In this document: positions 1 through 32,719 of the stretch, piece after piece
Layout: the number at the start of each line of letters is the position of its first letter
Position numbering within the stretch: the first letter of the stretch is position 1
Origin: a virus
Reading direction: 5' to 3' (one strand)
DNA: 32,719 nt
Virus record (IMG/VR): IMGVR_UViG_3300043449_001814
Span: 1-32,719 of that record
Notes under the pieces: model-generated
Databases searched by the model: none
What the model was told of the DNA's origin: nothing
The model's input: only the letters and a program-made list of their open reading frames with translations
Translations under genes and position numbers: made by a program

Positions 1-173
1 AGGAGAGTGACAAATCGCGCACTATAAAAAGTATATCAGATGAATTCGACAGCCTTGCCAGGGATATTGTGGGCAATGAGGGGAAAGGGATATTCTATGC
101 CAAGAACAAGCTCGGCATGCATGACAGGCAGCAGGTTGAAACCAAGAACGTTGAGCGTTTTGATTTCGAATAA
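1..173 (+). CDS. Small terminase subunit, C-terminal part (left-end copy, truncated by window)
   Basis: The first complete codon is at base 3 and the stop TAA is at 171-173. The 56 residues match the C-terminus of the full gene at 31696-32091 exactly, including the segment around GNEGKGIFYAKNKLGMHDRQ. The missing 5' part lies at the other end of the window. The role is that of the full copy: DNA recognition and terminase assembly during packaging. It is not a second gene but the same locus read again through the terminal overlap. Confidence 0.85.
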   Translation, partial: ESDKSRTIKSISDEFDSLARDIVGNEGKGIFYAKNKLGMHDRQQVETKNVERFDFE

Positions 174-186
174 TTTTGTATATTTG
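171..186 (+). promoter_or_regulatory. Candidate -7 boxes upstream of large terminase
   Basis: Two overlapping matches to the Bacteroidota -7 element TAnnTTTG are present: TAATTTTG at 171-178, which includes the terminase small-subunit stop codon, and TATATTTG at 179-186. Neither has a TTG at the 20-base spacing seen at the two stronger promoters; the nearest TTG gives a 16-17 base spacer. This may be a weak promoter for the late tail genes or a chance match in AT-rich spacer. Confidence 0.3.
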
Positions 187-257
187 CCATGGTTGACATA
201 ATAAGATTTCAGTAGTGGTTAGGTATAAGGGTGGCGCAGGCTGCCCTTTGTAATGTT

Positions 258-1460
258 ATGAAGGTGATAAAAGGATATAAGCCCCATGCCAATCAAAGGC
301 TGATACATGATTCCATAAACCATGGACCATACAAGTACTATGTGCTGAACATAGGTAGGCAGTTTGGCAAGACCCTGCTTGGTATCAATCAGATGCTGTG
401 GTGGGCCATCAATGACAAGGGGTGCAACATTGCCTGGGTCACACCTGTATACAAGCAGAGCAAAAAGGTCTTTGATGAGATGGAGCGCGTCACTAGGGCA
501 TCCGGGCTGTTTGAATTCCACAGGTCTGACCTTTGGATTAAGGGATTTGGCAGCACCATCACCTTCTATAGCGGTGAGAAACCGGATAACATCCGCGGTA
601 ACACCTTCGATTACCTAATCATTGATGAGATGGCATTCACCAGGTCAGAGCTATGGGATGAGGTGCTGAGTGCAACTGTGTTGGTGCGTGGCAAAAAGGT
701 CTTGTTCATTTCAACACCTAAGGGCAGGAATCACTTTTACAGGCTAGCCCTTCAGCACAACTATGATGAGAGGTACAAATACTTTCAATTCACCAGCTAT
801 GACAATCCGCTGATTGACAGCCAGGATTTAGAGGAGCGCAAGCGTTCACTGCCTGACCATATCTTTCGGCAGGAGTACATGGCTGAATTCGTGGATAATG
901 CATCCGGGCTATTCCGCAACATATCAGCCTGCATTGGCACAGGGCAGCCAACAGCCAAAATGTATGCCGGGCTGGACATTGGCCGAGCAGATGACTACAC
1001 TGTGCTGTCAATCATCAACAGTGATGGGCACATGGTGGCAGTCTACAGGTGGCGTCACATGGAGTGGAGCCAAATCATTGACCAGGTCACAGCCAAGATT
1101 AAGCAGCACAATGCACTCACACTGGTGGAGGTCAATAACCAGGGTGATGTATTCTATGAGATGCTGGCCAAGTCATGCAGGAATCTAGTGGAGCCATGGG
1201 TGACATCAGCCAAGAGCAAGCCCCAATTGATTGAGGACCTGGCAGTGGCATTCGAGCAAGCAGAGGTAATGGTCCACAATGAGCGCTGGCTGCTTGATGA
1301 ATTGGAGGCATTTACCTATATTTACAATCCAGCAACAAGGCAGGTAAAGTACAGCGCACCTGATGGCTTGCATGATGATGGGGTGATAAGCCTGGCATTG
1401 GCATGGCATTGCAGGAAGACATACAGCAGGAGAGGAGTATACAAAGTGATGAGAGTATGA
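258..1460 (+). CDS. terL: Large terminase subunit (packaging ATPase/nuclease)
   Basis: This motor protein pumps DNA into proheads and cuts the concatemer. With the ATG at 258 it has 400 residues. The N-terminal ATPase shows a Walker A-like GRQFGKTLL (residues 33-41), a Walker B FDYLIIDE ending in D123-E124, and the coupling motif STPKG. The C-terminal RNase H-like nuclease shows D240 in GLDIGRADDYT, E291 in LVEVNNQGD, and the HDDGVISLALA motif near residues 372-382 with the last acidic residues. A GTG at 231 would add nine residues, but it lies in poorly conserved spacer and ATG fits the family start better. It follows the small subunit and its stop overlaps the next gene by ATGA. The fold and role are secure. 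Confidence 0.95.
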   Translation: MKVIKGYKPHANQRLIHDSINHGPYKYYVLNIGRQFGKTLLGINQMLWWAINDKGCNIAWVTPVYKQSKKVFDEMERVTRASGLFEFHRSDLWIKGFGSTITFYSGEKPDNIRGNTFDYLIIDEMAFTRSELWDEVLSATVLVRGKKVLFISTPKGRNHFYRLALQHNYDERYKYFQFTSYDNPLIDSQDLEERKRSLPDHIFRQEYMAEFVDNASGLFRNISACIGTGQPTAKMYAGLDIGRADDYTVLSIINSDGHMVAVYRWRHMEWSQIIDQVTAKIKQHNALTLVEVNNQGDVFYEMLAKSCRNLVEPWVTSAKSKPQLIEDLAVAFEQAEVMVHNERWLLDELEAFTYIYNPATRQVKYSAPDGLHDDGVISLALAWHCRKTYSRRGVYKVMRV

Positions 1461-2170
1461 ATGTAATTGAGGTAAAATATCCTAGGCATATTAGAGAGTG
1501 CAGTCCAATGATGGTGACCAAGTGGCTACACATGGCACCATTGTGGCAGGAGGCACAGCAGAATCTTAGCGGCATGCTTGATTTCCATGTGCAGGTGGTG
1601 AGCGTGTTCACAGGATTGAAGGTAAACGAGATTAAGAGGGCTGCGGTGGATGATGTGGTTAGGTTGAGCTACAGGCTGCTGAACATGATTAGTGACCATG
1701 AGATGGTGGACCCAACAGGCAGAGTGGTGATTGATGGGCAGGCATACGTCTATGAGAAGGATTTCAGCAAGATATCAACAGGACAGATGATTGACATGAA
1801 ACTGATTGAGCGCGTACCTGAGGAGCCACATAGAGCATTGGCAATCTGCTATGTGGAGGAGGGGATGGAATACTGCCAAAAGGATGACAGGGGTATGGTA
1901 CTCAATCCCAATGAAAAGAGGGAGGCACTATTCAAGGACCGGTTCCCTGGTGATGAATTTCTGAATTTCTTTGGTTTTTTTTTGCGCGAGTCAGAGAGCA
2001 GGAGAAACGCTATTTTGGCACTACAGGTAGTGAGGATGGAGGCACAGAGGATGAAGATAATGAAAGCGGTCCAACAGACAGCGAGTGGTTTACCTGGACA
2101 GGAATCATCCTCCGGTTGGCTAAGGAGCTTAATAGGTCGATTGACCAAATTACGCGGCAACCGTACATAG
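1457..2170 (+). CDS. Tail assembly chaperone-like protein, zero-frame product
   Basis: This 237-residue protein starts at ATG 1457, overlapping the terminase stop by four bases (ATGA). A longer reading from 1403 would lie inside the terminase and is unlikely. I recognise no domain by motif. The context suggests a gpG-like tail assembly chaperone: a nine-T run (1975-1983) contains the slippery heptamer T TTT TTT in the correct phase, and the -1 frame stays open to 2271, filling the gap before the next gene. The zero-frame tail after the slip site is 63 residues, helical and basic. Tail chaperones of lambda type normally come as a short and a frameshifted long form, ahead of the tape measure. 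The function is inferred from the frameshift and location. Confidence 0.75.
   Translation: MNVIEVKYPRHIRECSPMMVTKWLHMAPLWQEAQQNLSGMLDFHVQVVSVFTGLKVNEIKRAAVDDVVRLSYRLLNMISDHEMVDPTGRVVIDGQAYVYEKDFSKISTGQMIDMKLIERVPEEPHRALAICYVEEGMEYCQKDDRGMVLNPNEKREALFKDRFPGDEFLNFFGFFLRESESRRNAILALQVVRMEAQRMKIMKAVQQTASGLPGQESSSGWLRSLIGRLTKLRGNRT
1975..1984 (+). other. Slippery heptamer / T9 frameshift site
   Basis: The zero-frame codons are GGT TTT TTT TTG across a run of nine T residues, so both T TTT TTT and T TTT TTG are available for tandem -1 slippage. This is the canonical X XXY YYZ arrangement. No strong stem-loop is obvious just downstream; only a weak GCG/CGC pairing around 1984-2012 could be drawn. 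Confidence 0.6.
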
Positions 2171-2271
2171 AGAGTATGTTTTGGATGAACTATCTCAAGA
2201 TACGTGATGAACAGGAATACATAAGGGATAGAGAAAGGCAGCAACAAATGCAGGCAAAGTATGGCAGATAA
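1981..2271 (+). CDS. -1 frame extension of the tail chaperone (gpGT-like fusion part)
   Basis: Reading join(1457-1981,1981-2271) gives a 271-residue fusion. After the slip site the -1 frame encodes an acidic linker (GSEDGGTEDEDNESG) and then a well-formed segment containing EWFTWTGIILRLAKELNR and PYIESMFWMNYLKIRDEQ, ending KYGR-stop. No other frame explains bases 2171-2260, and the extension ends 11 bases into the next gene, the usual tight packing here. Either a programmed -1 shift makes two products or the assembly miscounted the T run. In the second case the gene would be one continuous frame. Confidence 0.65.
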   Translation, partial: FARVREQEKRYFGTTGSEDGGTEDEDNESGPTDSEWFTWTGIILRLAKELNRSIDQITRQPYIESMFWMNYLKIRDEQEYIRDRERQQQMQAKYGR

Positions 2272-2791
2272 GTTTGATTATTTGAACACCTTAGGAATCA
2301 GCAAGAGTGACCTTGCCAAGCCAGCCAATGCATATGAGGAGATGTTGCTGGAATTGGCCAAGCAGCTCACCATGGACCTAAGGGAGGCAGTGCTAAACAA
2401 GGCAAGCAATACAGGAGGGCTTGCATCATCCATTGCTGCATTGCCTGATGGCAAAATGACAGTCAAGCTAGAGGCTGATTTCTATTTCAAGTTTATGGAT
2501 GAAGGTGTGAATCCTGTCACCGGCAAGAGATTTGAGTCACCGTATAGCTTTAAAAAACCAACAGTGGCACCTGCTCACATCAGCGCATTGCAAAGCTGGA
2601 AAGGGTACACACCACAAAGGGCATATGCTAGCGCGTATGTGACCAAGAACAAATATGGGTTGAAACCTAGAAAAATCCTGGATAGCACCTTGACACAGGA
2701 TACATTGAATAGAATGAGTAATGACCTGAGCACCTTGATGGGTATGACCTTAGAGGTGGTATGGGATAAAAATACAAAGACATGGCAGTAA
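2261..2791 (+). CDS. Structural protein, possibly HK97 gp10-like tail completion protein
   Basis: The protein has 176 residues. Its start overlaps the frameshifted chaperone end, and its stop overlaps the next gene by 10 bases. The N-terminal half is helical. The middle has YFKFMDEGVNPVTGKRF followed by a FKKPTVAPAH stretch, which recalls the E-x-G-T then proline-rich pattern of gp10-like neck and tail-completion proteins. The C-terminus is another helix with repeated leucines. That resemblance is loose, and a minor tail protein of another family is possible. Placement in the tail block supports a virion role. Confidence 0.6.
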   Translation: MADKFDYLNTLGISKSDLAKPANAYEEMLLELAKQLTMDLREAVLNKASNTGGLASSIAALPDGKMTVKLEADFYFKFMDEGVNPVTGKRFESPYSFKKPTVAPAHISALQSWKGYTPQRAYASAYVTKNKYGLKPRKILDSTLTQDTLNRMSNDLSTLMGMTLEVVWDKNTKTWQ

Positions 2792-3975
2792 CAATAATAC
2801 AGGAGCCTAGTGGATTAATGCCATCAAATAATCCAATAGTGTACACCTTTGACAGTGACCAAACAGCACAGCCCAATTTTTCCTTTTATGTAGAGGTAAC
2901 AATTGATAGTAATTTACACAGTGCACATCAGGTATTCCCTGAGCTTGGCAATGTTGGTAAGTTTGATGTATCACAAATAGTTAGGTCATTAACAACTACA
3001 CCTGTAATTGATTCTACCTTTGTGCAGGATTATGATACAGCCGCAGTAGATGTGCGTATTAAAGTGTATGAAAAATATGGCACACCGGCTGCATTGGGAG
3101 CCTTTGATACAAGCAACAGGATAAGGTCATTCAATGGGTCATTAAAATATAGTCAATTTATTGATTGGCAAAGTAGTACGTACAATGTAAAAGCAACTAA
3201 TGGTGCACTATTTACCACCAATTTTCCAAGAGCAGAAAAAACGTGGTGCAGGTGGGATGAATGCTTTTTTCTTGGCTTGTTATCAAGTCGTCTTGTGGTA
3301 GGGGATTCATATAGAATATTCATAGAGCTATTTGATATTAATGGCAACAGCATCACATCAGATGCACAATCTATTACACATTATCAATATTGGCAGTTTA
3401 ATGTAGGTCCTGAGGAGATTGTAAATAATACAGCCATCACATCAGCTCATTTTGATTTGTGCGCCTATTACCAGGTGTTTGTTGAATTCACTGATGGGGT
3501 AACTACTAACTACACTGAATTTTTTACCATATGGTATGACCAAGAATGTACCAGGTACACACCTGTACGGTTGCATTGGCTAAATAAGTTTGGCAGTTAT
3601 GACAGTTATAGCTTTGATTTAGTAAGTCAATCCAGCGCCAATGTGACTGCCAACAATTACCAGCGTCAATTGGGAGAATGGGAAACAGGGGGTTTTTATA
3701 GCTTTTTAGCAACAGCACCACAAATGCAGCACTATTCTAAACGAGCGATTGAGCAGATGATAGTAAATTCAGATTGGATTAAGCAGGAGGTGCAGCATTG
3801 GCTAGTGGAGGAGCTGTATGAATCTCCGCGAGTGTATGTGGAGGATGGGTCGCGGTTTTATCCTGTGATGGTAACCAATCCTAACTATGTTAAAAAGCTC
3901 AGACGAAAAGACGGATTGATACAGGAGCTGGTCCAATTGGATAAGACACATGAATACATTAGCCAGCTGAACTGA
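2782..3975 (+). CDS. Tail protein (beta-rich, Bacteroidota phage type)
   Basis: This 397-residue protein is rich in beta-prone, aromatic and Asn/Thr residues and looks like stacked immunoglobulin- or fibronectin-like modules. The segment RLHWLNKFGSYDSYSFDLVS (about residues 262-281) is characteristic of tail proteins I know from Bacteroidota phages. No catalytic motif is visible. It overlaps the gene before it by 10 bases and the next by one base (TGATG), so it is translated as part of the tail block. A distal tail or baseplate hub role is plausible because it precedes the tape measure together with the 745-residue protein. The function is inferred from position and composition. Confidence 0.8.
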   Translation: MAVTIIQEPSGLMPSNNPIVYTFDSDQTAQPNFSFYVEVTIDSNLHSAHQVFPELGNVGKFDVSQIVRSLTTTPVIDSTFVQDYDTAAVDVRIKVYEKYGTPAALGAFDTSNRIRSFNGSLKYSQFIDWQSSTYNVKATNGALFTTNFPRAEKTWCRWDECFFLGLLSSRLVVGDSYRIFIELFDINGNSITSDAQSITHYQYWQFNVGPEEIVNNTAITSAHFDLCAYYQVFVEFTDGVTTNYTEFFTIWYDQECTRYTPVRLHWLNKFGSYDSYSFDLVSQSSANVTANNYQRQLGEWETGGFYSFLATAPQMQHYSKRAIEQMIVNSDWIKQEVQHWLVEELYESPRVYVEDGSRFYPVMVTNPNYVKKLRRKDGLIQELVQLDKTHEYISQLN

Positions 3976-6212
3976 TGGAGCTATATCTCAATAACATCAA
4001 GGTTGACCTAAATGATAGGCTGCCATTCCCATTGACATTCAACATCAGTGATATTAAGGATTTGACAGCTCGCAAGGGTAACAATTCCAAAACCATCAAG
4101 CTACCTGGCACACAGCTGAACTGTTCATTGATGGTGCAGATATTTAGCTGGAGCGCCACAGAGGTGGATAGTGGAATCAGCAGCACATTTCTAAACTTTG
4201 ACCCAGCGGTCCGAATACCTGCGAGGTATTACAATAATGGTCTGCTTGAATTTCAAGGAGTGGCACAACTAAGTGAATGCAGATACAATCAAGGCAGGTG
4301 GGAATTTGATATCCTGCTCATCAGTGAGACCATTGACTATATTGGTAGGCTGTCTAAGGTCAAGCTGTCGGAGCTAGATATGAGTGAGTACAATCACCTG
4401 TATACACGTGCAAACCAGCTGAGTAATTGGGCAGGCAACATTGAGGTTAACGGATTAACTACACCAAATGTAGTGGCAGGTAATTACACAGGTTTGGGGT
4501 ATTACTATGGCCTGATTGATTACGGATACAACAGGGCTGTTGCGGATGAGTTTGATGTGGACCAAATCCCTCCGCAGGTATTCGTATATGATATCCTAAA
4601 GCATGCGTTTGAATATTGTGGATTAACATGGTCAAGTGTATTTTTAGAGACCCAACTATTCAAGCGCTTACTGCTGGCCTTTGAAGGTGGAGTACTGCCA
4701 CAGATTGATAGCGCAGCGTCTACAGCTCAGAGTGCTACTATGCAGGAGGAGAATGATGGCAGCGGTAATTTGATATACTATTTTCAAGTTGTATTGAATA
4801 ATCAATTTCAAGAGGCATATCAATATGACCCGGTTGATGTAACGGTATTCACTGACCCATCCGGACAGGTACAGGGTACAAATGCCATGCGATTTGTAGC
4901 AAGCAGTGAGGGCACATTTACTGTTGAATACAATGGTGCCCACAATCTGAGTATAGTCACACCATTGGTTGTTGATGCCAATACACAATATGCACTTGAG
5001 CTGCACATATTTGTGGACAATTCACTAGTGAGCAGTGACCAAGTGTACACAGGGTCATTGGTTAATTACAATACTAATCAAAGTGTGAATATAACATTCA
5101 CATATACTCGTGATGTGTATGTTTTGATTAACCAAGAAATAACCTGTGAAATAAAGCTCAGGCTCAATACCAATACCACCATCCCCAGCTCATTGCATAC
5201 AACAGAGTATACACTGACATCATTAGGTTCTAATCTAAACATCATTAAAAAGATACAGAATCTAACTGCTGGCACATTACTAAACATCAGTACATTCCTG
5301 CCACAGATGGACGCAGGTACATTTTTTAAGGGGCTGGTTACCATGTTCAATCTGTACGTCAAGCCCAATGTGGATGACCCTACCATTATGGAGATTGAGC
5401 CATTAAATGATTTTTACAACAGCTCAGCGGATGCCATTGATTGGACCGACAAAGTGGATTGGAGTAAGGATGTATCAGTGATACCTACAATCAACTATGC
5501 ATCCAAAAACTACACCTTCCGCTGGGAACAGGATGAGGATTATTTTAACAAAAAGTACAGGACCGATTGGGCTAAGGATTACGGCAACTATGGCATTGAG
5601 TCTACCAATCAATTTGCTCAAGGGGATACAGATTTCACGGTTCCATTCGCACAGAAACTGCTGGCACAGATTCCATATGATGATGTGACGTTCACTGATT
5701 TGATTGTTCCGCGTTCATTTCAGATGCAGCAGAATGAGGATGGCAGCCTTGAGATGCAACAGATGAAGGGAAAGCCATTCATTGTGCAGCTAGGTGGTAT
5801 GAGAACAGGAGCATGGGTACATATAGATGAATTTAACGTACCTAATGTGATGGCAAATTATCCATATGTTGGGCACCTTGACAGCCTTGATACACCAACT
5901 TTTGACCTAAACTGGGGAGTACCTGAGTATGTGTATTGGGTCACAGCTACATATCCCACCAATAACCTGTACATGTACCATGAAAAATTTATTAAGGAGC
6001 TGCTCAGTCGGTATGGCAAGGAGGTGCAGCTGAGCGCAATGATTAACAGTAATGATATATTTACATTGGATTTCCGCAACTTGATTAAAATTGATGGCGT
6101 GGTATTCAGATTGCAGTGCATTAAAGACTATGATTCCGGTAAGGATGAGAGCACCAAATTGGAACTGATTCGCATAATTGAGGGAGAGGGTATAACAGGC
6201 ACAATAATATAA
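3975..6212 (+). CDS. Large tail protein, probable baseplate/hub component
   Basis: This 745-residue protein starts at ATG 3975, overlapping the previous stop by one base. The N-terminus (MELYLNNIKVDLNDRLPFPL, then KGNNSKTIKLPGT near residues 35-47) matches a pattern I associate with large tail proteins of Bacteroidota phages: a short peptide-mimicking start, then SKTI-LPGT. The middle is beta-rich and Asn/Thr-rich. The C-terminal third carries FRNLIKIDGVVFRLQCIKDY, resembling the end domain of hub proteins that close the ring. There is no visible hydrolase motif. Its size, order and coupling to the tape measure block suggest a tail tip protein, but the exact role cannot be read from sequence. 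Confidence 0.8.
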   Translation: MELYLNNIKVDLNDRLPFPLTFNISDIKDLTARKGNNSKTIKLPGTQLNCSLMVQIFSWSATEVDSGISSTFLNFDPAVRIPARYYNNGLLEFQGVAQLSECRYNQGRWEFDILLISETIDYIGRLSKVKLSELDMSEYNHLYTRANQLSNWAGNIEVNGLTTPNVVAGNYTGLGYYYGLIDYGYNRAVADEFDVDQIPPQVFVYDILKHAFEYCGLTWSSVFLETQLFKRLLLAFEGGVLPQIDSAASTAQSATMQEENDGSGNLIYYFQVVLNNQFQEAYQYDPVDVTVFTDPSGQVQGTNAMRFVASSEGTFTVEYNGAHNLSIVTPLVVDANTQYALELHIFVDNSLVSSDQVYTGSLVNYNTNQSVNITFTYTRDVYVLINQEITCEIKLRLNTNTTIPSSLHTTEYTLTSLGSNLNIIKKIQNLTAGTLLNISTFLPQMDAGTFFKGLVTMFNLYVKPNVDDPTIMEIEPLNDFYNSSADAIDWTDKVDWSKDVSVIPTINYASKNYTFRWEQDEDYFNKKYRTDWAKDYGNYGIESTNQFAQGDTDFTVPFAQKLLAQIPYDDVTFTDLIVPRSFQMQQNEDGSLEMQQMKGKPFIVQLGGMRTGAWVHIDEFNVPNVMANYPYVGHLDSLDTPTFDLNWGVPEYVYWVTATYPTNNLYMYHEKFIKELLSRYGKEVQLSAMINSNDIFTLDFRNLIKIDGVVFRLQCIKDYDSGKDESTKLELIRIIEGEGITGTII

Positions 6213-6217
6213 CAGAT

Positions 6218-6466
6218 ATGGAAAGGAAAAAAGGGTCATTCATTTTGAACGATGGTGTAACAACATGGACAGGTGTAGCTCAAGCTATTCACGTCGTAAC
6301 AGATTGCCGATTCCAAACAATTAAGGATAGCAAGAATCAGGATAAAAATTATTATATACAAGCCTCAGCATTGACCATACCAGCAGGTACCTATATTGCA
6401 GCGCGAGATGGGGCTAAATTTAATAACATTCTTTTATCCCTAGGTGCTGTTGAAATAATCTTTTAA
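6218..6466 (+). CDS. Small tail-block protein of unknown function
   Basis: The 82 residues lie between the large tail protein and the tape measure, 5 bases after one and 2 bases before the other. The composition (TWTGVAQAIHVVTDCRFQ, YYIQASALTIPAGTYI) suggests a compact beta sandwich, as in small decorating or tip proteins. It has no membrane segment or catalytic motif. Tight spacing and the same codon use as its neighbours support a real gene. Confidence 0.7.
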   Translation: MERKKGSFILNDGVTTWTGVAQAIHVVTDCRFQTIKDSKNQDKNYYIQASALTIPAGTYIAARDGAKFNNILLSLGAVEIIF

Positions 6467-6468
6467 GT

Positions 6469-9400
6469 ATGGCCAATAAGGAGGCAATATTCAGGCTCAA
6501 GCTGGACACAGGTAATGCGGTGAGCCAGGTCCAAAAGCTGGACAAGTCAACACAAACATTAAACAAGGATTTAAATGCTCTGAGTCAAACAGCAGAGCAG
6601 GACCTTGGCTCTGCCATCAGTGAGCTTGAGGGGCAGATGGAAAAGATGGCTATGGCTGGCAAACGCAATACTCAGGAGTACAAAGCCTTGGGCGCTGAGC
6701 TTGCAAGGTTGCAGGGTATATTTTCTGCGGTTGAATCTGACATCAAGGTGTTAGGTGCCAATATGAATGATGTATCAGGTTCCATCTCAGCCATGGAGGA
6801 TAAGCTGTACACCTTAGCAGCTACAGGTCAGAAAAATACGCAGGAATTCAAGGACCTATTTGCTGAGCTCACTAGGCTTAAGACAGTACAGCGCGAGGTG
6901 GATGCGATTGTGGACCAATCATCTATATCCATGGATGACACATCCGCAGCTGTGGGGCTTTTGGAGGACAGAATGTACAGGCTCGCTGTGCAGGGAAAGC
7001 AGAATACAAAGGAATATCGGGAGCTCACTACACAGATAGCTAGGTACAAAACTACCCTGCTTGATGCGGATATGGCTGTGGAGACACAGATGATATCCAC
7101 CAATGACCTGAGTGGGTCCATTGGAAAGCTGGAGGATAGGATGTATGCATTGCAAGCGCAGGGTAAACAGAATACCAAGGAATTCCGCGACAGCGCACAG
7201 CAATTGGTGCAGTACAAGAAACAGCTACAGGGTGTTGATATGCAGATTGATGCCATGATGCAGGGAGGTATGCGGTTAAATACTGCACTATCTGTTGGAA
7301 ATACAGCCATGGCAGGGATGCAAGGGTTTGAAGCATCTATGAAATTGGCTGGCATTGAGAGTGAGGCCATGACTAAGGCTATGCAAAAAATGCAGCTGGC
7401 TGTCACTGTGCTAACATCCATCCAGCAGGTGAGCATAGCACTACAGCGCCAAGGGTTGATTATGACTACATTGGCGAATGCTGCGGATAAAATACGCAAC
7501 TTTGTTTTGACAGGTCAATTTGCAGCTACTGAGTCATTGGTTGCAGCAGAAGGGGAGCTCATTGCTGTTGAGGGTGCGGAGACATTGGTAACTGAGGCAA
7601 GCACAGCAGCAGATGTTGGTGCAACAGTGGCAACAGGAGCGTTAACTGCTGCCAAACAGGGAGAGGTTGCAGCCACAGGTGAGCAGATTGCAGTGGGTGT
7701 AACGGAAACCGGAGTAAAAGGAGGTCAGGCTGTAGCTACTGAGGGCCTTGCTGCTGCCAATGTAATGAATGCAGGAGCTACAAATGTGGCAACATTAGCC
7801 ACAAAAGCGCTGAGGATAGCCCTAATTGCCACAGGAATAGGTGCCATTGTTGTGGGTGTGGGCCTATTGGCAGCCAATTGGGATAAAGTTAGCCAAGCAT
7901 TACTGGATGTTTATGATTGGTTTAACAAATTAGGCCCCGGTATGAAGGCATTGGTAGGTTCTTTAATTGTGGCATTCAGTCCAATCCTGCTAATGATTAT
8001 GAGCATAATGAAAGTTATGGAGGCATTTGGATTGGTTGATGATGAGCAGACTAGGAAAACGAAAGCCAATGCAGAGAAGAGGACCAAGGAGCGCGATAAG
8101 GAGCTAAGAAAGGAGGCCAATGCAATCAAGGGGAGACAGTCAAGGCAGCAGGCTGCATTTGATTTTGAGATAAGGCTGGCACAAGCCAATGGCAAGAGCA
8201 CAGAGGACCTTGAGCGCAGGAAAATTGTGGCATTGATAAAAACCACAAAGGCCATACGTGACAATACCAAGGAGCGCATGCAGAATATGTACAAGGAGCT
8301 ACAGATGTTAAAAGAAATGGGTGCAGCGGATAGTGATAGGTACAAGAATTTATCTAAGCAATTTAAGGAGCTACGCAAAGAGAATTGGAAAAATAATTCC
8401 GATTTGAAAAAGAGCAAAGAGGACCTAATTATTATGGATGCTGAGCAAGCACAGGCTGCTAAGGAGGCAGCTAAGGAAAGAGCAGAGGCAGCCAAGCAAG
8501 CAGCAGAGGCAAGCAAGCAGGCAGCTGAGGAGAAACGTAGGGCAATACTTGAGATTGAGAAAGCAGAACGAGCTGAGCTCTTGGCATTGGAAAAGGAATA
8601 CCAGGATAATGTGCTAGCATTAAAAGAGGACGGCCAAGAGAAAGAAAGGGAGCAAGCCATCCGTGCATTTGAGGAGTACAAAAATACATTCCTGGAAAAA
8701 TCCATTGAGGAGGAGCTCAAGGCTGAGGAGGAGAAATTTGCAAAGGGCAAGATAAGCAAGGCACAGTATGAGGAAAATATTGCAGCTCTGAGGATGAATG
8801 CCATTAATAATCTTAGTGAGGAGGAGCGCAAGGTGTTGACCAGCAAGCAGGCGCTGCTCAATAAGGACCTTGAGGGCATTGATACCAAATACAATGATTT
8901 GAAAATCAAGCTCAGTCAAGAATTCACAGCAGCACAGGGTGATGAATTCGATAAGGAGCTGGCTGAATTCGCTAAAACACAGCGAGAGAAATTGGTCAAG
9001 CTCAATGAAATGCTCAAGGCTGGTGCCATTACTGAGGAGCAATTCCGTGCAGAGGTAACTAAGATGGATAAGGAATACACTGCAAAGAGCACAGAAATTC
9101 AAGAGGACCGGAATGAGAAATATCAAGCCATGGTCCGAGATAAATATGAGCAGGAGCTCGCTGATTTGCGAAGGTCATCCAAAGAAAAGGATATGCAATT
9201 GACCAGCGCATACAAGTCTGGGTATATCACAGAGGAGGAGTATAGGAATTCCATTCTGCGATTGGCTGAGGACACAGCTGAAAAGGAAAAGCAGATACAG
9301 GAAAACAAAGCTCGCGAGCTAAGGGAGAAAGAGCTGGCAGGTATTACGTCCACATTGGAAATGATACAGGGCTTTTTGGATACCATGGGTGAAATTAACA

Positions 9401-10026
9401 ACAGCATCAATGAGTATCAGAATGCAAGGCTTGAGTCACAGCGCACAGCAGATGAGCAGCGCATCAAGGACCTAGATGCAAAAAAAGCTGAAGAGCTAGC
9501 CAATGAGAATCTGACTGCTGAGCAAAAGAAAGCCATTGAAAACAAGTATGCCAAAGATACATACAAGATTCAGCTTGCAATGTATGAGCGCGAGGAGAAA
9601 ATTAAAAAGCAGCAGTTTGAGCGTGACAAAGCCTTTAAGATAGCCAGCGCTATCACAGGTACAGCCATGGCAATAGTCAAAGCGATTGCAGAGTTTGGTC
9701 CACCACCATCACCATTGGGTATTATTGGTGTGGCATCTGCAACAGCTATTGGTACAGCACAGATTGCAGCCATTGCAGCACAAAAATACAAGGCAGGTAG
9801 CGCACCAACAATGCCAAACATATCAGAGGGAGGTGGTGCAGGAATGGCCGGAGCAGGCGCGAGCTCATTTACTGTGAGTCAGAATACCACAGGCACTAAT
9901 TTGGATGAGCTGATGAGTGGAGAAAGTGGTGGTAAATTACCGGTTACGCAGGTAGTGGTATTGGAAAGTGACATCACAGGGGTACAAAATAAGGTGGCAG
10001 CACAGGAAAAGCTCAGCACCTATTAA
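6469..10026 (+). CDS. Tail tape measure protein
   Basis: This 1185-residue protein sets tail length and occupies the tube lumen before DNA exit; at about 0.15 nm per residue it would give a tail near 180 nm. It opens with four 56-residue repeats (residues 48-271), then Ala/Thr/Val-rich helices. Two hydrophobic segments follow: IALIATGIGAIVVGVGLLAA (about 449-468) and a stretch with GSLIVAFSPILLMIMSIM just after. Next come roughly 500 residues of charged Glu/Lys/Ala coiled coil, another hydrophobic stretch near KIASAITGTAMAIVKAIAEF, and a Gly/Ala-rich end. Length, coiled coil and internal membrane segments are typical of tape measures. Long reverse-strand frames inside it are mirrors of this low-complexity coding. 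Its last 14 bases overlap the convergent glycosyltransferase-like gene. Confidence 0.93.
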   Translation: MANKEAIFRLKLDTGNAVSQVQKLDKSTQTLNKDLNALSQTAEQDLGSAISELEGQMEKMAMAGKRNTQEYKALGAELARLQGIFSAVESDIKVLGANMNDVSGSISAMEDKLYTLAATGQKNTQEFKDLFAELTRLKTVQREVDAIVDQSSISMDDTSAAVGLLEDRMYRLAVQGKQNTKEYRELTTQIARYKTTLLDADMAVETQMISTNDLSGSIGKLEDRMYALQAQGKQNTKEFRDSAQQLVQYKKQLQGVDMQIDAMMQGGMRLNTALSVGNTAMAGMQGFEASMKLAGIESEAMTKAMQKMQLAVTVLTSIQQVSIALQRQGLIMTTLANAADKIRNFVLTGQFAATESLVAAEGELIAVEGAETLVTEASTAADVGATVATGALTAAKQGEVAATGEQIAVGVTETGVKGGQAVATEGLAAANVMNAGATNVATLATKALRIALIATGIGAIVVGVGLLAANWDKVSQALLDVYDWFNKLGPGMKALVGSLIVAFSPILLMIMSIMKVMEAFGLVDDEQTRKTKANAEKRTKERDKELRKEANAIKGRQSRQQAAFDFEIRLAQANGKSTEDLERRKIVALIKTTKAIRDNTKERMQNMYKELQMLKEMGAADSDRYKNLSKQFKELRKENWKNNSDLKKSKEDLIIMDAEQAQAAKEAAKERAEAAKQAAEASKQAAEEKRRAILEIEKAERAELLALEKEYQDNVLALKEDGQEKEREQAIRAFEEYKNTFLEKSIEEELKAEEEKFAKGKISKAQYEENIAALRMNAINNLSEEERKVLTSKQALLNKDLEGIDTKYNDLKIKLSQEFTAAQGDEFDKELAEFAKTQREKLVKLNEMLKAGAITEEQFRAEVTKMDKEYTAKSTEIQEDRNEKYQAMVRDKYEQELADLRRSSKEKDMQLTSAYKSGYITEEEYRNSILRLAEDTAEKEKQIQENKARELREKELAGITSTLEMIQGFLDTMGEINNSINEYQNARLESQRTADEQRIKDLDAKKAEELANENLTAEQKKAIENKYAKDTYKIQLAMYEREEKIKKQQFERDKAFKIASAITGTAMAIVKAIAEFGPPPSPLGIIGVASATAIGTAQIAAIAAQKYKAGSAPTMPNISEGGGAGMAGAGASSFTVSQNTTGTNLDELMSGESGGKLPVTQVVVLESDITGVQNKVAAQEKLSTY
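6610..7281 (+). repeat. Four tandem 56-residue (168-bp) repeats in the tape measure
   Basis: The motif G-(K/Q)-x-N-T begins at residues 64, 120, 176 and 232, exactly 56 apart. Each unit runs roughly S-I-x-x-L-E-D-x-M-Y-x-L, then G-K-Q-N-T-(K/Q)-E-(Y/F), then a helix. Fifty-six residues are eight heptads. Units 3 and 4 are most alike. At DNA level the units have diverged, so the duplication is old. Confidence 0.85.
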
Positions 10027-10654
10027 GAAAGTCTACACAGCTGCCCTGTTTGAATTCGTCACTGATTGAAAAGCAGCCATATTTAGATAGCATCTCATTG
10101 GCTTTGAGGATATCGGGCCTGCCTATTTTGAGATTCTGTGCATCCGTGGATATGAAAGTATTTACATTGAGATACAGTGATTTCAAAAAGTGGTTATGCA
10201 TCTGCCAGGTGATTTCATCAAACAGCTCAATGAGCTTGATTGAATTAAACAGCATAGGCTGGTGGCATTCAAAGTTGAATGTGGTGTAATTATAATGGTT
10301 AAGGAATTCAAGGGTATTTCTGCATGCTTTCTGATACACAGGTGAATGGTCCGGATTGATTTTTAATGTACCATTACGCAGGTTGGTATATGGGTCAAAA
10401 TTACTGTTGACAAAAAAGTCATCATTCATGTACACAGCATCACCACCAATTTCCCTGGCAAAGGTCAATATTTTATCAGTGACATCACAGCCCCTTTCGT
10501 GGTATCTCTTTTTGTGAGGTATATTCTCAGCACCAATGACGGCATCCCCAATGGTCCATATCTCAGCATCCGGGAAAGCATCCATCAGCCAATCAATTGA
10601 GCGTGTGATATCCCAATCATTGACATGCCTAACATATGGATATACAAATACCAT
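10013..10654 (-). CDS. Glycosyltransferase/Stealth-like sugar transferase, reverse strand
   Basis: This is the only clear reverse-strand gene. A longer frame to 10816 overlaps the protease gene and reads as shadow; ATG at 10654 gives 213 residues starting MVFVYPYVRHVNDWDITRSI. The opening beta strand, IWTIGD near residues 32-37, and VYMNDDFFV with D78-D79 look like the donor-sugar and metal-binding parts of a GT-A-type or Stealth-type sugar transferase. FECHQPMLF near residue 140 may be an acceptor or metal motif. It converges on the tape measure with a 14-base overlap and lies between the tail and head blocks. Antisense placement and a nearby -7-like box suggest a moron-type cargo gene. Possible jobs are decorating virion proteins or altering host surface glycans. 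Family is moderately certain, substrate unknown. Confidence 0.7.
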   Translation of the reverse strand: MVFVYPYVRHVNDWDITRSIDWLMDAFPDAEIWTIGDAVIGAENIPHKKRYHERGCDVTDKILTFAREIGGDAVYMNDDFFVNSNFDPYTNLRNGTLKINPDHSPVYQKACRNTLEFLNHYNYTTFNFECHQPMLFNSIKLIELFDEITWQMHNHFLKSLYLNVNTFISTDAQNLKIGRPDILKANEMLSKYGCFSISDEFKQGSCVDFLNRC

Positions 10655-10658
10655 GGAA

Positions 10659-10666
10659 CAAAAGTA
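10659..10666 (-). promoter_or_regulatory. Candidate -7 box for the reverse-strand gene
   Basis: On the reverse strand TACTTTTG fits TAnnTTTG and ends four bases before the ATG at 10654, so the transcript would be almost leaderless. No TTG occurs at the 20-base spacing upstream. The 24-base gap between the two divergent starts (10654 and 10679) leaves little other room for a promoter. Confidence 0.3.
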
Positions 10667-10678
10667 CATAAATTGTAT

Positions 10679-11602
10679 ATGAAAAAAGACCTTCCGATTT
10701 ACGAGATAAAAATAGATTTGAATGATGCTGATACAGAGGTGACATTCAATAGCCTGGTGTATAGCCCTGCACATGAAATCAATTACGACATGTTTAGTAA
10801 GGCTCACAGGTTCCAATTTTCAGAGGAGGAGAATGTAATAATTGGGGTGGCGATTAGCGCAGATACACCAATTTACAGATATGACCCAATCAGCAATGAG
10901 GAGTATTATGTGGTATTCACTAAGCAAGCGATTAAGGACATTGTGTATGACTATGCTCGCAAGGGCAATTTCAACAATGTCAACATTGAGCACAATAGCG
11001 AGAATGTTGTGGATGATGTTGCCATGATAGTAAGCTATCAAATAGATGAGAGCAAAGGGCTCACAGCCCCGGATAGATTCAAGGATGTTAAGGATGGATC
11101 CTGGATTGTGGGCTACAAAGTGAGTGATGAAATTTTTGCTAAGGCCAAGGCAGGTGAATGGCAGGGCTTTTCCATTGAGGGATTCTTTATGTTGACTGAG
11201 CAAGGTGCCAGCATGGAGGAGAACATGTGGTCACAGATAGCCACAGAGCTTGATTCATTACGGCAGCAATTTGCCAAGATGAGGGTATCAATGGATTATG
11301 ATGAGACCCTAAGCACATCAAGAGGGCAGCAATTGGCAAAGCGCCACATCTCATTGGGTGATGATGTATTCATTGTGACAGCGCGACAGCAGAGCAATGG
11401 AGCTGTTGTATATGAGATGGCTCAAAAGCTCGGCATACCTAAAGAGAATGTGTATTTCACAGGTGGCAGAGACAAGTGGCAAGTGCTGAGAAGGCTGAGA
11501 ATTGAGCGCCATTACGACAATAATGCAGAGCAATTATCCCTAATCAAGGAAAATACAGAGATTGATGCCGTGAAATTCGGAACAGATGTACATAAAGAGT
11601 AA
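10679..11602 (+). CDS. XkdF-like prohead protease fused to a HAD-like phosphatase domain
   Basis: The start is ATG 10679 (307 residues); an upstream ATG at 10625 overlaps the divergent gene. Residues 1-175 look like the XkdF-type prohead serine protease: a beta-rich start, NVNIEHN with the likely catalytic H105, a GSWIVGYKVSDEI strand, and GEWQGFSIEGFF with the likely S165. Such proteases mature the capsid and scaffold. After a helix, residues about 204-300 look like a HAD fold: DYDET (D206, D208), VFIVTARQQ with T234, LGIPKENVYFTGG, GRDKW with K266, and HYDNN with D280. All four HAD motif positions are filled, so activity is possible. It sits directly before the scaffold-like and capsid genes, as a prohead protease should. 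The fused domain's substrate is unknown. Confidence 0.75.
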   Translation: MKKDLPIYEIKIDLNDADTEVTFNSLVYSPAHEINYDMFSKAHRFQFSEEENVIIGVAISADTPIYRYDPISNEEYYVVFTKQAIKDIVYDYARKGNFNNVNIEHNSENVVDDVAMIVSYQIDESKGLTAPDRFKDVKDGSWIVGYKVSDEIFAKAKAGEWQGFSIEGFFMLTEQGASMEENMWSQIATELDSLRQQFAKMRVSMDYDETLSTSRGQQLAKRHISLGDDVFIVTARQQSNGAVVYEMAQKLGIPKENVYFTGGRDKWQVLRRLRIERHYDNNAEQLSLIKENTEIDAVKFGTDVHKE

Positions 11603-11617
11603 ACAAATAAGACAATT

Positions 11618-12196
11618 ATGAACGAAAATTTCAAAAAGGTGATGGATAGCCTGGCTGAATTCAAGACAATCCTTGCCGGGCGCAAAGTGGCAGCCCAATT
11701 TGGTGAGGCAGTTTTGGAGGATGGTACTGCTATCCGTTATGATGGAGATGAATTAGCTCCAGGTGTTGCCGTTTTTGTTGTCACTGAGAGCGAAGAGATA
11801 CCAGCACCTGAGGGTACACATCGCTTGGGTGGTGATATGGAAGGCATTTCAATTGTAGTCGATGCAGAGGGCAAGATTGCAGAAATTATTGATGAGCGCA
11901 CAGGCAATGAAGTTACTCCAGCTGAGGAGGAAATGTCTGAGGCACAGGTCAAGGCAATTGTGGAAGGTGAGGTTGCTACATTTGGCAAGGCTTTCAAGTC
12001 TATGTCAACAATAGTAGAGGCCATTGCCAAGCAAAATGCTGACTTGAGTGCTGAACTTTCCGAATTGAAAGCTGAATTCGCAGCCTACAAAAACGCACCA
12101 TCTAATGAGGTCAAAGAGGCAGAGAAATTTGCCAAGAAAAATACATCCGGAATGACCAGCCGGCAATTGTTTTTACTAAATAACATGAAAAAATGA
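11618..12196 (+). CDS. Capsid scaffolding-like protein
   Basis: The 192 residues start 15 bases after the protease and overlap the capsid start by four bases (ATGA). The N-terminal part is beta-rich (DGTAIRYDGDELAPGVAVFV). From about residue 100 it is an acidic helical coiled coil (EEEMSEAQVKAIVEGE, ADLSAELSELKAEFAAYKN) and it ends basic (MTSRQLFLLNNMKK). A coiled coil with a basic capsid-binding end just upstream of the major capsid is the classic scaffold layout, and the neighbouring protease would digest it. The N-terminal beta domain is additional to the minimal scaffold and could be a retained head component. Confidence 0.75.
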   Translation: MNENFKKVMDSLAEFKTILAGRKVAAQFGEAVLEDGTAIRYDGDELAPGVAVFVVTESEEIPAPEGTHRLGGDMEGISIVVDAEGKIAEIIDERTGNEVTPAEEEMSEAQVKAIVEGEVATFGKAFKSMSTIVEAIAKQNADLSAELSELKAEFAAYKNAPSNEVKEAEKFAKKNTSGMTSRQLFLLNNMKK

Positions 12197-13164
12197 GCTT
12201 AAAAAAGTTTATCAAATCTAAGTTTGACTATGATGTGTCCGACTTAAGCCCATACGTGGATGATACACGTGAGGACCTAATTGTGCGTTCAGTAACTGAG
12301 GCACAAACATTACAATACATTACCATTCAAGAAGGTGTCAAGGGAACTGAGGACCTTAAGCTATTGGATGATTCAATTGTTTACCAAGAGGCTAACTGTT
12401 CAATGGTTCCTGAGGGTGATACTATCTATTCAGACCGTCAATTGAGCGTTAACGCTATTGGGTACATGAAGAGATTCTGTCAAAAAGATTTGGCTGGATT
12501 GTGGACACAGTTAGCATTACGTCCAGGTGCAATGGCTGAGGATAAGGAGCTACCTTTCGAAGCACAATTGACTGACTATTTATTGAAGCTACATGCTCGC
12601 GAATTGGATAGATTGATTTGGCAGGGTAATGTTGCTACAGGTACAGGCAACTTGCAATGGATGAATGGATTCCGTCAATTCCTTACAATTGCTAACGGAG
12701 CTGTTGATTTGAACACATCAAACACTACATCCATCAACGCATCCAATGCATTTGATGTATTCTATGAGTGTTTCATCAACACACCTGCACAGGTAGCAGA
12801 GCAAGCTGATTTAGTATGTTTTACAGGTCGTGAGAACTTCAACTATTTATTGAAGTCATTAGTTGACCAAAATTTCTATCACTACAGCCCTGAGACTATT
12901 GCCAACATGAATGAGTGTTTGGTACCAGGTACTAACATGCGAGTGGTTAAGGTTAACGGATTGAATGGCTTGGATAACATCTATACAGGACGTTCTGCAC
13001 ATTTCTTCTTTGGTACTGACCTTTCATCTGATTTTGAATCTTATGATTTGTGGTATTCATTTGATGATGATGTGATTTATATCCGTTCTAAATTCCGCGC
13101 TGGTGTACAGGTTCCTTTCTTAGATGAGATTGGAGTATGGAATGGCACAGGCTCTCCTAACTAA
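12193..13164 (+). CDS. Major capsid protein (HK97 fold)
   Basis: The 323 residues match a major capsid in size, position and composition. The N-terminal arm is helical and basic (MSLKKFIKSKFDYDVSDL). Then come a spine-helix-like region around DYLLKLHARELDRLIWQGN and beta-strand segments ending in VIYIRSKFRAGVQVPFLDEI, a common HK97-fold C-terminal signature in Bacteroidota phages. Codon use shifts here toward TTA, CGT, GCT and GAT relative to neighbours, typical of a very highly expressed gene. It is translationally coupled to the scaffold gene (ATGA) and followed by 30 bases of spacer before the next gene. Confidence 0.9.
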   Translation: MSLKKFIKSKFDYDVSDLSPYVDDTREDLIVRSVTEAQTLQYITIQEGVKGTEDLKLLDDSIVYQEANCSMVPEGDTIYSDRQLSVNAIGYMKRFCQKDLAGLWTQLALRPGAMAEDKELPFEAQLTDYLLKLHARELDRLIWQGNVATGTGNLQWMNGFRQFLTIANGAVDLNTSNTTSINASNAFDVFYECFINTPAQVAEQADLVCFTGRENFNYLLKSLVDQNFYHYSPETIANMNECLVPGTNMRVVKVNGLNGLDNIYTGRSAHFFFGTDLSSDFESYDLWYSFDDDVIYIRSKFRAGVQVPFLDEIGVWNGTGSPN

Positions 13165-13194
13165 TTGTTAAACGAAAACTAAAAAGATAGAGAG

Positions 13195-13728
13195 ATGGCA
13201 TGTAATATGACAACAGGGTACAATGACAGAACATGTACCAATGGAAAAGGTGGGATACTAAGCGTGTTATTATTCCCTGTTGGGAATATCCAAACACCGG
13301 TAACCATCGCAGCGAATGAGATAACATCAATGACCGTGACCGGTGAGGTTTTTCTTTACAAGTTAAAGAGTAACCTATCCAGCTTTACAGCACCAATCAA
13401 AGTGAACAAAGAGAATGGTACACTTTGGTATGAGCAAAGCCTTTCAATGATACTAGCATCTGATACTAAGGAGCTAAGGTCAGAGATTCACTTGCTTGCT
13501 CAGAATGAGGTGTGCTGTTTGGTGGAGAAAGCCAATGGCACATGGGTTGCATTGGGGTTGAATGAAGGCCTACAGGTGGCAGATGCCAATGAATATACAT
13601 CCGGTGTACTTAAATCAGACCGACAAGGACACGTAATTGTTCTTAATGGTATGGAAAATGACGAGGTTCCTGATGTAGCTGATGGTGTTATCACCACATT
13701 GTTATCACAGCAGTCACCTGCAATGTAA
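13195..13728 (+). CDS. Probable major tail tube protein
   Basis: The 177 residues are beta-rich with cysteines near the N-terminus (ACNMTTGYNDRTCTNGKGGI), a motif I associate with tail tube proteins of Bacteroidota phages. The C-terminal region (WVALGLNEGLQVADANEYTS, then VIVLNGMENDEVPDVADGV) fits the loop that contacts the next ring. The gene stands alone: 30 bases after the capsid and followed by a terminator-like hairpin, fitting separate high-level expression of capsid and tube. A head decoration protein is the alternative. Location in the head block rather than beside the tape measure is odd for a tube. Confidence 0.6.
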   Translation: MACNMTTGYNDRTCTNGKGGILSVLLFPVGNIQTPVTIAANEITSMTVTGEVFLYKLKSNLSSFTAPIKVNKENGTLWYEQSLSMILASDTKELRSEIHLLAQNEVCCLVEKANGTWVALGLNEGLQVADANEYTSGVLKSDRQGHVIVLNGMENDEVPDVADGVITTLLSQQSPAM

Positions 13729-13751
13729 TATATCTCAATAATTCTACCAAG

Positions 13752-13777
13752 GGGAGGGCAATGTCCCTCCCTTTTTT
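13752..13777 (+). terminator. Rho-independent terminator after capsid/tube genes
   Basis: A perfect 7-bp GC-rich stem (GGGAGGG at 13752-13758, CCCTCCC at 13765-13771) with a 6-base loop is followed by six T residues. It lies 24 bases after the tube gene stop. It would end or attenuate transcription between capsid/tube and the portal operon. Confidence 0.85.
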
Positions 13778-13790
13778 GTAAATTAGAGCC

Positions 13791-14045
13791 ATGAAAAAGT
13801 TGAAAATCAAAAAGGAATGTATCGGATTAAAGGTCAAATGTGGCTTTTTAAACAAGTGGTACATAATTGAGGAGGGCAATGAGGAGCTGTATTGGCAGAT
13901 GGGAATAATTGATATTTTTGAAAAGTCAGAGCCTGCAATTGTTAAAAAATCCAAGGATGTTAAGAATAGAAAAAAATCAAGTGAATACGTTGATAGTAAC
14001 GGTCTCGGAATTGACAACGATTCCAGCCCCATACTATCTATTTGA
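13791..14045 (+). CDS. Small basic protein of unknown function
   Basis: The 84 residues begin 13 bases after the terminator T-tract. The N-terminal part (MKKLKIKKECIGLKVKCGFL, then WYIIEEGNEELYWQMGIIDI) looks like a small beta-barrel and is followed by a lysine-rich tail. It overlaps the next gene in another frame by at least 65 bases. Proteins of this shape occur between capsid and connector genes in Bacteroidota phages, but I know no function. Confidence 0.65.
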   Translation: MKKLKIKKECIGLKVKCGFLNKWYIIEEGNEELYWQMGIIDIFEKSEPAIVKKSKDVKNRKKSSEYVDSNGLGIDNDSSPILSI

Positions 14046-14325
14046 ATTCATTGAGGAGCAAACACAGGAGGCCTTGTATTGCATTCTGACCAATATCAGC
14101 ACAGGTATTCCGCGATATGATGAGTTTACACTGGTTGATGGGGTTGATGTTACATTCCCCTATGCTGGTTTCTATACATACAAGATATACCAACAGGCAA
14201 GCTCATCCAATTTGGACCCTGCTCTGTCTGATGGAATAGTGGAGGAGGGCCGTGCCCATGTTTATGAGATGGATAGCCCATCCAATTATTATGATTACAA
14301 TGTAGCTAATTTCGTTTATGAGTAA
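13981..14325 (+). CDS. Small structural/neck protein of unknown function
   Basis: An open frame extends back to ATG 13909, but the first 24 residues read as a shadow of the overlapping gene. GTG at 13981 starts the convincing part (NTLIVTVSELTTIPAPYYLF), giving 114 residues. It is beta-rich with FPYAGFYTYKIYQQASS and ends eight bases into the portal gene. The strand pattern resembles a small Ig-like or neck accessory protein. The start is uncertain; TTG at 13990 is another option. Confidence 0.65.
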   Translation: MNTLIVTVSELTTIPAPYYLFEFIEEQTQEALYCILTNISTGIPRYDEFTLVDGVDVTFPYAGFYTYKIYQQASSSNLDPALSDGIVEEGRAHVYEMDSPSNYYDYNVANFVYE

Positions 14326-16327
14326 GGTTTTAAATGTGCAGTTTAGTAAGTCATTCACTGTTCCGGTGGAGGAGCTTGATAAGGGCCAAGGGTTTGTAAA
14401 GTGGGGAAAGAAAAATGATTATCCATTCTTTATCATTGATTTGCTACATGGCTCTGCCTGGCACCAGGGTATCATTAAAAACAAAAGCTACTATATCGCT
14501 GGAGGTGGCCTTGAGGTGGTGAGTGGAGATGCACAGCCATTCCTTAATAACGAATTCAGAGATTTTGACATGAATGAGATAGCTCAAAGAATGACCTTTG
14601 ATTTTGAGCTATTTGGTGCCATGTGTGTTAAGGGTACCTGGAATAGGGAAGGCACTAGGGTAGTGGCATGGGAGCATCTGAACATTGATGCATGCAGGCT
14701 GTCTGAGGATGAGCGCACACTGTATGTATCAGATGATTGGAATGCCAGGAGACAAACACCTGAGGACACAAATTTCCGCACATATCCAGCATTGGATGAG
14801 AATAATCCGCATGGTGCATTCTTTATCTATTACAAGGAGCCAAGCAAACAAGCCAAGGGTGAGAAAGGAATCTATCCAAAACCACCATATGTAGGTGGAA
14901 TCACAGCCATCCAAACAGATTGCGACATATCTCGCTGGCATATGTATGAAATTAGCAATGGTTTCAAAGCTGGCACCTTGATAAATCTGCCGGGAGGTTT
15001 TCCGGAGACAGCTGAGGAGGAGCGCAAAATTAAGGAGCAGATTAAAGGCCCTGTGCAATCCATTGAATCAGCTGGAGAAATTATCATCACGTTCAGCCAA
15101 ACCAAGGATGATGCGCCATCTGTCATGCAGCTGTCGGGCAATGACCTTGATAAGCGCTATGAAATGACAGAGAAAGCTGTGCAGCAGAACATTCTAGTGG
15201 CTCATAGCATCACAGCACCTACCTTGTTTGGTATCATTCAGCAGGGCTCATTCAATGCAGCAGAATCAGCTGATTTGTTTGAGATATTCAAGGTGACCTA
15301 TGTGAGCTCAAGGCAAAAGCAGATAGAATGGATGATAAACTACATGGCTCAATTGAGTGGTTCATCTGCTATACTCAAGCTGGTTGATGTTACACCTATC
15401 GGAACTGTACCACAGGTAGATGCAGCAGCACCTGTATCTGATGTGGCAGCGGACCCATTGGCAGCTGGAGAGATTGATGTGGCTAAAACAGCCTTAAATG
15501 GTGCACAGATTGCATCAATTATTGATGTGGTGGCAGCCATCAAGGAGGGAATATTAACACCTGAGGCAGCGCTGCAGGTACTTTTGGCCTCATTCCCTAC
15601 CATTGCAGAGGCACAAGCTCGCGAGATAGTGGGATTGGACAGCGAAGGTATGGGTTTTTGTAACCACAAACAGCTGTTTTCGGACCAAAGCATTGAGTTA
15701 TTCCTGCAACATGGAGAGCACAAGGAACAATTTGAGATAATTAAAAGCGTGCCTGTGGAATGGGATACACCATCTGAGGAGGTATTCAGCAGAGAGCAGC
15801 AAATGTTTGATGAGATAGGTCAGATAATGGTGCAGCTCACTGACCTTGAAAAGGCTGTATTGACATTGCTACAGGAGGATGATGAGGAGGCAGGCTCAAT
15901 TGCCAAGGCAACAGGCGAGCCATTGCAGGTAATTGTCCAGGTGATTGAGAAATTAGTAATTCTTGGCCTGTATGAAAAGCCATCCGTTGATGCTGAGGGT
16001 GTGAGAACAAAAGGAACTGTAACACCAACAGGTGGGCAGGTGGTGAATCAGATACCAGGCTCTGCTCAGCCACAGTATGAGATACGCTACAGCTATGAGA
16101 AACGTCAAGGTGTACCACCTGTGAAAACCAAATCAAGGGATTTTTGCAAGGCATTGATGGGTGCGGAAAGGCTTTATTCAAGGGATGAGATTAAAATTAT
16201 TTCAGGCAGAGAGGGCAGAGATGTTTGGAAATATAGAGGTGGATGGTATACCAATCCGGTAACTAAAGTAACAACACCATGGTGCCGTCACATATGGATG
16301 CAGAATCTTGTAAAACGTAAACAATGA
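14318..16327 (+). CDS. Portal protein with extra C-terminal domains
   Basis: The portal forms the ring through which DNA enters the head and to which terminase and tail dock. The first ~360 of 669 residues are portal-like: FVKWGKKNDYPFFIIDLLHG, repeated clip/stem-like helices, and TAPTLFGIIQQGSFNAAESA, typical of the stem-to-wing region. A low-complexity Ala/Val/Asp linker follows (about 365-400). Residues about 510-555 (LTDLEKAVLTLLQEDDEEAG...) resemble a winged helix. The end (about 585-669) has YEIRYSYEKRQG, RDFCKALMGAERLYSRDEI, GGWYTN and TPWCRHIWMQN, resembling the Cys/His C-terminal module of MuF-like minor head proteins. It follows the neck protein with an 8-base overlap and precedes the connector with a 4-base overlap. 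Confidence 0.88.
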   Translation: MSKVLNVQFSKSFTVPVEELDKGQGFVKWGKKNDYPFFIIDLLHGSAWHQGIIKNKSYYIAGGGLEVVSGDAQPFLNNEFRDFDMNEIAQRMTFDFELFGAMCVKGTWNREGTRVVAWEHLNIDACRLSEDERTLYVSDDWNARRQTPEDTNFRTYPALDENNPHGAFFIYYKEPSKQAKGEKGIYPKPPYVGGITAIQTDCDISRWHMYEISNGFKAGTLINLPGGFPETAEEERKIKEQIKGPVQSIESAGEIIITFSQTKDDAPSVMQLSGNDLDKRYEMTEKAVQQNILVAHSITAPTLFGIIQQGSFNAAESADLFEIFKVTYVSSRQKQIEWMINYMAQLSGSSAILKLVDVTPIGTVPQVDAAAPVSDVAADPLAAGEIDVAKTALNGAQIASIIDVVAAIKEGILTPEAALQVLLASFPTIAEAQAREIVGLDSEGMGFCNHKQLFSDQSIELFLQHGEHKEQFEIIKSVPVEWDTPSEEVFSREQQMFDEIGQIMVQLTDLEKAVLTLLQEDDEEAGSIAKATGEPLQVIVQVIEKLVILGLYEKPSVDAEGVRTKGTVTPTGGQVVNQIPGSAQPQYEIRYSYEKRQGVPPVKTKSRDFCKALMGAERLYSRDEIKIISGREGRDVWKYRGGWYTNPVTKVTTPWCRHIWMQNLVKRKQ

Positions 16328-16833
16328 ACTACCTAATTTCAGCGGAAAACATCCGCAAGCTGGGGTTGATACATCCCAATACTGACACAAAACTGCTCAC
16401 AGTAATCATCAAGCGGTCTCAGGATATGCACATTCAGCCAGCCTTAAAAACACCCTTGTATAAGGCGCTGCTACTTAGGGTACAAAATAATGACTGGAAT
16501 GATGCTAACTATGTGACATTGATGAATGACTATGTAATTCCTTGCCTGGTGGCGTTCGTTGATTACAGGAGTGCCACATTGCTCAATGAAAAGCTCACCA
16601 ATAAAAGCGTAGGTAGACAATCAGATGAGACAATGACAGCCAATGATGACAGCCAAAGCAAGGTGATGCGTGACCAGCTGCGAAAGGATGCATCATTTTA
16701 TAAAGAGAGATTGATTGGTCATCTAATTGATGATAATGGTGTGATGTATCCTGAGTATATTGAAAATGACTGTAGCCATGAAGCTGTAAAAGGAGACCAT
16801 ACGGGCTACAAACCAACGGGATGGATAGTATGA
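16324..16833 (+). CDS. Head-tail connector (DUF6712-like)
   Basis: The 169 residues begin by an ATGA overlap with the portal stop. The helical N-terminus (ISAENIRKLGLIHPNTD, then IIKRSQDMHIQPALKTPLY) matches the head-tail connector pattern of DUF6712/gp6-like proteins, where a bundle of helices caps the portal. The centre continues as helices. The end is polar with a Cys/His pair (DCSHEA). Location directly after the portal agrees. The stop overlaps a 40-residue open frame by four bases. Confidence 0.75.
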   Translation: MNYLISAENIRKLGLIHPNTDTKLLTVIIKRSQDMHIQPALKTPLYKALLLRVQNNDWNDANYVTLMNDYVIPCLVAFVDYRSATLLNEKLTNKSVGRQSDETMTANDDSQSKVMRDQLRKDASFYKERLIGHLIDDNGVMYPEYIENDCSHEAVKGDHTGYKPTGWIV

Positions 16834-16952
16834 AATTCAAGATATCACAGAAACAGATTGATAAATTAAAGCAATACCTAAATGCTAAGGACATTAAACC
16901 AGGTCATGCGGGAGCTAAACGAGATAGCAAGCGCACACCGGCAAATAAATGA
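16830..16952 (+). CDS. Tiny basic open frame between connector and tail terminator
   Basis: The frame encodes 40 residues starting MKFKISQKQIDKLKQYLNAK, with an ATGA-type overlap with the connector stop. It overlaps the first 71 bases of the next gene in another frame. The lysine-rich amphipathic start is plausible for a real small protein, and the overlap start matches the local style, but an upstream coding leader for the next gene is also possible. Confidence 0.4.
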   Translation: MKFKISQKQIDKLKQYLNAKDIKPGHAGAKRDSKRTPANK

Positions 16953-17466
16953 ATTCTTTCAAGGTGATTTCCTTGATGCCATCAGCCGGGATGCTGCTCA
17001 ATATCCATTGATGGTGGTGACATTGGCACCTGGTAATGTCAATGAAACAAGCGTACAGATGAGTGCTACAATCACCATATGTGACAAGTACAATCATTCA
17101 GAATACAGGCAGATAAATGAGGTGCATTCCGATTGTTTGAGTATAGTTAATGATATCAATACCACATTTAGACAATACAGGTGGACCGAATTCGTGGATA
17201 TCACTGATGATATTACCATTGAGCCATTCATAAATGAGGGGCAGGATATGGTGGCAGGCTGGACCATGCTAGTGAACTTTGATGTGTACAACGAATTGAA
17301 TTGGTGTGATATCCCATATGATGGATATGATTTTGAGAATGGCCCAGCTGCACCTGAGGAGTGTGGTGATATGTACACAACGTATCAGATATACATTAAT
17401 GGCAATTTGATTGACACATTTTCGCTATCTACAACAGAAAATAATACAATAAATATTGAATACTAA
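16882..17466 (+). CDS. Tail terminator/head-closure-like protein
   Basis: The 194 residues open MLRTLNQVMRELNEIASAH, then QINEFFQGDFLDAISRDAAQ and YPLMVVTL. This helix-then-YPL start is typical of the tail-terminator-like family in Bacteroidota siphophages. The central region alternates strands and helices, with WTMLVNFDVYNELNWCDIPY near residue 130. It overlaps the fibre gene by one base. The C-terminal ~40 residues are an added polar beta segment. Placement after the connector supports a ring that closes the tail tube. Confidence 0.65.
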   Translation: MLRTLNQVMRELNEIASAHRQINEFFQGDFLDAISRDAAQYPLMVVTLAPGNVNETSVQMSATITICDKYNHSEYRQINEVHSDCLSIVNDINTTFRQYRWTEFVDITDDITIEPFINEGQDMVAGWTMLVNFDVYNELNWCDIPYDGYDFENGPAAPEECGDMYTTYQIYINGNLIDTFSLSTTENNTINIEY

Positions 17467-18527
17467 TGGCAGTAACTACAGTTAACATCCCTACACAGGT
17501 AGAAACTTTTGCAGATTTAGCGTCATTTCCTGTGACCGGTGCAAGCAATACCATATACATTGCGCTGGATACAAGCATTTCCTATTATTATGATGGCACA
17601 TACCAGCCAATAGGTGGTGGAGGTGGCTCTCAGGATTTGCAATCAGTCACTGATTTTGGCAATACAACTACTAATGACATTAACCTGGACAATTCATCCA
17701 TAGTATTAGACAATTTTTCTAAGCTCACAAAAGGCTGGATTGACAATGGAGCAGATGGTGGCATTGCTAGAGAGTGCGCTGTCAATTATCAGGACCAATG
17801 GGAAAATGGTGTGCAGTATTATATCAATCAAGGAGGGTACATTGTATGGGCCAATGCCATAAATAATACTATTCCGGATGCCAATTATGACATTACAATG
17901 GGCTACATTGTAGGCAGTGTATTCTATGATTTGAATAATCAGAACAAATACAAGTGCACAGATAACACAGATGGAGCTGCTGTGTGGGAATTGATTGATG
18001 TCATTCCTGCAACAAAGAACTATGGCCTATTTTCTCAGACAGCAAACAGCGTGGCTGTAACAAGCACCACATCTGAAGGCACCTTGATTGATGGAGGTGT
18101 TGGTACTTTAAGCGTGCCTGCCAATGGTTTCAAGGTAGGTGATTCATTCCATGTGAGCATGGGGGGCAACATGTCCGGAAAGAATAATGATACCATCAGA
18201 ATAAGGTTGAAAAGTGGCTCTGTTGTATTGGCAGATTCTACACCATTGACAATGCCAGGAATAACCAATCAAGTGTGGTACCTTACTGCTGATTTTACGG
18301 TGAGATCCATTGGAGCAGCAGGGGTAGCATCAATTGTGGCGGTTGCACAATTCCATATCCTTAAAGCAGCAAGCGGAACGCAAGAGGGCTTTGCTTGGAA
18401 TACTTTAAACAGTAGCACATTTGATACGACAATACAGAATACATTGGATATCACAGCTCAATTTAGCAGCAATAGTGCATTGAATAGCATAAACAGTGAT
18501 ATATTCATCCTCAATAAAACATATTAA
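17466..18527 (+). CDS. Tail fibre / receptor-binding-type protein
   Basis: The 353 residues include a short N-terminal anchor with [19 protein letters not shown]: a strand-and-glycine hinge seen at the base of many phage fibres. Asn/Thr/Ser-rich beta repeats follow. A C-terminal jelly-roll-like domain (about 180-353) contains [20 protein letters not shown] and ends in aromatic/aliphatic strands. It overlaps its neighbours by one base on each side. It probably carries or forms the adhesion tip and is a likely point of host-range variation. No enzymatic motif is seen. Confidence 0.75.
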
Positions 18528-19384
18528 TGTTTAATATATTCGATTACCTAAAAAGCCAGATATTGGGCAAGCAGGATGCCCTGGTATCAGGGTCCAATAT
18601 TAAGACCATAAACGGGTCATCTGTATTGGGCTCAGGTAATTTGGTGGTGTCTGGTGGAGTTTCTGATGGTGACAAGGGTGATATAACTGTGAGTGGGTCC
18701 GGTGCCACATGGACCATTGACAATGGAGCTGTGACAGATGCCAAGGTAACTGATGTGGCAGCTACAAAGGTAACTGAGGACAGCACACATAGGTTTGTAA
18801 CTGATACAGAGAAGTCTACCTGGAATGGCAAGCAGGATAGCTTGGTATCAGGCACCAATATCAAGACAATCAACAGTACATCCCTGCTTGGTAGCGGTGA
18901 TATAGCCATCAATGGCAATCCATCCTTGGGAATTGTGACAGGCACCAATGTTACAGGGGTCACTGCCATGACTAAAAGCGCTACAATCACAATACCTGCC
19001 AATACCATTAGTGCAATAACTGTGTTAGAATTGGAGGCAAGGGCGATAAGAGTTGCTACACTTACAGGTACTATAGCGTTTCAAGTATACATTAACACAT
19101 CGGATTCCTTGACAGGTGCAACGTTGCTAGGTGTATTTAATTCCATGACCACAAGTAACTGGTTTACTCAAGGACGTAGATCATTGTTTATCAACCCAAC
19201 AATTAACACCTTAATTTGCGTTAATACAGGTACGACAGTAGCTACAGATTTCACATCCACAGGTGCCAATGGTAGTGTTACATTTAATGAGGCAGTGACT
19301 AATTACCTAATTTTTGCAGTACAGCCATCATCCTCAACCACCACAGCTGTGGTACAATATGCTTTTTTAAAGAAATATGTATAA
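18527..19384 (+). CDS. Tail fibre protein with KQD-LVSG repeats
   Basis: The 285 residues include a helical start, then the fibre repeat [20 protein letters not shown] (from residue 15) and a second copy [20 protein letters not shown] (from residue 102), 87 residues apart. This fold-back repeat is common in phage fibres and marks trimer shafts. The C-terminal half (about 135-285) is a Thr/Ser-rich beta domain ending FLKKYV. It starts within the previous gene's stop and overlaps the next small gene by 8 bases. Together with the preceding gene it probably forms the adhesion apparatus. Confidence 0.75.
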
Positions 19385-19589
19385 CATCACCAAAATATCC
19401 GGAGGTTTTCTATTCAACGAAATCACCTATTTTTTCAATGAGGTTGATGGAGCTAAGTACAAGGTACTAACCAGCACCCAGCTATGGGTATATACTAACC
19501 AGGGTATCATTCTATTTGACCTTACATGTACTATTGATGGAGTGAGCTATACTGACATCAATCTGTTTGGTGAGAATCTGACAAATTAA
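19377..19589 (+). CDS. Small protein after the fibre genes, unknown function
   Basis: The 70 residues start 8 bases inside the fibre gene. The strand pattern ([36 protein letters not shown]) suggests a small beta sandwich. There is no signal or membrane segment. It could be a fibre chaperone or tip accessory judging by position alone. A 33-base spacer with two TACGTA palindromes 10 bases apart (19606-19611 and 19616-19621) follows. Confidence 0.65.
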
Positions 19590-19622
19590 AACAGATTTGC
19601 ATAAATACGTATAAGTACGTAC

Positions 19623-19871
19623 ATGGCACAGGAGCAAATTTTCAGGCTATCTTTTCAAACATTCATCAGGTCACCATTTACCTATCTGTTTTTTGTGTTG
19701 CTGATTGGATTAATATACCTAGGTAGGGTATTGATTACATCTAAAGATACTGAAATAACATCCTTAAAAAAGCAGGTGAATGAATGTGACCAGGAGCGTG
19801 TACGTGATAAACAGCTATTGCAGGAGATAGTATTCCAAGAACAACTTAATACGCGCTTAAATGGAAAATAA
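19623..19871 (+). CDS. Single-pass membrane protein with coiled coil (i-spanin- or holin-like)
   Basis: The 82 residues include one transmembrane segment at about 20-36 (TYLFFVLLIGLIYLGRV) and a charged coiled coil after it (EITSLKKQVNECDQERVRDK). This N-in, coil-out layout is that of an inner-membrane spanin; a pinholin is the alternative. It overlaps a second membrane/coiled-coil gene by 11 bases, ahead of the candidate endolysin, which fits a lysis cassette. Confidence 0.55.
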   Translation: MAQEQIFRLSFQTFIRSPFTYLFFVLLIGLIYLGRVLITSKDTEITSLKKQVNECDQERVRDKQLLQEIVFQEQLNTRLNGK

Positions 19872-20127
19872 AGCCCTAATTATCACGTCAATTGTCGGAG
19901 CCATTGCATTGATATTCGCACCTGTGCCAAAACAGCAGCATACAGATGCACCAAAAGACCAGGTAACCATTCAAGCGGAGAGGTATCTTGAGCAGCTCAA
20001 AGAGCAAAATCAACATGCCGTGGATAGCATCAATCAAAAGGTGGACAGTCTGGAGCATATCAAACCAAAATATCGCTATATTTACAAGGTAATTAAAGCA
20101 GATACGAATGGTAAGGCCGTACACTGA
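19861..20127 (+). CDS. Membrane-anchored or exported coiled-coil protein, lysis cassette
   Basis: The 88 residues include a hydrophobic start (ALIITSIVGAIALIFAPVP) that could be a signal peptide or membrane anchor. No lipobox cysteine is seen. A coiled coil (AERYLEQLKEQNQHAVDSI) and a basic tail follow. It overlaps the preceding gene by 11 bases and the candidate endolysin by 20 bases. With its neighbour it could make a spanin-like pair, but a classic o-spanin would be a lipoprotein. The lysis role is inferred from context. Confidence 0.5.
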   Translation: MENKALIITSIVGAIALIFAPVPKQQHTDAPKDQVTIQAERYLEQLKEQNQHAVDSINQKVDSLEHIKPKYRYIYKVIKADTNGKAVH

Positions 20128-20695
20128 TAAGCAGCTACTGGATAGGGTAGCACAATTGAATACTTTTAAAGGCTTGCCTGAGGGAAGGTGGATCCTGGGC
20201 GTGCGTTCTAATGAGGATATTCCGAATAAGTTTGATGATAAATTCTATGTGTTTGACAAGGACAAATTTGTGATGGTCATGTCTGGTACCACCAATCCAG
20301 GGGTGACCATATTAAAACATTACGAATCATTCAATAAAAAAGGAGCGGCCATTTTACAATCAGATAGGTGGTATTATGATGTGTGGCACTATGGCATGCA
20401 CAGGAATAAGATAGCCGGGCTATTGCAGCGTGGCGCATCTGTAATTGTGCACAGAGATGGTGACAAGGATAATAAATCAGAGGAGCTTGGCCCAGGAATA
20501 CCTGGATGGTATGGTATTAATTTCCATCTGAATTCACATGATATCAATACACAAACGATAAAGAATGATATCAATGCCTGGAGCGCTGGATGCCAGGTGC
20601 CAAACAATCCGGAAAAATACAGGCAGCTAATGGGATGGTTCAAAAGCCATCAGCGTGTTGTTAGCTATTGCCTACTAAAAGAATTTGAGCCATGA
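20108..20695 (+). CDS. Candidate endolysin with L,D-transpeptidase-like Cys/His motif
   Basis: The 195 residues lack a signal peptide. The C-terminal half has GINFHLNSHDI (H140, H144) and, about 15-19 residues on, AWSAGCQV with S159-A-G-C162. This matches the spacing of the H...(S/T)-H-G-C signature of YkuD-type L,D-transpeptidases, with Ala in place of the second His. The N-terminus (VRPYTDKQLLDRVAQLNTFK) may be a substrate-recognition segment. It follows two membrane/coiled-coil genes and precedes the late terminators, so it is a good endolysin candidate acting on peptidoglycan crosslinks. An inactive cell-wall binder or a virion protein cannot be excluded. Confidence 0.6.
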   Translation: MVRPYTDKQLLDRVAQLNTFKGLPEGRWILGVRSNEDIPNKFDDKFYVFDKDKFVMVMSGTTNPGVTILKHYESFNKKGAAILQSDRWYYDVWHYGMHRNKIAGLLQRGASVIVHRDGDKDNKSEELGPGIPGWYGINFHLNSHDINTQTIKNDINAWSAGCQVPNNPEKYRQLMGWFKSHQRVVSYCLLKEFEP

Positions 20696-20904
20696 GTAAA
20701 CCAAAAAAAGATATTGAATTCCATATTGATGGAAAAAAGGTGGATATAAATGTGACCCGAAAGGATGGCAAAACCACCATTGAAATAGATTCAGAAAAAT
20801 TGGATGTGTTATTACAGCGGTCAGAGAGCGGTCTGAATGTGACTGTCAATGATGCATCCGGAATATTGGGCAGGCTGTTTAAGGCTCTGTTTAAAAGGCG
20901 CTAA
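20692..20904 (+). CDS. Small basic protein closing the late operon
   Basis: The 70 residues start by ATGA overlap with the candidate endolysin stop. The beta-hairpin-like pattern (DIEFHIDGKKVDINVTRKDG) is followed by an amphipathic basic C-terminus (LGRLFKALFKRR) that could bind membrane or nucleic acid. There is no known family. The stop codon lies in the first terminator stem. Confidence 0.6.
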   Translation: MSKPKKDIEFHIDGKKVDINVTRKDGKTTIEIDSEKLDVLLQRSESGLNVTVNDASGILGRLFKALFKRR

Positions 20905-20924
20905 TTTCCTCAATTAGTTTTTTT
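20901..20924 (+). terminator. First of two tandem terminators after the late genes
   Basis: CTAATT (20901-20906) pairs with AATTAG (20912-20917) around a 5-base loop and is followed by seven T residues. The stem is AT-rich and overlaps the last gene's stop codon, so by itself it would be weak. Confidence 0.6.
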
Positions 20925-20934
20925 CTTACTGCTT

Positions 20935-20961
20935 ACCGGGTCCATGTGGCCCGGTTTTTTT
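20935..20961 (+). terminator. Second tandem terminator after the late genes
   Basis: A strong GC-rich stem (ACCGGG with CCCGGT, plus an inner CC/GG after one bulged T) has an ATGT loop and seven T residues at 20955-20961. It separates the late region from the early region. Confidence 0.85.
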
Positions 20962-21046
20962 GTCTAATGAATGTCTAATTTTGTGGAAAAAAAAGAATAA
21001 AATTTTGCAGTTATGTAAATTATGATTATCATTGTGCATGTCTAAT
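20961..21046 (+). promoter_or_regulatory. Early-region leader: -7-like box and three TGTCTAAT repeats
   Basis: The 157-base gap before the first early gene (20905-21061) holds the terminators, a -7-like TAATTTTG at 20976-20983 and three copies of TGTCTAAT at 20961-20968, 20972-20979 (11 bases apart) and 21039-21046. No TTG lies 20 bases upstream of the -7 box; the closest gives a 13-base spacer. The repeats might be an operator for early transcription. The interpretation is tentative. Confidence 0.4.
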
Positions 21047-21061
21047 TTAAAAAACAGCAGT

Positions 21062-21250
21062 ATGAAAACGAACAAAATTGAATTGATTATCCCTTTGCAA
21101 AGCCAAATGTCTTTTATTATTATTATGGAGGATGGCACAGAATATCAAACATTAGAGATGACTATGCCCGAATATGATGATGCGGATAATTTTACATTCG
21201 CGGATTGGCAAAATTACTTGAAAACAGATAACTACTTTAAAATCAATTGA
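21062..21250 (+). CDS. Small acidic protein, first early gene
   Basis: The 62 residues start at ATG 21062 (MKTNKIELIIPLQ); the upstream in-frame ATG would add ten residues that read like leader. It has a short strand-rich N-terminus, then an acidic stretch (EYDDADNFTFADWQNYLKTD). There is no known family. It leads a run of very small overlapping genes. A host-takeover or anti-defence role would be typical for such early genes but is speculation. Confidence 0.55.
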   Translation: MKTNKIELIIPLQSQMSFIIIMEDGTEYQTLEMTMPEYDDADNFTFADWQNYLKTDNYFKIN

Positions 21251-21251
21251 G

Positions 21252-21341
21252 ATGTCAGAGCACACAAAACTATTGGGGAAAGCACTATTGACAGGAATAG
21301 TGATGAGCATTTTGGTCGGATTAATTGAAACCTACCTATGA
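21252..21341 (+). CDS. 29-residue membrane peptide
   Basis: MSEHTKLLGKALLTGIVMSI continues LVGLIETYL. One hydrophobic helix spans most of the peptide. The start lies one base after the previous stop and the end overlaps the next gene by ATGA, which argues for a real translated gene. Confidence 0.5.
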   Translation: MSEHTKLLGKALLTGIVMSILVGLIETYL

Positions 21342-21574
21342 ACACAGTGCAATTGATTCAAAAGCTACAGGCAGCAGCATCTGATATGTGGCAGCTAGTG
21401 ATGAGGCACCATGATACGCTGGAAAATTTGCAGCAGTATTATGAGCGAGCCATCACTGTGGAGGACAGGAAACGGATTGAGCAGGAGATTGCATCTGCTG
21501 AATCCAATATCAAGGTGACCATTAGGTCGTATGGTTTAATAATGAAAAACATTGAGGAGCTATGTATGCGGTAG
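21338..21574 (+). CDS. Small helical protein of unknown function
   Basis: The 78 residues are nearly all helical (LIQKLQAAASDMWQLVMRHH, then ENLQQYYERAITVEDRKRIE), suggesting a coiled-coil dimer. Coupled by ATGA to the membrane peptide and overlapping the zinc-ribbon gene by 13 bases. The function is unknown. Confidence 0.65.
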   Translation: MNTVQLIQKLQAAASDMWQLVMRHHDTLENLQQYYERAITVEDRKRIEQEIASAESNIKVTIRSYGLIMKNIEELCMR

Positions 21575-21735
21575 AGGTTAAATGTGAGGATTGCAGAGGC
21601 AAAGGCTGGGTTGAAATTATTGGAGCCTGCAGCAGGCCGGCATCCACATGTTGTGGTGGATGTGTTAAAGATGTTGAATGTGAAAATTGTAACGGAAATG
21701 GGTACTATTGGGAAGAACAAGAAGAAGAGGATTGA
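21562..21735 (+). CDS. Small zinc-ribbon protein (DnaJ-like Cys motifs)
   Basis: The 57 residues contain CEDCRGKGW near the start, a central TCCGGC, and CENCNGNGYY later, then a very acidic tail (EEQEEED). The paired C-x-x-C-x-G-x-G motifs are those of the DnaJ central zinc domain. Such stand-alone fingers are common in phages and may bind protein or nucleic acid. It starts inside the previous gene's end. A longer overlapping frame (21584-21880) is shadow in this part, because the cysteine pattern is far more convincing. Confidence 0.6.
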   Translation: MYAVEVKCEDCRGKGWVEIIGACSRPASTCCGGCVKDVECENCNGNGYYWEEQEEED

Positions 21736-21745
21736 GCCAAGACAC

Positions 21746-21880
21746 ATGGCCATTCCATTGGTAATGCGTGTAAAGTGGTGGAGAGACCAATCAGTGAGCT
21801 TTGATAGGGGTGGGTCGTTTGATTTGGACCATTACATGCGAATATGTCAAATTAAAATTGAGCAATATGGCAAGCTTTGA
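21746..21880 (+). CDS. Possible 44-residue small protein
   Basis: MAIPLVMRVKWWRDQSVSFD begins a 44-residue frame that fills the gap between the zinc-ribbon and the next gene and overlaps the latter by 14 bases. Its frame stays open well upstream, but the ATG at 21746 lies just after the zinc-ribbon stop. There is no family or motif. It is accepted because it fits the packing of the operon. Confidence 0.4.
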   Translation: MAIPLVMRVKWWRDQSVSFDRGGSFDLDHYMRICQIKIEQYGKL

Positions 21881-22034
21881 GGAGCATTTTATTGAGGTAT
21901 CCGATTGGGTGGATGAACTAGCAAGAGAGCACAGAGACCATCTGCATGTGGACAAAATAATAATATCGGAATTGACTCGTAAATTGTGCCATACGTTGGT
22001 GGCAATGGATGAAATCCTAAAGGAATTGGAATGA
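21867..22034 (+). CDS. Small helical protein of unknown function
   Basis: The 55 residues start MASFEEHFIEVSDWVDELAR; ATG 21867 is chosen over a longer frame because upstream residues are shadow. It is acidic and helical with a later KLCHTLVAMDEILKELE segment, and may form a small bundle. Coupled by ATGA to the following membrane gene. The function is unknown. Confidence 0.55.
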   Translation: MASFEEHFIEVSDWVDELAREHRDHLHVDKIIISELTRKLCHTLVAMDEILKELE

Positions 22035-22177
22035 AACATTATGTAATTATTTGGATGGCATTGGCTGTGGCCTGTGCATTGGTTTGGTGGGCAATGCTGG
22101 TATGGATTGGATGGCCAGCATTTGTAGTGATACCTGCCATTGGTTTTATTATTCATTATTTTACTAACAAGGAATGA
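22031..22177 (+). CDS. 48-residue membrane protein with two hydrophobic segments
   Basis: MKHYVIIWMALAVACALVWW is one membrane helix; WPAFVVIPAIGFIIHYF is a second, with a short tryptophan-rich turn. The charged end (TNKE) is very short. It overlaps both neighbours by ATGA. A holin-like topology is possible, but the early position argues for another membrane role such as superinfection exclusion. Confidence 0.55.
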   Translation: MKHYVIIWMALAVACALVWWAMLVWIGWPAFVVIPAIGFIIHYFTNKE

Positions 22178-22320
22178 AGCAGTGGAGAGTGACCTACAAA
22201 TTTAAGGGCCCAAGTGAGTGGCAGCTGGGATACATGGCCATCTTTGCCTATGATAGCCAGCATGCCAGGGAAAAATTTCCAATGTGGCCAGGTTTAATAG
22301 TTAAAATTGAGGAGATATGA
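22174..22320 (+). CDS. 48-residue small protein of unknown function
   Basis: MKQWRVTYKFKGPSEWQLGY begins a compact frame that reads like a small beta/alpha domain (FAYDSQHAREKF). It ends by ATGA overlap with the next gene. Aromatic and basic composition would suit nucleic-acid or protein binding, but nothing specific is visible. Confidence 0.55.
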   Translation: MKQWRVTYKFKGPSEWQLGYMAIFAYDSQHAREKFPMWPGLIVKIEEI

Positions 22321-22559
22321 GTCCAAAAGAAAAGGCACAAGAGTTATTTGATAAGTATTATCAGATTTTTGAAGATGATGAAGATGAACATTATATAGGT
22401 ACTTGTAAAAGAATTTCTAAACTAAGCGCATTAATTGCAGTTGATGAGATAATAGAAGCTAATCCTTGTTATGAGTCATCAGATAGAGGTTTAAATTTTA
22501 GTTGGCAAGATAACACATATTACTGGCAACAAGTTAAACAATTTATTGAGGAGATATGA
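22317..22559 (+). CDS. Small acidic phage protein (common Bacteroidota early gene type)
   Basis: The 80 residues include ALIAVDEIIEANPCYESSDR and YYWQQVKQFIEEI, a pattern I associate with small proteins found widely in Bacteroidota phages and with no function I know. Base composition is more AT-rich than in neighbouring genes (TTA, ATA, GAA and AAT codons), hinting at a recently acquired cassette. It is coupled by ATGA to both neighbours. Confidence 0.65.
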   Translation: MSPKEKAQELFDKYYQIFEDDEDEHYIGTCKRISKLSALIAVDEIIEANPCYESSDRGLNFSWQDNTYYWQQVKQFIEEI

Positions 22560-22984
22560 TACACAAAATGAATGAATTAGTTAAGCTAATTGACATGTAT
22601 GGGCTGAAAACATCTAAGCGAAACCGGGAACTAGTATACCAGCGTTTCTACATGTACAAAGAATTACGCAAGTGGTTAACATTGGAGCAGGTTGGTAGGC
22701 TATTTGGCAAGGACCATGCGACAGTAATCTATGGAATCAAGATGGCAAAGATGTTTGAGCACATGAATGATACCATATACTTTGAATACATCAAGCACAT
22801 TCGGGCTGATTACTTGGCCATGCTTGACGGAAAGAGTATGTTTGGATTACGCAAGATTGACTATGTGAATGGCACAGCTATAATGTACGTAAACATCCCA
22901 ATGGAGCGTGATGTATATGACAGCATTGAGGACGTTGATATCTGCCAATTCAAAGAGGTTTTGGAGTGTGTAACGAGTGTGTAA
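22556..22984 (+). CDS. DnaA domain-IV-like replication initiator protein
   Basis: The 142 residues include a helical N-terminus and LTLEQVGRLFGKDHATVIYG (about residues 41-60). This closely follows the DnaA signature helix-turn-helix (I-G-x-x-F-G-x-R-D-H-x-T-V) that reads DnaA boxes, but there is no ATPase domain. The C-terminal ~45 residues are beta-rich and unlike DnaA. The last codons and stop (GAG TGT GTA ACG AGT GTG TAA) are built from two copies of a 9-mer repeated in the next ~180 bases. Its neighbours are that array and then the primase/helicase gene, so it is the likely origin-binding protein, perhaps also a repressor of the downstream promoter. It couples to the previous gene by ATGA. 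Confidence 0.75.
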   Translation: MIHKMNELVKLIDMYGLKTSKRNRELVYQRFYMYKELRKWLTLEQVGRLFGKDHATVIYGIKMAKMFEHMNDTIYFEYIKHIRADYLAMLDGKSMFGLRKIDYVNGTAIMYVNIPMERDVYDSIEDVDICQFKEVLECVTSV

Positions 22985-23166
22985 TTACACACTACACACA
23001 CCTATATGCAGTAAAAAAAAATCAATTCATTTTTGAAAAAACTGTTTTTTGCCGTTACACACTGTGTAATTACACACTTTTGGCTCTTAAGCCCAGCAAA
23101 CACTGATAGTTTGAGTGTGTAAATGAGTGTGTAACGGTGTGTAAAAAGTGTGTAAATTTACACACT
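22965..23166. repeat. Iteron array of AGTGTGTAA/TTACACACT: candidate replication origin
   Basis: Nine exact copies of the 9-mer: forward at 22965, 22976, 23114, 23126 and 23147; inverted at 22985, 23055, 23070 and 23158. Two one-mismatch copies lie at 23061 and 23136. Neighbours are often 10-12 bases apart, one helical turn. Bases 22976-22993 form a perfect 18-bp palindrome and 23147-23166 a perfect 20-bp one. TTACACACT agrees with the DnaA box TTATnCACA at seven of nine positions, counting n as a match. An A/T-rich stretch at 23011-23050, including a short AAAAAA/TTTTTT inverted repeat, could be the unwinding element. The stretch holds no gene beyond 22984. Confidence 0.8.
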
Positions 23167-23169
23167 GAA

Positions 23170-23200
23170 TTGAGGGAAATGTGAATTAATACTAATTTTG
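23170..23200 (+). promoter_or_regulatory. Bacteroidota-type promoter for the primase/helicase gene
   Basis: TTG at 23170-23172, a 20-base spacer and TAATTTTG at 23193-23200 match the host-type -33/-7 promoter. The gene's ATG at 23213 follows 12 bases after the -7 box, leaving a very short leader. The last iteron palindrome (23147-23166) ends four bases before the TTG, so a bound DnaA-like protein could repress or activate here. Confidence 0.8.
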
Positions 23201-23212
23201 TGGATAAAAGCA

Positions 23213-25489
23213 ATGAAAAAAACGTACTTAAGAAAGTTAGCAAGTGAGGGGTATAGCATCATTCCTGTTGAGGAGGATAAGCGGCCCAAAGGTGCCTGGA
23301 AAAAATACCAAAAAGAGCACAGGTCACCGGATGAGGTGGAGGCATTGAATAGCCCATTGTATGGGTTGATATGTGGCTACAATGATGTGGAGTGCATTGA
23401 TGTGGACCTAAAGGTGATTGTGGGATTAAAGGAGCAAAAGGAATGGTGGGCTGAATTCCTGCAATTCTTGGAGGACAATATTGAGGATTTCATGTCAAAG
23501 GTGACCATTGTCAAAACAAAAAACGCTGGATTCCATATCCTGTACAGGTGCTTTGATGTGGCAGGTAATACCAAAATAGCTACATTGAAGGGCCAAAGCG
23601 AGGCAATCATTGAAACCAGAGGCGTTGGTGGCATGGTGGTACTATACGACAATTACCTAAGCAAGCGAAGGTACCATGATATGCAGTACATTACACCTGA
23701 GGAGAGAGAGATAATATGGGAAATAAGCCGAACGTATCACTACACAGGAGATATGCCCACAGAGGAGCCAAAAAGTGGCTCATTTCAAACCGAGGGAATC
23801 AGTCCATGGGCAGATTACAATAGCCAATACTCAGCATTGGATTTGATATCAAGTGATTTTGACATCACAAGGAGGACCAATTCAGCCTATATCATCCGCA
23901 GGCATGGTGCAAAGAGTCCGCATTCCGGATATGTGTACCAGGATAGTGGATGTATGTATCTGTTCAGCACAGGTACCATATATCCAGCGGAGCAATTGCT
24001 ATCCCCATTTGCCATATACGCATACAAATACCACAATGGTGATATGACAGCAGCAGGCAAGGACCTGTATGAGCAAGGTTATGGCTCAAGGGCCATGCCT
24101 AAGGTGGATGTGCCAAAGGTTGTGATGCCTAAGGAGAAGAAAATAACAAGGCAACAATTCCCCATTGAGATATTTCCCGAGAAGGTACAGAGCTACATGC
24201 TGCAATCAGCCAATACATTGGGTCTGTCAATTGACTACATGGGCAGCTCATTCCTGTGGGTGCTGTCGGTTATCATAGGCAATAGCTTGAGAATGCAGGT
24301 CAAGCAGGGATGGTATGAGGTGGCATCCCTGTGGATTGCAGTGGTGGGTAAGCCAGGGATTGGGAAAACACCATCCATAAATCAGATAATTTTTCCGTTG
24401 AGGGAAATGAATATCAGAGAGCAAAAGGAATATGCCCGAAAATATGCCAAGTACAAAGAGTATGAGGCCATGGATAAAAAGCAAAAGGAGTATGCGGAGT
24501 ATGTGGAGAAACCTGTGAGTAAGCAATTCCTGGTAGGTGACATTACGCTGGAGGCATTGATTGACCTACATGAGCAGAATCCAAATAGTGTAGGGGTGTT
24601 TAAGGATGAGCTCGCAGGGTGGTTCAAGGATATGAACAAGTACAGGCAAGGAAGTGACCTGGAGTTTTGGCTCTCATCTTGGTCTGGCACCAGCATATCA
24701 TTGAATAGGAAAACATCAAAGAGTGCATTCGTGGATAAGCCAATGATACCTGTATTGGGTGGTATACAGCCATCTGTATTTGATGAATTCACCACAGGTG
24801 AGAACAAGGAGAATGGTTTTGTGGATAGGATACTGATTAGCTATCCTGAGCTTAGGGTCAATCACTACAATGCCAACAGCATGGATAAGGTAATGAGTGA
24901 GATGTGGATTGGAATACTGCATCAAATCAAATACAGAATTGATTCAGCCTATTTTAAGATGACTGAAAAGGGTGATATTATTACTATGGATGTAACATTC
25001 AGTGATGATGCCAACAAAGAATGGATACGGATACATGATAAGCTCACAGATATTCAGAATTCAGATGATGAAAATGAGTACATGAAAAGCATGCTGCCCA
25101 AACAAAAGAGCTATATTCCTAGGTTTGCGCTATTGCTGAACACGTTATGGTCCATATTGGAGAAAGGATCTCAGATTGAGCATGTGAGCAAAGAGAATAT
25201 TCTGAGAGCTGAGCTGCTGAGTGAGTATTTTATCAACATGAGCAAGCTCGTAAAGCAGGATGTAAAGGAGAAAAATGAGCTGATGCAGGCAGGCAAGACA
25301 GCAGGTAGTGATAAATATGCCATGCTTAAGGCAATGTTCAAAGCCAATCCTGAGCTGAACAAGACTACAGCCAGCGAGGTGTTAGGTGTATCACGGAAAA
25401 CGGTGTATAACATGTTAAAACAAATAGAAAATGAACAAGCAAACAAGAGAAAGGCTCAAGCAGCTGGAGCTGCAGGAGCTGCAAACTAA
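23213..25489 (+). CDS. Primase-polymerase / DUF3987-type helicase fusion
   Basis: The 758 residues start at ATG 23213, not the upstream TTG at 23198 that lies in the -7 box. The N-terminal ~180 residues look like the PrimPol (AEP) domain: ECIDVDLK with D63 and D65, NAGFHILY with H108, and an ETRGVGGMVV strand near 134-143. After a linker, residues about 320-650 are a DUF3987-like P-loop module with Walker A VVGKPGIGKTPS (about 378-387), a probable Walker B in GVFKDELAGW, and ILISYPE later. The C-terminus has a helix-turn-helix (KTTASEVLGVSRKTVYNMLK) and an Ala/Gly-rich tail. It would prime and unwind DNA at the adjacent iteron region. Its end overlaps the nuclease gene by 59 bases. Confidence 0.85.
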   Translation: MKKTYLRKLASEGYSIIPVEEDKRPKGAWKKYQKEHRSPDEVEALNSPLYGLICGYNDVECIDVDLKVIVGLKEQKEWWAEFLQFLEDNIEDFMSKVTIVKTKNAGFHILYRCFDVAGNTKIATLKGQSEAIIETRGVGGMVVLYDNYLSKRRYHDMQYITPEEREIIWEISRTYHYTGDMPTEEPKSGSFQTEGISPWADYNSQYSALDLISSDFDITRRTNSAYIIRRHGAKSPHSGYVYQDSGCMYLFSTGTIYPAEQLLSPFAIYAYKYHNGDMTAAGKDLYEQGYGSRAMPKVDVPKVVMPKEKKITRQQFPIEIFPEKVQSYMLQSANTLGLSIDYMGSSFLWVLSVIIGNSLRMQVKQGWYEVASLWIAVVGKPGIGKTPSINQIIFPLREMNIREQKEYARKYAKYKEYEAMDKKQKEYAEYVEKPVSKQFLVGDITLEALIDLHEQNPNSVGVFKDELAGWFKDMNKYRQGSDLEFWLSSWSGTSISLNRKTSKSAFVDKPMIPVLGGIQPSVFDEFTTGENKENGFVDRILISYPELRVNHYNANSMDKVMSEMWIGILHQIKYRIDSAYFKMTEKGDIITMDVTFSDDANKEWIRIHDKLTDIQNSDDENEYMKSMLPKQKSYIPRFALLLNTLWSILEKGSQIEHVSKENILRAELLSEYFINMSKLVKQDVKEKNELMQAGKTAGSDKYAMLKAMFKANPELNKTTASEVLGVSRKTVYNMLKQIENEQANKRKAQAAGAAGAAN

Positions 25490-25907
25490 ATTCCCAAGCG
25501 TGCCATTGCATTGCCTGGCACAAAGTGCATTTAAGGAGACCAATGCCAATGAGCTGACAAAGACCATCATCAGATTTATTCAGCTCAATGGATATCAGGC
25601 TGAGCGTATCAATACCATGGGCAGATTTGTAGGCCCTAAAAAGTACACAGATTTTGATGGCAGAGAGCGCACCATTGGCAAGGGGAAGTACATACCTACC
25701 ACAGGCACCAAGGGAAGTGCTGATATATCTGCTACTATTGCAGGCAGGTCCATTAAGATTGAGGTAAAATATGGCAAGGATAGGCAATCAGATGCACAGA
25801 AAAAATACCAGGAATCAATTGAACAGGCGGGAGGTACCTACATAATCGCAAGAGATGTGGATGGATTCATTGAATGGTATGATAATTTCATTGCAGAAAT
25901 TAAATAG
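25431..25907 (+). CDS. VRR-NUC-like PD-(D/E)XK nuclease
   Basis: The 158 residues have a helical, basic N-terminus lying in the frame overlap with the primase end. The core has TGTKGSADISATIAG with D98 and KIEVKYGKDRQSDAQ with E111-x-K113, then QAGGTYIIARD. This is the PD-(D/E)XK layout of VRR-NUC-type phage nucleases (GxxD...ExK...Q). Such enzymes resolve branched or replication intermediates. The 59-base overlap with the primase/helicase gene suggests linked expression. Three steps of the core are visible; substrate not known. Confidence 0.8.
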   Translation: MNKQTRERLKQLELQELQTKFPSVPLHCLAQSAFKETNANELTKTIIRFIQLNGYQAERINTMGRFVGPKKYTDFDGRERTIGKGKYIPTTGTKGSADISATIAGRSIKIEVKYGKDRQSDAQKKYQESIEQAGGTYIIARDVDGFIEWYDNFIAEIK

Positions 25908-25921
25908 TTTCATTACATTTG
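25891..25921 (+). promoter_or_regulatory. Bacteroidota-type promoter for the recombination operon
   Basis: TTG at 25891-25893, a 20-base spacer and TACATTTG at 25914-25921 give the same geometry as the promoter at 23170. The TTG sits in the centre of a 7-bp inverted repeat (TAATTTC at 25883-25889, GAAATTA at 25896-25902) that could be an operator. The ERF gene ATG is at 25942. Confidence 0.8.
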
Positions 25922-25941
25922 TAAACAAATAAGCAGTAAAT

Positions 25942-26463
25942 ATGAAGAAAGAACAAGTACAGGCTTCCTTGTATCGCAAGGTATGGGATGCCAAGAGGCA
26001 AATTGGTAAGGTGTACAGAAATGCTCAGAGTCATCATTCTAAGTATGCCGATTTGAACAACATCCTAGATACAGTGGAGCCTATCCTTTTTGACTATGGG
26101 TTGATATTGATGCAGCCAATCAGAGAGAACAAGGTGGTCACTCAGCTGATTGATGTGGACAGCGGTGATTTAGTGGAGTCATGTATTGACCTGCCCAACA
26201 TCACGGACCCACAGAAATTGGGTAGTGCTATCTCTTATTTTCGCAGGTACACATTGAGCAGCCTGCTGTCGATTTCTACCACAGATGATGATGATGCACA
26301 GAGTGCAACAAAGGCCATGCAAAAGAAGCCAGCAGCATCTGATGACCTGGTGAAGAGATTCGTGCAGTCATTGGCAGATGGTACAGCCAAGTGGAACATT
26401 GAGAAATTCAAGGCCAATTATGAGTTGAATGAGGAGCAAATTAAATTAATCGAAGCAGTATGA
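25942..26463 (+). CDS. erf: ERF-family single-strand annealing protein
   Basis: The 173 residues contain SKYADLNNILDTVEPILFDY near the N-terminus and DPQKLGSAISYFRRYTLSSL with following DDDDA, the standard signature of ERF-type recombinases: a K-Y-A-x-L helix, then G-S-A-I-S-Y-x-R-R-Y. Such proteins anneal complementary single strands during phage recombination and genome circularisation. The C-terminal tail is helical. It has its own promoter and couples by ATGA to the exonuclease gene, giving an exonuclease/annealase pair. Confidence 0.88.
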   Translation: MKKEQVQASLYRKVWDAKRQIGKVYRNAQSHHSKYADLNNILDTVEPILFDYGLILMQPIRENKVVTQLIDVDSGDLVESCIDLPNITDPQKLGSAISYFRRYTLSSLLSISTTDDDDAQSATKAMQKKPAASDDLVKRFVQSLADGTAKWNIEKFKANYELNEEQIKLIEAV

Positions 26464-27092
26464 AGATTAGAGCCCACCAATTGGGTGATATTATGACATC
26501 ACCTAAAAGCAAATCAGAGGAGCTTAGCGTGACAGCCAAGGGAGTAATAAGGTCCAATGTGAAGCAGGAGATATTTGGATACAAGAATGTAATCAATTCT
26601 AAGTACATTGAGAAGGGTATCACCCATGAGCAGGATAGTATTGACCTACTGAACAAGGTTAGGCTCACAGATTACACCAAACACTATGGCAGGATTGACT
26701 ATGTACAGCTATCCGGTGAATGTGATATCCTAACTGAGGATACAGTAATTGATTTGAAAACATCTTGGTCACTTATTACATGGCCTGGCACACCAGCTGA
26801 GGCACACAACAAAGCGTATGAGTGGCAGCTAAGGGCATACATGTACCTGTACGAAAGGCCAAAGGCTGAATTGATATTCTGCATGGTGAGCACTGACCCT
26901 GAGCTGTGCAAGTATGAGCCTGAGGATATCCATCAAGTGGACCATATTGACCCATACATGCGTATCACTGTTGTGAAATATGAGCGTGATTTTGAGCTGG
27001 AGCAGCAGATGCATCAAAGATTGGATGCAGCACATGCATATGCGGATAGCTACAGAGCTGAATTGTTGAAATCAAAGATGTTGAATCTATGA
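26460..27092 (+). CDS. YqaJ/lambda-Exo-like recombination exonuclease
   Basis: The 210 residues include HEQDSIDLLNKV (E57), LSGECDILTEDTVIDLKTSW (D89, D98-x-K100) and KAYEWQLRAYMYLY (Q127 region), the catalytic pattern of YqaJ/lambda-type PD-(D/E)XK exonucleases. It would resect double-strand ends to feed the ERF protein. It starts within the ERF stop and overlaps the methyltransferase by four bases. The C-terminal helix-rich end is typical for the family. The function is well supported by motif and partner. Confidence 0.82.
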   Translation: MKIRAHQLGDIMTSPKSKSEELSVTAKGVIRSNVKQEIFGYKNVINSKYIEKGITHEQDSIDLLNKVRLTDYTKHYGRIDYVQLSGECDILTEDTVIDLKTSWSLITWPGTPAEAHNKAYEWQLRAYMYLYERPKAELIFCMVSTDPELCKYEPEDIHQVDHIDPYMRITVVKYERDFELEQQMHQRLDAAHAYADSYRAELLKSKMLNL

Positions 27093-28279
27093 TTAAGGTA
27101 GGCAGTGATTTTAGTGGAGTAGGTGCATTCAATCAGGCTTTGATGAGATTGGGTATTGAGTTTACTGAGGTATTCGCATGTGACATGGATAAGCATGCAA
27201 GGCAAACATTCATACACAACTATGGTGAGCCAGGATATTATCCTATGGATGTATACGAAAGGGAGATACCATCAGAGCCATTGGATATATACATGACATC
27301 ACCACCATGTCAGGCATTCAGTTTGGCTGGCAAGCGATTAGGTAAGGATGATAAACGAGGTATATTGTTCTTTAATTCTCATGAGTTTATACAAGTAAAC
27401 AAGCCTAGGTATTTCATATTTGAGAATGTTAAAGGCTTGTTGTCTGATGATGGAGGCAAGACATTTAGTGAATGGTGCAATATGCTTGGTGGTAAGTCAG
27501 TCAATGGTAATCCTGTAATATTTCCATTTGAAGAAAGCGTACCTTATCATATCTATTGGAAAGTGTTGAATGCAAAGCATCATGGAGTGCCACAGAATAG
27601 GGAGCGTGTGTTTATAATTGGAATCCGTGATGATGAGGATAATACATTCAGATGGCCTGTTGAAGAACATCTTACCAAACGATTGAAGGATGTGTTGCAG
27701 GAGGAAGTTGATAGTAAGTATTTTTTGAGTGACGAACGTATTGCAACTATTAAAAAATCAGATAGGGGTATTGGATGGACAGATCCTGAAAAAAAAGATT
27801 CATCTAATTGCATTTTAACAGCATATAGTAAAATTCCAACAGATGGCGAATATATCAAAATCAAATCAGCCACATCAAAAGGATATGAGGAGGCAACTGA
27901 AGGAGATAGTATAAACTTCAGCGTTCCCAATTCAGAAACAAGAAGAGGCAGGGTAGGTAAAGGTGTAGCTCAAACATTGGACACGGCTTGTAATCAAGGG
28001 GTGATGGTAGGAGACTACAGAAAAGATGAAGGATTTAGATGGAGACAGGATGGAAATGCTCCAACGCTTTGTGCAAGAGCAAGAGAAGATGGAAGTGGTC
28101 AGCCATTGACAAATGATGGATACAAAATCCGCAGGCTAACACCACGAGAATGCTTCCGCCTCATGGATTTCCCTGATACGTTTACATGGCCTGTATCAGA
28201 CAGCCAAGCATACAAACAGGCAGAGAATTCTATTGTGGTAAATGTACTATACAAAATAATTAAAAACTTAAACCTATGA
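27089..28279 (+). CDS. C5 cytosine DNA methyltransferase
   Basis: The 396 residues contain the C5-MTase motifs in order: DFSGVGAFNQAL (motif I), SPPCQAFSLAGKR with catalytic C74 (IV), FIFENVKGLL (VI), QNRERVFIIG (VIII), RRLTPRECFRLMDFPD (IX) and AENSIVVNVLY (X). The set is complete, so it is probably active and protects phage DNA from host restriction; no endonuclease gene lies beside it. The middle (bases about 27720-27960, the target-recognition part) is more AT-rich than its flanks and looks mosaic. It couples by ATGA-type overlaps to both neighbours. The target sequence cannot be read from motifs. Confidence 0.9.
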   Translation: MIKVGSDFSGVGAFNQALMRLGIEFTEVFACDMDKHARQTFIHNYGEPGYYPMDVYEREIPSEPLDIYMTSPPCQAFSLAGKRLGKDDKRGILFFNSHEFIQVNKPRYFIFENVKGLLSDDGGKTFSEWCNMLGGKSVNGNPVIFPFEESVPYHIYWKVLNAKHHGVPQNRERVFIIGIRDDEDNTFRWPVEEHLTKRLKDVLQEEVDSKYFLSDERIATIKKSDRGIGWTDPEKKDSSNCILTAYSKIPTDGEYIKIKSATSKGYEEATEGDSINFSVPNSETRRGRVGKGVAQTLDTACNQGVMVGDYRKDEGFRWRQDGNAPTLCARAREDGSGQPLTNDGYKIRRLTPRECFRLMDFPDTFTWPVSDSQAYKQAENSIVVNVLYKIIKNLNL

Positions 28280-28629
28280 CAAATACATTGATTTTAGCCA
28301 TTCTGAGCGCGTTTCTCTACACAAGCAAAGGTAAGGCTACCTATTACGGAGAACATTGGACAGGCAGGCTCACAGCAAGCGGTGAGAGATTTCACGCAGA
28401 CAGCATGACATGTGCACATAAGACATTACCGTTTGGCACTATGCTGTGTGTACAGGATATCAAGTCCGGCAAAGAGATTACCGTCAAGGTGAATGATAGG
28501 CTGCCAAAGAACAGCGGAGTATTGATTGACCTAACCTATGGAGCAGCCAGGGAGATGAGCATGATACGAAAGGGAGTAATCCAGGTAAACATCACAGAGG
28601 TAGGTAAGGGTAAAATTTACAAGAGATGA
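28276..28629 (+). CDS. RlpA-like double-psi beta-barrel (lytic transglycosylase-like) protein
   Basis: The 117 residues include a hydrophobic start (MTNTLILAILSAFLY) that may be a signal peptide, then ATYYGEHWTGRLTASGERFH, TCAHKTLPFGTM and VKVNDRLPKNSGVLIDLTYG: the full RlpA double-psi barrel pattern, including D74 in the N-D-R turn that is needed by active lytic transglycosylases. It would cut or bind glycan strands in the periplasm. Its location among early DNA genes, far from the lysis cassette, is unusual. It overlaps both neighbours by ATGA. Confidence 0.75.
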   Translation: MTNTLILAILSAFLYTSKGKATYYGEHWTGRLTASGERFHADSMTCAHKTLPFGTMLCVQDIKSGKEITVKVNDRLPKNSGVLIDLTYGAAREMSMIRKGVIQVNITEVGKGKIYKR

Positions 28630-28859
28630 GGACAGCAGTTACATTCATAATATCACAGATGTCATCTTGTAATGCAGATACAGGTGGAGGAGGAAATTGG
28701 TATATCACTGTACCACATGATACCATCAAAAAAGCATTGGAGATGGAGAAACAACAGATAATGGCTGCCTATTTAAAAAATCATAAACAGGCCTGCTGGA
28801 TGGATAAAACGGAAAATGAATACGCAGAGGAATACTACAACGAAACATTTAAAAAATAA
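28626..28859 (+). CDS. Small acidic phage protein of unknown function
   Basis: The 77 residues start by ATGA overlap; an internal ATG at 28659 is possible, as the first residues (MRTAVTFIISQM) differ from the rest. NWYITVPHDTIKKALEMEKQ and AEEYYNETF follow a pattern I have met in Bacteroidota phage small proteins. There is no known role. Confidence 0.6.
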   Translation: MRTAVTFIISQMSSCNADTGGGGNWYITVPHDTIKKALEMEKQQIMAAYLKNHKQACWMDKTENEYAEEYYNETFKK

Positions 28860-28863
28860 AAAT

Positions 28864-29103
28864 ATGCCATGTAAACCATTGAAACCAAGCACAGAATCAA
28901 TTCCTATTGATGTTGAACTATCATTTCAATATGATAGGCTTAGGCTCATATTCAACAATGATGAAGAGGCTGATTTTATGAAAGGGTTTAAATATGCTAT
29001 GGATATAGTTATTGAAAAATATTACAAGGAAACCTTTGGCGAAACAATAGTAACCGAATACCGCGATGGTAGTATAGACGTTGAAACCTTTAAATCAAAA
29101 TAG
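28864..29103 (+). CDS. Small acidic protein of unknown function
   Basis: The 79 residues start at ATG 28864 (MPCKPLKPSTESIPIDVELS), just after the previous stop; a longer frame from 28816 is shadow. RLIFNNDEEADFMKGFKYAM and a later strand suggest a small alpha/beta protein. The base composition is AT-rich. It ends one base before the next start. Confidence 0.55.
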   Translation: MPCKPLKPSTESIPIDVELSFQYDRLRLIFNNDEEADFMKGFKYAMDIVIEKYYKETFGETIVTEYRDGSIDVETFKSK

Positions 29104-29104
29104 A

Positions 29105-29347
29105 ATGGAAAACAAGAACAACAGCGGAGCACTATTTCGCAATGACAAGAAGATTGCAGGGAGCAATCAGCCTGACTACACAGGCAACATCACCATTGAT
29201 GGAGAGCGCAAGCGATTGGCAGCCTGGATAAAGGAATCACAGGCAGGAAACAAGTTTATGAGCATTCAAATATCAGAATTCAATGAGCAGCAAAATAGTC
29301 AAGCAGCACCAAGCCAAGCCCAGGCAGATGATGATCTCCCTTTCTAA
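29105..29347 (+). CDS. SSB-like small protein with DDDLPF tail (DUF736-like)
   Basis: The 80 residues begin ENKNNSGALFRNDKKIAGSN, then YTGNITIDGERKRLAAWIKE and KFMSIQISEFNEQ. The central beta barrel fits DUF736-type small proteins. The end, after a Gln/Ala-rich linker, is DDDLPF, the acidic-plus-phenylalanine tip by which SSB proteins recruit partners. It probably binds single-stranded DNA or DNA-repair proteins in replication and recombination. It overlaps the next gene by 20 bases. Confidence 0.7.
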   Translation: MENKNNSGALFRNDKKIAGSNQPDYTGNITIDGERKRLAAWIKESQAGNKFMSIQISEFNEQQNSQAAPSQAQADDDLPF

Positions 29348-29552
29348 GGATTACCAATTGACTGATTGGGTGCGTGACCAGCTCATTGCCATGATTACGC
29401 CTAGGTACAAGATTGGATTTATGGCCTTAGATATGGATGTGACATATCACCAGCTGTGGAGATTCATGCGCGGTGAGCATATGCATGAAACATTTATCAA
29501 CAAGGCATTCAAATTCTTGCTAAATTCGAAGGGTGAAATTCTGGAGAGCTGA
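29328..29552 (+). CDS. Small helix-turn-helix-like protein
   Basis: The 74 residues start at ATG 29328 (a second ATG is at 29331). The middle part (DVTYHQLWRFMRGEHMHETF) looks like a helix-turn-helix with a basic recognition helix, as in Cro/arpA-type repressors, followed by INKAFKFLL. Could be a small regulator. It overlaps the SSB-like gene by 20 bases and the sigma-like gene by 20 bases. Fold inferred only from residue pattern. Confidence 0.5.
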   Translation: MMISLSKDYQLTDWVRDQLIAMITPRYKIGFMALDMDVTYHQLWRFMRGEHMHETFINKAFKFLLNSKGEILES

Positions 29553-30027
29553 GGCATACAAATTAGCCAAGTCCATAACCAGGGGGCATCCATTACATGA
29601 GGACCTTGTGAGTCATGTGTACATCCTCATGGATAAGTACAGCGTGCCTGAGGAGGACCTACCAAGGACCTTTGTGAGATTCGCATACAATCAATGGAAT
29701 TGGTACCAATCAGATTTTAATAAGACATTCAGGGGCTCTGCCAATACGGTGGAGCTTTCTGATTTGTTGCCGGATGACATGGATGATATGGCACCATCAG
29801 CTCTCAAGCTGTTCCTGGATGCCTACATGGACCAATCACCTGCGGATGAAACCGATATTTTTTGCCGTGAGATTACAAAGATGTACCTTTATGGCATGAC
29901 ATACAGGGAGATAATGGCCGAGACAGGCATATCTCTAAACATAATACACAAAGCAATTAAACAAGTGAAACATGATATACATAATTCTTATGAGCATAGG
30001 GATAGCCCGTGCATTGCAGACCTTTAA
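29533..30027 (+). CDS. Sigma-70/ECF-like factor
   Basis: The 164 residues start with GTG 29533, in the style of the other overlapping starts here. The N-terminal part (LAKSITRGHPLHEDLVSHVY, about residues 11-30) recalls sigma region 2, where a D-L pair precedes the core-binding helix; the following region holds a Trp/Tyr-rich stretch (NQWNWYQSDF). The C-terminal part (MYLYGMTYREIMAETGISLN, about residues 116-135) matches region 4 with a helix-turn-helix. It could redirect host RNA polymerase to late phage promoters. The match is partial, and a sigma-like regulator that is not a true sigma is possible. Confidence 0.55.
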   Translation: MKFWRAEAYKLAKSITRGHPLHEDLVSHVYILMDKYSVPEEDLPRTFVRFAYNQWNWYQSDFNKTFRGSANTVELSDLLPDDMDDMAPSALKLFLDAYMDQSPADETDIFCREITKMYLYGMTYREIMAETGISLNIIHKAIKQVKHDIHNSYEHRDSPCIADL

Positions 30028-30178
30028 CCTGCCCGATATTAAGCCATTCAATTGTCAATCCTGCCTGGCCTTTTGGTCATCCATGGTTATATTCCTATTG
30101 ACAGAATGGGAACTGTGTGGCATATCTTTTATAGCCTATTTAGTAAGTGATTTAATTTTGATATATGAAAATAAGTGA
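29972..30178 (+). CDS. Small membrane protein with CxxC-LAFW motif
   Basis: The 68 residues: MIYIILMSIGIARALQ is a hydrophobic start (ATG 29990 is the alternative), then NCQSCLAFWSSMVIFLL gives a second membrane segment right after a C-x-x-C, and a third near GISFIAYLVSDLIL. C-x-x-C-L-(A/S/T)-F-W is typical of DUF1360-like small phage membrane proteins. It overlaps the sigma-like gene by 56 bases and the next gene by 14. Confidence 0.65.
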   Translation: MIYIILMSIGIARALQTFNLPDIKPFNCQSCLAFWSSMVIFLLTEWELCGISFIAYLVSDLILIYENK

Positions 30179-30521
30179 GGACCTAAGGATACAGATGGAG
30201 CGCTATGGCAGGACCAGCTCATTCAATCTGAACAATATTACCAAGAGCGAGCTTGCTGTATGGTATAAAGACGTACAGGGCAAGGTATTAAATATCAGCT
30301 GTGGCACATGCCTGCGTAATGCTATGCGTGACCTAGTGGCGCACATGCAAAATAAACCAGCTCAGCCATCCATTCGCAAGGTGGTGCCATTCAAAGGTAT
30401 CACAGAGAGCAAGCCATTAACCGCGATGAGCTACAAAGAGCTTAGAGCCCTAGCTAAAGAGCGAGGCATCAAGGGCACATTAAAAAGAGATGAATACATT
30501 GAGCAGTTAGGCAATGCATAA
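30165..30521 (+). CDS. Protein with CxxC motif and C-terminal SAP/Rho-N-like helix domain
   Basis: The 118 residues include a helical N-terminus, SCGTC (two cysteines) near residue 46-50, a Pro/Gln-rich linker, and a C-terminal MSYKELRALAKERGIKGTLK...DEYIEQL. The last part follows the SAP/Rho-N-terminal pattern of a helix, a turn and a helix that binds nucleic acid. It may be a DNA- or RNA-binding phage accessory protein. It overlaps its neighbours by 14 and 8 bases. The role is inferred. Confidence 0.6.
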   Translation: MKISEDLRIQMERYGRTSSFNLNNITKSELAVWYKDVQGKVLNISCGTCLRNAMRDLVAHMQNKPAQPSIRKVVPFKGITESKPLTAMSYKELRALAKERGIKGTLKRDEYIEQLGNA

Positions 30522-30687
30522 AGAGCTTGACATGGGTGATATGTGTGAGGCATCTATTGATGGCAAGTATTGGGTATGTGTCAAATACCTGTTTTTTGAT
30601 GCCCACAATGATGAGTATGTGTGCCTAGTGGACCAATCCTATTGCCAATCATTCCTATTGGTTAGGCCATTACCTGAGGAGATATGA
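30514..30687 (+). CDS. 57-residue small protein of unknown function
   Basis: MHKELDMGDMCEASIDGKYW begins a frame with a short beta-barrel-like pattern, four cysteines overall and acidic end (PEEI). The ATG lies inside the previous stop region (8-base overlap). Small size with several cysteines might mean metal binding, but no paired C-x-x-C spacing is present. Confidence 0.55.
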   Translation: MHKELDMGDMCEASIDGKYWVCVKYLFFDAHNDEYVCLVDQSYCQSFLLVRPLPEEI

Positions 30688-30691
30688 GCCA

Positions 30692-30877
30692 TTGATACGT
30701 TTAGGCCAATATATCATCAAGGAGCAGGCAGGTATTTATCACATTTACCGGGTAAAATATGGTAGAGCAGTATGGTGGCAGCTATGGAAAAGAAAAAACA
30801 GGCAGTTGATATTGATGGAGAATACTCAATTCATTAACCTAAATGAGGCAATAGTATGGATAAAGACAATGACATAA
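30692..30877 (+). CDS. 61-residue basic protein, unusual TTG start
   Basis: The frame MIRLGQYIIKEQAGIYHIYR continues VKYGRAVWWQLWKRKNRQLI and ends shortly after. No ATG exists in frame nearby; TTG at 30692 is the best start, five bases after the previous stop. Arginine- and tryptophan-rich content suggests nucleic-acid or membrane contact. It overlaps the glycosyltransferase start by 22 bases. Confidence 0.5.
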   Translation: MIRLGQYIIKEQAGIYHIYRVKYGRAVWWQLWKRKNRQLILMENTQFINLNEAIVWIKTMT

Positions 30878-31503
30878 AAATATTACAGCTCACTGCTATG
30901 CATGGACGGCATAGTACTGTCTCATTCTGCATTGACCAAATGCCATGGATTGAAAAGCTCTTTGTGGCAAGTACAGATGAGGACATGGAATTTTGTCAAA
31001 ACAATCCTGGAGTAAATTACTATGTGCGTGCATTGAATGACCCATTGAGCATGAAGTGGCAGGCCGGAGTCAATGCGCTCAAGAATCTTGATTTTGATGC
31101 TGTCATAATTCTAGGCAGTGATGATTGGATTGATTGGAATACCTACCATTACATTTCCACCATGATTAAAGAGGGCTTTGATTTTGTAGGTTTTGTTGAT
31201 TGCTATTTTTTAGATAAAGGCACCCAATACTATTGGCCTGGATACAAAACCATTCGGCATGGTGAGCCGATTGGTGCAGGCAGGACAATCTCAAGAGAGT
31301 TGCTCAAGCGCATGGATTGGAAATTATTCCCTAAAATATTAAACAGAGGATTGGACAGAATAAGTTGGCCACAGATATGCCGTCATTCAAAACGGCCTTT
31401 GATTACCAACTTGAAAAACCATGGGTTGATGATGTGCGATATTAAGGACCCGGAGTCAATGAATCCAATACATAAAATAAAGGATGTTATTAAATTGAAC
31501 TGA
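30856..31503 (+). CDS. GT-A-type glycosyltransferase
   Basis: The 215 residues start at ATG 30856. The pattern follows a GT2-like nucleotide-sugar transferase: a hydrophobic strand start, a middle KWQAGVNALKNLDFDAVIIL, then GSDDWID with D89-D90 as the metal-binding pair, and a later IGAGRTISRELLKR acceptor side. It has no membrane segment. Neighbours are small early genes and the terminase start, so it may modify phage proteins or DNA, or host glycans. It differs in sequence from the reverse-strand sugar-transferase-like gene; the two share only a DD-type motif. Substrate is unknown. Confidence 0.72.
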   Translation: MDKDNDIKILQLTAMHGRHSTVSFCIDQMPWIEKLFVASTDEDMEFCQNNPGVNYYVRALNDPLSMKWQAGVNALKNLDFDAVIILGSDDWIDWNTYHYISTMIKEGFDFVGFVDCYFLDKGTQYYWPGYKTIRHGEPIGAGRTISRELLKRMDWKLFPKILNRGLDRISWPQICRHSKRPLITNLKNHGLMMCDIKDPESMNPIHKIKDVIKLN

Positions 31504-31504
31504 T

Positions 31505-31693
<189 letters not shown>

Positions 31694-31695
31694 TT

Positions 31696-32091
31696 ATGGC
31701 AAAATCACAGGAAACCATAGATAAGCTAGAGGCATATGCTTGGCAGTACATTCAGGAGTGTATTAATCATACACGTCCACATGTCGCAGGGAATGGTAAG
31801 GTAATCCAGGTACCTGATAGGCACATACCTACCATTGACTACTTTCTGAGGATATGGATACCAATGCAGGAAGGCATGCAGTTGATTGCAAGGCGCACAT
31901 GGTATGATTGGTTGAGGGAAGAGAGTGACAAATCGCGCACTATAAAAAGTATATCAGATGAATTCGACAGCCTGGCTCGGGATATTGTGGGCAATGAGGG
32001 AAAAGGGATATTCTATGCCAAGAACAAGCTCGGCATGCATGACAGGCAGCAGGTTGAAACCAAGAACGTTGAGCGTTTTGATTTCGAATAA
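31696..32091 (+). CDS. terS: Small terminase subunit
   Basis: The 131 residues start ATG 31696, two bases after the previous stop. It has helix-rich DNA-recognition pattern (IDKLEAYAWQYIQECINHTR), a central IPTIDYFLRIWIPMQEGMQL, the W-Y-D-W-L turn, then a long helix (KSISDEFDSLARDIV) and GNEGKGIFYAKNKLGMHDRQ near the end. Together these resemble small terminase proteins that assemble as a ring, bind the packaging site and recruit the large subunit. It is followed by 84 bases of spacer and the large subunit. The left-end copy (1-173) is the same protein. Confidence 0.82.
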   Translation: MAKSQETIDKLEAYAWQYIQECINHTRPHVAGNGKVIQVPDRHIPTIDYFLRIWIPMQEGMQLIARRTWYDWLREESDKSRTIKSISDEFDSLARDIVGNEGKGIFYAKNKLGMHDRQQVETKNVERFDFE

Positions 32092-32719
32092 TTTTGTATA
32101 TTTGCCATGGTTGACATAATATGATTTCAGTAGTGGTTAGGTACAAGGGTGGCGCAGGCTGCCCTTTGTAATGTTATGAAGGTGATAAAAGGATATAAGC
32201 CCCATGCCAATCAAAGGCTGATACATGATTCCATTAACCATGGACCATACAAGTACTATGTGCTGAACATAGGGAGGCAGTTTGGCAAGACCCTGCTTGG
32301 TATCAATCAAATGCTGTGGTGGGCAATCAATGATAAGGGGTGCAACATTGCTTGGGTCACACCTGTATACAAGCAGAGCAAGAAGGTGTTTGATGAGATG
32401 GAGCGAGTCACCAGGGCATCCGGCCTGTTTGAATTCCACAGGAGTGATTTATGGATTAAGGGATTTGGTAGCACCATCACATTCTACAGCGGTGAGAAAC
32501 CGGATAACATACGTGGTAATACCTTCGATTACCTAATCATTGATGAAATGGCATTCACCAGGTCAGAGCTATGGGATGAAGTGCTGAGTGCTACTGTGTT
32601 GGTGCGTGGCAAAAAGGTCTTGTTCATTTCAACACCTAAGGGCAGGAATCACTTTTACAGGCTAGCCCTTCAGCACAACTATGATGAGAGGTACAAATAC
32701 TTTCAATTCACCAGCTATG
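31919..32719. repeat. Terminal direct repeat, right copy (pairs with 1-801)
   Basis: This copy aligns with 1-801 at an offset of 31918. Differences from the left copy in coding sequence are synonymous only, for example TCT versus AGT for one Ser and CTT versus TTA for one Leu near 32446-32456. Two substitutions lie in the spacer (32122 and 32145). The first turns AAG into ATG at 32121, creating a 16-codon open frame with stop at 32169. Confidence 0.9.
32176..32719 (+). CDS. terL: Large terminase subunit, N-terminal part (right-end copy, truncated by window)
   Basis: This is the same gene as 258-1460 read again at the right end and cut by the window after 181 codons. The protein is identical over that length, including the Walker A-like GRQFGKTLL and FDYLIIDE, despite about 25 silent base changes. 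It should not be counted as a paralogue. Confidence 0.9.
   Translation, partial: MKVIKGYKPHANQRLIHDSINHGPYKYYVLNIGRQFGKTLLGINQMLWWAINDKGCNIAWVTPVYKQSKKVFDEMERVTRASGLFEFHRSDLWIKGFGSTITFYSGEKPDNIRGNTFDYLIIDEMAFTRSELWDEVLSATVLVRGKKVLFISTPKGRNHFYRLALQHNYDERYKYFQFTSY

Follow-up and report, generated by a model that had tools for sequence, protein, structure and literature searches.

A compact array of 9-base iterons at 22965-23166 is, to judge from sequence comparison, very probably the replication origin of the phage described here, and its iterons would be read by a helix-turn-helix (HTH) at the C-terminal end of the phage's own primase-helicase. The array, its linkage to the primase-helicase gene and the covariation between helix residues and iteron bases come directly from computation on the window (the whole stretch of DNA that was analysed, a virus record of 32,719 bases) and its relatives. 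An earlier note on this DNA had placed the repeats in an initiator-origin module in which a small DnaA-like protein reads them and recruits the primase-helicase. Iterons beside a primase-helicase, and a DnaA domain IV protein that lacks AAA+, are the supported parts of that proposal; the DnaA-like protein as reader and recruiter is not supported.

The first and last 800 bases of the window are 96% identical, and so the genome is probably circular or permuted, about 31.9 kb long, with strain variation at the overlap. The family is one of widespread, uncultured phages, with hosts among the Bacteroidota where a host can be guessed.

The iteron array

Nine exact copies of AGTGTGTAA/TTACACACT lie within 22965-23166, where 0.30 would be expected; in 100 shuffles the maximum was 2 and none reached 9. 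They are accompanied by two near copies, ACTGTGTAA at 23061 and GGTGTGTAA at 23136, and spacing inside the clusters is 11-12 bp. Copy number, close spacing, two perfect palindromes and an A/T-rich stretch between clusters had all been pointed out from the first reading of the DNA, and all of them held up. The array is made up as follows.

22965-23166, no strand: iteron array, putative replication origin, nine exact and two near copies of AGTGTGTAA
Exact iterons at: 22965, 22976, 22985 (minus), 23055 (minus), 23070 (minus), 23114, 23126, 23147 and 23158 (minus)
22965-22993, 23055-23078 and 23114-23166: three iteron clusters
22976-22993, no strand: perfect palindrome AGTGTGTAATTACACACT, two divergent iterons (from the sequence)
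23147-23166, no strand: perfect palindrome AGTGTGTAAATTTACACACT (from the sequence)
About 23003-23052, no strand: A/T-rich stretch separating iteron clusters, a candidate unwinding region where the strands would open
23098-23107, plus strand: AAACACTGAT, a degenerate copy of a non-iteron element with consensus TATAAACATTGA that is conserved in many arrays of the family

The TATAAACATTGA element is a candidate site of opening or priming. It occurs exactly in 22 of 105 array regions of the family and with at most one mismatch in 31 of 105, compared with 1 of 105 shuffled regions and 5 of 101 control stretches; the window has only the degenerate AAACACTGAT. GC skew, which had been suggested as a check on the origin, is positive along nearly the whole window with no turning point at the array, and it therefore points to no origin. 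Near relatives whose DnaA-like protein is 68-70% identical have most iterons in place and unaltered, although the DNA separating the iterons has drifted; the positions of the array are retained in relatives at 68-73%. Since the array is kept at this distance, we fetched the wider family through the primase-helicase.

The repeat had been described as close to a DnaA box. GTG and the 3' TAA are common to both, and two fixed positions differ between the AGTGTGTAA-type 9-mer and the box TTATNCACA; set against TGTGNATAA, the mismatches of the iteron are at bases 1 and 6. No consensus box TTATNCACA occurs inside the array. The sole perfect box in the window, at 23199-23207, lies outside the array, is within the number expected by chance and was rejected as a conserved site, being mutated in several near relatives, among them L002, L003, L006 and L007. 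We also rejected host DnaA as the reader of the array, because the repeat varies between lineages whereas the DnaA box is conserved.

The proteins on either side

Two genes adjoin the array, and the second of them encodes the helix on which our argument turns.

22556-22984, plus strand: lone DnaA domain IV protein, 142 amino acids, a neighbouring and apparently optional DNA-binding protein (Pfam, structure matches)
23213-25489, plus strand: PrimPol-DUF3987 primase-helicase, 758 amino acids, the proposed origin-recognising initiator (ATG at 23213; TTG at 23198 also possible)
25361-25447, plus strand: C-terminal HTH of the primase-helicase, residues 717-745 (AlphaFold model; iteron covariation)
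25391-25426, plus strand: recognition helix SRKTVYNMLKQI, residues 727-738 (covariation)

The upstream gene, whose 3' end the array overlaps, does encode a DnaA-type protein without an ATPase, as first described. An HMM search, one of the checks proposed at the time, matches the 142-residue protein to Pfam Bac_DnaA_C alone (E 5e-8, 33.3 bits, cut-off 31.5); Pfam finds no AAA+ domain and no other domain in it. Profile matches in the PDB are to DnaA only (E 2e-6 to 1e-3). Its AlphaFold model has a pLDDT of 93-98 over residues 11-80, and the top Foldseek matches of that model are the DnaA domain IV structures 3pvp and 1j1v, at weak E-values of 0.03-0.2. No relatives turned up in the named phages searched.

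Downstream, the PrimPol/helicase assignment was confirmed by Pfam (Prim-Pol PF09250, E 5e-9; DUF3987 PF13148, E 1.3e-55). Foldseek recovers the Prim-Pol fold (1rni, 3m1m and 6a9w, E 1e-6 to 4e-4), including the prim-pol of pRN1 ORF904 at E 1e-6, together with weak matches to MCM-type AAA+ proteins. The AlphaFold model ends in three C-terminal helices with a pLDDT of about 77-87; profile matches of this HTH are weak. Named phages and plasmids gave only partial matches to the primase-helicase, at about 25-32% identity, and there is thus no cultured system for comparison.

Arrays across the family

We compared 132 distinct relatives of the primase-helicase, and 105 of them have an array, called at a threshold of 6 where first-order Markov controls give 2.5-4. 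It lies just upstream of the primase gene in 51 and just downstream in 54. Upstream arrays are 2.2 kb from the HTH codons, and downstream arrays abut them. A few primases with full flanks lack a clear array (L058, L174, L181 and L243), and in L193 a set of 15-bp repeats that precedes the primase was rejected as an origin array, since it sits inside a coding repeat. The iteron varies by lineage: AGTGTGTAA in the window, ACTGTAAAC in L084, AGTGTAACA in L054, GGTGTGAAA in L062 and AGTTTAAAA in L195, with AGTGGGACA and GGTGTGCAA beside other primase-helicases.

The array could in principle be mainly an operator for the replication genes, bound by the primase-helicase or another protein, with the origin elsewhere. 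Iteron initiators commonly repress their own genes, and the array is located in the gap before the primase gene in the window and in other upstream cases. However, an array that lies downstream of the primase gene, as in 54 of the 105 relatives, cannot be that gene's operator, and the array also holds a conserved extra element. We think this explanation improbable.

The DnaA-like gene follows the array far less faithfully than the primase gene does. It was found in the fetched locus of only 42 of the 105 array-bearing loci. In more distant relatives (47-52% identity) the array usually comes directly after the primase gene, and a DnaA-like gene is usually lacking. With Pfam, no such gene was found in 29 of the 31 virus records searched over their full length, a count in which many of the relatives' records are fragments; array-bearing records of 25-64 kb in which none was detected include L060, L195, L203, L204, L210 and L221. 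In L201 and L202 the primase gene separates the array from the DnaA-like gene. These phages carry several unrelated DnaA-like lineages, which turn up repeatedly and in some cases 1-2.5 kb away from the primase gene, and some of the family's DnaA-like proteins score below the Pfam cut-off.

Where the gene is present it is often exchanged. Primase cores are identical in L090 and L092, 91% identical in L047 and L051, and 85% identical in L067 and L072; the DnaA-like proteins of these pairs are 46%, 36% and 38% identical, respectively. In all three pairs the repeat is the same, and the arrays align across the exchange.

These observations bear directly on the idea that the iterons are divergent DnaA boxes, bound by the lone domain IV protein, which recruits the primase-helicase. 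The idea has its attractions: the domain IV fold is genuine, the gene adjoins the array in the window and ends inside it, a DnaA-like gene stands beside upstream arrays in many relatives, and the iteron carries the GTG and TAA of the box. Against it are the arrays with no detectable DnaA-like gene, the unchanged repeat beside DnaA-like proteins that have diverged to 36-46% identity while their primases stayed nearly identical, and the opposite flanks in L201 and L202. Distance regression on the loci with both genes speaks the same way: motif distance tracks the primase helix (beta 0.315, p 0.0005) and, with that helix included, the term for the DnaA recognition helix is not significant (0.069, p 0.20). 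An early regression on 39 loci had likewise come out in favour of the primase end rather than the DnaA helix. Gene exchange, gene absence and regression led us to reject the DnaA-like protein as the main reader, and we give that role very little chance.

A gentler version has both proteins binding, the HTH of the primase-helicase setting specificity and the DnaA-like protein acting as co-binder or regulator at the array where it is present. Gene and array are adjacent in one half of the family, and a small residual term for the DnaA domain persists (0.10, p 0.10); the frequent exchange of the gene with the iteron unchanged tells against it. We consider this unlikely, if the least unlikely of the competing accounts. 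On our best reading of the sequences, the DnaA-like protein is a dispensable neighbour of the module that has often been swapped, and it is more likely an accessory DNA-binding regulator that acts mainly at other sites. It resembles DnaA in its domain IV, but it has no AAA+ domain and is not the best-supported reader of the array.

A residue-to-base code

If the C-terminal HTH of the primase-helicase reads the iterons, its recognition helix should change with them, and it does so residue by residue. (A search for covariation with the 9-mer had been proposed for the DnaA recognition helix; the covariation is seen with this one instead.) We number the helix S1 R2 K3 T4 V5 Y6 N7 and the iteron A1 G2 T3 G4 T5 G6 T7 A8 A9; in the window R728, K729 and N733 covary with iteron bases 4, 6 and 8-9, respectively. 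Motifs came from our own scripts and were framed semi-automatically, with the frame blind to the helix.

Arginine at residue 2 goes with G at base 4 (G present/absent 79/0 with R2, 3/27 without), and leucine, valine or isoleucine there accompanies T4. Lysine or arginine at residue 3 goes with G at base 6 (25/13 and 1/70). Arginine at residue 7 goes with CA at bases 8-9 (14/2 and 0/93), and lysine at residue 7 accompanies AC, more weakly (three co-changes, p 0.007). Mutual information, weighted for related sequences, has collinear peaks at the same pairs, with z 28 for residue 2 and base 4, z 8.1 for residue 3 and base 6, and z 7.7 and 5.8 for residue 7 and bases 8 and 9, respectively.

Shared descent was handled with a tree built from the primase core minus the C terminus, against a null that distributes motif changes over the branches according to branch length. 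For R2 and G4, 12 of 12 changes fall on the same branch in the same direction (null mean 0.9); for R7 and CA, 9 of 11 coincide in branch and direction (null mean 1.0). For K/R3 and G6 it is 10 of 14 (null mean 1.6), for a trait that excludes helices with lysine at residue 7 and was chosen after seeing the table. Regressed on distances, motif distance follows the recognition helix (0.36, p 0.001) more than the core (0.09) or the other HTH helices (-0.02, not significant). Among distant primases, the nearest helix predicts the motif with 1.9 mismatches in 9, versus 3.0 for the nearest core. In nine distinct primases from a later scan, a small set partly related among themselves, bases 4 and 6 fit the rules in 9/9 and bases 8-9 in 7/9; both misses have C8 as predicted, with base 9 ambiguous.

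Upstream and downstream arrays follow one code. The window pairs SRKTVYN with AGTGTGTAA, and L207 and L212 pair SRKTIFN with AGTGGGTAA; these two are its closest independent match, with the array downstream and no DnaA-like gene found. L054 with L199, and L038 with L221, are further matches across layouts. Two different helices, SRTTVNNW and SRQTINKY, both occur with ACTGTAAAC, and the code is therefore incomplete.

Might recombination simply carry array and HTH together, with no functional tie? Downstream arrays do abut the HTH codons. Where the array directly follows those codons, as in half of the family, linkage could contribute to the correlation, but this does not apply to upstream arrays at a distance of 2.2 kb. 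Yet the code is the same for those upstream arrays and between layouts, and the motif is predicted by the recognition helix only and not by the rest of the HTH. Linkage without function strikes us as the least credible explanation of all. The covariation points to the C-terminal domain of the primase-helicase as what would set specificity.

A proposed mechanism, and its relatives

We infer that the protein binds the array, that the array serves as the origin and that opening precedes priming, as follows. The C-terminal HTH of the PrimPol-DUF3987 primase-helicase would bind the iterons, and the protein would assemble at their clusters. The A/T-rich stretch between clusters would then be opened by the AAA+ helicase domain, and the PrimPol domain would synthesize the first primers. 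Base specificity would reside in one helix, with R2 pairing with G4, K/R3 favouring G6 and residue 7 setting bases 8-9, and the DnaA domain IV gene would be dispensable for the origin mechanism. A single initiator would recognise, unwind and prime, as does phage P4 alpha.

P4 alpha combines primase, helicase and a winged-helix domain in one protein that binds origin repeats, unwinds and primes (PMC4234260). The phage protein is likewise a primase-helicase with a C-terminal DNA-binding domain and an iteron array beside its own gene, but it is built of Prim-Pol and a DUF3987 ATPase, and its Pfam and PHROGs matches include neither a P4 alpha family nor a SaPI Rep family. SaPI Rep, with which SCCmec Cch2 is grouped here, uses its C-terminal domain to recognise short iterons that directly follow the rep gene (PMC7581432), a layout also found in half of this phage family. 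Unlike the phage protein, SaPI Rep has no fused Prim-Pol, and in the phage family a residue-to-base correspondence is visible across lineages. The likeness we claim to P4 alpha and SaPI Rep is one of apparent function, not of family membership. PLE RepA shows covariation between its DNA-binding domain and the origin iterons, and the two are exchanged together as a module (PMC8263062); that protein is unrelated, with an N-terminal RepA_N domain and long iterons. A further comparison is with the PrimQH and PolpTN2-like proteins, in which Prim-Pol is fused to ATPases including DUF3987 and a C-terminal winged helix was proposed as origin reader (PMC5862659). That was a prediction only, whereas for the phage family we have found iterons and covariation. 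Our literature search found no experimentally described mechanism for the DUF3987 helicases of this phage family.

Several relatives encode GIY-YIG proteins (T5orf172/MUG113) with the same type of HTH no more than about 1 kb from the primase-helicase, and the recognition helix of these proteins is unlike that of their own primase. Such a difference is to be expected if these nucleases cut the origins of competitors and spare their own, as with ICP1 Odn. We entertain, tentatively, a picture of fast-diversifying private origins, read through a collinear residue-base code in one helix, whose diversity is driven by rival origin-cutting nucleases.

For a widespread family of uncultured phages, the analysis identifies a likely origin and its likely recognition protein, together with a recognition code that has changed independently about a dozen times. 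It also sets right a tempting error, in that repeats resembling DnaA boxes need not be read by the DnaA-like protein encoded next to them. The code could predict cognate origins, and the targets of nucleases, from protein sequence alone.

Apparent exchange of C-terminal domains beside an unchanged repeat

The primase-helicases of L093 and L084, on the one hand, and of L100 and L106, on the other, have almost identical cores, and yet their C-terminal helix-turn-helix (HTH) domains share only about 45% identity, a pattern that points, from the sequences, to C-terminal recombination. The iteron repeat is unchanged between the two pairs despite this sharp difference in the HTH.

HTH domains of the same type as that of the primase-helicase also terminate GIY-YIG (T5orf172/MUG113) proteins, similar to Odn of ICP1 (PMC8263062), whose genes lie no more than about 1 kb from that of the primase in six relatives. 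In each, the recognition helix is unlike that of the primase at its own locus.

GIY-YIG (T5orf172/MUG113) proteins with a C-terminal HTH
L199:6480-7076
L307:5608-6105
L206:3296-3763
L188:2380-2961
L252:1962-2558
L059:3-341

Away from the array, 1 to 2.5 kb upstream of the primase gene, DnaA domain IV-like genes turn up repeatedly and belong to several unrelated lineages (L291, L285, L284, L273, L322, L201, L202, and others).

Other elements of the arrays

Arrays also carry a conserved element that is not an iteron, TATAAACATTGA, found in 22 of 105 loci exactly and in 31 with at most one mismatch, frequently a few bases ahead of an iteron cluster. The window has the following copy:
23098-23107, degenerate copy of TATAAACATTGA

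The 15-bp tandem repeats of L193, about 0.8 to 1.3 kb upstream of the primase, were rejected as an origin array, lying as they do within coding sequence that carries a short repeated peptide.

Probable genome form and possible hosts

Comparison of the two ends of the window (3-801 and 31921-32719) gave 96.1% identity across 799 bases, and because of this near-identity the genome is probably circular or permuted and about 31.9 kb long, the overlap holding strain variants. Two relatives with arrays immediately upstream of the primase, L222 and L223, lie inside Bacteroidota genome bins (one Psychroflexus, one Bacteroidetes), hinting at Bacteroidota hosts.
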